Source: Kiritimatiellota bacterium B12222 (GTDB taxonomy: Bacteria > Verrucomicrobiota > Kiritimatiellia > SS1-B-03-39 > UBA6053). From it: a DNA stretch of 64,000 nucleotides. Of this stretch, positions 1 through 64,000 are shown piece by piece. The notes under the pieces were generated by a model. That model did not search any database, had not been told where the DNA came from, and worked only from the letters and a program-made list of their open reading frames with translations. The first letter of the stretch is position 1; each line of letters starts with the position of its first letter. A program made the position numbers and the translations under genes. The stretch lies in contig CP120722.1 of NCBI GenBank assembly GCA_029719485.1, positions 310,001-374,000 of the forward strand, in the 5' to 3' direction.

Positions 1-1188
1 CCCGAAGATACCACACCCCTGGTGGCATTGACCACCGTCGCCTTTGGTGGATTCCGCGGGTTGGTGGCAGATGCCCTGTGGGTGCGCGCCAATAAAATGC
101 AGGAAGAAGCCCAATACTTTGAAATGGTTCAACTCGCAAAATGGATCACCCAACTCGAACCACGCGTACCAGAAGTCTGGTCCTTTCAAGCATGGAATCT
201 CGCGTACAACATCAGCGTGCTTTTCCCCGAGTTTGAAGATCGCTGGCGCTGGGTCAATCATGGATTGGACCTGTTGCGCAAAGAAGGGTTAACTCAAAAC
301 CCTAATTCGCCCGAATTATTCTGGGACATCGGCTGGATGTTCCAACACAAAATCGGCATGGAATTCGATTCAGCACATCGGCTCTATAAACAAAAAATCA
401 AAGAACAAGTGGTTGCGATTCTACCCGATGGATATTTGTACGAAGATCAAGTGACGCCACAAATTGCTGAAGCTCTTGAAGAAACCTTTGCCATGTCCGT
501 CGATGAAATGTTGTTGCTTGAAACCCTCTACGGACCCTTGGACTGGCGACTTCCCGCTACCCATGTGTTATATTGGTCGAGTACAGGTCTCGCCTTTAGC
601 GATCAAGAAAACAACAATAACCGACGCCTACGCCGCATGCAAATGCAGAGCTTGGGACAACTAATGCGTAGTGGCAGAATGATCGAATCAGAAGATGGCT
701 CTCTGAGCATCAAACTCCCACGCACCGAACTCATTCCTCTCGTCATCTCCGAATACGAAAACATGTTGGCTGCCAGCCCCTACAATCATTATTTGAAACG
801 GGGCTTCTCAAACTTTTTAAATGACGCCACCCTCGTCAATGCAGATTATGGAGACCTCTCCAACGCGTATTTTTATTACCAGAAGTTGGCAGAGGTCGAT
901 GAAAATATTCAACCCGGTGAAGAAGCATTCCAAGCCTATATTCAATATCAACTCACGCGTAACCCGGGTGAATTGAATTATGATGAAGCCATGACCCGCG
1001 TGGTGGCCCTCCTCATCCAATCCCTGACCACTGACAATCAAGTCCGTTCCCGCGGATTCAAACAAATGGCCGAACAGTTCCATCGCCTCTATCAAGATAG
1101 TCGCACAAATGAAGAACATCAGGCCCGGACAGGACTCCCTCCCTTCAACCAAATTTATTCACTGGTCGAAGCCTATCTCGAAAGTTGA
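1..1188 (+). CDS. TPR-like hypothetical protein, 5' end missing
   Basis: The reading frame is open from base 1, so the start lies outside the window; 395 residues are visible. The visible part is rich in W, Y and F and built of helical segments typical of degenerate tetratricopeptide-like repeats (for example LAKWITQLEPRVPEVWSF near residue 45). The product is not recognised as an enzyme; similar unassigned TPR-like proteins are common in PVC genomes (from memory). A GTG at 22 could be an internal start but lacks support, because the frame continues upstream with ordinary codons. The stop lies 41 bases before the ATG of the sigma-factor gene, so the two are probably co-transcribed. Being real is fairly certain; function is unknown. 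Confidence 0.75.
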   Translation, partial: PEDTTPLVALTTVAFGGFRGLVADALWVRANKMQEEAQYFEMVQLAKWITQLEPRVPEVWSFQAWNLAYNISVLFPEFEDRWRWVNHGLDLLRKEGLTQNPNSPELFWDIGWMFQHKIGMEFDSAHRLYKQKIKEQVVAILPDGYLYEDQVTPQIAEALEETFAMSVDEMLLLETLYGPLDWRLPATHVLYWSSTGLAFSDQENNNNRRLRRMQMQSLGQLMRSGRMIESEDGSLSIKLPRTELIPLVISEYENMLAASPYNHYLKRGFSNFLNDATLVNADYGDLSNAYFYYQKLAEVDENIQPGEEAFQAYIQYQLTRNPGELNYDEAMTRVVALLIQSLTTDNQVRSRGFKQMAEQFHRLYQDSRTNEEHQARTGLPPFNQIYSLVEAYLES

Positions 1189-1229
1189 ACATAAACTCTA
1201 AGGTTTTCAGCCCGGTAAACGTCTCCTCC

Positions 1230-1730
1230 ATGAAAAACCCACATTCACTTGAAGAAATCATGGATCTCTACGCACCTTCCTTATTGCGCTACGCTGAAAA
1301 GCTGGTTCGAAACCCTCACGCCGCCCAAGATGTGGTGCAGCAGGTTTTTGTCCGATTTTCAGGGTTGAAAGGACACAAAAAACCTAAGGCACCTGCCGTA
1401 AAATCCTGGCTGTACCGCAGCACGCACAATCAGGCGGTCGACCTCATCCGTTCCGAACAACGCCGGAAAAAGTTGCACGAAACGCATGTGGAACTGCGTG
1501 AGCATGATTCACACAACGCCATGGAAGCCCGTCAACAACAAGTGCTCGAACAACTGCATGTACTCGATGACAAAGAGCGACAAGTGATTCTGCTGAGACT
1601 GCAGGAAGGGTTAAGCTACAAAGAAATCAGCGAAGTCACCGGTCTCAAAGAAGGTCATATTGGCTACCTCCTGCATCAAGGAGTTCGAAATCTATCCACC
1701 CATTTCCGTCAGCAGGGGGACTCGAAATGA
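1230..1730 (+). CDS. ECF-type RNA polymerase sigma factor
   Basis: 166-residue sigma-70-family protein of the extracytoplasmic function class. Region 2 spans about residues 5-75 (SLLRYAEKLVRNPHAAQDVV, then the KSWLYRSTHNQAVDLIRSE helix) and region 4 about 100-155 (LDDKERQVILLRLQEGLSYK, then EISEVTGLKEGHIGYLL as the helix-turn-helix). Regions 1 and 3 are absent, as usual for this class. The ATG at 1230 was chosen because region 2 starts right after it. A TTG at 1185 would overlap the upstream stop as TTGA and add 15 residues without similarity to the family, but cannot be excluded. The stop overlaps the next ATG as ATGA, so the sigma factor and its presumed anti-sigma factor are translationally coupled. 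Confidence 0.9.
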   Translation: MKNPHSLEEIMDLYAPSLLRYAEKLVRNPHAAQDVVQQVFVRFSGLKGHKKPKAPAVKSWLYRSTHNQAVDLIRSEQRRKKLHETHVELREHDSHNAMEARQQQVLEQLHVLDDKERQVILLRLQEGLSYKEISEVTGLKEGHIGYLLHQGVRNLSTHFRQQGDSK

Positions 1731-2746
1731 ACTGGGAGATACAAGACCCGCGATGGACCGCCTACGCCTTGGGTGAACTCTCTGCAACAGAGACCCAACA
1801 GGCTGAAAAACTGCTGGCAGAGAACCCTGGACTTGCCCAAGAAGTACAAGCGCTCCAAGCGACCCTCACCAGCTTACAGTCGGCACTCTCCCAGCATCCC
1901 CTGCCGGCATTTGAAGATCTCAGAAAACAGCAGGTGTTGTCGCATCATTCCGGAACCAAAAAGTTTTGGATCCCCACCGCCATCGCAGCCCTTTTTGCCG
2001 TGGGCATAGGCATCGCGCACATCCGAAGCTTGCCGAGTCAAAATCAAATCCCCCTCACAGAATCCAAAGCATACGATCTTGCCACCTCAAGCATGCTTAG
2101 CGATGTAGAAGTGCTTGAACCTGAAGAAGAGCTTGAACCTGTAGACGATTCATTCGCCTTGGATCTAGACAGCCCCGAAGACTATTCCCAAAAAGTAGGT
2201 GAACGAAACCGGACCGGGTTTGATGAGAATCAACGAAACGGAGCCCTTGCGATCACCTCCGCGGCCAGCGCCCCCAGCGAAAGTAAACGCGAAGAAAGTA
2301 AACTTGCCACACAAGCTCCTGCCCCCATTCAGATCCCTGAACCGGTACTAGGATTTGAATTCAACGCAGATCAAACAGCGCCACCGGCCACCGAAAGCGA
2401 TGCCTACGAAAACGCTGCCAGCACAGTGATGAGCGCGTCCGTACCCGCACAAAAGCAAATGCGGTCAAAGGCCTCTCTCCTTCCCTCAGATCCATCCGAA
2501 GCGCTTCAAGCAGAACTCGGCGATCAGAAAAAGGATAACGCCCTCATCGGAGGCACCATGCTTCAAGAAGCGCTGTCCGAGCCGGAAGGGTGGCAAGAAC
2601 GCCAGCAAGTCAACAATGGAAGTGAGAACGAGGATGCCCTGGATGTCATCCAAGTCCTGCCCACGCCCACGCCAACTCCGACCCCCACCCCGACGCCGAC
2701 GCCGACGCCACTGCGGTTACCCGTCCCTCTCGATCCGACAAGCTAA
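1727..2746 (+). CDS. Anti-sigma-like membrane protein with proline-threonine tail
   Basis: 339 residues. The N-terminal 60 residues (DPRWTAYALGELSATETQQA, then a leucine-rich helix) look like the cytoplasmic sigma-binding region found in anti-sigma factors and at the N-terminus of PVC proteins with YfbK-like von Willebrand domains. One membrane segment follows near residues 85-102 (FWIPTAIAALFAVGIGIA). The remainder is acidic, low in complexity and presumably extracytoplasmic, ending in alternating Pro-Thr and a short LRLPVPLDPTS tail. In related proteins, as remembered, such a linker leads into a von Willebrand domain; here the gene stops. The coupling to the ECF sigma gene (ATGA overlap) supports an anti-sigma role; this is inference. 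Confidence 0.75.
   Translation: MNWEIQDPRWTAYALGELSATETQQAEKLLAENPGLAQEVQALQATLTSLQSALSQHPLPAFEDLRKQQVLSHHSGTKKFWIPTAIAALFAVGIGIAHIRSLPSQNQIPLTESKAYDLATSSMLSDVEVLEPEEELEPVDDSFALDLDSPEDYSQKVGERNRTGFDENQRNGALAITSAASAPSESKREESKLATQAPAPIQIPEPVLGFEFNADQTAPPATESDAYENAASTVMSASVPAQKQMRSKASLLPSDPSEALQAELGDQKKDNALIGGTMLQEALSEPEGWQERQQVNNGSENEDALDVIQVLPTPTPTPTPTPTPTPTPLRLPVPLDPTS
2660..2710 (+). repeat. Pro-Thr-coding short tandem repeat
   Basis: Seventeen codons alternating Pro and Thr, mostly built on CCNAC(G/C) hexamers, the 3' half being nearly pure CCGACG units. It lies 36 bases before the stop of the anti-sigma-like gene. Unit-number changes in steps of six bases would lengthen or shorten the linker without a frameshift. 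Confidence 0.85.
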
Positions 2747-2800
2747 ATACGCTCCTTCGCGATCCGGGATTCACCACCCCGGGTTCGACATCTCAAACGT

Positions 2801-2832
2801 AAAAAACCCAGACCTTTCGGACTGGGTTTTTT
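2801..2832. terminator. Bidirectional intrinsic terminator
   Basis: Stem AAAAAACCCAG / CTGGGTTTTTT around a short loop that itself can form two GC pairs. The A-run and T-run make it usable in both directions, serving the sigma/anti-sigma operon from the left and acs, whose stop is at 2869, from the right. Confidence 0.85.
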
Positions 2833-2868
2833 AAATACAAAAGAGTGGATACTCTTTCCGATCTGTTC

Positions 2869-4854
2869 TTAGGCGCGGGTTTCCAACAAGGCATCCACCA
2901 CACTCGGATCCGCCAAGGTAGAGGTATCACCAATGCCGTCCAAATCCCCTTCAGCAATCTTACGCAGAATACGACGCATGATTTTTCCAGAACGGGTTTT
3001 CGGTAACGCAGGTGCGAAGTGAATCACATCCGGTTTGGCGATGGGGCCGATGTCCGTACGCACTTTCATCACCAACTCCCGACGCAATTTCTCATCGGCT
3101 TCGACATTGGCTTTTAAGGTGACAAAACAATAGACGCCCTGTCCTTTGGTTTCATGCGGAAAGCCCACCACAGCCGCTTCGGCCACGCGTGAATCTCCTA
3201 CCAAACTACTTTCAAACTCAGCCGTAGAGAAACGATGTGCGGAAACATTGATCACATCGTCCATTCGACCCAGCAACCAATAATAGCCATCATCATCTTT
3301 ACGGCATCCATCTCCGGAGAAATAGATCCCGGGAAATTTAGCAAAGTAGGTATGACGAATACGCTCATTTACCGCGTCACCATACACGCCACGTAACATT
3401 CCGGGCCAAGGCTCGGTGATGCACAAACTTCCCCCTTCATTGATATTCGCCTCGCTTCCGTCTGTGCGGAGAATCTTGGGCTGAACTCCAAACATGGGAA
3501 AGCCAGCCGCACCCGGTTTGGCGGCATGTGCACCCGGCAAGGTGGACAACAACACCCCACCCGTTTCAGTTTGCCACCAGGTATCCACAATAGGACACTT
3601 CCCTCCTCCAATCACCCGATGATACCATTTCCAGGCTTCGGGATTAATCGGTTCACCCACGGAACCCAATAGACGCAATGAAGAGAGATCATGGTTATTC
3701 GGCCAGGTCTCACCTACCCGCATTAAAGCGCGAATCGCCGTAGGCGCGGTATAGAAAGTGGTGACTTTATATTTCTCAATAATTTCCCAGAAACGATTCG
3801 GCTCCGGCCACGTGGGCACCCCTTCAAACATCACTTGTGTCACCCCATTGGCAGAAGGCCCGTAGGTGAGGTAGGTATGTCCAGTGATCCACCCGACATC
3901 CGCCGTGCACCAAAAAATGTCATCTTCGTGTAAGTCGAAAACAAATTTAGCGGTCATGGTCGCCCAGAGCAAATATCCACCCGTGGTGTGCATCACGCCT
4001 TTGGGTTTTCCCGTACTGCCACTGGTGTATAATAGAAACAAAGGATCTTCGGCATACATCGGTTCGGGAGGACACTCCTCACTCACATCCAACATCTCAT
4101 CCTGCCAACGGTAATCCCGTCCAGGCTGCATGAAAAATTCACCGCCGCCCCGGTTGTACACAAATACTTTACGAACAGCCGGACACTGCTGCACCGCATG
4201 ATCCACCTTATCTTTAAGACCCGACACTTTGCCAGCATGGTAAGAAATATCCGAGGTAATCACAATCTCACTTCCACAATCTTCAATACGATTGCGCAAG
4301 GCATCGGAACTAAATGCAGAAAACACCACAGAGTGAATCGCACCAATACGTGCACAGGCCAACAGCGCAATGGGCATTTCCGGAATCATCGGCATGTAAA
4401 TGGTGACCACGGTTCCTTTTTTAACCCCGTGATAACGCAGCACATTTGCAAATTTACTGACTTCGCGCTTCAGATCCGCATAAGTGAGGGTTCTGCTTTC
4501 TTCCTGATTTTCAGCCTGCCAGTGAATCGCAACTTTATCCCCTTTTCCATTTTTTACATGGCGATCAACGCAGTTGTAACAAACATTGGTTTTGGCCCCA
4601 TCAAAAAACTTCACATAGGGTTCCTGCTTCTGCCCCACGTTCTCAAAATCTTTCCACATCACCTGTTTCCAGGTTTTGAACCAATCGACATGTTTCTCCG
4701 CCATCTCCGCCCAATAAGCCTCCGGATCAGACACTGACCGATTGTACTCCTCCTGATATGCCTCGAAAGACGACACATGTGCCTTCGCCCGGAATTCATC
4801 ACTGGGCTGAAAAACTTCAGCATCCTGATACGTAGACTCTATTGATTCACTCAT
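2869..4854 (-). CDS. acs: Acetyl-CoA synthetase (AMP-forming)
   Basis: 661 residues, full length for the family. It activates acetate to acetyl-AMP and transfers it to CoA in the cytoplasm. Visible motifs are the adenylate-forming P-loop YTSGSTGKPKGVMHTTGG near residue 275, the WWQTETGG motif, the YFSGDGCRKDDDGYYWLLGR hinge region, and the C-terminal PKTRSGKIMRRIL, whose lysine is the residue acetylated in studied homologues. The ATG at 4854 is preferred over an upstream TTG at 4866 because a GGAG lies six bases before it. It is a single gene, divergent from the adenosine deaminase gene and converging on the shared terminator at 2801-2832. Confidence 0.97.
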   Translation of the reverse strand: MSESIESTYQDAEVFQPSDEFRAKAHVSSFEAYQEEYNRSVSDPEAYWAEMAEKHVDWFKTWKQVMWKDFENVGQKQEPYVKFFDGAKTNVCYNCVDRHVKNGKGDKVAIHWQAENQEESRTLTYADLKREVSKFANVLRYHGVKKGTVVTIYMPMIPEMPIALLACARIGAIHSVVFSAFSSDALRNRIEDCGSEIVITSDISYHAGKVSGLKDKVDHAVQQCPAVRKVFVYNRGGGEFFMQPGRDYRWQDEMLDVSEECPPEPMYAEDPLFLLYTSGSTGKPKGVMHTTGGYLLWATMTAKFVFDLHEDDIFWCTADVGWITGHTYLTYGPSANGVTQVMFEGVPTWPEPNRFWEIIEKYKVTTFYTAPTAIRALMRVGETWPNNHDLSSLRLLGSVGEPINPEAWKWYHRVIGGGKCPIVDTWWQTETGGVLLSTLPGAHAAKPGAAGFPMFGVQPKILRTDGSEANINEGGSLCITEPWPGMLRGVYGDAVNERIRHTYFAKFPGIYFSGDGCRKDDDGYYWLLGRMDDVINVSAHRFSTAEFESSLVGDSRVAEAAVVGFPHETKGQGVYCFVTLKANVEADEKLRRELVMKVRTDIGPIAKPDVIHFAPALPKTRSGKIMRRILRKIAEGDLDGIGDTSTLADPSVVDALLETRA

Positions 4855-4986
4855 ACGGTTCTCCAAAATATTTTAACATTCAACTTCTCCCCTATGACTA
4901 GGGAAGTTGACTATACACATCCCCTATTAAAATTGACAAGGGTATTCCTGATTGCAACCGAGAAAAATCTGATTTACACTCAAACC

Positions 4987-6198
4987 ATGAATCTAGAACG
5001 TACAAATCTTTTTATTGAACAGATCCCTAAAACTGATTTGCATGTGCATTTAGATGGGTCTCTGCGCATTTCCACTCTGCTTGAACTTGCAGACGCACAA
5101 GGAGTGGCCCTCCCGGGTAACAGCGAAGCTGCCCTCAAGGCCTCCGTATTTAAAAGCCACTATGCCGACCTTCCCGAATACTTGGCAGGCTTCCAGTACA
5201 CCGTCGCCGTGATGCAACAGCAGGCCGCACTCGAACGCATTGCCAAGGAATTAGCCGAAGACAATCTCGCCGAAAATGTCCGCTATCTCGAAGTGCGCTT
5301 TGCCCCTCAATTGCACACCAGTCAGGGCCTGAGCATCGCCGAAATTTTACAGGCCGTCGACCGTGGATTGAAACAAGCGCAAACCCAACACAATCAATCG
5401 TCACCAGTACGCAATGGCGAAGATCTCCCCTTTCACTACGGTATTATTGTCTGCGCCCTGCGCTGGTTCATGCCTCAAATGTCCTCCTACTATCAACGCC
5501 TTTTTGAGGTCATGCCCTACGCCAAAGAGAAAGATATTTTTTCAGCCGCATCTCTCGAACTCGCGCGGGCAGCTGTGGCTTTGCGTGACGAACAAAATTT
5601 GCCCATTGTAGGCTTTGATCTCGCAGGTGCCGAAGCCGGCAACCCTGCCGTCGATCACCGCGCGGCTTTTATGTTTGCTCACCGAAATTTTCTCCAAAAA
5701 ACCGTCCATGCAGGTGAAGCTTACGGCCCCGAATCTATTTTTCAGGCCTTAACCGATTGTCATGCGGACCGATTAGGACACGCGACCTTCCTCTTTTCAG
5801 CCGATCGCGTCAGCAGTCCTTCCGTGAAAGATCCCCAACACTACGTAGACCAGTTGGTCGAAACCGTCGCCCGACAACGTATCTGCCTGGAGGTCAACAT
5901 CACCAGCAATCTTCAGACGCTACCCGAAATGAATGACCCCACCGAACATCCCTTGGGGTTAATGATCGCGCATAATCTCAGCGCCACCATTTGTACCGAT
6001 AATCGTTTGGTTTCTCATACTACCGTTACTGACGAATTAAAATGTGCCGCCCAACATTTTAACCTCGATCCCAAACAAATCAGCAATCTCGTACTGGCAG
6101 GCTTCAAAGGGGCCTTTTTCAGCCAAGGCTATAACGAAAAAAGAGCCTATGTCCGCCAAGCTATCGATCACATCAAAGCCTTGATGCCAAAGGACTAA
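4987..6198 (+). CDS. Adenosine deaminase-family amidohydrolase
   Basis: 403 residues, longer than the usual 330-350. It belongs to the metal-dependent adenosine/AMP deaminase family, which converts adenosine to inosine in purine salvage. Zinc ligands are visible: HVH at residues 19-21, the HAGE motif near 240 and the aspartate of CTDNRLVSHTT near 338; LGHA and CLEVNITSN also match. The ATG at 4987 was chosen because the family starts a few residues before the KTDLHVHLDGS motif; an in-frame ATG at 4894 would add a non-homologous leader. The extra length comes partly from an insert around residues 115-135. Related members act on adenine or 6-aminodeoxyfutalosine, so the exact substrate is open. 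It faces purC with a 21-base gap, but on the opposite strand. Confidence 0.9.
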   Translation: MNLERTNLFIEQIPKTDLHVHLDGSLRISTLLELADAQGVALPGNSEAALKASVFKSHYADLPEYLAGFQYTVAVMQQQAALERIAKELAEDNLAENVRYLEVRFAPQLHTSQGLSIAEILQAVDRGLKQAQTQHNQSSPVRNGEDLPFHYGIIVCALRWFMPQMSSYYQRLFEVMPYAKEKDIFSAASLELARAAVALRDEQNLPIVGFDLAGAEAGNPAVDHRAAFMFAHRNFLQKTVHAGEAYGPESIFQALTDCHADRLGHATFLFSADRVSSPSVKDPQHYVDQLVETVARQRICLEVNITSNLQTLPEMNDPTEHPLGLMIAHNLSATICTDNRLVSHTTVTDELKCAAQHFNLDPKQISNLVLAGFKGAFFSQGYNEKRAYVRQAIDHIKALMPKD

Positions 6199-6219
6199 AC
6201 AATCCAGTCCCCCTGCCTT

Positions 6220-7122
6220 TTATTTCGTCAGCAACGCAAAAGCTTCCTGATATTTAACCAAGGTTTGGGAAATCACGTCATCCGGCAACGCCACCGGCGT
6301 CTCTTTATCAAAGTGAATCGATAATAAATAGTTCCGCACAAATTGTTTGTCGAAACTTGGCTGATCCTGACCCGGTGCATAACCTTCAGCCGGCCAGAAG
6401 CGTGACGAATCAGGGGTCAGAATTTCATCCCCCAACACCACCGTCCCCGCTTCATTTACCCCAAATTCAAATTTGGTATCAGCCAAAATGATCCCACGTG
6501 CTGCCGCATAGGCACGGGCCTCCGCATACAATGAAATCGCTAATTTTTCTACCTGATGCGCATGCGTTTCCCCTAGAATCTTCTCGGCTTCAGCAGGTGA
6601 AATATTGAGATCGTGTCCTCCCATCTCTGCCTTAGTACTCGGCGTGTAAATGGGGCTAGGCAATTCTTCACACTCTTGCAGTCCCGCCGGTAACTCGATC
6701 CCACATACGGTTTGGTCCTGTTGATACGACACCCAACCCGACCCCGCTAAATATCCACGCACAATCGCTTCGACAGGTAAAATCGTCAATCTTTTGACCA
6801 ACATCGAGCGACCCGCCAACTGATCGGCATACTGTTGAACTGACGCTGGCATTTTTGAAATATCGGCGGTCACAAAATGATGAGGCATACGCTCACCTAA
6901 CCACTCAAACCAAAAACAACTGATTTGAGTCAGCAAAATCCCTTTCCCCGGAATACCGTTCTTCATGATCACATCAAACGCGCTGATGCGATCCGTGGCC
7001 ACAAACAAAAGATACTGTTCATCTACCTCATACACATCCCGCACCTTCCCGCGTGCGAGCAAAGTCAACTCAGGGCAATTCGTTTCAAGCAGGGCGGTTT
7101 GAGGCAAAGAAATGTTGTTCAT
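6220..7122 (-). CDS. purC: Phosphoribosylaminoimidazole-succinocarboxamide (SAICAR) synthase
   Basis: 300 residues. It joins aspartate to CAIR using ATP in de novo purine synthesis. The N-terminal GKVRDVYEVDEQYLLFVATD and the TDRISAFDVIMKNGIPGKG segment are the family signature; LPVEAIVRGYLAGSGW and ADTKFEFG are also typical. The length matches the longer class of PurC, as in yeast Ade1, rather than the 235-residue E. coli type. The gene appears to stand alone, not in a purine operon, with an intergenic repeat directly upstream. Confidence 0.96.
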   Translation of the reverse strand: MNNISLPQTALLETNCPELTLLARGKVRDVYEVDEQYLLFVATDRISAFDVIMKNGIPGKGILLTQISCFWFEWLGERMPHHFVTADISKMPASVQQYADQLAGRSMLVKRLTILPVEAIVRGYLAGSGWVSYQQDQTVCGIELPAGLQECEELPSPIYTPSTKAEMGGHDLNISPAEAEKILGETHAHQVEKLAISLYAEARAYAAARGIILADTKFEFGVNEAGTVVLGDEILTPDSSRFWPAEGYAPGQDQPSFDKQFVRNYLLSIHFDKETPVALPDDVISQTLVKYQEAFALLTK

Positions 7123-7136
7123 GACTTTAGGTAAGT

Positions 7137-7173
7137 AATCGAAATTGAAATCGATATCGATATCGAAATCGAA
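7137..7173. repeat. Short ATCGAT/ATCGAA repeat
   Basis: An irregular run of six-base units (ATCGAA, ATCGAT) lies just upstream of purC, followed by reiterated AAAAGTCAAAACTCAAAAATC-like sequence up to about 7230. It has no coding features. It resembles the other simple intergenic repeats of this window in style but shares no sequence with them. Confidence 0.6.
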
Positions 7174-7234
7174 TTTTTCACTCCTTTACTCTCCCTATTT
7201 TCAGCGGCATTTATCGACTTTCAAAAGTCAAAAC

Positions 7235-7780
7235 TCAAAAATCAAAGGCTTTGGTCGACCAGTTGATCGCCATGCGAATAATCGGACGCTCTTCCTCCAC
7301 CCGACGCTTCACCTTCATCAATTGTTTTCGATAAAGATCCACCACATGCTCCAAACTTTCACCCATTTGATGACTTTCAAACAATTCCTCTTCAGCCGAA
7401 CCAAAGTCTAAGCCCGCCTGCACCGGTCCACGCATAATATCAAATCCCAAGTCATAGCCCGTTAATAAGAGACGATGCGGATCTTTTCCATCCACCGTGC
7501 AACTGTCCAGAAACCAAGTAGGCGATTTGCTCAAGGTATGTAAATTCAACAGACGCAGCACTTTTAATTCCTTGCGGAATAAATCCTGAATATCCCCAAT
7601 CTGAACCCCAAAGGTACGCAAAGCTGTGCACTTCTTGATGAAGTTAATGTAACCCCGCGTGTAATAAAATGGAGGTTCAGGTTTCAGCAAATCCAACCCC
7701 GCCTGTATCTGCCCCACATATACATGATTTTTGCCTACCTCCCGGCAAAGATCCTGAAGGGTATGTTTACGCCGACTCAA
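7235..7780 (-). CDS. MerR-like helix-turn-helix protein
   Basis: 181 residues. The N-terminal half (TLQDLCREVGKNHVYVGQIQ, then FYYTRGYINFIKKCTALRTF and GVQIGDIQDLF) has the layout of a winged-helix MerR-type DNA-binding domain. The C-terminal half is an unassigned region ending in a charged helix. The TTG at 7780 is the likely start: it overlaps the stop of the upstream gene as TTGA and has a GAGGGG eight bases before it. A reading frame open further upstream runs inside the neighbouring gene and is not plausible protein. Coupling to a small membrane protein suggests the two work together; no target is known. Confidence 0.75.
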   Translation of the reverse strand: MSRRKHTLQDLCREVGKNHVYVGQIQAGLDLLKPEPPFYYTRGYINFIKKCTALRTFGVQIGDIQDLFRKELKVLRLLNLHTLSKSPTWFLDSCTVDGKDPHRLLLTGYDLGFDIMRGPVQAGLDFGSAEEELFESHQMGESLEHVVDLYRKQLMKVKRRVEEERPIIRMAINWSTKAFDF

Positions 7781-8247
7781 AGCCCAAACCCCTCTTTCAG
7801 TACAAACAAAATCACAGAACTCATATAACAGGTGAGCCCTAGCAACAAAATAAATCCCGCCACATGATAACGATGGGTACGTAAATTCCGTAATTTTAAC
7901 ATCGCCACTAATGTATTTTCCAAAGGCCCCTGACAGGCATGTTGAGTCGCCCATCTCAATCGCAAGGGACCTAAAAACAGTAAAATAGCGGAAAGCACCG
8001 CAAAACAAAGGCCGAGGGATAATAAAGATGCAGGCAACCATCCTGCGGCCGCGATACGATGTCCACTAAACCCGGAAATGGTTAAGCAAATCGTAATCAA
8101 ACTCAGCATTAACCCCGCTCGTGCCTGCAAAATCGTAAAATGACCCACAATCCGATCTAAAAATGCCGTGGGCGCCTCCATTTTCAGCACATCGCGCATA
8201 TACGCAATCTCTTCTTCTGGGCTCAGGGTCTTTAATGATCGTTCCAT
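7777..8247 (-). CDS. Small membrane protein of unknown function
   Basis: 156 residues with an N-terminal amphipathic part (MERSLKTLSPEEEIAYMRDV) and three likely membrane segments, near residues 45-65, 69-92 and 128-149. No known family is recognised. It is the first gene of a two-gene unit with the MerR-like protein. The ATG follows GGAAATCTTC, a weak ribosome binding site. Confidence 0.7.
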   Translation of the reverse strand: MERSLKTLSPEEEIAYMRDVLKMEAPTAFLDRIVGHFTILQARAGLMLSLITICLTISGFSGHRIAAAGWLPASLLSLGLCFAVLSAILLFLGPLRLRWATQHACQGPLENTLVAMLKLRNLRTHRYHVAGFILLLGLTCYMSSVILFVLKEGFGL

Positions 8248-8554
8248 GAAGATTTCCTAATCAAAATCCCCCGCAGTGGCAAGCCTCCAGACTTTGATTT
8301 AGGGAATCCAGCCCCTTCTCCATCAAACCCGTCATAAATAACAGCCCTCCCCGATCTTCTCAAATCAGCTCGCGTTCATCATCATCACCCCACCGCCCTT
8401 AACCTAAACATCTACGCTTACAAAACTTCCCTCACCTTCTTCACCACAAATAGAGTCAAATTTTCTCATTTATGGCGAATCATTTATCTGCAAGCACTTA
8501 CTTCATAAGTTTGAGTCATATTGTCGCATACTTACCCATGTGATATTTTTTAGA
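8248..8554. other. Intergenic stretch between divergent genes
   Basis: About 300 bases between the small membrane protein and the clpB promoter. No reading frame, RNA gene or clear hairpin is visible. No heat-shock (CTTGAA/CCCCAT) or CIRCE-type element was found. Confidence 0.5.
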
Positions 8555-8583
8555 TTGTTACATGTGAACACTTTATCTAAAAT
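8555..8583 (+). promoter_or_regulatory. Candidate sigma-70 promoter of clpB
   Basis: TTGTTA at 8555 and TAAAAT at 8578 with a 17-base spacer. Transcription would start near 8590. An AAAGGAGA ribosome binding site at 8601 is five bases before the clpB ATG. No sigma-32-like sequence is seen, so heat induction, if any, is not explained here. Confidence 0.6.
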
Positions 8584-8613
8584 ACACTCAAAAGAAACAA
8601 AAAGGAGATTTAC

Positions 8614-11232
8614 ATGAACCCAGAAAAAATGACCCATAAAACCCAACAGGTATTAGCCGCAGCTCAGTCGCTCATGCAAGAAGCATCGCACGCAGAGCTG
8701 GATGTGCCGCATGTCTTGATGGCACTGTTAAACCAAACAGATGGCGTAACCCAACCCCTACTCTCACGGGCAGGCATAGACATAGATGCTCTGAAATCAC
8801 AAACCACCCAATGGGTGGATGCTCTACCCGTGGTGCAAGGTAACTCAGTCCAGCAAGGAGTCAGTAAAGATCTGCAAGATCTCCTCAACCGCGCCAATAA
8901 TATTTCGCGAGATATGCACGATCAATATCTAAGCACCGAGCACTTACTGCTCGCCATGACTGAACAAAAAAACAGCAAAATCGCTGAATACCTGAAACAA
9001 CAGGGACTCAGCTCTCAAGAACTTAAAAAAGAAATCCAATCCTACAGAGGGAGGCAAACCGTGAACGATCAAAACGCAGAAGACAAATACAACATACTTG
9101 AAAAGTATGGACGCGATCTCACCCAAGTGGCACGCGATCAAAAACTCGACCCCGTCATCGGCCGGGATGCGGAAATCCGACGCACCATCCAAGTCCTTTC
9201 ACGCCGGACAAAAAATAACCCTGTGCTGATAGGCGAACCCGGTGTAGGTAAAACCGCCATCGCCGAAGGACTCGCCTTGCGCATTGTCGCGGGGGATGTC
9301 CCCGAAAGCCTTAAAGACAAACGGGTTATTTCCCTAGACATCGGCTCGATGCTGGCCGGGGCGAAGTATCGTGGAGAATTCGAAGACCGTTTTAAAGGTT
9401 TCATCAAAGAAGTGATGGAAGCCGAAGGCGAAATCGTGTTGTTCATCGATGAGTTACATACCTTGGTTGGCGCAGGAGGTGCCGAAGGCGCCGTCGACGC
9501 CTCAAACATGATCAAACCTCCGCTCGCACGGGGTGAACTGCGCTGTATTGGCGCCACCACCCTTGACGAATATCGGAAATACATCGAAAAAGACCCCGCC
9601 TTGGAACGCCGTTTCCAACAGGTTTTGGTCGATGAACCTACCGTCGAGGCTTCAATTGCCATTTTGCGTGGATTACGCGAACGCTACGAAGTCCATCATG
9701 GCGTGCGCATTCAAGACAACGCTCTCGTCGCCGCAGTCACCCTTTCACACCGCTATATCAGCGACCGATTCCTGCCCGACAAAGCAATCGACCTTATGGA
9801 CGAAGCCGCCTCTCGGATTCGCATGGAAATCGACAGCATGCCCACCGAAATCGACGAAGTCGAACGTCGGGTCATGCAACTCGAAATCGAACGCGAAGGC
9901 CTGCGCAAAGAGAAAGATGACGCCTCAAAACAACGTCTCCAAGATCTGGAGTCCGAATTGGCGGAACTTAAAGAAAAGAGCGCCGGCATGAAAGCGCATT
10001 GGCAACAAGAGAAAAAACTAATCTCCGATATTTCCAGCCTCAGCGAAGCTCTGGATCTGTTGCGCGCTCAAGAAGAACAAGCCAAGCGACAAAACAATCT
10101 GCAGGAAGCCGCAGAAATTCTCTACGGAAAAATTCCATCCACGGAAAAACAGATTGAAAGCGCCAAAGCCAAATTAGCCGAGTTCCAATCCGAAAAAAGC
10201 ATGCTCAAACAAGAAGTCGATGCAGAGGATATCGCAGAAATTGTATCCATGTGGACTCACGTTCCTGTAAGCAAATTACTACAAGGAGAACGGGAAAAAC
10301 TGCAAGGAATTGACCAAAAATTGAGCGAACGTGTGATCGGTCAAGAACGCGCAGTCTCCGCGGTTTCCGCGGCGGTTAGACGCTCCCGTTCAGGACTACA
10401 GGATCCGAACCGCCCCATTGGTTCGTTCATCTTCCTCGGCCCTACCGGGGTAGGAAAAACAGAACTCGCCCGCACATTGGCAGATTACCTCTTCGATGAT
10501 GAACAAGCGATGATCCGTATCGACATGTCCGAATACATGGAAAAACATGCGGTGAGCCGTCTGATCGGCGCACCTCCCGGATATGTCGGTTACGATCAAG
10601 GGGGCGCACTGACTGAAGCCGTGCGACGCAAACCCTACAGCGTTATCCTGTTCGATGAAATCGAGAAAGCACATCCCGATGTGTTTAATGTACTGCTGCA
10701 AGTGCTGGATGATGGACGCCTCACCGATGGCCAAGGCCGGACCGTGGACTTTACCAACACCATCCTCATCATGACCTCCAATATTGGTGGCACCCAAATT
10801 CATGATGCGGTGCAAAAACTCGATCCAGACGACATTGCAGGCTTCACCAAACTGGAAAACGACGTTTTTGAAGAATTACGTCATCACTTCCGTCCGGAGT
10901 TCTTAAACCGGGTCGACGAAACCATCGTCTTCCACAGTTTACGCTTCGAACAGATTCAACACATCGTGGATCTGCAATTGGATCGCGTCCTCAAACTGCT
11001 GGCTGAAAAACGGATCACCCTCAGTTTGAGTCCAGAAGCCAAAGAATTGTTGGCCAACGCGGGTTACGATCCCGCATACGGAGCACGCCCCCTCAAACGA
11101 GCCGTGCAACGTCTGGTGGTCGACCGCCTGGCCGAAGAAATTCTGGATGGAAACATTGACGACGGCCAAAACTTAGTCGGCAATGTAGATCCGGAAATGC
11201 CGGAACAGCTTATTTTTGTGGAACAAAAATAA
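8614..11232 (+). CDS. clpB: ATP-dependent disaggregase ClpB
   Basis: 872 residues, the usual length. With DnaK it threads aggregated proteins through a hexameric ring. The Clp N-domain covers about residues 1-145; the first AAA+ module has Walker A GEPGVGKT near residue 207 and Walker B FIDELH; the coiled-coil M-domain, which separates ClpB from ClpA and ClpC, lies about 405-525; the second module has GPTGVGKT near 609 and FDEIEKAH. A strong AAAGGAGA precedes the ATG and a perfect hairpin follows the stop, so the gene is monocistronic. Confidence 0.97.
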
Positions 11233-11256
11233 GCCGGAGTCAGAAAGAACAAAAAC

Positions 11257-11297
11257 GAACACCCTGCATTGAAAATTCAATGCAGGGTGTTCAATTT
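11257..11297 (+). terminator. Intrinsic terminator after clpB
   Basis: A perfect 16-bp stem (arms 11257-11272 and 11277-11292, starting GAACACCCTGCATTGA) with a four-base loop, followed by AATTTT. Confidence 0.85.
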
Positions 11298-11299
11298 TC

Positions 11300-11388
11300 G
11301 ATATTGGATGTTCGATATTCAACGTTCGCTGCTCGATGTTGGATGCTCGCTGCTCGATGTTGGATGCTCGCTGCTCGATGTTGGATGT
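11300..11388. repeat. Tandem intergenic repeat, 21-bp units
   Basis: Three near-identical 21-bp units (TCGCTGCTCGATGTTGGATG plus one base) at 11326-11346, 11347-11367 and 11368-11388, preceded by diverged relatives based on TTCGATATTGGATG. All frames give low-complexity nonsense; on the minus strand it reads IQHRAAS repeatedly. It separates the clpB and amt terminators. Confidence 0.85.
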
Positions 11389-11412
11389 TCACCATTCGCT
11401 TTTCCAATTCAC

Positions 11413-11453
11413 AAAAAAAGCCCCCCTCTCCCAGAGACTTAGGAGAGGGGGGC
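11413..11453 (-). terminator. Intrinsic terminator of amt
   Basis: Twelve-bp perfect stem (arms GCCCCCCTCTCC at 11420-11431 and its complement at 11442-11453) with a ten-base loop. On the minus strand it is followed by a run of seven T, so it ends amt transcription 50 bases after the stop. Confidence 0.85.
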
Positions 11454-11503
11454 GGAGTGGATTCGGTTCCCACGCCGAATCCGTTTCAGGAGACACAATC
11501 CAA

Positions 11504-12865
11504 TTATTCGCCGTATGCGCTGTGTCCATGTTCACTCAAGTCGAGACCGACCATTTCATCTTCTTCGCTAACCCGGAGAATTCCGATCGCTTTGAGGATG
11601 GTGAACAGGATGAACATTGTGACGAAAGCGTAGGCTGCGATTACCAGTGATCCAGTGATCTGAGCAGTCATGTTACCATACATGCTACCGTTGGCAGCTT
11701 CGCCCCAGTACTCACTGTCACCGAAGATACCTGTGGCGATACCGCCCCAGAGTCCGCAGAGACCGTGTACAGGCCATGCACCAACCGGATCATCAATTTT
11801 CACAGCTTCAAGTAATTTAATACCGGCAACAACCAACAGACCAGCAATCGCACCGATGGCGATAGCGCCCCAGTTGGTTACACCGTCACAGTTAGCAGTA
11901 ATACCTACCAAACCAGCCAAGATGCCGTTGAGGGCCATGGTGAGGTCAGGTTTTTTGTCAAGGATCCAAGAGAGGATCAAAGCAAATACGGCACCAGCAG
12001 CAGCAGCCAAGGTGGTGTTCACTGCGATCAACATCACAGCCATGGTGTTATCAGCACCTACAATGGCGAGCTGAGAACCAGGGTTAAATCCGAACCAACC
12101 GACCAACAGGATGAATACACCCAAGGCAGCGAAAGTCAGGTTATGACCAGGCATTGCTGTTTTGTCTTTGCCAAAGCGTCCAATCCGAGGACCGAGCACG
12201 ATCGCAGCAGCCAGACCAGCGAATCCACCGACCGCATGCACCACAATGGAACCCGCGAAATCGTAGAAACCCATGTCATCCAACCAGCCGCCACCCCATT
12301 TCCAGTAACCGGAAATCGGATAAATAACACCTGTCAGGATTACCGTATAGATGATGTATGCAGCAAACTTCAAACGTCCTGCAACCGCACCAGATACAAT
12401 GGTAGCCGCTGTAGCAGCAAACGCAGCCTGGAAGAGGAAATCAACCATAGTGGTCAATTCACCAGCAGCAATCGTCTGATCCGCAGCATCAAAGGATACC
12501 GGAGCAGCTTTACCCATGAATTCACTACCTACATCTGTGTACATAATGCCGTAACCGATGAGGAAGTAAAGGAGGACGCCTACTGCGAAATCCATTACGT
12601 TTTTCATCAAAATATTTACGGTGTTCTTAGAGTGATTCAATCCAGATTCGAGGATCGCAAAACCAGCCTGCATGAAGATCACCAGGATGGAGGCAAGCAA
12701 CAGAAACATATTGTCAATTGCAAATCCGAGGACATCAGCGTCAGTTACTTCAACAACCTCTACTACTTCGTCCATTACTTCCATTACATCTGCTTCCTGG
12801 CCATAAGCCATTCCACTTAGCATTAAAATTACCCCGAGGATGGGGAGCCATATTGTTTTTTTCAT
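11504..12865 (-). CDS. amt: Ammonium transporter (Amt/Rh family)
   Basis: 453 residues. A signal peptide (KKTIWLPILGVILMLSGMAYG) leads into an acidic periplasmic stretch, then about eleven membrane helices. Family signatures are visible: MQAGFAILESG, HAVGGFAGLAAA with one pore histidine, and DPVGAWPVHGLCGLWG with the second. It conducts ammonium/ammonia across the inner membrane. Two ATGs lie six bases apart; the inner one at 12865 has an AGGA seven bases upstream and is preferred over 12871. No glnK/glnB lies alongside, unlike many bacterial amt loci. A sigma-54 promoter sits about 100 bases upstream, consistent with nitrogen-limitation control. Confidence 0.96.
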   Translation of the reverse strand: MKKTIWLPILGVILMLSGMAYGQEADVMEVMDEVVEVVEVTDADVLGFAIDNMFLLLASILVIFMQAGFAILESGLNHSKNTVNILMKNVMDFAVGVLLYFLIGYGIMYTDVGSEFMGKAAPVSFDAADQTIAAGELTTMVDFLFQAAFAATAATIVSGAVAGRLKFAAYIIYTVILTGVIYPISGYWKWGGGWLDDMGFYDFAGSIVVHAVGGFAGLAAAIVLGPRIGRFGKDKTAMPGHNLTFAALGVFILLVGWFGFNPGSQLAIVGADNTMAVMLIAVNTTLAAAAGAVFALILSWILDKKPDLTMALNGILAGLVGITANCDGVTNWGAIAIGAIAGLLVVAGIKLLEAVKIDDPVGAWPVHGLCGLWGGIATGIFGDSEYWGEAANGSMYGNMTAQITGSLVIAAYAFVTMFILFTILKAIGILRVSEEDEMVGLDLSEHGHSAYGE

Positions 12866-12960
12866 GTTCATTTCCTTTTCGTGTTTATCTTGGGTTTACA
12901 CATCCACCTCAGATGTGCTGGGTTTAAATTCTCTCTCTTTCGTGAGGCGGTTGATTACCT

Positions 12961-12976
12961 AGCAATGGCCGTGCCA
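12961..12976 (-). promoter_or_regulatory. Sigma-54 promoter of amt
   Basis: On the minus strand the sequence reads TGGCACGGCCATTGCT, an exact match to the -24/-12 consensus TGGCACG-N4-TTGCW. The expected start near 12950 leaves a leader of about 85 bases. No clear NtrC-type enhancer palindrome was found between here and the kinase gene. Confidence 0.88.
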
Positions 12977-13181
12977 AGTTTATTTTTAAAAAGTTAACAT
13001 GTTTATTACAAAGTATTTATAAATTATTAAGATAAAGAAATCACTACAAACAGACATAAATACCTACTACATTTTCGTAAATACAGGCACTAATGATACA
13101 TATTTGTATTTCTATTCGTAATATTTTCCTTTTGTGTTGGAGCATGACAATTTGGAAAAGTAGAGCTAGTATCCAAAAGGC
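12977..13181. other. AT-rich intergenic region upstream of amt and kinase
   Basis: With the leader of amt this makes over 300 bases without a gene. It is strongly AT-rich (long runs of A/T at 12980-13100), as is common upstream of sigma-54 promoters where DNA bending is needed. It must also hold the promoter of the kinase gene, but no convincing -35/-10 pair is visible. Confidence 0.4.
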
Positions 13182-14297
13182 ATGAGCAACTCTTCTTCTA
13201 CTCCCCCTCCTCAACCCAGACTACATCGAAACATCACCGATGCAGCCCTTCCACCCTTAGGGGCCAGCTGGGAAGATCACTTTGAAAACACCACACCCTT
13301 TAAAGAAGGTGGCGGAGGCGTGCTCTACCGAACCCGCGATCGAAATCTGAACCGGGAAGTAATTTTAAAACTTCTTAAAGAAGAACATCGCGACAGCCCC
13401 GACGTAACCCGTCGCTTTCTACGCGAAGCGCGCGTCACCGCATTGCTTCAGCATCCCGCAACCGTCCCCATTTATGAAATGGGACAAGATCCGCAGGGAA
13501 ATCCTTACTTCACCATGAAAGAAATTCGGGGTGAATCTCTCAGTGCGATTCTCAAAGGCATCACCGCCCGAAATCGCGAAATGGACCGCTTTCGCTCTCG
13601 AGAAGTTCTCATTGATTTGCTCATCCAGGTGGGCCAAGCCCTTGCTTACGCCCATTCCTGTGGCGTCGTTCATCGCGACATCAAACCAGGCAACATCATG
13701 GTTGGCGCCTTTGGGGAAGTCTTGGTCATGGACTGGGGCGTAGCCAAAATTATGGATGGGGTAGATGATGACGAAGAGTCAGAAGCCCTCAAAACCCTTC
13801 CCTCCTTAGAGGGCGATATCGACGATACCGAATACGGCAAAGTCTACGGCACCCCCCGCTACATGGCCCCGGAACAAGCGCGCGGCCACACCAATATAGA
13901 CGAACGAGTTGATATATTTAGTTTAGGCGCCGTCCTCTATGAATGCCTCATCTATCGCCCCTTGGTGTTCGGAGCCAATCGCGACGAACTGCTTAAAAAG
14001 ATTTGCGATGAACCCTTTATCTCGCCCGCGACCAAAGAACCCTACCGCATGATTCCGCCAGAACTGGACGCCATCGTGATGAAGGCACTCGCCAAAGATC
14101 CCGACAACCGTTATAAAAACATGACCACTTTTGTAGCAGATTTACAACGCTACCGTCGCGGAGAGACCGTATCGGTCATGTGCACCTCTTTCCAGGCCCG
14201 CGCACAACGCTGGATCAAAACCAACCTACCCTTAAAGCGTAGCAGCATTTTGGTTTCCATCGGTCTCGTTATAGGCCTCTTGATTGGCCGATTCTAA
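13182..14297 (+). CDS. Membrane-anchored Ser/Thr protein kinase
   Basis: 371 residues. A Hanks-type kinase domain covers about residues 35-335: glycine-rich loop FKEGGGGVLYRT, catalytic lysine in REVILKLLKEEH, catalytic loop VVHRDIKPGNIM near residue 164, metal-binding motif DWG (usual DFG), activation segment GTPRYMAPEQARG, and the ERVDIFSLGAVLYE helix. One membrane helix lies at the extreme C-terminus (SSILVSIGLVIGLLIG), leaving the kinase cytoplasmic with almost nothing outside, so no sensor domain is present. The loop HRD arginine marks it as an RD kinase. Targets are unknown. It is transcribed alone. Confidence 0.93.
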   Translation: MSNSSSTPPPQPRLHRNITDAALPPLGASWEDHFENTTPFKEGGGGVLYRTRDRNLNREVILKLLKEEHRDSPDVTRRFLREARVTALLQHPATVPIYEMGQDPQGNPYFTMKEIRGESLSAILKGITARNREMDRFRSREVLIDLLIQVGQALAYAHSCGVVHRDIKPGNIMVGAFGEVLVMDWGVAKIMDGVDDDEESEALKTLPSLEGDIDDTEYGKVYGTPRYMAPEQARGHTNIDERVDIFSLGAVLYECLIYRPLVFGANRDELLKKICDEPFISPATKEPYRMIPPELDAIVMKALAKDPDNRYKNMTTFVADLQRYRRGETVSVMCTSFQARAQRWIKTNLPLKRSSILVSIGLVIGLLIGRF

Positions 14298-14439
14298 CCC
14301 CTTGCCTTAAAAAAAAGCAAAGCCCCCCTCTCTTCCTCAGCAGCGCGCAGTCCCCCCTGCCACCAACAGCCCAAAAAAAACCTTATTTTCCTAAGAAACA
14401 TAAGGATTTTTCTTATTATTCACCTGTTGCAATATTGCC

Positions 14440-14493
14440 GTTCTAAATAATAGAACATTATATTTGTGTTTTTCATGTTCTACATACTAGAAT
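14440..14493 (+). promoter_or_regulatory. Pair of IclR operators
   Basis: Two copies of the same inverted repeat: GTTCTA-N5-TAGAAC at 14440-14456 and GTTCTA-N5-TAGAAT at 14477-14493. Their centres are 37 bp apart, about 3.5 helical turns. The second ends just before the GTG/ATG start of the iclR-type gene, a position expected for autorepression. Confidence 0.7.
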
Positions 14494-14500
14494 AGTGGAT

Positions 14501-15256
14501 ATGAATTCCACTTTAGAGAACGGACTCCACTTACTAAAACTGCTGGCAGATGCCCCGCAACCCCACAGCGTGAGCGAATTATCGCGGGAAACCGGACTGC
14601 CCAAAAGCCACATCCACCGATTACTCCAAACCTTAGTAAAGAATCAATATGTGGAGCAAAATACGGAGAGAAGGTATTATATCGGTATTGGAGCCCTTCG
14701 TTTAGGTCACGCCCTGCTTCGCGATATCCCTCTTCGGCGTCGTTTTTTGCCTGCCATGGTCGAAGGTGTAAAAAACATGGGCATCCCCATCACCCTCGCC
14801 CTTCCTTTTGGTTCACAAGCCATTTCCGTCGCTTACGTACATCACGACGGCGAAATCCGCAGCACCAGCGAAACCTTGGGCACGGTACTCCCCGCCCGCA
14901 GCTCCGCATTAGGCAAACTATTTTTAGCCTATCAATCGCCTCAAACCATATCGAAAATTCTTCCCACCCTCGATTACACACCTAAAGGCCCCCACTCCCA
15001 TCTAACTCCGGAAAGTTTGGAGGCTGATTTAATCAACATTCGATCCCAGGCCTACAGCCTCAACAATCAAGAGAGTGGAGTACAAAGCGCCAGCATTGCC
15101 ATACCCGTATTTGAAGACGGAAACCTTATCGCTGGAATCGGCATGTCAGGAAGCGCTGATGACCTTATTGGCGAGCACCTCCCCCGCCACCTCGATTTTC
15201 TTCAGTACCTCATTTCAGAAACACAACCCCCACCCCCCAATACCCCTCATGAGTGA
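14501..15256 (+). CDS. IclR-family transcriptional regulator
   Basis: 251 residues. A winged helix-turn-helix occupies about residues 3-65 (SVSELSRETGLPKSHIHRLL as the recognition unit), followed by the IclR effector-binding domain (LPARSSALGKLFLAYQSP; the usual GSNTAIPVFxxG region appears as SASIAIPVFEDG). A GTG at 14495 is an alternative start. The last eight bases overlap the start of the dioxygenase gene, so the regulator and enzyme are co-translated. The two upstream operators suggest autoregulation and control of the enzyme. The effector is unknown; compounds are typically small organic acids in this family. Confidence 0.92.
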   Translation: MNSTLENGLHLLKLLADAPQPHSVSELSRETGLPKSHIHRLLQTLVKNQYVEQNTERRYYIGIGALRLGHALLRDIPLRRRFLPAMVEGVKNMGIPITLALPFGSQAISVAYVHHDGEIRSTSETLGTVLPARSSALGKLFLAYQSPQTISKILPTLDYTPKGPHSHLTPESLEADLINIRSQAYSLNNQESGVQSASIAIPVFEDGNLIAGIGMSGSADDLIGEHLPRHLDFLQYLISETQPPPPNTPHE

Positions 15257-16154
15257 TACCCTCCCTACCACAAAACAGCTCACGGATGCCTGTACTGCGA
15301 ATCCCCACAACCCCATGACCGCAGAAAATGTCGATCAATATTGGAAAGACGGCTACACCATCATCAAGAATGTGTTTGCCCCACATGAAATCGAGCAGAT
15401 GAAAACGGCCTGTGACCGCTGGAAATTTACCGGCGAACTCCTGGGACGTACATGGCGCAAACAAAACACCATTATCTGGGTGGATGAAGAAGAAGGCAAA
15501 GCTAATACCGTTCGCGGCATGCAATGGCCTTCCTATCATGATCCAGTGATGGACCACTACCGCACAGACCCGCGCTTGCTGATGATTCTCGAACCCCTCA
15601 TCGGCAGCAACATCAAACAAGTCATCAATCAGGTCCACTGGAAAAAACCGGGATCTAATGTGAGCTGGCCTTTACATCGTGACGTGCGCTCCCGCCAACC
15701 TGCCGAGGATTTTCGCGACCTCTTTCCTTCTTGGGTACAATGCGGCATTGCCATCGACCCCCACCGGGCGGAAAACGGTGCCATGAAAGTCGTGCCAGGA
15801 TCGCATATGGATTACGAACACAATCCCCATAACCGCGATCTCTACAACGTTCCCGAATACGAAAAAGACCATCGCATCAAAGACATGGTCCTCAATCCTG
15901 GCGATGTAGCCCTCTGGAGCGCCTACACCGTTCATGGCGGCGGATACAACACCACAGAATTCATGGACCGCCGTCTCTATATCAATGGATTTGTGAAAGC
16001 AGAGAACTGCGAACGAGGCGAATGGGCTTTCCGTGACGGACGCACCTGCCATCTTCACGGCAAACAAGCACTGATACAGTTCAACGAAGTCGACACCATC
16101 GCTGAAGCCTTTTATGCAGGTGATCGCGGACGGGTTGAAAAGATTTCAGATTAA
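15249..16154 (+). CDS. Phytanoyl-CoA dioxygenase (PhyH)-family protein
   Basis: 301 residues of the Fe(II)/2-oxoglutarate-dependent dioxygenase superfamily. The HxD iron pair is visible in WPLHRDVRS (near residues 140-145) and the distal histidine in SAYTVHGGGYN; GAMKVVPGSH is the usual strand and turn between them, and the arginine expected to bind 2-oxoglutarate lies in DRRLYINGF. The ATG at 15249 overlaps the regulator stop and is favoured over an upstream in-frame ATG that lies inside that gene. The substrate is unknown; bacterial PhyH proteins hydroxylate many small molecules, including quaternary amines and lipids. The neighbouring IclR regulator suggests a catabolic, inducible role. 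Confidence 0.9.
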   Translation: MSDTLPTTKQLTDACTANPHNPMTAENVDQYWKDGYTIIKNVFAPHEIEQMKTACDRWKFTGELLGRTWRKQNTIIWVDEEEGKANTVRGMQWPSYHDPVMDHYRTDPRLLMILEPLIGSNIKQVINQVHWKKPGSNVSWPLHRDVRSRQPAEDFRDLFPSWVQCGIAIDPHRAENGAMKVVPGSHMDYEHNPHNRDLYNVPEYEKDHRIKDMVLNPGDVALWSAYTVHGGGYNTTEFMDRRLYINGFVKAENCERGEWAFRDGRTCHLHGKQALIQFNEVDTIAEAFYAGDRGRVEKISD

Positions 16155-16166
16155 TCTCAGCCCCCA

Positions 16167-16210
16167 AACCCTCAGCAAGCAAGAACCTTTTCTGCATGCT
16201 GGGGGTTTTT
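16167..16210 (+). terminator. Terminator of the IclR-dioxygenase operon
   Basis: Stem AACCCTCAGCA (16167-16177) with TGCTGGGGGTT (16197-16207), one T-G pair, followed by TTT. It lies 12 bases after the stop. Confidence 0.7.
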
Positions 16211-16261
16211 CGACAAAAAGATTGAACGATATCGATTCAAGACACTCTAATCCTCCATAAT

Positions 16262-16289
16262 AAAAAAAGCCCCGTTTAGAACGGAGCTT
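16262..16289 (-). terminator. Terminator after tRNA-Leu
   Basis: On the minus strand a stem AGCTCCGTT-cta-AACGGGGCT is followed by seven T. It lies just downstream of the tRNA 3' end. Confidence 0.8.
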
Positions 16290-16294
16290 GAGAA

Positions 16295-16380
16295 TGGTGC
16301 TCGGAGTGGGAGTCGAACCCACACGCCCTTGCGGGCACCAGCCCCTCAAGCTGGCGTGTCTGCCATTCCACCACCCGAGC
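16295..16380 (-). tRNA. tRNA-Leu (anticodon GAG)
   Basis: 86 nt including encoded CCA. On the minus strand the acceptor GCTCGGG pairs with TCCGAGC (one G-T), the anticodon arm is CCAGC-TTGAGGG-GCTGG with GAG at 16345-16347, the long variable arm TGCCCGCAAGGGCG is characteristic of a class II tRNA, and the T arm GTGGG-TTCGACT-CCCAC is complete. It reads CUC/CUU leucine codons. Confidence 0.95.
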
Positions 16381-16535
16381 AGAGGAATTGGCACGTTACG
16401 TATATCCGATCTATCAAAGTGGCAAGGACAATTTACAGGATCTTTTACCCGAGAAAATTAACATTTAACTGAAAAGGAGTGGACTTTTATGGCTTTTCGT
16501 ACACGTTCCTTCTTCTCACAACAAACAGGAGACTT

Positions 16536-17345
16536 ATGAAAAATATAGGAATTTTAGCCCTTACGGCTTCATTGATGATGACCATGCCCAATTTTGCTCA
16601 AGAACCACTGCCTGAAGAAGTCATGCAGAAAATCAGTTACGGGACCGGCTTAAACATTGCCAACCAACTCGGTCAGAATCCCGATCTGAACAAAGAAACC
16701 CTGGTAAAAGGTTTTCAAGATGCGGTTTCACAACAACTCGACACCGACAAAATCGCTTATGCGGAAGGTGCAGGTATTGCGACTCAGGTTGCTCGTCGTG
16801 GAATGATGCCCGAACAAGTACTCAAAGCGATTCAAGATTCAATCGCAGGTAACCCTCCTCCCTACACAGAAGAAGAAATGTTGGCCGCCAATCAAGAAGC
16901 CCAACGCTTCCTCCAAGAACGCCAAGCCGCTCAGCAACAAGAAGTTTCTGCAGCCGCTCAAGAAAACCTTCAAAAGGGTGAAGCATTCTTGAAAGAAAAT
17001 GCAGGAAAAGAAGGCGTAATGAGCACCTTAACCGGTCTTCAATACAGCGTAGAGGTTGAAGGTGAAGGAACCAAACCTATCGCTACCGATACCGTAACCG
17101 TACATTACACCGGTCGTTTATTGGACGGAACCGTATTTGACTCTTCCGTACAACGCGGTGAACCCGTTGAATTCCCATTGAACCAAGTGATTCCCGGTTG
17201 GACAGAAGGTCTGCAACTGATGGCCCCAGGCGCCAAATACACTTTCTGGATCCCCGCTAACTTGGCCTACGGTGAGCAAGCTCCCCCAGCCATTGGACCC
17301 AACCAAGTATTGGAATTCGAAGTAGAACTGCTCAAAGTGAACTAA
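16536..17345 (+). CDS. FKBP-type peptidyl-prolyl isomerase, exported
   Basis: 269 residues. A signal peptide ([20 protein letters not shown]) is followed by the helical FKBP N-terminal dimerisation domain (about residues 30-150, [20 protein letters not shown]) and a C-terminal FKBP domain (about 175-269) with [27 protein letters not shown] and LAYGEQ. This is the Mip/FkpA architecture of periplasmic folding helpers that catalyse prolyl cis-trans isomerisation. The ATG at 16536 has AGGAGA five bases upstream; an in-frame ATG at 16479 would disrupt the signal peptide. It is monocistronic, with a strong terminator. Confidence 0.95.
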
Positions 17346-17381
17346 GGTCACTTTCACAGTCGGGATGCTTCGCCATCCTCC

Positions 17382-17415
17382 AAAAAGTCCTCGGAGAAAT
17401 CCGAGGACTTTTTTT
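17382..17415 (+). terminator. Intrinsic terminator after the FKBP gene
   Basis: AGTCCTCGGA-gaaa-TCCGAGGACT perfect stem, with flanking A and T runs that extend the pairing. Confidence 0.9.
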
Positions 17416-17445
17416 ATTCGTCAGTACCGGCTGCGTCGCGTCACT

Positions 17446-17530
17446 AGTCAGTAGTCAAATGACAAGTACCTCATGACCTATGACACGACGGAATCGTAAA
17501 TGACGAATGACCCATGACGCGGCGAAGCCG
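17446..17530. repeat. Intergenic repeat of the TCAGTAGTCA / CGGCGAAGCCG type, copy 1
   Basis: Contains AGTCAGTAGTCAA (17446-17458), several ATGACNNATGAC units, and ends with TGACCCATGACGCGGCGAAG plus CCG (17508-17530). The same two end motifs recur in the same order at 19741-19873, on the other side of a four-gene block. Confidence 0.7.
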
Positions 17531-17538
17531 CCCCCCCC

Positions 17539-17958
17539 CTACCGTCGATCAAACTTCAGCCCCACAGCACAGAGAGCCAGCCACAAAATATTGATCCATA
17601 CATCCGCCCAGGTCATAAGGGCGCCTGATCCACTACAGCCACATGAAATCGCGATCCCCCGCTGCAACACAGAAATCTTCGCCACCGTAAACACCAACAG
17701 CAACAAGGTAATCCAACACCAAGCCGCTTTACGAAAAGGAGGTGTAATCCACAGGGCAAGCCCACACCAAAGCTCCAACCATGCCAAAGTCACCGCCAGG
17801 GGAATGATCACAGGTTCCGGTAACAGTTGGTAGCCCTGCACCGCAGTCGCAAAAGCCTCAAGATCGACAACCTTCACCCCGCCACTATACAAAAACAAAG
17901 CGGATATCACTCCGCGTGGCGCCCGGCGCATCCATGAAGACAGAGCCTTATTCATCAT
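17539..17958 (-). CDS. MauE/DoxX-like redox-associated membrane protein
   Basis: 139 residues with four likely membrane helices. The layout and a CGCSG motif near residue 110 (AISCGCSGSG) match the MauE-type DoxX relatives, membrane proteins thought to pass reducing equivalents for disulfide chemistry outside the cytoplasm. The ATG at 17958 has GGAGGG five bases upstream; the frame is open further upstream only inside the rhodanese gene. It overlaps the end of the rhodanese gene by 11 bases, so the pair is translationally coupled. Confidence 0.8.
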   Translation of the reverse strand: MMNKALSSWMRRAPRGVISALFLYSGGVKVVDLEAFATAVQGYQLLPEPVIIPLAVTLAWLELWCGLALWITPPFRKAAWCWITLLLLVFTVAKISVLQRGIAISCGCSGSGALMTWADVWINILWLALCAVGLKFDRR

Positions 17959-18415
17959 ACCAGCCCTCCATGCCATCCACATATAACATGGCCCCATAAA
18001 ACCCAATTTCCTGCATCCGCTCAATCAAACGCAGGCCATCATCACAAAAAGGCCCTGTACAATAGACGACCACCGGCCCCCCTTCACTCAAGAGAGGAAG
18101 CACCTCAGGAAAGGACTCTTCAAAAAACTGAATAGAAACTGACTTTGCCGTAGGAATATGTGATTTTTCATATTCAGAAGGTAAACGCGCATCCAAAATC
18201 AAATAAGCCCCTGAAGCCACCATCTCTTTCATTTGCGCCGTATCAACCGTCTCTATTCCCCTGTCCTCCGCCTGAAGCGCCACATCAAAGGCCTTCACAT
18301 CTGAGGACAGAACCACCTTCCCACTCAACCCTCCACTCAAGACAGCAGAAAGCACCGCCACCACGAGCAGCGTCGTCATTCCCATAAAAGTTGTGTGTAG
18401 AGCTTCTTTCATCAC
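17948..18415 (-). CDS. Membrane-anchored rhodanese domain protein
   Basis: 155 residues. An N-terminal membrane segment (LLVVAVLSAVLSGGLSG) is followed by one rhodanese domain from about residue 55 (ILDARLPSEYEKSHIPTAKS) with the active-site loop YCTGPFCDDG, whose first cysteine is the expected persulfide carrier. A second cysteine four residues on is unusual enough to suggest a CxxxC redox pair. Its coupling to a MauE-like membrane protein points to thiol or sulfur transfer at the outer face of the inner membrane. Inference from domains and context. Confidence 0.85.
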   Translation of the reverse strand: MMKEALHTTFMGMTTLLVVAVLSAVLSGGLSGKVVLSSDVKAFDVALQAEDRGIETVDTAQMKEMVASGAYLILDARLPSEYEKSHIPTAKSVSIQFFEESFPEVLPLLSEGGPVVVYCTGPFCDDGLRLIERMQEIGFYGAMLYVDGMEGWYDE

Positions 18416-18474
18416 TTGCCAAAAAAAGGTAACAGCGTAGACTCAAAACGCAACCCAGTTATAGGAGATCTCCC

Positions 18475-18948
18475 ATGTCAATAGAAGCAGGTCAACCCGC
18501 CCCCGATTTCAGTTTACCCGATGCCACCGGCACCATCCACAGCCTCAAACAATACCAAGGCAAAACGGTCGTACTCTATTTTTATCCAAAAGATGACACC
18601 CCCGGCTGCACCAAAGAGGCCTGCAGCTTTCGCGATCTGAGCGAAGACTTTGCCCAACAAGATGTGGTGGTACTCGGCGTAAGTCCCGACGGCGCGGAAG
18701 ATCACCAAGCCTTCACCCAAAAATTTAAACTCCCCTTTCCCCTGCTGTCAGATGAAAATCACAACGTGATGAGCGCCTACGGTGCCTACGGAGAAAAAAT
18801 GATGTACGGCAAAGTCAAAATTGGCGTCATTCGCTCTACCACCATCATCGGCCCCGATGGCACGGTCTTAAAACATTGGAAAAAAGTTCCTAAAGCCGAA
18901 GCCCATCCCGCAAAAGTTTTGGAGTTCATCTCCACGCTCTCCAAGTGA
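18475..18948 (+). CDS. bcp: Thiol peroxidase of the Bcp/PrxQ family
   Basis: 157 residues, a full-length peroxiredoxin. The peroxidatic cysteine lies in DDTPGCTKEACSFRD (near residue 44), with the resolving cysteine five residues later, the PrxQ alpha-2 pattern. It reduces peroxides and lipid hydroperoxides using thioredoxin. GGAGATCT precedes the ATG by a few bases. Its stop overlaps the next gene as GTGA. Confidence 0.95.
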   Translation: MSIEAGQPAPDFSLPDATGTIHSLKQYQGKTVVLYFYPKDDTPGCTKEACSFRDLSEDFAQQDVVVLGVSPDGAEDHQAFTQKFKLPFPLLSDENHNVMSAYGAYGEKMMYGKVKIGVIRSTTIIGPDGTVLKHWKKVPKAEAHPAKVLEFISTLSK

Positions 18949-19742
18949 AAGCCGATAATGTCCCTGCCTTAAGTCGCTTGCACGGTGTAGAACGCCGCCA
19001 AGCGCTTGAGTGGAATTATCATCGCTTCAATCATGCCCACTTCCGGTCTTCCGACCCCCTGCAATTTGTATGGGATTATCACAGTCCTGCAGACCGCGAA
19101 GTGGCCGCTTGGGCCGCCTCAGCCTTGGCCTACGGACGCGTAGCTGCCATCCAAAACGCCCTCAAAGACCTCCATCAACGCTGGCAGGGTCAACCCGCCC
19201 TCTTCCTCAGCCAGGCCTCAAAAAAAGAACAACAACAGGCCTTAAAAGGATTTGTGTACCGCTGGACTCGTGCCCCGCACTTACTTGCACATTTACGAGG
19301 TTGGCAGCATGTGCATTCCACAGAGCCCATGTGGCAACGGCTCAAGACTTCCGACTGTCGGAACTATCGGGAAGCCCTCATTCCGATCCTCGGAGAACTA
19401 CGTGAAGCCGAAGGCGACCCCGGACATTTATGCCCTGACCCTTCAGCAAACAGTGCCTGCAAACGTTTGGCCATGTGGCTACGATGGATGGTGCGAAAGG
19501 ATGAGATCGATCCGGGCTTGTGGTCGGAACACCTCGATCCTGCCAAACTGTGGGTTCCCTTGGATACACATATGTTTCGTATCGCCAAACAATTGCGCTT
19601 AACCCAGCGTAAAGCGCCCGACGCCGAAGCAGCCCGACGCATTACCGCAGCCTTTGGCCGCATCTGCCCCCAAGACCCTGTGCGCTATGACTTCGCCATC
19701 ACCCGCATGGGCATGGCAGTAGCGGATGCGCCGCGTGAGTAG
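18945..19742 (+). CDS. TIGR02757-family (DUF2400) protein
   Basis: 265 residues. It matches the conserved bacterial family TIGR02757: DPLQFVWDYHSPADREVAAW, ASALAYGRVAAIQNAL, and near the C-terminus WVPLDTHMFRIAKQL and PVRYDFAITRMGM. No biochemical role is established to my knowledge; the overall helical layout and the late DTHMFRIA motif recall helix-hairpin-helix DNA glycosylases, which is only a suggestion. It starts with GTG overlapping the bcp stop, so the two are coupled. Its TAG stop is immediately joined to an intergenic repeat. Confidence 0.88.
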   Translation: MKADNVPALSRLHGVERRQALEWNYHRFNHAHFRSSDPLQFVWDYHSPADREVAAWAASALAYGRVAAIQNALKDLHQRWQGQPALFLSQASKKEQQQALKGFVYRWTRAPHLLAHLRGWQHVHSTEPMWQRLKTSDCRNYREALIPILGELREAEGDPGHLCPDPSANSACKRLAMWLRWMVRKDEIDPGLWSEHLDPAKLWVPLDTHMFRIAKQLRLTQRKAPDAEAARRITAAFGRICPQDPVRYDFAITRMGMAVADAPRE

Positions 19743-19873
19743 TCAGTAGTCAATGGTCATTTGTCAATGGTATCCGTTTCAGAGCCCCGCCCTCCGTCTT
19801 GACGGCAATACATGGAGCGAGGACATCCCTGTCCGATTCACCCTACCACTGACCCATAACTCGGCGAAAGCCG
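19741..19873. repeat. Intergenic repeat of the TCAGTAGTCA / CGGCGAAGCCG type, copy 2
   Basis: Starts with AGTCAGTAGTCAA (19741-19753), overlapping the stop of the preceding gene, continues with ATGGTCATTTGTCAATGG, and ends in TGACCCATAACTCGGCGAAA plus GCCG (19850-19873). The middle about 80 bases differ from copy 1. Confidence 0.7.
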
Positions 19874-19888
19874 ATACTGACCACTGAC

Positions 19889-20992
19889 CTACAGTCTTCC
19901 CAACAGAATCATCAACATCCGACGCACGGGTTCCGCAGCACCCCACAACAATTGATCACCCACCGTGAAGCAGGTGATATACTCAGGGCCAATCACTGTT
20001 TTCCGCAAACGTCCAACTGGGACATGTAAATGTCCCGAGACGGCGGCAGGCGTGAGTTGCGCCAACGTTTCTTCTTTGCGGTTAGGCACCAAACGCACCC
20101 ATTCGTTGGCATCAGCAATCAAGCGTTCAATTTCAGCCAAGGGGAGATCTTTTTTCAATTTAAGAGTCAAGGCCTGACTGTGACAACGCATGGCGCCCAC
20201 ACGAACACATTGACCATCCACTCGAATCGGATCAGCTTCGGTCCCTAAAATGCGATTGGTCTCTACCATCCCTTTCCACTCTTCGCGGGTACGACCGCAA
20301 TCCAAAGCAGAATCGATCCAAGGAATCAAACTGGCAGCCAAAGGGGCACCAAACTGATCGATCGGCAAACTGCCATCATTCAATTTTGCACTGATTAAGC
20401 GATCAAGTTCCAAGACTTCAGATGCAGGATCAGCAGCCAGTTCACGTCCAGCACTACCCACATCAGCCATTTGCATGACCAATTCTTTCATGTTTTTTGC
20501 GCCGGCACCAGAGGCAGATTGATAAGTCATGGCGGTCATCCATTCCACTAAACCGGCATCAAACAATCCCTGCAAGCCCATGAGCATCAAAGAAACCGTA
20601 CAGTTTCCACCAATAAAATCTTTGATTCCTTTTTCCAGCCCCTGATCAATCAGTTTCCGATTCACCGGATCAAGCACCACGATGCTGTCCTCAGACATCC
20701 GCAAAGCACTGGCCGCATCAACCCAATAGCCCTGCCATCCTGCAGCGCGTAAGCCGGGATGAATCGCTTTGGTATAGTCTCCACCCTGACAGGAAACCAA
20801 AATATCCATCTCCATGAGCGCAGTCACATCTTTGGCATCACGCAAAGGTTGTTCATCAGGACCCGCTTGTCCCACTTGAGAGGTGGTAAAAAATACCGCA
20901 TCCAAACCATCAAAATCATTTTCCTGACGCATACGTTCCATCAACACAGAACCAACCATGCCACGCCATCCGATAAAGCCTACTTTTTTCAT
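19889..20992 (-). CDS. asd: Aspartate-semialdehyde dehydrogenase
   Basis: 367 residues, of the E. coli type. It reduces aspartyl phosphate to aspartate semialdehyde for lysine, methionine, threonine and diaminopimelate synthesis. The NADP-binding N-terminus (KKVGFIGWRGMVGSVLMERM), the catalytic cysteine in FIGGNCTVSLM near residue 133, and the QSASGAGAKNM segment are all present. The gene is monocistronic and lies apart from other amino-acid genes. Confidence 0.96.
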   Translation of the reverse strand: MKKVGFIGWRGMVGSVLMERMRQENDFDGLDAVFFTTSQVGQAGPDEQPLRDAKDVTALMEMDILVSCQGGDYTKAIHPGLRAAGWQGYWVDAASALRMSEDSIVVLDPVNRKLIDQGLEKGIKDFIGGNCTVSLMLMGLQGLFDAGLVEWMTAMTYQSASGAGAKNMKELVMQMADVGSAGRELAADPASEVLELDRLISAKLNDGSLPIDQFGAPLAASLIPWIDSALDCGRTREEWKGMVETNRILGTEADPIRVDGQCVRVGAMRCHSQALTLKLKKDLPLAEIERLIADANEWVRLVPNRKEETLAQLTPAAVSGHLHVPVGRLRKTVIGPEYITCFTVGDQLLWGAAEPVRRMLMILLGRL

Positions 20993-21021
20993 GAGAACAT
21001 CCTAAAGGGTATAAAAATGGA

Positions 21022-21046
21022 GCGGCCCTTAACATTTAAGGACCGC
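21022..21046. promoter_or_regulatory. Inverted repeat upstream of asd
   Basis: GCGGcCCTTAA and TTAAGGaCCGC form an almost perfect inverted repeat 30 bases before the asd start. It could be an operator or an mRNA hairpin; no matching copy was seen in the window. Confidence 0.45.
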
Positions 21047-21057
21047 GTTGGCAAGTA

Positions 21058-21082
21058 GAAGCCCCGCGGACGCGGGGGCTTC
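21058..21082. terminator. Hairpin after dps, weak terminator
   Basis: GAAGCCCC-GCG and CGC-GGGGGCTTC form a GC-rich stem 16 bases after the dps stop, but no T run follows in either direction, so termination is uncertain. Confidence 0.45.
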
Positions 21083-21097
21083 AGGTAATCTCAAAGT

Positions 21098-21547
21098 TCA
21101 ACCTTCGAGAAAACTATCCAGCATCCACAACGTTTTTTCGTGAACCTGAAGCCGGGCAATCATCAGGTCTTCGGTTTGATTATCTCCAGCATCTCCCGCT
21201 TGTTCACGGGCCGTATGAAGATCGGCGACCAAATTTCTGTTCAGATCACAGAGGTGTTTCACCATCTCAGCTGCAGAGGCATCTTCTTTGAGCTCTGCGG
21301 TGCCCGCAAGAGCGGCCAAATTGGCAAGTCCGCCTGGCGCCAGTGCACCGAGTGCCCGCACCCGTTCGGCTATGTCATCAATTGCAGTAAACAATTCGGT
21401 GTATTGCTCTTCGAAAGCTTGGTGTAAGGAAAAAAACGAGGGACCTCGCACATTCCAGTGACAAAGATGCGTCTGCCCCATCAGGGCATAGCTATCTGCA
21501 ACCACTTTACGGAGGGAAATTACTACTTGATCATCATTAGTCGACAT
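21098..21547 (-). CDS. dps: Dps-family ferritin-like DNA-protection protein
   Basis: 149 residues, the family length. Dps dodecamers oxidise and store iron and shield DNA. Ferroxidase residues are visible in QTHLCHWNVRGPSFFSLHQA (His) and DDIAERVRALG (Asp, Glu). The N-terminus is short, without the lysine-rich DNA-binding tail of E. coli Dps. GGAG lies eight bases before the ATG. Its neighbours are not related in function. Confidence 0.93.
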   Translation of the reverse strand: MSTNDDQVVISLRKVVADSYALMGQTHLCHWNVRGPSFFSLHQAFEEQYTELFTAIDDIAERVRALGALAPGGLANLAALAGTAELKEDASAAEMVKHLCDLNRNLVADLHTAREQAGDAGDNQTEDLMIARLQVHEKTLWMLDSFLEG

Positions 21548-21641
21548 GAACAGACTCCTACTTTATTTGTTTTGAAGGAAGAGACTTTACTCTACTTCTT
21601 CAAAAAAATCAAATGGGAGCCTCTCACGAGACGGGATGCGT

Positions 21642-22274
21642 TTAAATCCGTTCGCGAACAGACATGGCAATGATGTTCTGCCCATCGAGATTGGGATGCA
21701 AACCATCTGGGAAAAGATCTTCACTGTCCATGCCGAATTCCTGATTGACCGGAACGACCGCAACCCCTTCAGCACTGGAAGCCGTCGTTACACCGGCATT
21801 CACAATATCCACCTTTCCATTGTAAATCGAACGCGATCCATACATGTAAGGCACATTACAGACCAACACTTTATTCACACCAGCATTTTTGCAGGTTTGA
21901 ATCGTGGACTGTAAATCACTTTCGTAGAAAGCGGTACTACTGGTAATGGCATTATTTGAGCCGTAAAAGATCACCACTGTATCTGGATTATATTGGGTGA
22001 TCAAACTACCAATCTTCGCCCGACCATCGACCATTTTAGCCCCTCCAACCGCTTTGTTAATCACGGTCCATTCCGGCACCATGCCGGCCATCAGGGTAGG
22101 CCACGGAGGAACACCTGGATAATTGTAATCCCCGGAAATACTGTCGCCAATCACCAAAACCGTTTGCGGACCCGTTGATCCACCATCACTACCTCCACCC
22201 GAATCACAGGCAGCCAATGCCAAGGTAAGTCCCAGCAAAAGGATTGATTTGAAAATAGAAAATGATTTCAACAT
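21642..22274 (-). CDS. SGNH-hydrolase lipoprotein
   Basis: 210 residues. The signal peptide ends in a lipobox LALAAC, so the mature protein should be lipid-anchored. SGNH blocks are clear: VIGDSISGDY (Ser), AVGGAK (Gly), YGSNNAI (Asn) and DGLHPNLDG (Asp/His). It probably removes acyl or acetyl groups from a glycan or lipid. The ATG at 22274 has GGAG seven bases upstream; an in-frame upstream start at 22319 would break the signal peptide. A Gly/Ser-rich spacer follows the lipidated cysteine. Confidence 0.88.
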   Translation of the reverse strand: MLKSFSIFKSILLLGLTLALAACDSGGGSDGGSTGPQTVLVIGDSISGDYNYPGVPPWPTLMAGMVPEWTVINKAVGGAKMVDGRAKIGSLITQYNPDTVVIFYGSNNAITSSTAFYESDLQSTIQTCKNAGVNKVLVCNVPYMYGSRSIYNGKVDIVNAGVTTASSAEGVAVVPVNQEFGMDSEDLFPDGLHPNLDGQNIIAMSVRERI

Positions 22275-22362
22275 GATGAGCTCCAAATAAACGGCGAATT
22301 TTAAAAAAATGTGTCTCACCTATAACGGGGGTTTTAAAAAGTGGCAATCATATAGTGAATGC

Positions 22363-22756
22363 CTATTCTGAAACAGATGGGGAACTCTTCCGCTTCCGTT
22401 TTTCAGTCAATCCCCCCAACAGGGTATGAATCACCGAAATCACCAAGAGGGTGAGAATCGTAAATCAAATCATCCCGCCCACGGCCATATGACCAGGTCC
22501 TCTTGATTGAAACTATTCAGATTCATCGACAAAATCCGTAAGCCTTTTCAGGCATCGTTACCGCAGAAGCAGACAGATCTAGCGCATAAATGCTCCCCTC
22601 ATACAACCTGATTGCCCCAAAAAGAAACCACGCCAACCCCTAGAGCAAGCTACCCGCATCTAATAAGGCCCCAAAAAAACCATAACTGTCAGCAGAAAAT
22701 TCAAAAAGCCCATCACCTCTCCGGCACAAACAAATACGCCTCTGCATTTCCTTCAT
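22363..22756 (-). pseudogene. Decayed membrane-protein gene
   Basis: Reading the minus strand in pieces gives membrane-protein-like sequence broken by in-frame stops and frameshifts. One frame from 22756 reads a short N-terminus, then GALLDAGSLL, a TAG, then LAWFLFGAIRLYEGSIYALD to a TGA. Another frame ends the region with FTILTLLVISVIHTLLGGLT, then a lysine/arginine-rich tail, to a stop at 22363. Together they suggest a protein of about 120-130 residues with two or three membrane helices and one soluble loop. The parent family is not recognised. It fills an otherwise empty 550-base gap between the SGNH gene and the arsR operator. Confidence 0.55.
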
Positions 22757-22796
22757 CCCCCTTTCCATAAAAAAAATCTATTTCTTATTTGAATCT

Positions 22797-22819
22797 ATCG
22801 TATATCGCCGATATACGAT
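22797..22819 (+). promoter_or_regulatory. ArsR-type operator
   Basis: A perfect inverted repeat: ATCGTATATCG, one central C, CGATATACGAT. It ends five bases before the arsR ATG, so it must overlap the promoter or transcription start, and little room is left for a ribosome binding site (none is visible). This fits tight autorepression by the ArsR protein. Confidence 0.85.
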
Positions 22820-22824
22820 GAAAC

Positions 22825-23145
22825 ATGACTACAACACGACTCGACTTATTTTCAGAAGACCATGTGGCTTTGGCGGCCTTCGCCTCCGCACTTTCTCATC
22901 CCGCACGAATTATGATGGTTACCCTCCTTCAGCAACGGGAATGGGTCGCTTGTGGAGACATCGTCGAACACATTCCCTTGGCTCAAGCCACAGTTTCCCA
23001 ACACCTTAAAGTATTGGTGGACGTGGGACTTCTTTCCCAACGCCGCGAAAAAAAGAAAATGCTCTACCACCTTAATTGTGAAAAAATGAAAAGTTTTTGT
23101 CACCATTTCCAATGTACCCTCGGAACCCAAACCCCTGAATCCTAA
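22825..23145 (+). CDS. ArsR-family repressor, probable sulfur sensor
   Basis: 106 residues. A winged helix-turn-helix (SHPARIMMVTLLQQREWVAC, IPLAQATVSQHLKVLVDVGL) of the ArsR/SmtB family. Cysteines are at 43, 85, 92 and 97. The first lies just after the second helix and the others in the last helix, close to where persulfide-sensing relatives (SqrR, BigR) place their two reactive cysteines. A metal-binding role through the C-terminal cysteines cannot be excluded. The next gene starts seven bases later, so the two form one operon; the downstream enzyme handles sulfane sulfur, favouring a persulfide signal. This is inference. Confidence 0.9.
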   Translation: MTTTRLDLFSEDHVALAAFASALSHPARIMMVTLLQQREWVACGDIVEHIPLAQATVSQHLKVLVDVGLLSQRREKKKMLYHLNCEKMKSFCHHFQCTLGTQTPES

Positions 23146-23151
23146 TCACCT

Positions 23152-25581
23152 ATGAACATAGATTCCTCCCCTCTTCGTATTGTAATCGTTGGCGCCGTCG
23201 CCGGAGGCGCGTCAGCCGCCGCCCGCGCACGTCGCTTAGATGAAACCGCCGACATCACCCTCATTGAACGTGGCCCTGATGTTTCTTTTGCCAACTGCGG
23301 TCTACCCTACCACATTGGTGGCGAAATCAGTGATCGCAGTAAATTGGCCCTGCAAACCCCCAAATCTCTAACAGAATTGCTCAATTTAAAGGTCTTGGCC
23401 GAAACCGAAGCCCTTTCCATTGACCGGGAAGCGAAAACGCTGAAAGTAAAAAACCTTAAAGACGGGGTCGAATCCGATCTCGAATACGATAAGTTGATTC
23501 TTTCTCCCGGAGCTTCTCCCCTCACCCCTCCTTTAAAAGGAATCGATCTGCCCGGCATTTACACCCTACGTAATTTGCAGGACATGGATCGCATCAAAAC
23601 GGCCGCGGCCGACGCTAAAAAAGTGGTAGTCATTGGCGCCGGCTTTATTGGCTTGGAAATGGCCGAACAACTCGTTCACCTCAATAAAGAAGTGGCCCTC
23701 GTCGAATTGGTGGAACAAGTCTTGCCTCAAATGGATGCCGAAATGGTACGCCCCGTGCAACAAGAACTCCTGGATCACGGCGTCGACCTGATCCTCGGGG
23801 ATGGTATCAACGGATTTGAAGCACACAACGGATCCCTCAAAGCCAGTTTGAACTCGGGCAAAATCTTGGATGCCGATTTGGTGATCCTCTCCATTGGTGT
23901 ACGTCCTGAAAGTGGACTCGCCAAAGCCGCGGGGTTAACCTTGGGCGCACGAGGCCACATTCAATCCAATACCCATATGCAGACCAATGATCCCGACATC
24001 TATGCGGTTGGCGATGTGTGCGAAGGCATTGACCCCATTTTGGGCGGACCTTCGTCCGTTCCCCTCGGTGGACCCGCCAACCGACAGGGCCGTTGTGCCG
24101 CAGATCATATCATGCTTGCGGAACAAGCCCGTCCTTACCCCGGCTCCATCGGCACCGCCATTGTGCGGGTATTCGATGTCGCCGCTGGCGTCACCGGACA
24201 CTCAGAAAAACGTCTGCAACAAATGGACGTCGCCTATGAGAAAACCATCGTCACCGATTATAATCATGCCAGCTATTATCCAGGTGCCACCCTCCTGAGC
24301 GTTAAACTGCTCTGGGAAAAACAAACCGGCCGTATTCTCGGTGGACAAGTCACGGGTATTGAAGGAGTCGACAAACGACTCGACGTATTGGCCACCGCCA
24401 TCAAAGGCAAACTCACGGTCGATGATCTGGAACATATGGAACTGGCGTATGCCCCTCCCTTCGGTTCAGCCAAAGATCCCCTGAACACCGCAGGATTTTC
24501 GGCCAACAACATTCGTTCAGGACGCTACAGCCCCGCATACGATCTTCCGAACGACGGAAGCGCTCAGTTGCTAGATGTCCGACCTTCGGAAATGGCAGAA
24601 ATCAATCCTGTATCGGGTGCGATAAATATTCCTTACCCTCAACTGCGCCAGCGCATGCACGAATTGGATAAATCCAAACCTGTAATCACATTTTGCGCCA
24701 TGGGGAAAACCAGCTATTTCTCTGCCCGAATCCTCAGCCAAAACGGCTTCAATGTGAGCTCTCATATCGGAGGCATGAAAATCGAAAGACGTCCGGTTGT
24801 ACCTGAAAAAGTAAAATGTGCAGCCGTATCTGAACCCTCAGATCTCAGCCTTACCCATTTGGATACTTGCGGATTGGCCTGTCCCGGCCCCATTCTGAAA
24901 GTGAAAGCCGCCGTAGCCGACATGGCGCCTGGACAAGAACTCGAGATCCTCTCTTCGGATACCGGATTCAAAAATGACCTCCCTCCTTTTTGCGCGGCAA
25001 ATGGATTGGAATTCATCAGTGCCGTCAAAGAAAAAGGACTCATTAAAGGTCGCTTACGGAAACCGTTGACCGCAGCCCCCCCATCCACAAACACTGGATC
25101 TGCAAACAATCAGGACGCAACCTTGGTCGTGTTCTCCGGCGAACTCGATAAAGCCATGGCCGCATTGGTCATTGCCAATGGTGCGATGGCCATGGGCGGC
25201 AACGCCACCTTATTCTTCACCTTTTGGGGGCTCAATGTACTGAGAAAAGAACAGGCCCCAGCAATCGCAGACAAAACCTTTATGGACAAGATGTTTGGCT
25301 GGATGTTACCGCGTGGCGTCAATAAATTGCCTCTCTCCAACATGCATATGGCCGGAATGGGCACCAAAATGATGAAAGACCGGATGCGCGACAAAAACCT
25401 GCCCAACTTGCCCGACCTCCTGCAAACCGCTATCGACAGCGGTGCCCGCTTGGTGGCCTGCACCATGTCCATGGAAGCCATGGGTATTCGAGAAGAAGAG
25501 CTGATCGACGGGATTGAACTTGGCGGTGTCGCAGAGTTCCTTGGCGCTTCTTCAAAATCAGGAACCAACCTGTTTATCTAA
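23152..25581 (+). CDS. CoA-disulfide reductase-rhodanese-TusA-DsrE fusion
   Basis: 809 residues with four domains in order: FAD/NAD-dependent CoA-disulfide reductase (about 8-450; FAD motif IVIVGAVAGGASAA, active cysteine in SFANCGLPYHIGG at residue 49, NAD motif VVIGAGFIGLEMAE), rhodanese (about 470-545; loop FCAMGKTS, cysteine near 515), TusA-like (about 568-640; DTCGLACPGP) and DsrE/DsrE2-like (about 655-809; AMAMGGNATLFFTFWGLNVL, ACTMSMEAMG). Such proteins reduce CoA or protein persulfides and relay sulfane sulfur between cysteines. Being under a cysteine-rich ArsR repressor fits reactive-sulfur detoxification or sulfur trafficking in the cytoplasm. All expected key cysteines are kept. 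Confidence 0.94.
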   Translation: MNIDSSPLRIVIVGAVAGGASAAARARRLDETADITLIERGPDVSFANCGLPYHIGGEISDRSKLALQTPKSLTELLNLKVLAETEALSIDREAKTLKVKNLKDGVESDLEYDKLILSPGASPLTPPLKGIDLPGIYTLRNLQDMDRIKTAAADAKKVVVIGAGFIGLEMAEQLVHLNKEVALVELVEQVLPQMDAEMVRPVQQELLDHGVDLILGDGINGFEAHNGSLKASLNSGKILDADLVILSIGVRPESGLAKAAGLTLGARGHIQSNTHMQTNDPDIYAVGDVCEGIDPILGGPSSVPLGGPANRQGRCAADHIMLAEQARPYPGSIGTAIVRVFDVAAGVTGHSEKRLQQMDVAYEKTIVTDYNHASYYPGATLLSVKLLWEKQTGRILGGQVTGIEGVDKRLDVLATAIKGKLTVDDLEHMELAYAPPFGSAKDPLNTAGFSANNIRSGRYSPAYDLPNDGSAQLLDVRPSEMAEINPVSGAINIPYPQLRQRMHELDKSKPVITFCAMGKTSYFSARILSQNGFNVSSHIGGMKIERRPVVPEKVKCAAVSEPSDLSLTHLDTCGLACPGPILKVKAAVADMAPGQELEILSSDTGFKNDLPPFCAANGLEFISAVKEKGLIKGRLRKPLTAAPPSTNTGSANNQDATLVVFSGELDKAMAALVIANGAMAMGGNATLFFTFWGLNVLRKEQAPAIADKTFMDKMFGWMLPRGVNKLPLSNMHMAGMGTKMMKDRMRDKNLPNLPDLLQTAIDSGARLVACTMSMEAMGIREEELIDGIELGGVAEFLGASSKSGTNLFI

Positions 25582-25884
25582 TTCAAATCACATATCGGCA
25601 TCCCAAACCGTGGCGCACGCGCCACGCAAGGGCAGCCGACCCTCACACGGGAGATGGCAACATCTCCCGTTTTTTTGTGCGTAAAGGCACCCTCCACTCT
25701 CATCCCCCATCCCGTTCAGGGTGGCGATCGTGTGACATACTCAGACTCTGTTTGACTTATTCCATAATTTCAGTTAACTTTTTACCCGCGCCTCCTCGCA
25801 GCCCTCCATACATATTTATAACTTCACTATTTTTTAAAAACATAAAGATTCTACCTAGCATCATTTTATATTTCTCTCAATTAT
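25582..25884. other. Intergenic stretch after the sulfur operon
   Basis: About 300 bases. It holds a perfect hairpin at 25609-25626 (CGTGGCGC-ac-GCGCCACG), the terminator at 25647-25676, and then some 200 bases with no coding signal or clear promoter. Confidence 0.5.
25647..25676 (+). terminator. Intrinsic terminator of the arsR operon
   Basis: ACGGGAGATG-gcaa-CATCTCCCGT perfect ten-bp stem followed by six T. Confidence 0.92.
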
Positions 25885-26589
25885 ATGAAATTTTTTCTCT
25901 TCATCTGTGTCATCTCCGGAATTCTCGCCATCTCAAAAAAATGGGGATGGTCCCCCAAACTCATAACCCTCGCCACAGTCGGAACCACCATCGTATTCGG
26001 ACTACTTTTGCTGGTGACAGGCATCGGCAAATCCACAGCTCCCGATTTAGAAACACTGGTATTGCCTGAAAAATCTGCAGCATATCTATTAGGAGAAGCC
26101 GTCCGGGCCCAACTTCCTTCCGGAGGAACCGTCCTGCTGTTTCAGGATGAACTGCCCGACCCCGAACCCCTGATGCAAAAACAACCTGCCGCACGAGCAG
26201 AAGGACTACAAGAGAGCCTCGGCGAGGCTTATACCGTTATTCGCGTGAACAGCTTAGAACGTGAAGAAACCGAATTTAATCCTGCTACCGGTATGTGGAT
26301 CCTGCAGGTGTCCGACTACGCGGCCTTGGTCGAGAAATACGGTCCGGCAGATGCCGTGGTCACCTTTTCAGGACTTCCGCATGACCTCCAGAACCTGAGC
26401 ACCCTCGGTATTCCCTTTTTCGCATACCTCTATGCCCCCACGCCTCCCCCATGGACATCCGAACTCCCGAAGGGACTTAACGCCATCGTCTCCCCCAAAC
26501 CCGGAACTCTCCCCTCCGATCTCGCCCACAAGCAGTCGACCTCTGAACTCGCCGAAAACGCTTACATCCTCATCCCCTCATTACCATGA
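25885..26589 (+). CDS. Hypothetical membrane-anchored protein beside prepilin gene
   Basis: 234 residues. Two hydrophobic segments near the N-terminus (residues 2-16 and 27-47) are followed by a globular domain of about 180 residues that is probably extracytoplasmic. The pattern of short strands and helices (VLLFQDELPDPEPLM, ADAVVTFSGLPHDL) recalls an alpha/beta fold, but no family is recognised. It overlaps the next gene as ATGA and so is coupled to a prepilin-type protein. Function unknown. Confidence 0.72.
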   Translation: MKFFLFICVISGILAISKKWGWSPKLITLATVGTTIVFGLLLLVTGIGKSTAPDLETLVLPEKSAAYLLGEAVRAQLPSGGTVLLFQDELPDPEPLMQKQPAARAEGLQESLGEAYTVIRVNSLEREETEFNPATGMWILQVSDYAALVEKYGPADAVVTFSGLPHDLQNLSTLGIPFFAYLYAPTPPPWTSELPKGLNAIVSPKPGTLPSDLAHKQSTSELAENAYILIPSLP

Positions 26590-27206
26590 AATCAAAACAC
26601 GCCTTCACCCTCATTGAAATGCTCGTGGTTATCGCCATCATCGCGCTCCTCTCTTCCCTGCTCATGCCGGTCATCAACAATGCACTGGAGCGTGGCAGAA
26701 TCACCCAGTGCGCCCAACGACTCAGAAGTATCCACATGGGACTGGTCGGATATGCCGCCGACCACGGCGGTACCATGCCGCCTCCTTGGGGACTCAACTC
26801 AAAGGACAACAAGCGCTTTGGATATTACATCAATCCCTATCTCGAGAATCGTGATGCAAACCACTACGGTGTACAAGAACGCTATCGTTGTCCAGATGCC
26901 CGCTTCTACCCCTTTCTAAACGTTCATAATATTGGCATGAACCCCAAATTCAGTACCCGTCCCTATCTGGATTTCAGCAATCTATCGAATACCATTCTCG
27001 TGGCAGACGCCCGTAGTGCCTTTTCCTTATTCTATGACAGCGGAAATAAAACCAACTTACATGCCCGCCATCGTGACCCCACTCGAAAGGGAGTAGGCGC
27101 CGTGAGTGCAGCCTTCGGCGACGGCCATTGGGAATTGGTTCCCTACGAAAGAATTCCTACAAGTAAACCATGGGACCAATATGACCTCTTGAATCCCAGT
27201 CTCTGA
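26586..27206 (+). CDS. Prepilin-type (GspG/H-like) N-terminal methylation protein
   Basis: 206 residues. A type IV prepilin leader (KSKHAFTLIEMLVVIAIIAL) with cleavage expected before the phenylalanine and glutamate at +5, followed by the hydrophobic helix. The C-terminal part contains HARHRDPTRKGVGAVSAAFG and DGHWELVP, the DUF1559/GspG-like H-X9-DG type pattern that is greatly expanded in PVC bacteria. It is probably exported and displayed or secreted through a type II-like apparatus. No secretion genes lie nearby. The start overlaps the upstream stop. Confidence 0.9.
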   Translation: MKSKHAFTLIEMLVVIAIIALLSSLLMPVINNALERGRITQCAQRLRSIHMGLVGYAADHGGTMPPPWGLNSKDNKRFGYYINPYLENRDANHYGVQERYRCPDARFYPFLNVHNIGMNPKFSTRPYLDFSNLSNTILVADARSAFSLFYDSGNKTNLHARHRDPTRKGVGAVSAAFGDGHWELVPYERIPTSKPWDQYDLLNPSL

Positions 27207-27247
27207 AGTCTCACCATCTGATATGCAAGATTGACAAGGCCGCGAGG

Positions 27248-27970
27248 ATGACAAACATTACCCGCATGCATGCCTTCATTCATCGCTTTGAAGATCTCTC
27301 AGAAAAACCGGAAAAACTCTACACCCGTCCGGCCCTGAAAAAATGTTTTCTACGTCACTCCGGCCTGCCGGAGTGGTTGTTGACACGCTGTCAAAAAGAA
27401 GGTGCAGATTTTGCCGAAACCTTAGCCCGTTGTTGGCCCCAAGAAGGTCCGGGCTTGGGCACCTCCTTAGAAAATTTCATTCGCGACTCATATCCCACCC
27501 TAACAGACCCAGAAGCCTTAATTCAGGTTTGGAACCAGTGCACTACCCAGGAACGCATCGTGGTGAACCGTCTATTAATTGGGTTTGTACCGGAAACAAA
27601 AACGGAAGCGGTGATCGATCCCGAGTTGCCCCGCAAAGAAATTCAGGCAGAATTCATGTATGCCCTGTTGTCTGGAGATCCCGAATATAGCTTTGGTCTC
27701 TATCAAGGAAAAGAACCCGTGGTCTTCACCCGCGTAACCGTGCAGGATCCACAGCTTACCGCACAACTTCAGGCATACCTCGACCAGCATACCACCGAGA
27801 AAAAAGGCCCCGTTCGCATCGTTTCTCCGGGATTGGTCGGAAAAATCAGTTATACAGGGTTTACGGTCTCTGCCCGACATAAGTCAGGCATCAAAGTAGA
27901 ACATCCCCAACTGGAAAGCCTCTTCCCACCCGGAGGCCTCTGGCAGGCACAAGCCTTTACCGATCTATAA
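27248..27970 (+). CDS. DNA-ligase-like protein lacking the catalytic domain
   Basis: 240 residues. The first 115 or so resemble the N-terminal helical DNA-binding domain of bacterial ATP-dependent DNA ligases of the cisplatin-response (LigB/LigC-like) type: LPEWLLTRCQKEGADFAETL, then an acidic stretch, then TTQERIVVNRLLIGF. The last 100 or so resemble the same ligases' C-terminal OB-fold: YSFGLYQGKEPVVFTRV, TTEKKGPVRIVSPGLVGKIS and the ARHKSGIKVEHPQL end motif. The nucleotidyltransferase core between them, with its KxDG lysine, is missing. The reading frame is intact and codon use ordinary, so it may be a DNA-binding accessory protein rather than a wreck. It converges on and overlaps the DUF420 gene by six bases. 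Domain reading is from memory of the family. Confidence 0.7.
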   Translation: MTNITRMHAFIHRFEDLSEKPEKLYTRPALKKCFLRHSGLPEWLLTRCQKEGADFAETLARCWPQEGPGLGTSLENFIRDSYPTLTDPEALIQVWNQCTTQERIVVNRLLIGFVPETKTEAVIDPELPRKEIQAEFMYALLSGDPEYSFGLYQGKEPVVFTRVTVQDPQLTAQLQAYLDQHTTEKKGPVRIVSPGLVGKISYTGFTVSARHKSGIKVEHPQLESLFPPGGLWQAQAFTDL

Positions 27971-28399
27971 TCCGCTACCGTGAGGGAAAATATAGAGCAT
28001 CAGGTAAACCAATACCCCTGTGACACTCACGTAAACCCACACCGGCCACACCCAGCGCACCAGTTTCACATGTATCGTAAAGCGTTTGGTGAGGGCCGAC
28101 CAAACCACCGCAAGAATGAAAGGCACTTGCGCTGTCGCCAACAGAATATGGGGGAACAGCACCAAATAATAAAGTCCTTTCAACCACCCCACCCCTTCGT
28201 ATCTAACCGGACTGCCCACCACAAAATGATAGTATAAATAGCTCGTGAGAAACAATGCCGACGTAAATAAGGCCGCAGACATGAATTGCCAGTGCCGGGT
28301 CACATTGCCTTTTTTCACATAATACCGCCCAAAAATCAGAAAAATCAGGGCAATAAAGTTCAAAGTTGCATTCAAAGTCGGAAGCGGGTTGTCGGGCAT
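27965..28399 (-). CDS. DUF420-family membrane protein
   Basis: 144 residues with four membrane helices. Conserved histidines at helix ends (RHWQFMS, YYHF, FPHILLA, FTIHVKLVRWVWPVWVYVS) are typical of DUF420 (YozB-like), a family often found near cytochrome oxidase assembly genes. A role in copper or haem handling is suspected in the family but not shown, and no oxidase gene is nearby here. Confidence 0.88.
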   Translation of the reverse strand: MPDNPLPTLNATLNFIALIFLIFGRYYVKKGNVTRHWQFMSAALFTSALFLTSYLYYHFVVGSPVRYEGVGWLKGLYYLVLFPHILLATAQVPFILAVVWSALTKRFTIHVKLVRWVWPVWVYVSVTGVLVYLMLYIFPHGSGL

Positions 28400-28425
28400 A
28401 AATTTTTGTGGTTAAGGTTTCGCCG

Positions 28426-29436
28426 ATGGTACACCGAAAACGATCAGGAATCAACCGCTTCGTCCGCACTCTCTTCACCAGAGTGTTCAGGTTACTTTTG
28501 CTCATTTTATTGGGCCTACTGGTGGGCTTCCTGCGCATCACCCTCACCCGGGATCAACGCGCCGCCACCCTCACCCTTCCTGAGAATCCCAGCCCGCCGC
28601 CAGCAACCTCTCCGGACACCTTGCGCATCCTCACCTACAATATCGCCCATGGTCGCGGACCGGAGTTGGGAGCCCTCAACAGTGACGGCGGAGACTACGA
28701 CGTTAAATACGATCGATTGGTTCGCATCGGACAGGAAATTAAAAATCTTGGAGTAGATGTGGTGTTTCTGCAAGAGGTCGATTTTAATTGCTGGTGGAGC
28801 GATAACATGGATCAGGCGGCCATCATTGCCGAAGCCGCGGGCTTCGACTACGTAGTTCGTCAGCGAAACATCGACAGTGGTCTCCCCCTCATTCGACGTT
28901 ATGATTTTGGCAATGCCTTGCTCAGTCGACTGCCCGTGGAGGATGCCCGTAAATTCAAATTGCCCCCCTACTCCGATTTAGAAGTCCTGTTTGCAGGAAA
29001 CCACGACGGTCTCTTAGCAAAAGTCAACGTCAGCACCGACGAACAAATTTTAATCCTCGGACTCCATTTAGAAGTCCGCAGTGAAGATATCAGGGTCTCA
29101 GCAGCCCAACAAGTAATCGCTTTTCAACGTCAACACTCGCAACCCATGATCATTTTGGGGGATTTAAACAGTACCCCTCCGGGATTACCCGACTCTCAAA
29201 TTTCTCAGTTGGGACAAAATACCGTAGAATTATTAGAAAGTTTTGGGGGATTTCAACGTCGTCCCACCCGGGGCCACGCCACACATCAACATTTCACCTT
29301 TCCCACAGAAGCCCCCCGTCGAATCATCGACTGGATTATGCCCGACCGAAATTGGCGTATCCAAGAATATCGCGTGATCCATGGCATGCAGGAATCCGAT
29401 CACTTGCCCGTACTCAGCACCATTCGCCGGCGATAA
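28426..29436 (+). CDS. Endonuclease/exonuclease/phosphatase-family protein
   Basis: 336 residues. One N-terminal membrane segment (VFRLLLLILLGLLVGFL) anchors an EEP-fold domain: LRILTYNIAHGRG (Asn), VVFLQEVDFN (Glu), ILGDLNSTP (Asp/Asn), and SDHLPVLS (Asp/His). All catalytic positions of the fold are present. Substrates of the family range from DNA to phosphoinositides and sphingomyelin; export suggests a phosphodiesterase acting outside the cytoplasm. The ATG at 28426 has AAGG eight bases upstream; a GTG at 28408 is an alternative. It converges on the PHP gene with a one-base gap. Confidence 0.88.
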   Translation: MVHRKRSGINRFVRTLFTRVFRLLLLILLGLLVGFLRITLTRDQRAATLTLPENPSPPPATSPDTLRILTYNIAHGRGPELGALNSDGGDYDVKYDRLVRIGQEIKNLGVDVVFLQEVDFNCWWSDNMDQAAIIAEAAGFDYVVRQRNIDSGLPLIRRYDFGNALLSRLPVEDARKFKLPPYSDLEVLFAGNHDGLLAKVNVSTDEQILILGLHLEVRSEDIRVSAAQQVIAFQRQHSQPMIILGDLNSTPPGLPDSQISQLGQNTVELLESFGGFQRRPTRGHATHQHFTFPTEAPRRIIDWIMPDRNWRIQEYRVIHGMQESDHLPVLSTIRRR

Positions 29437-29437
29437 A

Positions 29438-30268
29438 TTAAACTTTTTTCAGGCTTTTTCGGGAATCGACAATGGGAATTTCCACCGGCTGACGATCCAT
29501 AAAGATACAAGTCGTCGTGTAGCCCGCCTCTTCTACCAAATCCAAGGCCTCTTCGAAATGAGCCGCCACGCGTTCAGGTTGATGAGCATCGGCCCCTAAA
29601 ATCACCGGAATTCCCCGTTTATTCATTTCTTTCAAAATGCTCGGAGAGGGATTCATCTCCGGAATTGTCTTATGCAACCCCGAAGTATTCAACTCCATGG
29701 CAATGCCTGTAGCCGCAATCCGATCCAAACAGCGGCGAATATGATCCATGATTCCCGGCAAATCCCATTCCTCTGATCCATAATTTTTTACCAAGTCAGG
29801 ATGGGATAAACTATCAAACAAGCCACTTTCAGCCGTTTCCACCAAACTGAGGAAATACTGACGATGATACGCCGGCCAATCCCCTTTAAAATAGAGGTCT
29901 TTATACTCTTGGATTTGAGGATGTACCGATCCTAACACATAATTGAGCGGTTCCCGGGCGTGCAACTCCGCTAACCACCCTTCCAATCCGGGTAAATAAT
30001 CACTTTCTAAGCCCACCCGTACATCTAACTGACCCTTCCAGGTGTTCGCGCACTCTCGAATAGAAGAAACGTACTCATCCCATTGTTCAGGGGCCATTCG
30101 CACATTGGACGACATCCCGTCAGGTAACGGACAATGACAAGTAACCGTCATCCCCTTCAAGCCTCTCGCCACCGCCTGTTCCGCATAGAGGTCCAAGCTT
30201 CCAATGGCGTGTTTACAAAGAATGGTGTGCATATGGGTTTCGTAAAGCATGCGCTCACTATTCAACAT
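29438..30268 (-). CDS. PHP-family phosphatase (HisK-like)
   Basis: 276 residues. The PHP metal-binding motifs are visible: ETHMHT at the N-terminus, TCHCPLP, GLESDYLPG, SVHP, SHPDLVKNYG and GADAHQPERV near the C-terminus. This is the layout of histidinol-phosphate phosphatases of the HisJ/HisK type, which make histidinol in histidine synthesis, though PHP proteins also include other phosphoesterases. No other histidine gene is nearby, so the role is likely but not certain. ATG at 30268 is taken as start; a second Met six codons later is possible. Confidence 0.88.
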   Translation of the reverse strand: MLNSERMLYETHMHTILCKHAIGSLDLYAEQAVARGLKGMTVTCHCPLPDGMSSNVRMAPEQWDEYVSSIRECANTWKGQLDVRVGLESDYLPGLEGWLAELHAREPLNYVLGSVHPQIQEYKDLYFKGDWPAYHRQYFLSLVETAESGLFDSLSHPDLVKNYGSEEWDLPGIMDHIRRCLDRIAATGIAMELNTSGLHKTIPEMNPSPSILKEMNKRGIPVILGADAHQPERVAAHFEEALDLVEEAGYTTTCIFMDRQPVEIPIVDSRKSLKKV

Positions 30269-30320
30269 CTTTCCCTAAGTTCAAGCCCTCAAAACAAATG
30301 AAGTTAATTTGTGCTGATTA

Positions 30321-30350
30321 TTGACCTGACAATATAGAGGTAAGTATAGT
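30321..30350 (+). promoter_or_regulatory. Candidate sigma-70 promoter of the coiled-coil gene
   Basis: TTGACC at 30321 and TATAGT at 30345 with an 18-base spacer; the coding start is about 40 bases downstream of the -10 element. Confidence 0.5.
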
Positions 30351-30392
30351 AACTCTTTCAACTTATGTTAAGTCCCTCGACCCCAGGTTTTC

Positions 30393-31931
30393 ATGCTCAT
30401 TGAGTTCAGTTGTCCCGTTTGTAAGGCTCCTTTGGCCATAAATAAGCAGGTAATTGGTGGGCAAGTTAATTGCCCTAGCTGCCAAAAACTTATTTTATTG
30501 CCCGCCGAATCACCCCTTTCCCGCAAGAAAGAGGATGTTCCCCCCTTCCAACAAGGGGTGCAATATGAAGCCAGCGAAGTGTCTGCGGCCATTTGTGTAA
30601 GCGTGGAGCCCTACCGTCGGGACTTAGAGAACAAAGCTAATTTGCTGAATGATGCCGTGGAAATGGTCAAAACCCGCAACGAGCGCATTCGGGACATTGA
30701 AACCCTGATGCTTTCCACCCAAAAAGAATTGTGGGAACTGGAAGTCGAAATTGAGGCCAAAAATCAAACGCTGAATGAAGATCAACAGGCGATTAAAGCC
30801 TTACAAGATGCCAAACCTGAGGAAAACCCTGCTCACAAAGAAGAGTTGGAGGAATTAACGGCTAAAAAAGACAAACTGAAAGCCAAACTCAGCAACATGG
30901 TGCAACATTCTGAAAATCTGGAGGCCAACCTCATGAATGCCCGCAAAATGTTGCAGGCTGAAGGCCCCATTTCCCTGATGATCGCAGAGCTGAAAAGCAC
31001 CTTGTCTCTTCAATTGGATAAAATTGAGGCCCAAAATAAAGATTTCGAACAGGCCACAACTTATTTGACCCATGCTTCTGAACAACTCCAAAAGTTAAAA
31101 CAGAAGTACCAAAGCTCAGAAAGCCAACGTCAAGAATTGGCCACCTTGGTCAAATCCACAGGTTCCGATATCCAACTGGCGGTAGATGAGAAAAATCAGT
31201 GGCGGAATAAATGCACTGAACTTGAAAAGCAAATGGTCGCCGATCAGGAAACCCTCGAAAAGTTACGAATTTCAGCCTCCGAAGCCGAAAAATTGCAACA
31301 AGAATGGAACGAAGACCGTGAACAGTCCAAACGCCTCCAAACAGAACTCGAAGAAAATCTCGAGTTGCTTCGTTCGCGTATTGAACAAGAACGGAACCAA
31401 AATCAGCAAACCTTGACGGAAAAAGAAGAAACCTTAAAAGCTAGCACGGATAAAAAAATTGCTACCTTGGAAGAGAAACTTCAATCCGCACTCACAGACC
31501 TTGCCAACGTGGAGGCACAACTTTCCGAAACATTGCTGAACCAAAAGCAAAAGGCTGAAAAAGAAGAAAGCCTCTCCTCATCCGCTGAAAAGAAAATCGC
31601 AGCCCTCGAAGCAAGCCTTGAAGCAGCTCAAAGCGAATCCAGCCAAAGCAAAGCTCAATTGGCCGAAGCCTTACAAGCCCAACAAGCCTTGCAGGAAAAA
31701 GCAAAAAATGAAGAGGCCGTCATCGCCACTGCCCAAAAGAAAATGGCAACCTTGGAAAATAAACTCCGTATAGCAACGACCGAACTGTCCGAAACTGAAG
31801 AGCAATTAGCCGACTCTCTCCATACCCAACAAAAGTTGGCGGAACAAAATTTGAAAAGCGAACAGCAACGTCGAAAACTTAAGGCTGAACTTGAAGCGCT
31901 TCAAGAACAACTGGACAATATAGAAGCCTAG
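30393..31931 (+). CDS. Zinc-ribbon and long coiled-coil protein
   Basis: 512 residues. The first 40 hold a CxxC...CxxC zinc ribbon (FSCPVCKAPLAINKQ and VNCPSCQKLILLP), a module common at the start of planctomycete and verrucomicrobial proteins. From about residue 70 to the end the sequence is almost pure coiled coil, rich in E, K, Q, A and L, with repeats of the type KKIATLEEKLQSALTDLANV recurring three times between about 350 and 480. No enzymatic motif is present. It is probably cytoplasmic, with a structural or scaffolding role. No partner gene is obvious. Confidence 0.85.
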   Translation: MLIEFSCPVCKAPLAINKQVIGGQVNCPSCQKLILLPAESPLSRKKEDVPPFQQGVQYEASEVSAAICVSVEPYRRDLENKANLLNDAVEMVKTRNERIRDIETLMLSTQKELWELEVEIEAKNQTLNEDQQAIKALQDAKPEENPAHKEELEELTAKKDKLKAKLSNMVQHSENLEANLMNARKMLQAEGPISLMIAELKSTLSLQLDKIEAQNKDFEQATTYLTHASEQLQKLKQKYQSSESQRQELATLVKSTGSDIQLAVDEKNQWRNKCTELEKQMVADQETLEKLRISASEAEKLQQEWNEDREQSKRLQTELEENLELLRSRIEQERNQNQQTLTEKEETLKASTDKKIATLEEKLQSALTDLANVEAQLSETLLNQKQKAEKEESLSSSAEKKIAALEASLEAAQSESSQSKAQLAEALQAQQALQEKAKNEEAVIATAQKKMATLENKLRIATTELSETEEQLADSLHTQQKLAEQNLKSEQQRRKLKAELEALQEQLDNIEA

Positions 31932-31977
31932 ACAGCGCAAACGCTGCTCCCGCCATCACCGCATTCCGTCATGAACG

Positions 31978-34617
31978 TTAAGGTCGCGTGAAGGTCAACT
32001 TCACCCGTTGAGACTTCTTGAAGTAACTCACCCACACCAGGGTGTAAATGAAGAATCGGACCACCCCAACGCTGCTCTCCATAGCCACCTCCTCACTTAA
32101 GGCGTCACCAAGCCCCCAGGTAAGGACTAAGTCCAAAAGGAGGAAAGCCAAGCCGATCAACAGATAGCCGATAAAGCATCGTGGTACTTTCATTTTCCTT
32201 TTGAAAAAATTTACCAACAACACGGGAATAAAGCCCACCAATCCTCCCGCATAACATGTGCCCAACAGAATCCCCGGGCCCCATAACGCATGATAGGCCT
32301 CTCCTCCCGGCTCCGTTAACAATGACCAGGTATCCGCATCAAAGTAACTGGCACTATTGAAAATCAACTCGTAGAGATTCGCAAAGAAATTAAAAAACAG
32401 GCCTAAAATCGGCAAAATCAACCAGCCGCCAATCCCGGTCAATTTATCAGCACCCACTTTCAGATGTTCAGGAAGAAGGGGTGGCGGACCTGAAGATCGT
32501 CCACTCCAAATCCCCAGAGCGGCCCCCACACAAATACTCAGCAGTCCCCACCCAAGTAATCCATAATGAGGATGGCTCATTACATTTTCAAATGCACGGC
32601 TCTCTTGAACATCTACGTCCATCTCTAATGACTCTGCCTCACCGTTGTTGCGTACAAACATCCAAGGGTCATAAAGGGTGTAACTGGTAAAATCCGCCAC
32701 CTCTTCCATAACCTCTTTGTAGGTAGCCAAGGCTTCAGCCGGCACATGATCGGTTTTGGTTTCAAAGGTATACTCAATCTGAATGAGCCGCTTGCTTTGG
32801 AGACCATCCTTGAAACTGAAATAGATATAAGGTGTATCCCGTTCAAACGATTCTGATTCAAAAGGCAAATTCACGGGTAATGTAATCCGGATGCGGTGCT
32901 CCACCTTTTTTGGAAAAGACAAGGGATAAGGCCTACTTTGCCTTAAACTGTTTGGATAATCCCGCATTTGACTCGAACAAAGGGGCACAAATTCCATGTA
33001 GGGATAATCATCTTCGGTTTCCCCTGGTTTCCATGGATTCGCCAAGGCCCACTTCTCATAAACCGTAATGATGTTACCACTCTCATCATCCTCAACCCGC
33101 AAGGGTTCCAAAGCTTCAGCACTGCCAAACTGTTCATCATAAATATCCGCATAATAATCCTGCAGCGATTTTTGCGAATTTCCCGCCAGATAATAGCGCA
33201 TCGAATCCGCCTGATATCCTTTATACACGGTTTTGACATCCAAAGTTGTCACACCCTTTTTTTCGTCGGGCAAACTGTAACGCTCCTCCAACCGCAACAA
33301 GGTCGAGTCATGGCCACCACCCGGCATCTCCGTTAACGCCGTTTCCCCTTCTCTAATCACCAATGCTTTGCCATAACGGGTCATAAAAATTTCAGACAAA
33401 GGCCCCCGCTGATAACTGTCCGTAGGATCTAACCACAGCTCTTCTCCGGAAGGTAATTTCACCAAGACCACCACATGATCAAATAAATGGGGGGAAGGAT
33501 GATAATAATCGATCGTATGCATCAAACCTGTATCCACCAACGCCGGCCAGGCCTCAATGTCCATCGACCGCAACAGCGCAACCAATAACTGAGCATTGTC
33601 TTTGCAGTCCCCATACCGTCGTTCGAGCACATCGGCCATCGGATAAGGTTTATGCGAGTGTAACCCAGAAGATTGAGAGATATATCGCAAGGTTTCCTGC
33701 ACGAAAATTAAAGCCTGCACAATCCGTTCATCAGGATCGTCCATCTCCATTAGTTTTTCGCGAACCGGCTCCACTTCCGCCGGTAAGTGATCCACTTCTG
33801 AATAAAGCGGAAGCGCCCATGCCACCACTTCAGCCCAGTTTTTATATTCATTGATCGAAATCCAAGGGTAAGGATAAAACCAACTGGTGCTATCAGGATA
33901 ATCCTCCATGGGTTCCAAATCATACAACTCCGCAATCACTTCATTTCCGGATCGACGCAGAATTTCCTGCGGAAAATCATCCGAGGTTTTAATGACCAGC
34001 TGCTCATCCGCATTTTCGGGAAGCAAAATCTTCAATCGATAATGACGAATACGGCTGTAGGCGGCAATGCCAAAACTATCTGAATAAGTTCCCTGGAAAA
34101 TAGGATTGCTCCCCTTGATGGAAAATGCCCACTCTACCACATCCCCTGGTCGAATATCCTTAAACAGAATTTCTGCCGAAAGCAGTCCCTGATACAAATT
34201 CGACTCCAAATCCGACTCTCTTTCCCGTATCTGGATCTCTTGACTGTCCAAATAATCCAACACCTCTCCCTCTCGGTGAATTCGCAAACGATGAATCGTC
34301 AGGGTTTGATAAGAAGGCTCCCACTCAAACATCAAACGGGATAAATCTTCTACCCCGGAAGGATTTAACAATCGCGTGACCCGATGAGAAAATTCCGTAT
34401 CCTCTTCCACCTGAATTTGTCGGTCGTAGAGCAGCCGCAACGAGCCGTCGGCCGTCGCTTTCTCTTCCTCTTTGATCTCCGCCATGTTCGGTTCCAACCA
34501 TTCTACCCATGCAGGAGCCGGTTCGCGAAGCACCGCTTCTCCCGCCTGTAGCGGAAGCAAAGTGCCCCCCATCGTGATCACTACAAAAAATAAAATAGAG
34601 AATGAGAATGTATACAT
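31978..34617 (-). CDS. DUF3857/transglutaminase membrane protein with DUF2569-like tail
   Basis: 879 residues. Signal peptide, then a DUF3857 beta domain (about 45-215), a transglutaminase core (about 280-390) with the Cys-His-Asp triad in RYGDCKDNAQLLVALL, HLFDHVVVLV and LWLDPTD, a further beta domain, and a C-terminal membrane part with one helix near 680 and four more after the GIGGWLILPILGL motif typical of DUF2569. It is probably an inner-membrane protein with a periplasmic transglutaminase or peptidase-like domain. The ATG at 34617 gives a clean signal peptide; an upstream GTG at 34641 is the alternative. The substrate is unknown. Confidence 0.9.
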   Translation of the reverse strand: MYTFSFSILFFVVITMGGTLLPLQAGEAVLREPAPAWVEWLEPNMAEIKEEEKATADGSLRLLYDRQIQVEEDTEFSHRVTRLLNPSGVEDLSRLMFEWEPSYQTLTIHRLRIHREGEVLDYLDSQEIQIRERESDLESNLYQGLLSAEILFKDIRPGDVVEWAFSIKGSNPIFQGTYSDSFGIAAYSRIRHYRLKILLPENADEQLVIKTSDDFPQEILRRSGNEVIAELYDLEPMEDYPDSTSWFYPYPWISINEYKNWAEVVAWALPLYSEVDHLPAEVEPVREKLMEMDDPDERIVQALIFVQETLRYISQSSGLHSHKPYPMADVLERRYGDCKDNAQLLVALLRSMDIEAWPALVDTGLMHTIDYYHPSPHLFDHVVVLVKLPSGEELWLDPTDSYQRGPLSEIFMTRYGKALVIREGETALTEMPGGGHDSTLLRLEERYSLPDEKKGVTTLDVKTVYKGYQADSMRYYLAGNSQKSLQDYYADIYDEQFGSAEALEPLRVEDDESGNIITVYEKWALANPWKPGETEDDYPYMEFVPLCSSQMRDYPNSLRQSRPYPLSFPKKVEHRIRITLPVNLPFESESFERDTPYIYFSFKDGLQSKRLIQIEYTFETKTDHVPAEALATYKEVMEEVADFTSYTLYDPWMFVRNNGEAESLEMDVDVQESRAFENVMSHPHYGLLGWGLLSICVGAALGIWSGRSSGPPPLLPEHLKVGADKLTGIGGWLILPILGLFFNFFANLYELIFNSASYFDADTWSLLTEPGGEAYHALWGPGILLGTCYAGGLVGFIPVLLVNFFKRKMKVPRCFIGYLLIGLAFLLLDLVLTWGLGDALSEEVAMESSVGVVRFFIYTLVWVSYFKKSQRVKLTFTRP

Positions 34618-34747
34618 CTCAAACCCCTGACATAGCCTCACAAAAAATCACGGCAGAATCACAACCAAATCACGGACCTTAAAGGGTTCAGCCTATGGTA
34701 AAGCTCTGAACGCATATGTAGAGCCACTTTTGGGGATAATCCTGAGC

Positions 34748-35560
34748 TTAATCGGTCGGTTGAGGCTTAAATTTTCCAAGTTGCCCTAAAAAGCGGCAAG
34801 GGTTATTATAAAACAATTGCTCCACACTTTTATCACTGTGACCCCGTAATCTCATTTGAAAGAGTGTGTCATGCAGGGTCGCCGGATCTGAAGGCCCCCA
34901 GTCACCACTGGCATCGACAATCATGCGGTCTAGTCCAAATTTCTCCACCAAATCAATAACCCGTTCTGGTGAGTTTTTGGTCACAGGATACACCGTCATG
35001 GCACACCAAAACCCTTTTTCATGCAACATAGGCAAGGTATGTTCTTCCGTGTGGTCAAAACAAACCCGTGCGGGATCCACTCCCCCATGCCCCACCAAAT
35101 AATCGAGCATCATTTTACTGCCCTTGAGTTTGTCTTGTAAATGAGGTGTATGAATCCAGATCAATTGATCCATCTGTAACGCCAATTCGACCTGCTCTTC
35201 AAAAATGATCATTTCGTTACGGGTATTTTTGTTGAGCCCAATTTCCCCGACCCCTAACACATTGGGTTTGTTGAGAAATTCCGGCATAAACGAAATCACT
35301 TCACGACTAAAGCCGACATCTTCGGCTTCCTTGGGATTGATACAAATCCAACAATAGTGGTCAATCAGATATTGAGCCGCCCGCGTAGGTTCAAATTCGG
35401 AGATATGGGTAAAATAATCGTGAAAGGCTTGCGGAGAGGTCCGATCATAGCCCGCCCAAAAAGCAGGTTCGCAAATGGCCACCGTGTGCATCCGGGCCAT
35501 CCGTTCGTAATCCTGAACGGTGCGGGCAATCATATGGACGTGCGGTTCAATAATTTTCAT
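34748..35560 (-). CDS. TatD-like metal-dependent hydrolase, ebo-cluster type
   Basis: 270 residues of the amidohydrolase/TatD superfamily. Metal ligands are visible in IEPHVHMIA (HxH), GVGEIGLN (Glu), IHTPH (His), FDHTEEH (His) and VDASGDWG (Asp). The sequence, especially the CEPAFWAGYDRTSPQAFHDY segment, resembles the TatD-like hydrolase found in ebo gene clusters of algae, cyanobacteria and other bacteria, which help export metabolites to the periplasm. No other ebo gene (UbiA-like, dehydroquinate-synthase-like) is seen in the window, so here it stands alone with a small partner. Its start overlaps that partner's stop as ATGA. Confidence 0.85.
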   Translation of the reverse strand: MKIIEPHVHMIARTVQDYERMARMHTVAICEPAFWAGYDRTSPQAFHDYFTHISEFEPTRAAQYLIDHYCWICINPKEAEDVGFSREVISFMPEFLNKPNVLGVGEIGLNKNTRNEMIIFEEQVELALQMDQLIWIHTPHLQDKLKGSKMMLDYLVGHGGVDPARVCFDHTEEHTLPMLHEKGFWCAMTVYPVTKNSPERVIDLVEKFGLDRMIVDASGDWGPSDPATLHDTLFQMRLRGHSDKSVEQLFYNNPCRFLGQLGKFKPQPTD

Positions 35561-35805
35561 GCCTCTTCCTCCTCTTTTACCGACAATAGCTCTAAAATCT
35601 GACGCGCACGCTCCGGTTGATCCCCCGCAATAATCAGAGCGGCCTCTCGCAATTCTACCAGTCGCGGATCTTGCCAGACCTCTGAGGCAGCATCTGCTAC
35701 TTGAATGCGGTCAAAAGCCGCGGCGGTTTCAATCAGAGCAGATCGCATGTGTAAATAGAACTGATCTACAAGTTCGGGGGCGGTTTTAGGGCTTTTCATA
35801 GTCAT
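35557..35805 (-). CDS. Small hypothetical protein coupled to the TatD-like hydrolase
   Basis: 82 residues, mostly helical and acidic (APELVDQFYLHMRSALIETA, then LREAALIIAGDQPERARQIL). No known family is recognised. The stop overlaps the start of the hydrolase gene as ATGA, so the two are translated together and probably interact. The start is uncertain: ATGs at 35805 and 35799 are both possible and neither has a good ribosome binding site; a more distant in-frame ATG at 35865 is less likely. Confidence 0.65.
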   Translation of the reverse strand: MTMKSPKTAPELVDQFYLHMRSALIETAAAFDRIQVADAASEVWQDPRLVELREAALIIAGDQPERARQILELLSVKEEEEA

Positions 35806-35903
35806 ACCATAGGGAGTGATGCCAAATAATTCAATGGCAGGTTCTGTTACATTATACGTCAACACGTCCCAAAACGTTCACGCAAAATGTTCACGTCACC
35901 TAT

Positions 35904-36344
35904 TCAGGACAAAGGCTCAGAGGCTTCGATGGGTTTGCGTCGGAACCCATCCAAAGGCGAACGCTCTAAGACCCGACGATAAAAGGGCCAACCCTGATAC
36001 AGCACCACAGCCACCCCGGCACCCAACAAATCGGCAAACCAATCATCAAGTTCGACCATGCGTCCGGGAGTAAAGGACTGTCGGAATTCATCCAAAGCCC
36101 CATAAATGCCCACCATTACACAAACCAACAAGGCACCTTTCCATTTACTTTCCCGAAGTCGAGGCAGGCGAATCACCGAAGTCGCCAAGGCCCCAAACAC
36201 GGCAAAATGAGCGATCTTATCCATGCGAAAACTAAAGCCAGGGCTGGCAATTTGTGATTGGCCCGACGCAAGAAATACCGCCAATAAAATAAGGAAAGGG
36301 AAACAAACATCTGGAATCGTAATTTTCATGCGTGCAGTGGCCAT
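35904..36344 (-). CDS. VanZ-family membrane protein
   Basis: 146 residues with four membrane segments. VanZ signatures are present: RMDKIAHFAVFGALA and GALDEFRQSFTPGRMVELDD (then WFADLLGAG). VanZ confers low-level teicoplanin resistance in enterococci, but most homologues have no known role. Its start is three bases after the stop of the NTF2-like gene, so the two are in one operon. Confidence 0.88.
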   Translation of the reverse strand: MATARMKITIPDVCFPFLILLAVFLASGQSQIASPGFSFRMDKIAHFAVFGALATSVIRLPRLRESKWKGALLVCVMVGIYGALDEFRQSFTPGRMVELDDWFADLLGAGVAVVLYQGWPFYRRVLERSPLDGFRRKPIEASEPLS

Positions 36345-36347
36345 ATC

Positions 36348-36947
36348 TCAAAATCGACGTCTCACCAACTCAATAAGTCCATTAGCTACCGGAACTTTAG
36401 GAACAAGTACATCAGCCGAATCCCAATAATCCTGATGAAAAATGACCTGACCCTCCGCATTGAACCTCAAATGACTTAAGCCAACCGAACGCTGAGGCTC
36501 TCCTCCAGATTTGGAGGGCAATACCATCACCCACGGCAAGTAAAAGTCGATGCCCCTCCGCGCAACCGGAGAAAAGTCAAAGGTCACTCCCGGACTCATT
36601 TCGGCCGAACTGACCATATAGGCCACCATTTCATCCCGCTCAGTGAACACATGAAAAGCATCCCGAAAATAAAACTTTTCCGCATAAGCCAACGGGAAAT
36701 ACTGTTGCGCAGACTCCGGAGTAAAAGGACTAAAAGCCCGTTCTACTTTTTGAATCCATGCTTTTTCATCCACACTTCCCCGTTCCGGATCAGCGGCCAT
36801 CTGCTCGCTTTGAACCAACCAGTCCTCATAGAGAGGCTGAGGCGAAGTGGCGTCGTGACGAGGCTTCGCCCCCCATTTGCTCAAATAGACAAATAACACC
36901 CCAAATAAAAATAAGGTGGTCAACATACCCAGTATAAAATATTTCAT
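36348..36947 (-). CDS. Membrane-anchored NTF2/SnoaL-like protein
   Basis: 199 residues. An N-terminal membrane helix (YFILGMLTTLFLFGVLFVYL) precedes a domain of about 130 residues with the cone-shaped NTF2/SnoaL pattern of helices and strands, ending in the strand LRFNAEGQVIFHQDYWDSAD that is common in this fold. No catalytic residues can be assigned. The ATG at 36947 has AGGAGG seven bases upstream and overlaps the DUF2062 stop as ATGA. Confidence 0.78.
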   Translation of the reverse strand: MKYFILGMLTTLFLFGVLFVYLSKWGAKPRHDATSPQPLYEDWLVQSEQMAADPERGSVDEKAWIQKVERAFSPFTPESAQQYFPLAYAEKFYFRDAFHVFTERDEMVAYMVSSAEMSPGVTFDFSPVARRGIDFYLPWVMVLPSKSGGEPQRSVGLSHLRFNAEGQVIFHQDYWDSADVLVPKVPVANGLIELVRRRF

Positions 36948-37429
36948 GATCGTGCCTCCTGGAATTGATTTCGCGTTGCCTTCCCCGTTTTCAGTAAAAC
37001 CCACATCGTAAAGTAGCTCAAAATCATCAACAGGGGCACGGAAATCAGCCAACCACACATGGCGTGCACAAAGGTCATCGCAAATTCATTCAAGGTTTCA
37101 ACCGGCGCCTGTTTAAATTGTCGCGTAAATTGAGGAATACTTAAACGAAAAGGGTTTTCAGGCTGAAATATCCATTCCCCTAAACGAATATAAGGGAGTA
37201 TCAGCAAAAACTTCAATGGCGATACCACATAGTTGAACGCCTGCATAATGGTATGATTTAACTTCCAAATATAGCCGATGACCCCCAAGGTCGCAGTCGT
37301 TACCCCATAGATCGGAAACAGTCCCACCGTAAATCCCCACGCAGTCGACCAACACAATTTGCGAGGGCTCCAGCCCTGCTTCAAGGCAGAGAGGATTTGA
37401 GTTTTAAGTTTCAGAAAAAGTGATTTCAT
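36944..37429 (-). CDS. DUF2062 membrane protein
   Basis: 161 residues. The DUF2062 signature is visible (WSPRKLCWSTAWGFTVGLFP, PLKFLLILPYIRLGEWIF) with three to four membrane helices. The family is of unknown function, and is sometimes fused to glycosyltransferases. It is the first gene of a unit that continues with the NTF2-like and VanZ proteins. Confidence 0.88.
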   Translation of the reverse strand: MKSLFLKLKTQILSALKQGWSPRKLCWSTAWGFTVGLFPIYGVTTATLGVIGYIWKLNHTIMQAFNYVVSPLKFLLILPYIRLGEWIFQPENPFRLSIPQFTRQFKQAPVETLNEFAMTFVHAMCGWLISVPLLMILSYFTMWVLLKTGKATRNQFQEARS

Positions 37430-37545
37430 ATCTACCTATCGCAGGCAAGTTATAGATCCTTACGCGAAAAAAGAGAGAGATGAATAGGAAATCCCACATA
37501 AAAATGACTTTCATATACCTGAAAACTTGTCATAAGTGAGCTTCA

Positions 37546-37577
37546 CCTGCGGAAATTGAATTTCGCAGGTTTATTCT
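37546..37577 (+). terminator. Hairpin in front of the SulP gene
   Basis: CCTGCgGAAATT-g-AATTTCGCAGG forms an 11-bp stem with one bulged G, followed by TTTATTCTT. It looks like an intrinsic terminator but lies only 15-23 bases before the start codon. It may attenuate SulP transcription or hide its ribosome binding site, or end a short leader transcript. Confidence 0.5.
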
Positions 37578-37591
37578 TGGACCCATTTAGT

Positions 37592-39157
37592 ATGTTTAAT
37601 TTGATCACCAAAAAACGCGGAAACCTCAAAGACGATACCCTGGCCGGACTAACCGTATCTCTGGTCTTGATTCCCGAAGCCATTGCCTTTTCTTTTGCTG
37701 CAGGCGTGCCTCCGCAAGTCGGCCTATGGTCCGCAGTATTTATGGGCTTTATTACCGCGACCTTCGGCGGTCGTCCGGGAATGATTTCCGGCGCCACGGG
37801 TGCTGTAGCGGTGGTAGTGGCCAAAGCCTACCACTACGGCTTCACCCTCGGAGGCCATGACATCGGTATGCAATACGTTTTTGCGGTGGTCATGACCGCT
37901 GGGGTGATTCAAATCCTATTCGGTCTATTCAAATTAGGTCACTTTATACGCTTCGTCCCCCATCCCGTGATGATGGGATTTGTAAATGGCCTGGCCATCG
38001 TCATTCTGATGGCCCAAGCATCCGCCTTCAAAACTGCAGGAGCAGATCACACCTGGCTTCCTCAAAATGAATTGATTACCATGGGCATTTTAGCCCTTCT
38101 CACCATGGCCATTATTCAATTTTTACCTAAACTTACCAAAGCAGTACCTTCCACCTTGGTCGCGATTATTGTGGTAGGTCTCATCAGCTATTTTGGCGTC
38201 GGTTCACGCACAGTTTCCGATGTGTTATTCGAAGGAACAGGTAGCGGCATCCTCAGCGGACAACTCCCCACCCCTTCACTCCCGACCAGTATTGAATGGA
38301 CCAGTGCCAATATCAAATTCATCTTTAGCATCGCCCTTACAGTCGCCATGGTAGGCCTGCTTGAATCGTTAATGACCCTTCAATTGATTGATGATTTAAC
38401 CGAAACCCGTGGTAAAAGTGACCGCGAATCCATGGCCCAAGGTGTCGCCAACTTCCTCTCCGGTCTCTTCGGAGGAATGGGCGGTTGTGTGACCGTAGGC
38501 CAATCATTAATCAATATCAAATCTGGTGGTCGTGGCCGTACCTCTGGTATTGTGGCTGCACTGGCCTTGATGGTCTTTATTCTGGTGGGAGGCCCCGTCA
38601 TCGGCCAAATCCCCATGGCCGCCCTCACCGGTGTCATGTTTATGATCGTCATTGGAACCTTCGAATGGACCACCCTGTCGGCTTTTGGAAAAGTTCCCAA
38701 AACTGAAATATTTGTCATTCTCGCAGTAACCTTGATCACCGTACGTCTCCACAATCTCGCTCTGGCCGTACTCGTGGGCGTGATTATTTCTGCACTGGTA
38801 TTTGCCTGGAAAAGTGCCCGACACGTCACCTTACATCCCGTCGATCAAGAAGATGGTTCTCGAATCTATAACTTACACGGCCTCCTCTTTTTTGGATCTG
38901 CCCGTGAATTTTCTGAACGCATGAGTCCTACCAGCGACCCTGATAACGTCATCATCGATTTTAAAGACGCAAAAGTCTGTGATTATTCCAGTATGGAAGC
39001 CCTTTCAGCCCTTACCGAGCGCTACAACAAAGCAGGGAAGCGCGTGCGCCTTCGTCACTTGAGCCCAGAATGCGCCAAACTCTTAGATGATGCCGGTTCT
39101 CTGGTGGAAATTGAAGTTGCAGAAGACGATCCGCACTACACCATCGTTCGGGTTTAA
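37592..39157 (+). CDS. SulP-family anion permease with STAS domain
   Basis: 521 residues. About 12 membrane segments from residue 15 to 400, starting with the SulP signature DDTLAGLTVSLVLIPEAIAF, followed by a cytoplasmic STAS domain (about 420-520) with the conserved VCDYSSMEALSAL loop. The family carries sulfate, bicarbonate or dicarboxylates with sodium or proton coupling; the substrate cannot be told from sequence. The ATG at 37592 is the first Met before the domain; a TTG at 37556 lies within the hairpin region and is less likely. Its end overlaps the convergent transglutaminase gene by four bases. Confidence 0.94.
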   Translation: MFNLITKKRGNLKDDTLAGLTVSLVLIPEAIAFSFAAGVPPQVGLWSAVFMGFITATFGGRPGMISGATGAVAVVVAKAYHYGFTLGGHDIGMQYVFAVVMTAGVIQILFGLFKLGHFIRFVPHPVMMGFVNGLAIVILMAQASAFKTAGADHTWLPQNELITMGILALLTMAIIQFLPKLTKAVPSTLVAIIVVGLISYFGVGSRTVSDVLFEGTGSGILSGQLPTPSLPTSIEWTSANIKFIFSIALTVAMVGLLESLMTLQLIDDLTETRGKSDRESMAQGVANFLSGLFGGMGGCVTVGQSLINIKSGGRGRTSGIVAALALMVFILVGGPVIGQIPMAALTGVMFMIVIGTFEWTTLSAFGKVPKTEIFVILAVTLITVRLHNLALAVLVGVIISALVFAWKSARHVTLHPVDQEDGSRIYNLHGLLFFGSAREFSERMSPTSDPDNVIIDFKDAKVCDYSSMEALSALTERYNKAGKRVRLRHLSPECAKLLDDAGSLVEIEVAEDDPHYTIVRV

Positions 39158-40062
39158 AGCCCCAGCGATTGGTATTCTTCAGGCACTTGATCCGGCCATT
39201 GCCACACGTCGACTTGCACATCCACCTTGTGCGCACCGCCACCTAACACCACCCCTTTAACAGGGGCCACGTCACTGTAGTCCCGCCCCCAAGCCGTGAT
39301 GACATGTCGGGTGCCGGGCACCACATTGTTAGTGGGATCAAAATGCATCCAGCCCGTCCCCGGAACATAAACCGCATACCAGGCATGCGTCGCATCAGCC
39401 CCCCGCAACTTTTCCTTTCCCGGCAGGGGAAGCGTTTCCAAGTACCCACTCACATATCCCGCACTAAATCCACGACGACGAAGCTCTGCGATGGCCGCAT
39501 GGGCAAAATCCTGACAGACCCCCGCCTTTTTTTCGTACACTTCATCCAAATCCGTAAAGGTCGTGGTGGCCGTAGGATCATAGTCAAACAACTCATACAC
39601 CCGCTGCATAAATCGCAGTAAAGCCCTTTCAACCGGTACCCCCGCCTCAAAACAATCCTCCGCATCAAATCCAGCCCTGCGTTGAACCGGCAACAAGGGA
39701 CTAGCACACACAAACTCTCGCATCATGGGCGGCGCCTCTTTCCATGCGCTTCCATCCGGCAATACCGCCGCTTCCCATGGCAAGGAGGACGAAAGCCCTA
39801 AAGGCTGATCTCGCCTCACCCGCGCAAACAATTCCACATCCAACTGATCGTGAGCCGTAGCCAATGAAAAGGCCTCACGACGGTTCCCATACACATCAAA
39901 CCAATGCGTACGCCATTCCGGTTCTGGCCCAATTTCTAAGGTCCACCCCAGTAAACACTGACCAGGGAAATCGCCCGGCACCAAACAACTGAGATTTTGA
40001 GAATCCAAAGCCTCCCGTTCATATTTGTACAAGGTACGATGACGAATCAAATAGTCAGTCAT
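39154..40062 (-). CDS. Transglutaminase-like protein of the ATP-grasp/alpha-E cluster
   Basis: 302 residues. N-terminal beta region (YLIRHRTLYKYEREALDSQN) followed by a transglutaminase core with cysteine in KKAGVCQDFAHAAIAELRR, histidine in ADATHAWYAVYVP and aspartate in MHFDPTNN. This is the transglutaminase type that regularly accompanies circularly permuted ATP-grasp and alpha-E genes, and has been predicted to cleave or cross-link peptides made by them. No signal peptide, so cytoplasmic. The ATG overlaps the stop of the preceding gene as TAATG, so it is last in a coupled operon. Confidence 0.92.
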   Translation of the reverse strand: MTDYLIRHRTLYKYEREALDSQNLSCLVPGDFPGQCLLGWTLEIGPEPEWRTHWFDVYGNRREAFSLATAHDQLDVELFARVRRDQPLGLSSSLPWEAAVLPDGSAWKEAPPMMREFVCASPLLPVQRRAGFDAEDCFEAGVPVERALLRFMQRVYELFDYDPTATTTFTDLDEVYEKKAGVCQDFAHAAIAELRRRGFSAGYVSGYLETLPLPGKEKLRGADATHAWYAVYVPGTGWMHFDPTNNVVPGTRHVITAWGRDYSDVAPVKGVVLGGGAHKVDVQVDVWQWPDQVPEEYQSLGL

Positions 40063-42554
40063 TAGAAATTCTCCCGAGCTTGCAAGGAGGTGTGACTAAA
40101 ATATGCAGAAGAAACCAAGTTCGAAATATGCTCGAGCACCGCAGTGACTTCCTTTGTAAACCCTAAAGGATCATCCCCATATGCAAGAGACGCTTGTGGG
40201 GTCAATAGCCTCGAACGAATCTGACGAATCTCATACATCAGTGGCTGTAAAATATCCGGTTGCACCGGTGGAGGCAACTGATCTAAATACAGATTCGCAT
40301 GCTCCAAATAGAAAGCCAAACTACGTGGATTCATCTCCGAAGCCGTCATCAAATCAATCACCGACCTCCATTTGGGCGTCGTACGATAATGTCGACGGTA
40401 CGTAATCAAACTTTCATTTTGCTCGAGCGCGATTTCCATCATCGCATAACTTACAGGCGAATCGGGTTCAGCATCCAACATCCCCTTCAATAACTGACAC
40501 AGACCCATACCCGCCTCAATCACCCGGCCCAACATCAACATACTCCATCCCGATTCCCGCGTCATCCCACCAGCATTCAATCCATAGAACGCGTTAAGAT
40601 GCCCAATCAACTTACCAAAATCGTCTTCCAACTCAAAAGGAGGTGTGTGAGGCCGTGAACAAATTTTACCTACATCTTCAATTTCAGTAAGAATACGCCA
40701 TGAATCTTGCGACCAAATGTCCCGCACCGCATAGGCACTGATCAAAAGCGATCGAAGATTTTGCTGCAAACTCCCCACCGGCTCCTTTTCTCCACTCAAA
40801 CATTTCTGTACCCGCTCACGCAACCCCACTTCTTTTTTAGAAGGTTTACAGGAGGAGTAGGTTTCCAATAACTTCACCATACGCAACAATTCAGGTGACC
40901 GCGCGGCCTCCTCCAATCCCCCCGCCTGCATTTGCACCATGCCTCGAACCAATCGCGCTTGGCGCATCACCCTTTCCGCAATGCGTCCTACCCAAAAAAG
41001 ATTTTCAGCCGATCGACTCGTAAACACCCCATTAAACCATTCATCTCGCTGCATGGGCTCCTGATCCACCCACAAACTTTGATGCACTTGTACTTCATCG
41101 TCTAACACCCACACGTCCTTCAAAACACCTTTGTTCAGCAACAAAGGTCCAGGTCCCCTTTCCGGCGCACCACCAGAACGCGCTAGCGCTCCGGGCATCA
41201 CCTCATAATCCCCCCCCGGTTTGGCAAAAGCAAAACTGCGTAAACTTCCCATCCGATCTACAATCTGATCCCCCACCAAGGTCGGCAAAGAACTATAGGA
41301 CATCGGTTCTTGAGCCACATACCCTTGCGGATGACTCTCAATACGCCGTTTTAATTCCGATAGTTGTAATTTACTGGCAAAACGCCCATCAATCGCCGGC
41401 TCATCCCATTTACGATGCAAAGGTTTCACCACCAATTGCGCCAAATGCTCTAACACATAGCGATACTCTTTGGGTTGACCACACCACCAAGTAGCCACCG
41501 AAGGCAACAGCAACTCTTCTCCCAACAATTGACGACACAGCGGAGCCAAAAAGGCGAGCAACCCTGCATTTTCCAACAACCCACAACCCGGATGATTCAA
41601 CGTCGCGACCCGTCCTTCCCGCATCGCACCCAAAACCCCGGGCACACCTAGAAAACTATCGCGTTTGAGCTCCAACGGATCCAAATATTCAGCATCCACC
41701 TGACGATATAAAATATCGACAGGCTGCAGGCCTTCAAGGGTTTTCAATTTTAACTGTCCGTTCCTCACCAACAAATCATTTCCCTGCACCAAAGTATACC
41801 CCAAATAAGCCGCTAAATATGCATGCTCAAAATACGAAGGATTGTAAGGGCCCGGCGTCATCAATACCACCCGAGGTTCCAAAGGTTGACCCTTATACAA
41901 ACTCAACATCGACTCGCGAAGCTTGCGAAAATACGGAGCCAAACGCCTCACCTGCATCGATGCAATTTCTTTGGGAAATACCCGCCCCATGATCGTGCGA
42001 CTCTCCAAAGCATATCCCGCACCCGACGGCACCTGCGTCCGGTCTTCAATCACCCGAAACTGCCCATCCGGCCCCCGAGCAATATCCGCCGCATATTGGA
42101 AAAGCCAAGTGCCCATATTCGGTGGCAGACTAATGCAGGGATGCAGATAACGGGAGTCTGAAAAAATAAGTTCTGCAGGAATCACCCCCCGGGTAATCAA
42201 GGTTCGTGGCCCCAATAAATCACGAGCCACCGCTTCCAACACCCGCGCCCGTTGCGCAATACCCTGTTCAATTTTTCGCCATTGCTGCGCAGAAAAAATC
42301 CAAGGAATAGGATTTAACTCTTCTTCACGTGCTGCATCACTAGGATCAGGGTTGAGCGTAAAAGTAAGACCGTCTTCCCGTAACTCACGTCGAATGGTAT
42401 GCTGCCAACGCTCCCGCTCCATAGGTTTACTCTCGCGTACCATAGAAATAAACGAGTCCCATGCCGCCGCCGACCCCGCATCGGCGCCGGGATATTCCTT
42501 AAAACCAGTGGGAGGATCTGTCAAAATTGTAGAAATCGATGAGCGGGTATTCAT
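40062..42554 (-). CDS. Circularly permuted ATP-grasp/alpha-E fusion protein
   Basis: 830 residues. The first 480 or so match the circularly permuted ATP-grasp type (DUF404/DUF407): NMGTWLFQYAADIARGPDGQ, VVLMTPGPYNPSYFEHAYLA, EGLQPVDILYRQVDAEYLDP, GVLKDVWVLDDEVQVHQS. The remaining 310 or so are an alpha-E (DUF403) domain, starting around RSAENLFWVGRIAERVMRQA. Such ATP-grasp proteins are predicted peptide ligases. In place of the glycine-rich segment seen in the 491-residue paralogue (GAGGYGMLIG), this protein has KPLHRKWDEPAIDG, so its nucleotide chemistry may differ. The ATG at 42554 has AGGAGG six bases upstream; the frame is open further upstream inside the inverted-repeat element. Confidence 0.9.
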   Translation of the reverse strand: MNTRSSISTILTDPPTGFKEYPGADAGSAAAWDSFISMVRESKPMERERWQHTIRRELREDGLTFTLNPDPSDAAREEELNPIPWIFSAQQWRKIEQGIAQRARVLEAVARDLLGPRTLITRGVIPAELIFSDSRYLHPCISLPPNMGTWLFQYAADIARGPDGQFRVIEDRTQVPSGAGYALESRTIMGRVFPKEIASMQVRRLAPYFRKLRESMLSLYKGQPLEPRVVLMTPGPYNPSYFEHAYLAAYLGYTLVQGNDLLVRNGQLKLKTLEGLQPVDILYRQVDAEYLDPLELKRDSFLGVPGVLGAMREGRVATLNHPGCGLLENAGLLAFLAPLCRQLLGEELLLPSVATWWCGQPKEYRYVLEHLAQLVVKPLHRKWDEPAIDGRFASKLQLSELKRRIESHPQGYVAQEPMSYSSLPTLVGDQIVDRMGSLRSFAFAKPGGDYEVMPGALARSGGAPERGPGPLLLNKGVLKDVWVLDDEVQVHQSLWVDQEPMQRDEWFNGVFTSRSAENLFWVGRIAERVMRQARLVRGMVQMQAGGLEEAARSPELLRMVKLLETYSSCKPSKKEVGLRERVQKCLSGEKEPVGSLQQNLRSLLISAYAVRDIWSQDSWRILTEIEDVGKICSRPHTPPFELEDDFGKLIGHLNAFYGLNAGGMTRESGWSMLMLGRVIEAGMGLCQLLKGMLDAEPDSPVSYAMMEIALEQNESLITYRRHYRTTPKWRSVIDLMTASEMNPRSLAFYLEHANLYLDQLPPPVQPDILQPLMYEIRQIRSRLLTPQASLAYGDDPLGFTKEVTAVLEHISNLVSSAYFSHTSLQARENF

Positions 42555-42602
42555 GCGGTTCCTCCTGTCACAGCGCGACGCAAACGCATAGCGAAAAAGA
42601 GA

Positions 42603-42701
42603 CCGGATACGCGAAATTACACTTATGAAACCGAGACTTGATCCCACCCAAGTTCGAACACGAATGTCCCCGGTTAAAATGTAATTTCAAAGCGCATCCG
42701 G
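42603..42701. repeat. 99-bp long inverted-repeat element
   Basis: The outer arms (CCGGATACGCGAAATTACA at 42603-42621; 42680-42701 on the other side) pair over 18 positions with one mismatch and a three-base bulge. Inside, AACCG pairs with CGGTT (629-633 with 671-675 of 42 kb), and ACTTG pairs with CAAGT (636-640 with 649-653). T runs follow on both sides (TTGTTTTTTG to the right; TCTCTTTTTC on the minus strand). It sits between two genes of the same cluster. It may be a mobile palindromic element (MITE/REP-like), a structured RNA, or an intra-operon terminator. Confidence 0.75.
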
Positions 42702-42730
42702 CCAAATTGTTTTTTGAGCTCTCTGGGTGA

Positions 42731-43714
42731 TCATTTCCAGATCTCCTGAGAAGCATCTGGGTTAAAATAACGGTCATGAATAGCATTATGCAATTGATTC
42801 ATTTTTAACTGCAATTCATCCAAGGTCTCATGCAACCCCCGACGGGTAATTTCTTCTACAGTCAAATAATTCAACTCAGAGAGCAACTGCCCTGATCGAC
42901 GTTCCGCATCATTGTGATACATCCCAAAAGGCGTTTCACTCACCTCCCGTAATGCTTGGTCAGCACTCTGAATACAGAAATGCAACGAACGGGGATTTTG
43001 CGTATCTAAAAGTAAATATGTGATGATTGAACGCGCCTTAATTGCGCCATATTTTTTGATAAAGGGTTCGATACTGCTCACCGAACGCAACAGGGCCGCC
43101 CACTGTAAATCATCCAGCGCAGTTCCCACCTCTTTCACACTTGGCAACAATAGAAAGTAGCGCACATCCAAAATACGGGTCGTCTTATCCGCACGTTCCA
43201 AAAAATTCCCTAAGAAAAAGAAGGAGCGACTGTCTTCACGGTACATATTCACTTGCACAAAGCCGTAAAATTGTAAAATTCCCGCCTGGATCTCTTGGTA
43301 AAATTCGTGGGGATTCGAATAAAACCCATTCGCATCCGAATCGTATGCCTTCACCATCAGATACAACGAATTGAGCTGCTCCCACATTTCAGGCGTCACC
43401 ACATCCCGAACCGAACGCGCATTTTCGCGGGCCGCCGTTAAACAAGCCAACATCGAATTCGGATTCATGGCATCAAAGGTCATGAACTGCATCACATTTT
43501 TTGCCGAAGCCTCATCATAGGATTCTTTGAATAAATCGTAGTCGCCACTCACCAACAACAGGGATTCCCATTCATTGGATCTGACCTGAGGTAAATCCAG
43601 CATCAAGTGCCAGTTCACATTCATCAATCGGACCGTATTTTCGACCCGCTCCACATAACGGCTCATCCAATAAACGGACTCCGCCACGCGACTCAGCAGT
43701 AGACTGTTTTTCAT
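42731..43714 (-). CDS. Alpha-E domain protein
   Basis: 327 residues, one all-helical alpha-E (DUF403) domain: LLSRVAESVYWMSRYVERVE, FLGNFLERADKTTRILDVRY, LDTQNPRSLHFCIQSADQAL. The domain always accompanies circularly permuted ATP-grasp proteins and is taken to be their partner, its activity being unknown. The start overlaps the upstream stop (ATGA). Confidence 0.92.
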   Translation of the reverse strand: MKNSLLLSRVAESVYWMSRYVERVENTVRLMNVNWHLMLDLPQVRSNEWESLLLVSGDYDLFKESYDEASAKNVMQFMTFDAMNPNSMLACLTAARENARSVRDVVTPEMWEQLNSLYLMVKAYDSDANGFYSNPHEFYQEIQAGILQFYGFVQVNMYREDSRSFFFLGNFLERADKTTRILDVRYFLLLPSVKEVGTALDDLQWAALLRSVSSIEPFIKKYGAIKARSIITYLLLDTQNPRSLHFCIQSADQALREVSETPFGMYHNDAERRSGQLLSELNYLTVEEITRRGLHETLDELQLKMNQLHNAIHDRYFNPDASQEIWK

Positions 43715-45186
43715 AGCCCTTCCTCCTGTCCACCTAACACCCAGGTGTCTTTGCTTCCGCCACCTTGTGAAGAATTGACCACCAACGATCCTTTTTTCAT
43801 CGCCACGCGGGTCAACCCTCCGGGCATCACTTTAATTTCATCACCATACAATACAAAGGGTCGTAAATCCAAATGACGCCCCTCAATTCGATGGCCGTCC
43901 GGCATCAAGACCGGTGCACGTGACAACGAAAGCGTCGGCTGCGCAATATAGCCTCGCGGATTCGCCATAATTCTGTCCCGGAACAACTCTTGTTCCTTTT
44001 TCGTCGAAGATGGACCGATCAACATCCCATAGCCCCCGGCACCATCGGCTTCTTTCACCACCAATTTATCCAAGTTTTCAAGGACATGAGATTTTTCGTC
44101 ATCACGACTACAAAGATAAGTCGGCACATTTTGCAACAACGGTTCTTCATCCAAGTAGTAACGAATCATCTCCGGCACATAAGCATAAACCACTTTGTCG
44201 TCCGCCACCCCAGATCCCGGCATATTGGCAATCGCCACTTTACCTTGTTTAAATACATCGATCAAGCCCGCGACGCCCAGCACTGAATCAGGCTTAAACG
44301 CTTCAGGATCAAGATAGTCCGCATTGATACGACGGTAAATCACATCCACTTTTTTTAAACCCTGCGTGGTCTTCATGCACACATAACCACCCGAAACCAC
44401 TAAATCTCGTCCTTCGACCAATTCAGCCCCAATCTGCTGAGCCAAAAAGGCATGCTCAAAATAAGCCGAATTGAAAATCCCCGGCGTCAACACCGCAATC
44501 GAAGGTGGACCATCCGTCGGAGGACTTACCGCACATAAAGTCTGCAACAACATCTTCGGATAATCAGAAACCGGCCGCACACCCATCCGCTCAAAAACTT
44601 CTGGAAAGGTTCTCTTCATCACCTGACGATTCGCCAGCACATAAGATACCCCGGACGGACAACGCAAATTGTCTTCCAATACAAAAAAATTGCCTTCGCC
44701 ATCACGAACAATATCCGATCCGCTGATGTGACACCAAATGCCCAATGGAGGCGTCAACCCTTCACAAGGTTGCATATACCCCGACGAGGAATACACCACC
44801 CAATCCGGCACCACGCCATCTTTCATGATTTTCTTAGGACCGTAGACATCCTGGACAAATAAATTTAAAGCCTTGATCCGCTGACGAAGCCCGCGATCTA
44901 TAAAATCCCAATCTCCTGCCCCAATAATCCGGGGGAGAATGTCAAAGGGAAATACCTTTTCGGATTTTTCTTCTGCCTCATACACCTGAAAAGTTATGCC
45001 CATCCGTATCAATGCACGGTCGGCAGCTTTTTGACGAATGGAAAGCTCCCCTTCCGAAAGTTGAGATATTTTATCTCCAAATTCAGAAAAGTTAGCGCGT
45101 ATCTTACCAGGGCCTTCAAATAATTCGTCAAAGAAAGCCTCCGGATCATACGATTGTATCATCGGATTCAAATTTTGGTGGGTCAT
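43711..45186 (-). CDS. Circularly permuted ATP-grasp protein (DUF404/DUF407)
   Basis: 491 residues, the usual length. Motifs are DWDFIDRGLRQRIKALNLFV, GSDIVRDGEGNFFVLEDNLR, LTPGIFNSAYFEHAFLAQQI, VDVIYRRINADYLDP, the glycine-rich VVKEADGAGGYGMLIGPS, and a C-terminal LVVNSSQGGGSKDTWVL. It is a predicted peptide ligase forming an amide bond at the cost of ATP, and first gene of the cluster that includes two alpha-E domains, a second ATP-grasp and a transglutaminase. The product peptide and acceptor are unknown. An ATG eight codons inside the gene is a possible alternative start. Confidence 0.94.
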   Translation of the reverse strand: MTHQNLNPMIQSYDPEAFFDELFEGPGKIRANFSEFGDKISQLSEGELSIRQKAADRALIRMGITFQVYEAEEKSEKVFPFDILPRIIGAGDWDFIDRGLRQRIKALNLFVQDVYGPKKIMKDGVVPDWVVYSSSGYMQPCEGLTPPLGIWCHISGSDIVRDGEGNFFVLEDNLRCPSGVSYVLANRQVMKRTFPEVFERMGVRPVSDYPKMLLQTLCAVSPPTDGPPSIAVLTPGIFNSAYFEHAFLAQQIGAELVEGRDLVVSGGYVCMKTTQGLKKVDVIYRRINADYLDPEAFKPDSVLGVAGLIDVFKQGKVAIANMPGSGVADDKVVYAYVPEMIRYYLDEEPLLQNVPTYLCSRDDEKSHVLENLDKLVVKEADGAGGYGMLIGPSSTKKEQELFRDRIMANPRGYIAQPTLSLSRAPVLMPDGHRIEGRHLDLRPFVLYGDEIKVMPGGLTRVAMKKGSLVVNSSQGGGSKDTWVLGGQEEGL

Positions 45187-45485
45187 GCAAATTACATAGC
45201 AATTTGAATGCCAACTATTTAAATATACCTTTATGGTTATTTCTAATTATATAACACCCAAATTTGAGATATATGCATACAGTTATGTAATCATAATAAA
45301 AATATGCTACTTTAATGTATATCGGTAAAGTTGAATATATTCCTTCCTGCACACAAATTCCTGGTGCAAACATGCCCTCTTTGACATTCGTTACGGACAG
45401 CAGTCCATCCACGAAACCACATCAGTTCGAGCTTGAAGAGCGATGCTTATTGCTTAAAAGACTTTTTTAAAGGAGAATTCCCCAT

Positions 45486-46886
45486 ATGAAAATTTGTTGC
45501 ATTGGCGCCGGATATGTCGGCGGACCCACCATGGCCATGATCGCACATCAATGTTCAGACATTGATGTATATGTGGTCGATATTAATGAAGAACGCATTG
45601 CCGCCTGGAACTCTGACGAGTTACCTATTTTTGAACCAGGCCTACAAGATGTGGTTGAAGCCAATCGCGGAAAAAACCTTTTCTTTTCGACAGCCGTTGA
45701 TGATCACATCCGTGATGCGGACATGATTTTCATCAGCGTGAATACCCCTACCAAAGTGTACGGCGTAGGCAAAGGCCGGGCTGCAGACTTAAAATACGTT
45801 GAACTCTGCGCCCGTCGCATTGCCGAAGTCGCGGTGGGACACAAAATCATCGTTGAAAAATCCACCTTACCTGTGCGCACCGCCGAAACCATCAAACGAA
45901 TTTTGGCAAACTCCCCACATGAAGCAACATTCGATGTACTCTCCAACCCAGAGTTCCTCGCCGAAGGGACCGCCGTCGAAGATCTGGAAGCTCCAGACCG
46001 GGTACTCATCGGTGGAGAATCAAAAGACTCCATCCAAAAGTTAGTCGATGTTTACGCCAACTGGGTAGATCGCGACCGCATTCTCACCACCAATTTATGG
46101 TCTTCCGAACTTTCAAAATTGGCAGCCAATGCCTTCCTGGCCCAACGGATCAGCTCGATCAACGCCATGTCTGCGCTATGCGAAGCCACCCAGGCCGATG
46201 TCGATGAAGTCGCCCACGCTATTGGACAAGACAGCCGTATCGGACCCAAATTCCTTAAATCCTCCGTCGGATTTGGCGGATCATGCTTCCAGAAAGACAT
46301 TTTAAATTTAGTCTACCTTTGCGAATTCTATGGACTCAAAGAAGTGGCCGAATACTGGGAACAAGTCGTCAAAATGAACGACTACCAAAAAGAACGATTT
46401 GCCCGTAATATGATTCGCACCATGTTTAATACCGTTTCCGGAAAACGTATTGCCATTTGGGGATGGGCCTTCAAAAAGGACACCAATGATACCCGCGAAT
46501 CTGCAGCCATTTATGTCTGCCGCGATCTGCTGATCGAACAGGCCACCCTCGCCATTTACGATCCCAAAGTGTCTGCCAAACAAATCAAGCAAGACCTCGA
46601 ATACGTGTTCAAACAAGAGAACGGCGAAGTCAGCGAACGGGACAAAAACCTCATCGAAAACAACATCATCATTTGTGATTCCGCTTTCGAAGCCGCCACT
46701 CAGGCCCACAGCGTTGCCGTCATGACCGAATGGGATGAATTCAAAGACATCGAGCCCGCGGATCTTTACGATATCGTCTTCAAACCCGCGTTCCTCTTCG
46801 ACGGACGTAACCTCCTCGACCATAAAGCTTACATCAAACAAGGCTTCGAGGTTTATGCCATTGGTAAAGGATTACTCGAAGGATAA
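45486..46886 (+). CDS. ugd: UDP-glucose 6-dehydrogenase
   Basis: 466 residues, the length and motif set of the eukaryote-like UDP-glucose dehydrogenases. It oxidises UDP-glucose to UDP-glucuronate, a precursor of acidic surface polysaccharide. NAD-binding N-terminus ([20 protein letters not shown]), [20 protein letters not shown], and the catalytic cysteine in [20 protein letters not shown] near residue 270. An AAAGGAGA lies nine bases upstream. Its stop shares a base with the next ATG (TAATG), so the oxidoreductase is coupled to it. It begins the polysaccharide locus. Confidence 0.95.
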
Positions 46887-47893
46887 TGAATACTCCAAAC
46901 GGCCCCATTCGATTCGCGCTTCTAGGCTACGGTCGAGTAGCGCCCACCCATAAAAACGCAATTCAAGCCTTGGAACAAGAGGCGAAAATTGTCGCCATTT
47001 GTGATTCCAATCCAGAGGCCCTCAAACGTGGCACTCAAGCCACAGAAGCCGCGGGGTTTATCTCCTTAGAAGAAATGCTCAAATCGGATGAGATTGATGT
47101 GGTCTCTATTTGTACCCCATCCGGCCTTCACGCAGAACATGGCAAACAAGTCGCCCGTGCAGGTAAGCATGTGCTTGTTGAAAAACCCATGGACGTTTCA
47201 ACCGAAGCCGCTCAATCCCTTATTGACTGCTGCAAAGAAAATGGGGTCGAACTTTTCTGCGTCTTCCAAAACCGCCTCAACACCACCATCAAACTGTTAA
47301 AATCAGCGATCGACGCAGGCCGCTTCGGTAAGATTTACGCGATCAACAGCACCGTGATCTGGAAACGAGAGCAATCCTATTACGACACCGCACCTTGGCG
47401 CGGCACCAAAGCCCAGGACGGTGGCGCCTACCTCAATCAAGGCATTCATTTTGTCGACGCCATGCGACATCTCGGAGGAGAAATCATTGACGTCAAGCCC
47501 ATGATTGCCACCCTCGCCCGCGACATCGAAAGTGAAGACACCGGCTCCGCCCTTTTCCGTTACGAAAGCGGTGCCCTCGGCAACATCTTCGTCACCATGT
47601 TGGGTCGAAAAGACGAAGAAGGCTCCCTTACCATCTTAGGAGAAAAAGGACGCGTCACCATCGGTGGCTCCGCCATGAACAAAATTGAGATTTGGGATTT
47701 CGATGACCAAAACGAAAGCCAAGATACCCTCGCCCAAAACGCCGACTACCACACCCAAAGCGTCTACGGCTTCGGCCATCAATTCTACTACCAACAAGTC
47801 GCCGCCTATCTGAACAAAAAAGGCCCCCAACCCACCTCCGGCCCCGACGGCATCAAAAGCCTCAGCCTGATTCGGAAAATCTACGGGGTCTAA
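46886..47893 (+). CDS. Gfo/Idh/MocA oxidoreductase, WlbA/WbpB-like
   Basis: 335 residues. NAD(P)-binding start (IRFALLGYGRVAPTHKNAIQ), the EKP motif in HVLVEKPMDVS, and the catalytic GGAYLNQGIHFVDAM region. The APWRGTKAQDGGAYLNQG segment is typical of WlbA/WbpB, which oxidise C3 of UDP-N-acetylglucosaminuronate on the way to 2,3-diamino sugars. The aminotransferase and acetyltransferase of that pathway are not in this window, so the true substrate may differ. Coupled to ugd. Confidence 0.9.
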   Translation: MNTPNGPIRFALLGYGRVAPTHKNAIQALEQEAKIVAICDSNPEALKRGTQATEAAGFISLEEMLKSDEIDVVSICTPSGLHAEHGKQVARAGKHVLVEKPMDVSTEAAQSLIDCCKENGVELFCVFQNRLNTTIKLLKSAIDAGRFGKIYAINSTVIWKREQSYYDTAPWRGTKAQDGGAYLNQGIHFVDAMRHLGGEIIDVKPMIATLARDIESEDTGSALFRYESGALGNIFVTMLGRKDEEGSLTILGEKGRVTIGGSAMNKIEIWDFDDQNESQDTLAQNADYHTQSVYGFGHQFYYQQVAAYLNKKGPQPTSGPDGIKSLSLIRKIYGV

Positions 47894-47928
47894 TTTGATT
47901 TTCGATCATAGCAGTTACCCGAAATCCT

Positions 47929-48981
47929 ATGAATATATTGATTCTCAATACGTGTCTTGGAGAAGGTTTTGGAGCTGAGGGCGTATTACGTCATTTACTT
48001 GAAGGCTGGGACTCGAAGTGGGGAACCCTTCACGTCGCAAGCCCCCCAGAAAGCGGGATAGCAAAGTCTACAAAAAAAAAGGGGGTTTTAGATCATCCAT
48101 TATACTTAAAAAGTAATAGAATTGATCATCAAATCCGAGGGGTACTCGACCTTAAAAAAAGACTGAAAAATGTGTCTATCGATATCGTACATGCATGGAC
48201 CGCTCGGGAATTTGATCTAACATTATTATTCCCCACATCAACCATCAGAACAGGAACCTTGCACGACCATCCATGTGCTGAATTCCATTCGTGGGCACGC
48301 AGAAAATTAATTCGTTTGTCGAGCAACCAATTTTCAGCCTTATCCTGTGTCAGTACAGCTGTAGTAGATGCGTGCAAAGCAAACGGTTACAAAGCTCCCT
48401 TAAAGACACTACACAATGGACTTGTTGACCTCAAACGCCCCCAAAAAGAGCCCTCCCCCCCCCTACCGCTGCGAATCGGTTTTCTAGGTATGTACGCCGA
48501 CTGGAAAGGTTTTGACCTCATCCTGCCATGGATTCATGAATTGTCTGCTGAGCCTGTAGAATGGAAACTTTTTGGAACCTTGAGTGAACGTAATAAATGT
48601 CTCTCTACCCAACTTCCAAAGAATGCGACCTTGATGGGTTGGACATCTGCTGAAAATATTTGGGGGAATATAGATTTACTGGTACATGCCTCCACACAAT
48701 TTGATCCACTTCCTACTGTCCTTATTGAGGCAGCTCGAGCGGGTATCCCTTCTATTGCATCAACCCTGGGAGGCTCTCAGGAAATTATTGATCACAATAT
48801 AACTGGTTTTCTCTTTGACACCCATAACCCCGAGGATGGACTAAAGTCTTTGAAATATCTTTTAAATGACCCTTCGAAAGCCAAACAAATGAGCCTTGCC
48901 GCTAGGAACCAATTTACAACCTACTTTCAAGTGAATAAAATGACTGATTCCTATCGTACATTTTGGAAATCCTTACTTTAA
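47929..48981 (+). CDS. Glycosyltransferase, GT4-like
   Basis: 350 residues, GT-B fold. The C-terminal half has the usual nucleotide-sugar region (LRIGFLGMYADWKGFDLILP, GWTSAENIWGNIDLLVHAST, TVLIEAARAGIPSIASTLGG, ending in GFLFDTHNPEDG). The acceptor and sugar are unknown. It adds a residue to the growing surface glycan on the inner face of the membrane. Confidence 0.9.
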   Translation: MNILILNTCLGEGFGAEGVLRHLLEGWDSKWGTLHVASPPESGIAKSTKKKGVLDHPLYLKSNRIDHQIRGVLDLKKRLKNVSIDIVHAWTAREFDLTLLFPTSTIRTGTLHDHPCAEFHSWARRKLIRLSSNQFSALSCVSTAVVDACKANGYKAPLKTLHNGLVDLKRPQKEPSPPLPLRIGFLGMYADWKGFDLILPWIHELSAEPVEWKLFGTLSERNKCLSTQLPKNATLMGWTSAENIWGNIDLLVHASTQFDPLPTVLIEAARAGIPSIASTLGGSQEIIDHNITGFLFDTHNPEDGLKSLKYLLNDPSKAKQMSLAARNQFTTYFQVNKMTDSYRTFWKSLL

Positions 48982-49076
48982 CTTTTCAGATACGTCTTAC
49001 AAGTTGCCTATATTCTGAGGTTGAAACATTTATTATTTCACCATAGCGACTAATTATTAACCCCCCGACAACTATT

Positions 49077-49793
49077 ATGCCCTTCAATAAAGACGTAACT
49101 CACCTTCCCTATGACCTCAAAAAAACAACATCAAGAACCGAATTCTACGAAACCCTGTGGAAAACAAAAGGGCTACAGCTACTTGAGCAACAATTAGCAA
49201 ATACCCAAGGTTTGCGATTACTAGATTACGGGTGTGGTCGAGGAGAATTTTTCGCTATGGCAGAAACATTGGGCTTCAATGCGGAAGGGTGCGATCCTGA
49301 CCCTGTTTGTGTCCAAATTTCCTCTGATCTCGGTCCCTGTCGTTTATTAGATGATAACTCTTTGGATACACATTATGAAAAAAAATCGTTCGATGTAATT
49401 TCTTGTTTTCATGTGTTGGAACATGTTGATGCGCCTCTTCAGTTGATTGAAAACCTCAGAGATCTTTCGAATGGTTACCTATTACTTGCAGTACCAAATC
49501 TGCGCGTGTTAAAATACTTCAGCTACAAACCTCAACCGGATACTCTCACAGTAAACGAAGGGCATCTGCAAGGTTGGGACCATCAAACTTTTCTTAATCT
49601 GTGTATTAACCATGCGGGTCTAGAATTTGTGGCATGGGCACACGACACAACGGTCTTGCCTATATGCTCTCCATCGATTCAAAAATTATTCGGATTCAAA
49701 TCAGCTATGCGCTTAGAAACAGGCATCTTCCTGAAGATGTTTCCTTACTTTTGCAATAGCATTATAGGGCTTTTCAAATGCCCAAAAACTTGA
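49077..49793 (+). CDS. Class I SAM-dependent methyltransferase
   Basis: 238 residues. SAM-binding motif I LLDYGCGRGEFFAMAETLGF, acidic motif II EGCDPDP, and motif FDVISCFHVLEHVDAPLQLI. It belongs to the type often found in O-antigen loci (methylation of glycan or of a sugar). Its end overlaps the flippase start by 16 bases, so the two are coupled. Confidence 0.9.
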   Translation: MPFNKDVTHLPYDLKKTTSRTEFYETLWKTKGLQLLEQQLANTQGLRLLDYGCGRGEFFAMAETLGFNAEGCDPDPVCVQISSDLGPCRLLDDNSLDTHYEKKSFDVISCFHVLEHVDAPLQLIENLRDLSNGYLLLAVPNLRVLKYFSYKPQPDTLTVNEGHLQGWDHQTFLNLCINHAGLEFVAWAHDTTVLPICSPSIQKLFGFKSAMRLETGIFLKMFPYFCNSIIGLFKCPKT

Positions 49794-51091
49794 CCCGAGA
49801 AAGTAAGCATTTCGGATGGAACTATCTCATAAGAGGTTCTGTTGGTGTCGGAATTTTAAAAGTTATGTCTATGGGCATTTCTTTTTTTAATGTTTTTCTG
49901 ATCACAAAAATTTTTGGTTTAGTAGCGCTAGGTCTCTTTGGTCTTTCCAGAACACTTATTGATTTGATAATGGTATTTTCCAAGGCAGGGCTACCAACTT
50001 TAGTGTTAAAAGAAATAGGTAGTGAAGCAAATCCCGAATCCAAGAGCCTTTACTTTAAAGCCATTTTAAAATTGAGCTTTCAAATTTCCATTGGAGCTTC
50101 ACTTCTCGTTGTAATATTTTCTTATCCTCTGGCTCACTATGTATATAAATCACCGATATTAACAGTTGGACTTGTAATAGGAGCATTAGTTATCCCCCTC
50201 CTTAGCCAGGGGTCGACCATTGTATCCGCATTAAACGGTATCGGGAGTATTTACACCGCGGCACTGCTTCAATTAATCGTCCCCAATATATTTGTGCTTC
50301 TTGCGATATGCTTGGGCTGGTGGTACGGATTTGACCATGTACTCTTACCTTTATTAGGTCTGTATGTAGGCTGGATTTTATCTTATTTTATTGGACTTTG
50401 TCGATTGTCTAAGAAGCTTCCTTTATCCAAAGCGTCAGGCCAAGAACCCATTTTAACATCAAAAGAACTCTTAAAAACTGCATGGCCTATGGCTTTATCC
50501 AACGTCAGTTTTTTTATGCTTACCATGACTGACACTTTGATGCTGGGTGTCTTCCAGGATATGGAAAACGTAGGGATTTACCGAGTTTTAACTCGATTGA
50601 CGATCCTCTGTGCCTTTGCGTTACCAGCACTCAATGCCTTAACAGGTCCCAGCTTGGCTCGTTTACACAGGCAAGAGAAACACAATGAGCTGATTCAACA
50701 AATGAAACGTGTTCGCTGGATTGCATTGGCAGGTGCCTGGGTACCCTTTCTCATTCTTTGTTTTGGGAATAAACGAATTTTGTTAATATTTGGAACTGAA
50801 CTCGTACCATATACTCTTAGTCTATTACTACTAGCTCTTGGACAGTCAATCATGGCTAGTTTTGGCATGGCCACTCCTTTTTTAAACATGACGGGCTATC
50901 AGCACGAAGCTGGACGAAATTCTCTTGTCGGGGCTTGCGTGAATGTGATTGCAAATTTTGTTCTCATCCCGAAATTAGGTTTACTTGGCGCTGCTATCTC
51001 GACTCTTCTCGGAATTACTGTTTGGGTAGTAGGTGCAAATATTAGCATGCAAAGAGCCCATCGATTTAATTTCGTGACAACTTGGCGTTAA
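49778..51091 (+). CDS. Polysaccharide flippase (Wzx/MurJ-superfamily)
   Basis: 437 residues with about 12 membrane helices and the usual early motif ITKIFGLVALGLFGLSRTLI. It moves lipid-linked oligosaccharide units across the inner membrane. The N-terminus overlaps the methyltransferase gene. Sequence identity within this family is low, so assignment rests on topology and position between glycosyltransferase genes. Confidence 0.9.
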   Translation: MPKNLTRESKHFGWNYLIRGSVGVGILKVMSMGISFFNVFLITKIFGLVALGLFGLSRTLIDLIMVFSKAGLPTLVLKEIGSEANPESKSLYFKAILKLSFQISIGASLLVVIFSYPLAHYVYKSPILTVGLVIGALVIPLLSQGSTIVSALNGIGSIYTAALLQLIVPNIFVLLAICLGWWYGFDHVLLPLLGLYVGWILSYFIGLCRLSKKLPLSKASGQEPILTSKELLKTAWPMALSNVSFFMLTMTDTLMLGVFQDMENVGIYRVLTRLTILCAFALPALNALTGPSLARLHRQEKHNELIQQMKRVRWIALAGAWVPFLILCFGNKRILLIFGTELVPYTLSLLLLALGQSIMASFGMATPFLNMTGYQHEAGRNSLVGACVNVIANFVLIPKLGLLGAAISTLLGITVWVVGANISMQRAHRFNFVTTWR

Positions 51092-51103
51092 ACCATATTC
51101 GCA

Positions 51104-52621
51104 CTATTTAAACCCTTTTTCAATAGCCACGTTTACTGCCAACGATCCACCATCTAGCATGAGACGATTTCGCCACATAAGCCCCTCTAACATAGCCGAA
51201 TTGAATAGTAGCAGAGGAAAACTTTGCTGAACATCACCGTACAATGTATAGTAAACTCCTAAATCAACAATAAATAGAGAGAAGAGAACAGCATACAAAT
51301 TTTTCAGACGCAGATCTTCCCAAGTAGAGAACATTGCTTTTGTGTACCTCACAGCCACAAGAATTAAAAAGCATGTGCCAAAAATAAGTCCACTGAGACC
51401 CATGGCGATTAAAAGACTTAAAATACCGTTATGATAAGCAACGGTTTCCACAGCCCAAAATTTCACGTATTCAGTATGACCTGCTAATATGAGGTCTTCT
51501 CGTATATGCGCTGGGAAAGTTAGACCTTTTCCCACAAATAAATAATCTGGTATTTCTGTAAGAGCGTATCTCCAGAGGTTAATTCGCCATTCTGTAGTAT
51601 TGTGAGCACTCGATTCTGCAATAATATCAATCTGTACACCTGGTAGAAAAGAGATCATTCTTTGTGCAGTGAGAGGCAATAATGGAGCCACTAAATACAT
51701 GAGTAAAACTCCGCTCACCAAACACAATGAAGATAAAATAATATATTTCCAAATTTGATGCCTATTTTGTATCGCGAGAAAAACCCAAATAATCGCAACT
51801 GCACGAATCAAGCCGAGCCGATGACCTGAAAGTCCTATGAGGGCAAGCCCCAACAATACAACGATGAGCGTGGTAAACACTCGTTTCTTATTATGGACAA
51901 AGACAAAACCTAGGGCGATTAGAATTAACATCTCACCTCCCTGCCGAGCCGTTTGCAATCTTCCAACCCCCTCTCCTCCCAACAACGTCGTTCCCAAGTT
52001 ATGGATCGTGGATGATGCAAACTCTATGAAATGGTAATGAAATGTGATCTTACCTCCCGAAAAAATAAAAATCAATTCTGCGAAAAAAGGTAGCAAGCCT
52101 AGCAGAAAGGAAAAGAACAGTGCTATCTTCCATTGCTTTTCTGTAAGGGAAACAAAGTTTGCGTTCAGAAAAATACAACAACTTAAGATCAATAAAACAT
52201 ATCGCATCCCACCCCAATTCTCATCACCCAAAAAACGGAGTCCTGCACCTCGTACAGCAATTAGTAAAAAAATATTTGCTAAAAACATCACCAGGAAAAA
52301 GGAGTATAATCCTTGAGGGCCTGCTCGCTCTTTCCGCACAAATAAGTCTAAAAAACCTATAAAAATATAAAAAACAGCTAAGAGATGGAAGAGGTTAAAA
52401 GAAGCCGCTAAAAATGGTAAGCGAAGCCCACTAAAAAATGTCATAATCATTAGAATAAAAATAAGCTTAGGTTTATTCAAAAAGAGTATGACTAAAGGGA
52501 TCAAGGCCAGTACCATCGGAAGAACATAAAGTCCTCGAGGAAAAGCAAAGCCTATTGAAACGCAAAGGACTATTGTCCCGAGAACCACGATGAAAAAAGT
52601 TAGTACTTTTTGATGAATCAC
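51104..52621 (-). CDS. O-antigen ligase/polymerase-like membrane protein
   Basis: 505 residues with about 11 membrane helices and a large periplasmic loop before the last ones, where GEGVGRLQTARQGGEMLILI and LTFPAHIREDLILAGHTEYV lie; GLSGHRLGLIRA matches the Wzy_C/RfaL pattern of a basic residue at the start of a helix. It could polymerise repeat units (Wzy) or ligate the polymer to lipid A core. The gene starts by overlapping the sulfotransferase stop as ATGA. Confidence 0.85.
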   Translation of the reverse strand: MIHQKVLTFFIVVLGTIVLCVSIGFAFPRGLYVLPMVLALIPLVILFLNKPKLIFILMIMTFFSGLRLPFLAASFNLFHLLAVFYIFIGFLDLFVRKERAGPQGLYSFFLVMFLANIFLLIAVRGAGLRFLGDENWGGMRYVLLILSCCIFLNANFVSLTEKQWKIALFFSFLLGLLPFFAELIFIFSGGKITFHYHFIEFASSTIHNLGTTLLGGEGVGRLQTARQGGEMLILIALGFVFVHNKKRVFTTLIVVLLGLALIGLSGHRLGLIRAVAIIWVFLAIQNRHQIWKYIILSSLCLVSGVLLMYLVAPLLPLTAQRMISFLPGVQIDIIAESSAHNTTEWRINLWRYALTEIPDYLFVGKGLTFPAHIREDLILAGHTEYVKFWAVETVAYHNGILSLLIAMGLSGLIFGTCFLILVAVRYTKAMFSTWEDLRLKNLYAVLFSLFIVDLGVYYTLYGDVQQSFPLLLFNSAMLEGLMWRNRLMLDGGSLAVNVAIEKGFK

Positions 52622-53625
52622 TTATCATCCTTGGGATAAAAATGTGAAAAGGCTTTAGATCCCGCCGCATGCACGCCTGCAAGAACGCGTTCTATTTGGA
52701 TCGCAGTAAGGTCACTACGCCAACCCCAACGAATTTGTTTACTGTCACGAGAGGTATAACTCTCTTTACCACCCTGAGTAGATGACTTGATTTCTTTCCA
52801 CATTTTCGGTGTTATTGTTATATTTAGATTTGTAGCCAAGCCCTCCCATTCTTCGACTTGATTGCCACATAAACTTTCATAATTCAAAATTGTAGCGTTT
52901 CCAGACGCTAACAAAAAATCAAATGCTAAGCTATAAGCCATTTCCCAATAAAGACCCATTCGGAAATAAGCATCCTCTCTCCCCATGTCCGTCACTAAAG
53001 CTTCACGAAACAATCTTGATCGTTCTTCCGTAATAGGATCACCAGACAAATCTTGGGCCAGTTGTTCCAAATCTGGATTCAGTCCACGCCGAATGTGACT
53101 GTCTGCAATTGCGCATGGATGACGTACTAATAGAATGGTTTTGATTGATTCCAAAGGAATCATAGGCAACGAAAACAGAACATGAACATCTTTAATTAGA
53201 ATTCCTTGCGCGCGGATAAATGACCAAGGGGGCTGATAAAGCAGCGACATCCAACCAAAGAGATTTCCCTGCAATACCCCTTTCCAATAAGCATCCAACT
53301 TAACATAAGATTCTGGCGTATTTCGGGCTCGATGATGTTCCTCTACTGCACCACTGTAATTGGGATTAAGCGGTTCAAAGTGATAATGGTAGCCAGGATG
53401 TAAAGCCAGAATCCTTCCAACCCAAGTGGAACCACAACGAGGTAATCCAGCCAAAAGGACAGGCGGGCGAGTTCGTTTTGCATGAAATAAACAAGAATCG
53501 TAAGCCCCACGAGACAAGGCCAAAGAGGTATATTTCTTAAAGCAATAAGCTCGCTGATTAGATGAAAGTAAAAATCTCACGGCACAAACATAGTAAACGA
53601 GCCAGCATGGATCAAGTTCATCCAA
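52618..53625 (-). CDS. Sulfotransferase
   Basis: 335 residues. The PAPS-binding 5'-phosphosulfate loop LLAGLPRCGSTWVGRILAL and the 3'-phosphate motif TILLVRHPCAIADSHI are both clear. It transfers sulfate from PAPS to a hydroxyl, most likely on the surface glycan given its neighbours. Coupled to the polymerase/ligase gene. Sulfated glycans are typical of marine bacteria, but this is only a hint. Confidence 0.9.
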   Translation of the reverse strand: MDELDPCWLVYYVCAVRFLLSSNQRAYCFKKYTSLALSRGAYDSCLFHAKRTRPPVLLAGLPRCGSTWVGRILALHPGYHYHFEPLNPNYSGAVEEHHRARNTPESYVKLDAYWKGVLQGNLFGWMSLLYQPPWSFIRAQGILIKDVHVLFSLPMIPLESIKTILLVRHPCAIADSHIRRGLNPDLEQLAQDLSGDPITEERSRLFREALVTDMGREDAYFRMGLYWEMAYSLAFDFLLASGNATILNYESLCGNQVEEWEGLATNLNITITPKMWKEIKSSTQGGKESYTSRDSKQIRWGWRSDLTAIQIERVLAGVHAAGSKAFSHFYPKDDK

Positions 53626-53682
53626 GAATTTACTTTTAGAGCTGGGATTGCCGTTAACTTTAGAAAAGGGTATACCATAGTG

Positions 53683-56067
53683 ATGTTACATCGTACCCGT
53701 ATATTATTTTACGCATTAGATGTGGATCCAGAAAGAACGTCTTCCCTTGGGATCTTTCATTATACCCGTAATTTATTAAAAGCCATATCCAAACAGCCAT
53801 ATCCAGGCTTCGAAATTTACGTCCTTACCACACAAAAGGCTGCACAGGTTCTGATGCCAAAAGATCCTCCCACCTGGATTCGAGTGGTGGTTCACGGTAG
53901 AGACTATGGATCAGGAATGAAACGGTTATGGGCGGATCATATTTTAAGCATTTACTACTGTGCTCATCTTAACGTTGATGCCGTTTTTTTTCCAAAAGGT
54001 TGGATTCCACTCACTCCGATTGCAAATTGCAAAGTGATCACAACTATGCATGACCAAATGCATCAACATTACCGTACGTGCTACCCATCTTATTACTCAA
54101 AATTCCGACTTTTCTATTGGCGACTTTTATCTAATCGGAGCCTCAAACGTTCAAATTGTATTCTCACGGTCTCCGAGTTCAGTCGGACAAAACTTTTGCA
54201 CATGAGACCTCAAGCAAGCAACGCCATCCACGTGGTACATGAAGGCCCGGGAATTGAATGCACGACAAACTGTACGGAAAAGAATACATCAGACTCTTTA
54301 TTAGTGATTGGTTCACGACTGCCCCACAAACAAACCCATGATACGTTACAACGACTTGATCTCTATCTCCAAGATTCACCCAAAACCTTTTCGGTTCGGG
54401 TCATTGGCTTAAATTCTTGGCCGTCAGAATGGGGCCCCCCTCCTAAAGGTACTATCCAATTTCTTGGCAGAGTGGATGACCAACGTTTAAGTGAAGAATA
54501 TACCCGCGCATCTCTGTTAGTATTTTTAAGCGATATGGAAGGCTTTGGCATGCCTTTACTTGAAGCCCTAGGACACAATACCGCTATTTGTTATCGTGGC
54601 GGACACGCTGCTGAAGATATATTCAAAAATATCCCAGGGCGCTGGGATGGCCAAGATCAAAATAGCTTTGTTGAAGCGATGGAAGCGGCCCTAAAAATGA
54701 ATACTATAGAGATACAAGAACATTATCAACGCATTAAACAAAATGCCAATTGGACCCATTCTGCACGTCATCATATTAAATTCATGAAAGCAGAGTTATC
54801 TCTTCCTTTACTACACAATAAAATTAGAGAAACACCTCCTGCTACATTTCCAGTAAAATACAAAAGTAAGCGCCCTTTAGTAATCCTTCAACTTTTTAAC
54901 CATTATTTAAAGCCTGGAGGTGAAGCTACCTCGGTTGATAGAATTGCATCCCATCTCCAGTCAGCTGGTCATCAGGTTGTTCGATATCATCGGTTCTCTG
55001 CGGAATGGGCCGACCTAGGTGCGCCATTCATGCCCGTTCAAGCCTTCAGAATGTTTCGGAACTCTGAAGTTCTTAATGAAATCCGAGAAGTACATGACAA
55101 AATAAAACCGGATATTTGGGTGTTGCATAATATCCAACCTATTATTTCTCTGTCTATTTATAAACTAGCTCGAGAGCTAGATGTCCCTATTGTTCAATGG
55201 CTGCATAATTACAGACCTATTAGTCCTAGTGGCACTTTATATGCTAATAATAGATTATTAAAACCATCTGATCCACTCCTGACAATCAAAGAAATTCTAG
55301 CTGGAAGCTGGCGAAATAGCCGAATACAAACTGCAGCCAATGCGATTGGATTGAAGTGGTGTTTCACGCGAGGACACTTTACCTCCGTAAAAGCGTGGGT
55401 GCCCGTAAGTAAGCGTATGCGTGATATATTTCTTGAAAGCAAAAAACTCCCAAGCAATCGAATCCACACCATCCGCCACGCCTGGGATATGCACTCTAAT
55501 ATTCCCGATCCATTGGAAGGACAATATTTCCTCTTTATTGGTAGAACGTTAACCTCAAAAGGAATAGGGTTTTTAATCGATTTATTTGCTCTAAACGAAC
55601 TCCAGGATTGTAAGTTAATCATCGCAGGAGACGGAGAAGATAGAGCTCATTGGGAAGCACGATCTACTGAAAATATTACCTGGGTAGGATGGGTAGAACA
55701 AAAACAAAAATCTAAGCTTCTCTCCGAATGCATCGCCGTTTTATTTCCCTCCTTATGGGATGAACCCCTCAGCACGATTGCATACGAAGCCTATGAACAC
55801 TCGAAACCACTTATATGTAGTAACTCTGGGGGGATGCCAGAAGTAATTGTCGATAAAAAAACCGGTTTCCTTCTTGCACCAGAAGAGTCAAAAGAGTGGA
55901 TTGTAGCCATTTGTAGACTCTATCAAAATAAAGAAGAAGCCGCCCAAATGGGGAGAGAAGGGCATGCCTGGTTAAATAGTCATGTTACACTCGATCTTTG
56001 GAATGAAAGGTTTGATGAGGTCATTTCTACATTTTATCCGAGTACAAATACAGAGAACGATTCCTGA
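53683..56067 (+). CDS. Two-domain glycosyltransferase (GT4-GT4 fusion)
   Basis: 794 residues with two complete GT-B glycosyltransferases in tandem. The first (about 5-370) has LVIGSRLPHKQTHDTL, VDDQRLSEEYTRASLLVFLS and GFGMPLLEALGHN. The second (about 395-780) has LVILQLFNHYLKPGGEATSV at its start, YFLFIGRTLTSKGIGFLIDL, and FPSLWDEPLSTIAYEAYEHS. One chain may add two successive sugars. The ATG at 53683 follows a GTG at 53680, either possible. Its TGA shares one base with the next ATG. Confidence 0.88.
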   Translation: MLHRTRILFYALDVDPERTSSLGIFHYTRNLLKAISKQPYPGFEIYVLTTQKAAQVLMPKDPPTWIRVVVHGRDYGSGMKRLWADHILSIYYCAHLNVDAVFFPKGWIPLTPIANCKVITTMHDQMHQHYRTCYPSYYSKFRLFYWRLLSNRSLKRSNCILTVSEFSRTKLLHMRPQASNAIHVVHEGPGIECTTNCTEKNTSDSLLVIGSRLPHKQTHDTLQRLDLYLQDSPKTFSVRVIGLNSWPSEWGPPPKGTIQFLGRVDDQRLSEEYTRASLLVFLSDMEGFGMPLLEALGHNTAICYRGGHAAEDIFKNIPGRWDGQDQNSFVEAMEAALKMNTIEIQEHYQRIKQNANWTHSARHHIKFMKAELSLPLLHNKIRETPPATFPVKYKSKRPLVILQLFNHYLKPGGEATSVDRIASHLQSAGHQVVRYHRFSAEWADLGAPFMPVQAFRMFRNSEVLNEIREVHDKIKPDIWVLHNIQPIISLSIYKLARELDVPIVQWLHNYRPISPSGTLYANNRLLKPSDPLLTIKEILAGSWRNSRIQTAANAIGLKWCFTRGHFTSVKAWVPVSKRMRDIFLESKKLPSNRIHTIRHAWDMHSNIPDPLEGQYFLFIGRTLTSKGIGFLIDLFALNELQDCKLIIAGDGEDRAHWEARSTENITWVGWVEQKQKSKLLSECIAVLFPSLWDEPLSTIAYEAYEHSKPLICSNSGGMPEVIVDKKTGFLLAPEESKEWIVAICRLYQNKEEAAQMGREGHAWLNSHVTLDLWNERFDEVISTFYPSTNTENDS

Positions 56068-57239
56068 TGACATCAAAGCCAAAAACACATTCGCTATCTT
56101 TAGTTTTTCCTCGAACAACCGTTCACGGTGGTGCTTTAGGCGTAATGGCATGGGCTATACATGCATTACAAAGTCAATATACTCTACACGTCTATACCTT
56201 AGATGAGTGTGACCCAGACTCATGGAACGCATCTTTTGGGACAGAAATCGATCGTACAATCATCCAATGGAATTCTTATTCGTCCGATCACCCCAAAATA
56301 GCGTTTTGGCTTAATAAACGAAAAATGTTCACACTTGATCAATACGTACTTATGAAATGGGTAGACTCAAAAATCGCATCTAATTCACTACCCTTCTCCC
56401 TTCACAATGAAATGAGCTTCTCCACTAAGGGTTTACAATACATACATTTTCCAATGCTCATGACCGGCCGTAAAGACCTTTCTCGTAGAATGGGTCAATC
56501 AGGTTCCATTCAAAAAGAAATGTATGGTTGGGCATGCAAAATGATTTTTAACAAAAAAAAATCGGATTTTACAAAAAACATTTCGCTTTGCAACAGTCGT
56601 TATATCGAAAAAGTGTTTCAAGAATACTACGGACATCATATCTCAACAAACTGTTTGTATCCACCGATCACGTCTTCACCACGTTTATACAATCTTCCAT
56701 GGGGACAGCGAGAGAACGGAGTAATCATGATTGGACGAACCGTTCCTGACAAACGATTTGAAGATGGATTAGAAATCTTAAAACAGTGCAGACAACTGGG
56801 ATCTAAACTTTCGCTTCACATCGTTTCATCAGACGGGAATCCTGAATATACCAAATGGATTACGGAACAAACAGAAAACCTTTCTTGGGTTACGTGGCAT
56901 CGGAAAGTAGACAGAACAGGATTACAAAAACTATGTGGAAGAGTGAAGTATGGACTTCACTGTAATCACGGTGAACATTTTGGCATGAGTACTGCAGAAA
57001 TGATGACCTCTCAATGCTTAGTTTTTGGTCATGATTCTGGTGGAACAAAAGAAATCCTTCTCTGTCCTGAACAACGATACGATACCATTAGTAAAGCTGT
57101 AGAAAATATTCTGAAGTTAACAAAATCGCCTGAACTCCAAAAATTCATCCTTGAGAAATCTTATGCTCATGCAGCATCATTTAGCTCAGCTCAGTTTTGC
57201 AAAACAATACAAGAAATCGTTTCGGATACAATGGGTTAA
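56067..57239 (+). CDS. Glycosyltransferase, GT-B fold
   Basis: 390 residues. N-terminal VFPRTTVHGGALGVMAWAIH and C-terminal GVIMIGRTVPDKRFEDGLEI, KYGLHCNHGEHFGMSTAEMM and VFGHDSGGTKEILL show the nucleotide-sugar binding half. It is translationally coupled to the fused glycosyltransferase and so probably acts next in the same pathway. Sugar unknown. Confidence 0.88.
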   Translation: MTSKPKTHSLSLVFPRTTVHGGALGVMAWAIHALQSQYTLHVYTLDECDPDSWNASFGTEIDRTIIQWNSYSSDHPKIAFWLNKRKMFTLDQYVLMKWVDSKIASNSLPFSLHNEMSFSTKGLQYIHFPMLMTGRKDLSRRMGQSGSIQKEMYGWACKMIFNKKKSDFTKNISLCNSRYIEKVFQEYYGHHISTNCLYPPITSSPRLYNLPWGQRENGVIMIGRTVPDKRFEDGLEILKQCRQLGSKLSLHIVSSDGNPEYTKWITEQTENLSWVTWHRKVDRTGLQKLCGRVKYGLHCNHGEHFGMSTAEMMTSQCLVFGHDSGGTKEILLCPEQRYDTISKAVENILKLTKSPELQKFILEKSYAHAASFSSAQFCKTIQEIVSDTMG

Positions 57240-57241
57240 CT

Positions 57242-58300
57242 TTACACTAAATCACTTTCATTTTTTGGAAAACACTCATGCCCGCGTATAAAACAATTTT
57301 CAATTTTGTTTTTATCGAAATTTAGATATCCACCAAATACATCATTATCTCCCCCTTTATATAATCCGGATTTGGGATAAAAAGTCATCTCCCCAAAAAA
57401 GACCTGACTTTCAATATTGTACAGATCAACACGAACATACTTTATGTCTTTTGATATTTTTTCGGCGATTAGCACTAGTTCATTCCAATTTTTTGGCTTA
57501 TTTAATTTCACCTCTGAACAAGAAAAATCAGTATCTAAGTTTAACGGGATTTCTTTAAATTTACGGTCAAAATTCTTTTCTTTTTGGTTTTCCCCGCGAT
57601 CAAATAGATATTGCAACCACATGACTCTTCCGTTTACGCAATGAAATTTAAAATCTGGCGGAGCCTTCTCACTCATCGGATCTAATAACTCTTCTACAAA
57701 AACTTTTCTATCGATAAACTTATAGGGCCATTCCCCCCTCAGCCACCCGTAATTAAAAGCCAAAGAATTTTCCACCTCTTTCCCCAATTTGGCCCAATCA
57801 ACTTTCATTTTATCTCTGATAATGAATACAGTTCCCGAGTCGTGGTTAGTTTTTAATACGAATTTTTGTGGAAGCGAGTTTATGTCTAGTTCTGCAAAAG
57901 ATTTTGCTGTCTGGTATACTTTGGCAAAGTTGACATTCGTACATTTTTTCTCAACATAACTTCTCACCAATAATTTATCACAACAGATAATTCTGTCGGG
58001 CTTCTGATCGAACAGTTTAAGCCACTGAATTTTATCGTTATATAGTTCTGGGGATTTTACATCCGCAAATCTGCCAAAATTCAATAAAAACCTAGATTGA
58101 ATAATATTATAAAGTTCGAAGTGACCACGTGTCAAAGCTGAATTGCCCTTCTTATCTATCCACCATTTAGGATAGATTATCGTAAACTTTAAGGCAAAAA
58201 TAATCGCAGACCCCACTATCCTTTTTACTGATGTACGACATTTTATTAAAGATACATTTATATTGGTTTTCAAAGTACAGACCCTTTCAGGAAAAAGCAT
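57242..58300 (-). CDS. TupA-like ATP-grasp protein
   Basis: 352 residues. It resembles the TupA-like ATP-grasp family of capsule and teichuronopeptide loci: ELYNDKIQWLKLFDQKPDRI, QKFVLKTNHDSGTVFIIRD (ATP-binding lysine), and a later VRVDLYNIESQVFFGEMTFY with the metal-binding acidic residues. It probably joins an amino acid or peptide to an acidic glycan. The gene is visibly the most AT-rich of the window and converges on the glycosyltransferase gene with a two-base gap. No ribosome binding site is clear, so the start is uncertain. Confidence 0.85.
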   Translation of the reverse strand: MLFPERVCTLKTNINVSLIKCRTSVKRIVGSAIIFALKFTIIYPKWWIDKKGNSALTRGHFELYNIIQSRFLLNFGRFADVKSPELYNDKIQWLKLFDQKPDRIICCDKLLVRSYVEKKCTNVNFAKVYQTAKSFAELDINSLPQKFVLKTNHDSGTVFIIRDKMKVDWAKLGKEVENSLAFNYGWLRGEWPYKFIDRKVFVEELLDPMSEKAPPDFKFHCVNGRVMWLQYLFDRGENQKEKNFDRKFKEIPLNLDTDFSCSEVKLNKPKNWNELVLIAEKISKDIKYVRVDLYNIESQVFFGEMTFYPKSGLYKGGDNDVFGGYLNFDKNKIENCFIRGHECFPKNESDLV

Positions 58301-58330
58301 ATTAACACGATCTTTATTTTTTTCACAACA

Positions 58331-59137
58331 TTACCCATATCGCTTCTTTTGGGCTGGTTCACAGGAAAACCCTTTTTCAGGTCGCAAAAACCCAAGTTTT
58401 TGCAAAAACAACATAGAAAGATACCACGGATTTAATAAAACGTATCTTTTCCAGAGCCTACTGGGTTCCTTTGAAAGTCGAAATAACCACTCTAATCCTG
58501 CATTCTGCATCCATTCGGGTGCTTGCTTTAATGTGCCAGCATGAAAATCGAAAGCTGCCCCCACGGCCAATATAGGCATTGCAAGTGCTTCACGGTTTTC
58601 AAAAGCCCATACTTCCTGCCGAGGACATCCCAAACCAACGAAGACGATCTTAGCTCCGCTTTGCCTTATTCGTATATTCATTTCAGATACTTCTTCTTCA
58701 AGAAGACATCTAAATTTTGATGGTTCTGAACCACAAATTATCAAATTTGGATATTTTTTGATCAAGTTTTCTTTAAATCCTGACAAAACGTTTTCTTCAC
58801 TTCCATAAAGGTAGACAGGCAGTTGATTTTCAGCTGCAGCTTCACAAACTTTCAACGTAAGATTTGGACCATAAACACGATCTGGTAATCGAATGCCATG
58901 AATCCATTTCAATGCCCAACGAACCGGCTGGCCATCTGGTACCACCAGATCTAAATGGTTTAAACGATATGCATGCTCATCATCTTGAACTCCCGTCATC
59001 ACCCCATGCACTGCCAATGCTGAAGTGGAACAGGCTTCCCCCGCTTTGGCTGCTCCAATTATTTTATCTACTGCAAATTCATAATCTACCGCATCTACGT
59101 GGATGCCCAGTACTGAATGGCTACCATGGTTAATCAT
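58331..59137 (-). CDS. WecG/TagA/CpsF-family glycosyltransferase
   Basis: 268 residues. The GT26 signature is present: [67 protein letters not shown] and [19 protein letters not shown]. It adds the second sugar, such as a ManNAc-type residue, to a lipid-linked precursor. It lies downstream of the epimerase gene with an 11-base gap, probably the same operon. Confidence 0.95.
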
Positions 59138-59148
59138 ATTTCATCCTC

Positions 59149-60213
59149 TTACACCCATCTTTCAGTATTCAATTCGTAGATTTCTTGGAGGATCCCATTT
59201 ACATCATATTTTAACTTCCAATCAGGATAATGAGACTGAAAGCGAGATAAATCACTGATATACCAAATGTGATCTCCGACTCTATTTTCTGATTGATAGC
59301 TGGTTTGCATTTTACGTCCGGTTAAATTTTCCGTAATTTGAATAGCTTCCAGCATAGAACAATTGCTCTCAAGTCCCCCTCCAATATTATACACTTCTGC
59401 AGAACGTGGATTTTCAAAGAAGGCTGCAAAAGCCGCTATAAGATCAGCGCTATGGATATTATCTCGTACCTGCTTCCCCTTATATCCAAAAATAGTATAG
59501 GGCTGATCGCTCATCGCACATTTAACCAAGTAGGCGAGAAACCCATGTAACTGCGTTCCTGAATGGTTAGGCCCAGTCAGACACCCCCCACGAAAACAAA
59601 CCGTTTTTAATCCAAAGTATTTCCCATATTCTTGAACCATGAGATCTGCAGAGACTTTAGATACCCCGAATAAACTATGCACACAGTGATCAATGGACAT
59701 ATTTTCTGCAATTCCCTTTGCATATTCATGATCCGAATCAATTTCCCAACGCGTTTGCGTTTCGTGCAAAGGCAATTTGTTTGGATTGTCTCCGTACACT
59801 TTATTAGTGGATGTAAAAATAAACGGACTTTCTGGACAATGGTTTCGAGTACTTTCAAGTAAATTTAACGTTCCTAAGGCATTCACAGAGAAATCCATAT
59901 GCGGATCCTTTGCAGCCCAATCATGAGATGGCTGAGCCGCAGTATGAATCACCAATTTTATTTCATTCTTATAGCTACGAAACAGCTTTTCAATACGTTC
60001 TCGATCTCGTATGTCGATTTCCTGATGAAAATAAGAAGCTCCTAATTCTTTTTTGAGCTGCTGAAGATTCCATGCCGTAGAGGCGTCGTCACCAAAAAAG
60101 GTTTTACGCATATTATTATCAATGCCCACAACCGTTAAACCTTTGCTTACAAAATACCGTGTGGCCTCCGAGCCAATTAACCCCGCAGAACCTGTAATAA
60201 TCACTACACTCAT
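59149..60213 (-). CDS. NAD-dependent sugar epimerase, CDP-paratose 2-epimerase-like
   Basis: 354 residues, extended short-chain dehydrogenase. NAD motif [54 protein letters not shown], all as in CDP-tyvelose/paratose epimerase relatives. The YxxxK position reads LFGVSK, Phe replacing the catalytic Tyr; I recall this as frequent in this subgroup, but it needs checking. The ATG at 60213 has AGGA eight bases upstream, against an in-frame start at 60249. It probably provides the nucleotide sugar for the adjacent glycosyltransferases. Confidence 0.88.
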
Positions 60214-60363
60214 AAATATAATCCTAGATAAAGACGACACATACTGCACAAACTCCTAATCATCAGAAATGTATAGCGCAAGAGCCTACATAAATTTAGT
60301 TCATGTTACTAAAGTACACAGCTTACTCTTAAACTCAAAAAACGATCTCATGCTAAATGATAA

Positions 60364-60483
60364 CTAGAACTTCATGTCGTTTTGAGTGCCTTTTTCTTTA
60401 CCCGCATCCGGTTCCGTCTGCCCTTTGACATGCTGATGATCTTGTCCAATAGCGTATTTGTGGGCCAGTTTCTGAAAAAGCAT
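60364..60483 (-). CDS. 39-residue small protein candidate
   Basis: A 40-codon frame beginning MLFQKLAHKYAIGQDHQHVK, then a Gly/Glu/Lys/Asp-rich tail, ending NDMKF. It has AAGGTGG seven bases before the ATG, a good ribosome binding site. No family is recognised, and coding is supported only by this site, ordinary composition, and its place in an otherwise empty region. It is soluble and hydrophilic. Confidence 0.5.
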   Translation of the reverse strand: MLFQKLAHKYAIGQDHQHVKGQTEPDAGKEKGTQNDMKF

Positions 60484-60504
60484 AATTTTTCCACCTTAAA
60501 CCCT

Positions 60505-60532
60505 TTGACAAAACCCGAAAGCTCCCTATAAA
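60505..60532 (+). promoter_or_regulatory. Promoter of tRNA-Lys
   Basis: TTGACA at 60505 and TATAAA at 60527, with a 16-base spacer, about 70 bases upstream of the mature tRNA 5' end. A small leader hairpin (ACAGTC-acttt-GACTGT) lies between. Confidence 0.75.
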
Positions 60533-60603
60533 GGCGCTTCCGTTTTTAGGAACAGTCACTTTGACTGTTTTAAACGGCAGGAATTTCTTCCACCTTTTCA
60601 GGT

Positions 60604-60679
60604 GGGCCGATAGCTCAGTTGGTAGAGCAGGGGCCTTTTAAGCCCTTTGTCCTGGGTTCGAGTCCCAGTCGGCCCACCA
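60604..60679 (+). tRNA. tRNA-Lys (anticodon TTT)
   Basis: 76 nt with encoded CCA. Acceptor GGGCCGA/TCGGCCC, D arm GCTC...GAGC, anticodon loop CTTTTAA with TTT at 60637-60639, T arm CTGGG-TTCGAGT-CCCAG. Seven T follow shortly after (60681-60687), perhaps ending the transcript. Confidence 0.96.
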
Positions 60680-60957
60680 TTTTTTTGACCCGCCTTTATA
60701 CAGATGTATTGTTTTACTGACAAAAAGCGGAGAAGGAATAGGAAAAAGTCCTCTTGGTTATTCTCTATATTTGTAGTGACCACATTTTCAAAGATGCCCT
60801 CCCTGCCCCATAACCACTGAGCCCTGACAACGAACCTTTGCCCCTAACCTAAGTCTTTACTCCGGAAACCTAAACAGCAGAGCACCCCCGCGCGACCGAG
60901 GATTCCCTCTTTTAAATGCGCTTTCGTTCCGTGCTTTCCTATGCTAGCGGATGACCC

Positions 60958-61944
60958 ATGTCCGTAGCCAAAAAGAAAAATTCACGTCCCTGGTATCGCG
61001 CTTGGCCCGAAACCGCCGCTTTATTGTTCGGTATCAGTTGGATTCCCCTCTTACCTCGCCCCGCCGTTATGGCGCTTTCACGGGGAATCGGCTCCTTGGG
61101 TTTCCGTTTTGCAAATGAATTAAAACGGGTTGGATTCGCCAATCTGGATATCGTGTACGGGGACGAACTGTCTCAAACTGAAAAAGAAATTTTGCTAAAA
61201 AAATGTTACCAGCACTTTGCTTTGTTGGTGTTGGATATCATTTGGTTTGCCTTTTTCCCAAAACGCCGCCTGGAAAAATGGTTTATCTGGGACCCTTCTA
61301 CTGACATCATGTTCAAAGATGAGGCCCAGCTAGAACTCACCGCGCATTATGGCAACTGGGAAACCGTAGGTCAATGTTTTGCCCTACAAGGCGCTCCCAT
61401 CTTTTCTGTCGCCGCCCCGCTTAAAAACGCCTCTGCAGATAAAATCTTCATTTGGTTACGACAACGCACAGGCCAAGTCATCATCCCTCAACAGGGCGCC
61501 GCCCGTAAATTGATGCAAGGGCTACGTAAAAAACATAAATTAGCCGTACTGCTCGACCAAAATACCCGCCCACGAGACGGAGGCATTTTTGTGGATGTCT
61601 TTGGACTCCAAGCCCCCGTCAGTTCTGCCCCTGCAGCCTTGGCCGTAAAAACCAACGCCACTGTAATTACTGTTTTTGCCGTTCCAGACGAAAAAGGCAA
61701 TTACATGGTGACCGTCCACGACTCGCTCTATCCCAACCACGAAGCAGAAGATCCTGTCGCCGAACTCACCCAACGCATGACCGATAGTGTCGCCAAGGTC
61801 ATCCACGAAACCCCACAATATTGGTGTTGGATGTACAAACGCTGGCGCTTTATTCCCGAAGGCGCCGACGCAAATCTCTACCCTTGGTACGCTCGGAAAG
61901 TGGAACCCGGCGATTTTAAGTATGAAACCTCTCCCAACAAGTAA
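60958..61944 (+). CDS. LpxL/HtrB-like lipid A acyltransferase
   Basis: 328 residues, lysophospholipid acyltransferase superfamily. The HX4E catalytic motif reads HYGNWE (near residue 131), with LDQNTRPRDGGIFVDVFG as the second conserved block. An N-terminal membrane helix near residues 19-36 anchors it at the cytoplasmic face. It should add a secondary acyl chain to lipid A, indicating that this bacterium makes lipopolysaccharide. The ATG lacks a good ribosome binding site. Confidence 0.92.
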   Translation: MSVAKKKNSRPWYRAWPETAALLFGISWIPLLPRPAVMALSRGIGSLGFRFANELKRVGFANLDIVYGDELSQTEKEILLKKCYQHFALLVLDIIWFAFFPKRRLEKWFIWDPSTDIMFKDEAQLELTAHYGNWETVGQCFALQGAPIFSVAAPLKNASADKIFIWLRQRTGQVIIPQQGAARKLMQGLRKKHKLAVLLDQNTRPRDGGIFVDVFGLQAPVSSAPAALAVKTNATVITVFAVPDEKGNYMVTVHDSLYPNHEAEDPVAELTQRMTDSVAKVIHETPQYWCWMYKRWRFIPEGADANLYPWYARKVEPGDFKYETSPNK

Positions 61945-62012
61945 CCCCAGCCCTTGCAGAGACGGGCAAAAATAAACTTCCCCTATGCCTTCCTCCCTGT
62001 TAGATCGATGCC

Positions 62013-63716
62013 ATGAAAAAATCTGAACTTCAACAGGGCCCCGAATACGCACTCTCTATCGAAGCAGGTGAAGGACGACATGCCAAAGACTTCGACTGGA
62101 TGTCTATCAATGTCCCCTGTCGAAGCGCCTGCCCTGCCGGCACCGATATTCCCGGATACCTCGAAGCCATTTATCAAGGTCAACCGGAAACGGCCTACCG
62201 CATCAATCTACGCGATAATATTTTTCCCGCCGTACTAGGCCGCACCTGTACCCGCCCCTGCGAACCAGCCTGCCGGCACGGTCGTGAAGGCCTTGGTGAT
62301 CCTGTAGCCATTTGTTTTGCGAAACGATCTTCCGACGATTTCCGCGAACGCAAAGAACCCGTTCTGCTTGAAAAAATCTTTCCTCCTTCAGGTAAAAAAG
62401 TCGCCATCATTGGTGGAGGAGCCTCTGGTCTGTCTCTCGCTCGCGAATGTTGTCTATGGGGACATGACGTCACCATCTACGAAAAACACAGCGAAGCGGG
62501 TGGCCTCATGATTCAAGGCATTCCTGAATTTCGTTTGCCCCGGGATATGGTTCGCAGAGAAGTAAAACAGGTCCTCGCCCTCGGAGTCACTCTCCACTGC
62601 AACCATGAAATGAATGCAGAAAAAATTACAGCATTACAATCTGACTTTGATGCGGTTGTACTCGCAGCCGGCACCCATGAACCCCAGTGGCCCAACTGTC
62701 CCGGCACGGACTTGGCCGAGGTGCACCACGGACTCGAATTCTTAAAAGCCATCAATGCCGGTGAACGGCCTGAGCTGGGAAATAAAGTGGTGGTCATCGG
62801 CGGTGGATTTACCGCTGTGGATTGCGCACGCATGGCCCGTCGCCTCGGTGCAGAAGATGTTTGCATGGCCTACCGTCGTTCCCAAAATGAAATGTATATT
62901 GGCCATCATGAATTTCATCAATTTGCCACCGAAGGGGTTCGCAGCGAATTTCTGATCGCTCCCCAAGCATTCCTCGCGAATGAACAGGGTAAATTACGGG
63001 CCGTAAAATTTATCAAAACCGAACTCAAACCTGCGGAAAACGGTCGCAAAATTCCCGTTGAAATTCCAGGCAGCGCATTTGAAGTAGAGGCCGATACCGT
63101 CTTGCTGGGCACCGGACAAAAAACAGCCAATTGGTGGCAGGATATCGACGGATTATTTGTCGCCGGCGATGCACAAAATGGTCCAGGCTCTCTCATTGAC
63201 GCCATTGGACACGGAAAAGAAATTGCCCGCCAAGTAGACCTAGCCCTCATGGGTAAAAATCGCTTTGAAGAAGTGGTTGTGGTTGAAAATGCCCTCAGCA
63301 CCGGTCGCAGCACGGACATGGACAAATTGCCCCGCTTGGAAATGCCCGAGATCTCCGCCTCTGCCCGCGGGGTTACCGACGAAGTCGAAAGCGGCCTCTC
63401 TCCCGAAGATGCCAAAACCGAAGCCTCTCGCTGCTACCTCTGCCATTACAAATTTGAAATCGATAATGAACTCTGCATTTACTGCGATCGTTGTCTTCAG
63501 GTTACCCCCGTCGATGGTTGCATCGTTAAAGTCAGTGATTTGATTTACGACGATGCCGATCGCATTAATGGATATATCGCCAGTACAAGTACCAAAAACT
63601 ACAACCGACTTCACCTCGACCAAAATGCCTGCATCCGCTGTGGGGCTTGCGTAGAAGTCTGCCCCGTTGAATGCATCAGCCTACAAAAAGTCACCCAAGA
63701 AACCCGGCCCCTGTAA
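62013..63716 (+). CDS. Glutamate-synthase small-subunit-like FAD oxidoreductase with ferredoxin domain
   Basis: 567 residues. N-terminal iron-sulfur/Fer4_20 region (VPCRSACPAGTDIPGYLEAI and GRTCTRPCEPACRHG), then two Rossmann halves for FAD (VAIIGGGASGLSLARECCLW) and NADPH (VVVIGGGFTAVDCARMARRL), then two C-terminal [4Fe-4S] motifs (CIYCDRC, CIRCGACVEVCPVEC). This is the layout of GltD-like proteins in bifurcating or ferredoxin-linked oxidoreductases; the fused ferredoxin-type tail suggests it hands electrons to another protein. No glutamate synthase large subunit is nearby. The role is undefined. Confidence 0.9.
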   Translation: MKKSELQQGPEYALSIEAGEGRHAKDFDWMSINVPCRSACPAGTDIPGYLEAIYQGQPETAYRINLRDNIFPAVLGRTCTRPCEPACRHGREGLGDPVAICFAKRSSDDFRERKEPVLLEKIFPPSGKKVAIIGGGASGLSLARECCLWGHDVTIYEKHSEAGGLMIQGIPEFRLPRDMVRREVKQVLALGVTLHCNHEMNAEKITALQSDFDAVVLAAGTHEPQWPNCPGTDLAEVHHGLEFLKAINAGERPELGNKVVVIGGGFTAVDCARMARRLGAEDVCMAYRRSQNEMYIGHHEFHQFATEGVRSEFLIAPQAFLANEQGKLRAVKFIKTELKPAENGRKIPVEIPGSAFEVEADTVLLGTGQKTANWWQDIDGLFVAGDAQNGPGSLIDAIGHGKEIARQVDLALMGKNRFEEVVVVENALSTGRSTDMDKLPRLEMPEISASARGVTDEVESGLSPEDAKTEASRCYLCHYKFEIDNELCIYCDRCLQVTPVDGCIVKVSDLIYDDADRINGYIASTSTKNYNRLHLDQNACIRCGACVEVCPVECISLQKVTQETRPL

Positions 63717-63754
63717 CACAGGCCTTCCTGCCTGTGTTCGCCCTGTTTTAGGGC
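63715..63754 (+). terminator. Two hairpins after the flavoprotein gene
   Basis: AACACAGGC-cttcct-GCCTGTGTT (63715-63738) overlaps the stop, followed by GCCCT-gtttt-AGGGC (63740-63754). No T run follows, so termination strength is doubtful. Confidence 0.45.
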
Positions 63755-63872
63755 CCTGAACCTGCCAAAAGGCAGCTCAGCAAAGGGGGCACCACCACAA
63801 CCAAACACGCAACCAAGCGCAGATCACATCCCCGCGCACCAAGCCCTGCTCTGGCAACTCTCTTCTCTGCCC

Positions 63873-64000
63873 TTACAGCACCGAGAAATCGGCAAACACG
63901 GCGTAGATCAACACCACAGCCAAGACCAAAATCCCTCCTACCAGCGGCGCATGTTTCCAAGGGGTAAGATTCACGGCACCGGCATCTTGATGTACCCAGG
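63873..64000 (-). CDS. C-terminus of a probable sodium:solute symporter
   Basis: The last 42 codons or so of a gene that continues past the right edge. The visible protein reads WVHQDAGAVNLTPWKHAPLV, then a membrane helix, then YAVFADFSVL and a stop at 63873. The hydrophilic loop followed by NLTPWKHAP and a final helix resembles the end of sodium:solute symporter-family proteins in this group of bacteria, from memory. The fragment is too short to be sure. Confidence 0.55.
   Translation of the reverse strand, partial: WVHQDAGAVNLTPWKHAPLVGGILVLAVVLIYAVFADFSVL

Follow-up and report, generated by a model that had tools for sequence, protein, structure and literature searches.

A conserved bacterial protein that descends from a LigB-type DNA ligase and lacks its catalytic domain

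Layout of the reduced gene

The window, a stretch of 64,000 nucleotides from the complete, single-contig 4.43-Mb genome of Kiritimatiellota bacterium B12222 (G000), carries an intact open reading frame of 240 codons on the forward strand (positions 27248-27970). It is followed by a DUF420 gene on the reverse strand (PF04238, 27965-28399) and by a forward-strand gene of the endonuclease/exonuclease/phosphatase (EEP) family (PF03372, 28408-29436). Among the NCBIfam models, only those for LigB, the 'cisplatin damage response ATP-dependent DNA ligase', match the encoded protein (NF006701, E 9.7e-18; TIGR04120, E 4.5e-13), in two stretches each and with whole-protein scores below the curated cut-offs (64.4 against 543 and 49 bits against 400, respectively). 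Each half was also compared separately with seven full-length LigB proteins by profile-profile alignment using hhalign. Residues 28-112 aligned with LigB 54-144 (98.8% probability, E 1.3e-16, 41% identity), and the second half, corresponding to the OB domain, aligned with LigB ~425-509 (98.7% probability, E 2.9e-16, 37% identity). A PDB sequence search with the short protein returned no meaningful match, and a search with the catalytically dead full-length protein of G010, described below, returned solved archaeal-type ligases (E ~1e-31). AlphaFold2, run on an alignment of three sequences, gave no confident structure (pLDDT 41).

The true start of the protein is probably Met7 (27266), which would give a product of 234 residues. 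This start is favoured because the residue aligns with a methionine in the orthologues, being conserved in all three species that carry the gene (G000, G003 and G004), and because the segment that it opens, MHAFIHRFEDL (27266-27298), resembles and aligns with MKAFAHLFETL of the G010 LigB, and is thus a likely remnant of the LigB N-terminus. Residues 28-112 (27329-27583) come from the central part of the DNA-binding domain (DBD) and fall within PF04675 as placed in the G008 protein. LigB residues ~1-54, the N-terminal DBD helices, are largely gone or shrunk, and residues ~145-200 are absent. A junction of about 14 residues (27584-27625), placed from the alignments and the limits of the nucleotidyltransferase (NTase) domain, stands in place of some 255 missing residues, LigB ~145-401, that is the second half of the DBD and the whole NTase. 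Homology on the OB side restarts at about residue 127, directly after the end of the LigB NTase (Pfam limits 221-401 in G008); the form found in G002 helped to place this restart, with VPRLRQTLHLLYVLVAGEPEYTFGL aligned against LPRKEIQAEFMYALLSGDPEYSFGL. The OB domain extends over residues ~127-224 (27626-27919) according to hhalign, the alignment and the motif table described below, and in all three reduced proteins its motif VI (RxDK) is replaced by a different tail. RHKSG (27875-27889), an OB-domain motif of LigB, is retained in every reduced and dead form. The protein has a pI of 5.9 and is not basic overall, which counts against the explanation favoured below; the orthologues have pI values of 8.6-8.9.

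The earlier note had described an intact 240-residue frame matching both ends of this ligase, and both the family models and the separate alignment of the two halves bear this out. Its further reading, a single clean removal of the NTase between the two outer domains, holds only in part. The NTase is indeed absent, but only the middle of the DBD is kept, and the protein has therefore undergone at least two internal losses rather than one. A six-frame search of G000 that read through stop codons recovered no NTase domain, and on this result a frameshifted catalytic core in another frame was rejected; neither the reduced protein nor the genome contains an NTase with the motif I lysine and motifs III-V. 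The complete genome thus lacks an ATP-dependent ligase domain; it does carry the NAD+-dependent ligase LigA. Since every NTase motif is absent, it follows that the reduced protein should have no joining activity.

Orthologues, synteny and selection

The genus has two additional species (G003 and G004) with intact orthologues of the same length, at 64-66% identity. A scan of genome contigs returned no orthologue-bearing records beyond these two, no relative was detected among viral contigs, and 388 genomes sampled from the phylum contained no further reduced form, every other LigB frame in them being at least 534 residues long. The core-less form is thus known from three species of one genus. 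The downstream gene order is shared in all three, with the reduced gene followed by DUF420 on the opposite strand, the EEP gene, a PHP gene and a gene for a Zn-ribbon coiled-coil protein; in G003 and G004 one extra gene of 379 aa precedes DUF420. In G001 the reduced gene is absent from the syntenic site, and a separate operon of LigB and its associated nuclease is present. Two other frames at the syntenic site were considered as ligases and rejected on inspection, the 462-aa frame of G001 looking prepilin-like and the 579-aa frame of G008 RecJ-like.

Comparison of the G003 and G004 genes gave a dN/dS of 0.123 at a dS of 1.07 (p 2.5e-30), with 38, 24 and 98 differences at the three codon positions, and the constraint was found in both halves of the protein. 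The reduced gene thus encodes a protein under purifying selection. The corresponding dN/dS values for the neighbouring genes and the nuclease are 0.05-0.08, so that the reduced gene evolves about twice as fast. This higher rate, together with the different erosion of the related G002 form, is what a decaying pseudogene would offer in its favour, namely an in-frame deletion in a dispensable LigB gene that had been kept by chance. However, three intact orthologues with 64-66% identity and constraint of this strength across both halves make such decay very improbable. The earlier note had left two outcomes for the gene, depending on whether it was unique. A fresh internal deletion is refuted by the orthologues found in two other species, the shared synteny and a dN/dS of ~0.12; the other outcome, a conserved, ligase-derived protein without joining activity, is supported by the occurrence in three species, the purifying selection, the synteny and the existence of longer, dead relatives. 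That such a protein would bind DNA or recognise nicks, as the note proposed, is plausible, although the DBD has been kept only in part.

Full-length and intermediate pseudo-ligases

The motif table comprised 27 rows, consisting of 23 LigB proteins, the dead forms of G006, G010 and G002, and a divergent ligase outside LigB (G327). Within the family (INTERMEDIATES), LigB appears active in G001, G005, G008 and G009, and is full-length and dead by motif in G006 and G010. In the latter two the motif I lysine is replaced by Ile or His, the motif III glutamate by Val, the motif IIIa tyrosine by Leu or Val, the motif IV glutamate by Thr, the motif V lysine by Thr or Ser, and the motif VI arginine by Gln or His. 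The 23 other LigB proteins, from the class and the phylum, retain K, E, Y or F, E, K and R at these positions. In the G002 form, of 378 aa, the first DBD half is missing, and the identical catalytic positions are lost. The dead NTase domain is still constrained, with a dN/dS of 0.21 between G006 and G010. The pseudo-ligases of G006 (L022:3429-5009, reverse strand) and G010 (L025:7797-9539, reverse strand) both score over the TIGR04120 cut-off, and automatic annotation would label both as active. The row outside LigB, G327 (L079), comes from another family of the class and is a divergent ATP-dependent ligase whose motif I is of the KxNG type.

The dead full-length gene of G010 has the neighbours of the reduced gene, DUF420 and EEP, which places the reduced gene at an ancestral LigB locus; that of G006, a close homologue, lies at a different location. 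The dead intermediates in G006, G010 and G002 point to a lineage of pseudoenzymes, some of which have shed the dead domain. In a tree built on the shared columns, the dead and reduced forms group together (83/83) within the LigB of the family (100/99), a result that would fit a single inactivation and is not decisive. The nuclease, EEP and DUF420 genes give a different species order, in which G006 and G010 group weakly with G008 and G009 (68/81). The dead and reduced forms may go back to one inactivation or to two.

The retention of parts of the domains that flank the catalytic core could also be read as a split ligase, in which a second gene supplies the NTase and the parts reassemble. However, G000, G003 and G004 have no DNA_ligase_A_M domain that the PF01068 search was sensitive enough to detect, motif VI is gone from the OB domain, and a dead core is tolerated in G006, G010 and G002, so that a split enzyme is hardly credible. 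The reduced protein is almost certainly a conserved, catalytically dead remnant of LigB. The gene has descended in place from a bacterial LigB-type ATP-dependent DNA ligase, and the likeliest path would lead first to a full-length pseudoenzyme, with the dead NTase domain being lost afterwards.

The LigB-associated nuclease and comparison with known systems

The LigB-associated nuclease has a metallo-beta-lactamase (MBL) fold and was scored against the cut-off of its model, TIGR04122. It exceeds this cut-off in 13 of 346 genomes of the class Kiritimatiellia (G000-G006, G008-G010, G036, G097 and G099), which are exactly the genomes with LigB or a LigB derivative; weak hits in G074 and G327 are not LigB. 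In six of the 13 only inactive LigB forms are present. The HxHxDH motif of the nuclease is intact in all 12 aligned copies. The 13 genomes belong to two families and therefore do not represent 13 independent events, and the co-occurrence may partly come from shared ancestry; each of the families, however, also includes genomes with neither gene (G007, several members of f14). The Lhr-type helicase of the LigB cluster (TIGR04121) was searched for across the family, and helicase matches fell below the cut-off only. Two further features of the nuclease genes were observed. A second copy in G001, the genome that lacks the reduced gene at the syntenic site, has a branch length of 0.64 (L108:5413-6495, reverse strand), markedly longer than its orthologues, which may hint at a release from constraint. 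In G000 a NifU_N-like gene of 135 aa (L102:7471-7878, forward strand; E 4e-10) overlaps the nuclease frame at its start, and G004 and G001 have homologues in the corresponding place.

The DBD and OB domains bind DNA in ligases. The retention of parts of both under selection is therefore also consistent with a conserved DNA-binding protein whose role is unrelated to the nuclease, such as protection of nicks, single strands or ends, or competition with LigA. The nuclease gene of G000 (C1:214880-215845) is unlinked to the reduced gene, nor do the two adjoin in the other genomes that carry the reduced gene, and the absence of adjacency favours this, the main alternative, which we regard as possible, if on the doubtful side; however, it leaves the perfect co-occurrence of LigB derivatives and nuclease in the class without explanation. 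The preferred reading is that the reduced protein acts as a DNA-binding partner of the nuclease, a role that we put forward tentatively. The remaining DBD piece and the OB domain would bind DNA at nicks, gaps or ends and either dock the nuclease or regulate it, making the protein a non-joining recognition or scaffold subunit in nuclease-based repair, with LigA sealing the product. Taken as a whole, the combination of a LigB remnant with a nuclease-partner role is the explanation that we moderately favour. A broader form of this proposal, for which we would claim only a fair chance short of even, is that LigB itself has a second, structural function, recognizing DNA for the MBL-fold nuclease and holding it, and that this lineage has kept that function alone, initially in a pseudo-ligase of full length and later in a DBD-OB adaptor. 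If true, nuclease and adaptor would together form a repair module that has no ligase dedicated to it. The selection on LigB outer domains after the loss of catalysis, always together with the nuclease, suggests a role of LigB beyond sealing, and the active, dead full-length and core-less forms provide a natural separation-of-function set in one bacterial family.

The closest known system is LigB, with which the reduced protein shares a homologous DBD segment and OB domain, the orthologous locus (as in G010) and the same co-occurring nuclease. Unlike LigB, it has no NTase, none of motifs I-V and no motif VI, and it is under half the length; judged by these family-defining features, its sequence is that of a LigB descendant rather than of LigB. 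The role of the LigB repair cluster has been stated as unknown (PMC10140301). Fusions of the nuclease with LigB are known in Opitutus terrae and in metagenomes (PMC10140301), and they tie the LigB DBD and OB domain to the MBL-fold nuclease. However, the fusions keep the NTase motifs, whereas in G000 the nuclease and the LigB derivative are encoded by separate genes and catalysis has been lost. LigB frames of ~900 aa (L127-L135), probably fusions like that of O. terrae, occur in several families of the phylum. A literature search, with most subscription journals outside its scope, returned no paper on a pseudoenzyme that arose from an ATP-dependent DNA ligase. Noncanonical bacterial PolX proteins without polymerase activity (PMC9226535) are likewise reported to be bacterial DNA-repair enzymes that have lost their main activity; they keep an exonuclease activity, whereas the reduced LigB-derived protein retains no catalytic domain.
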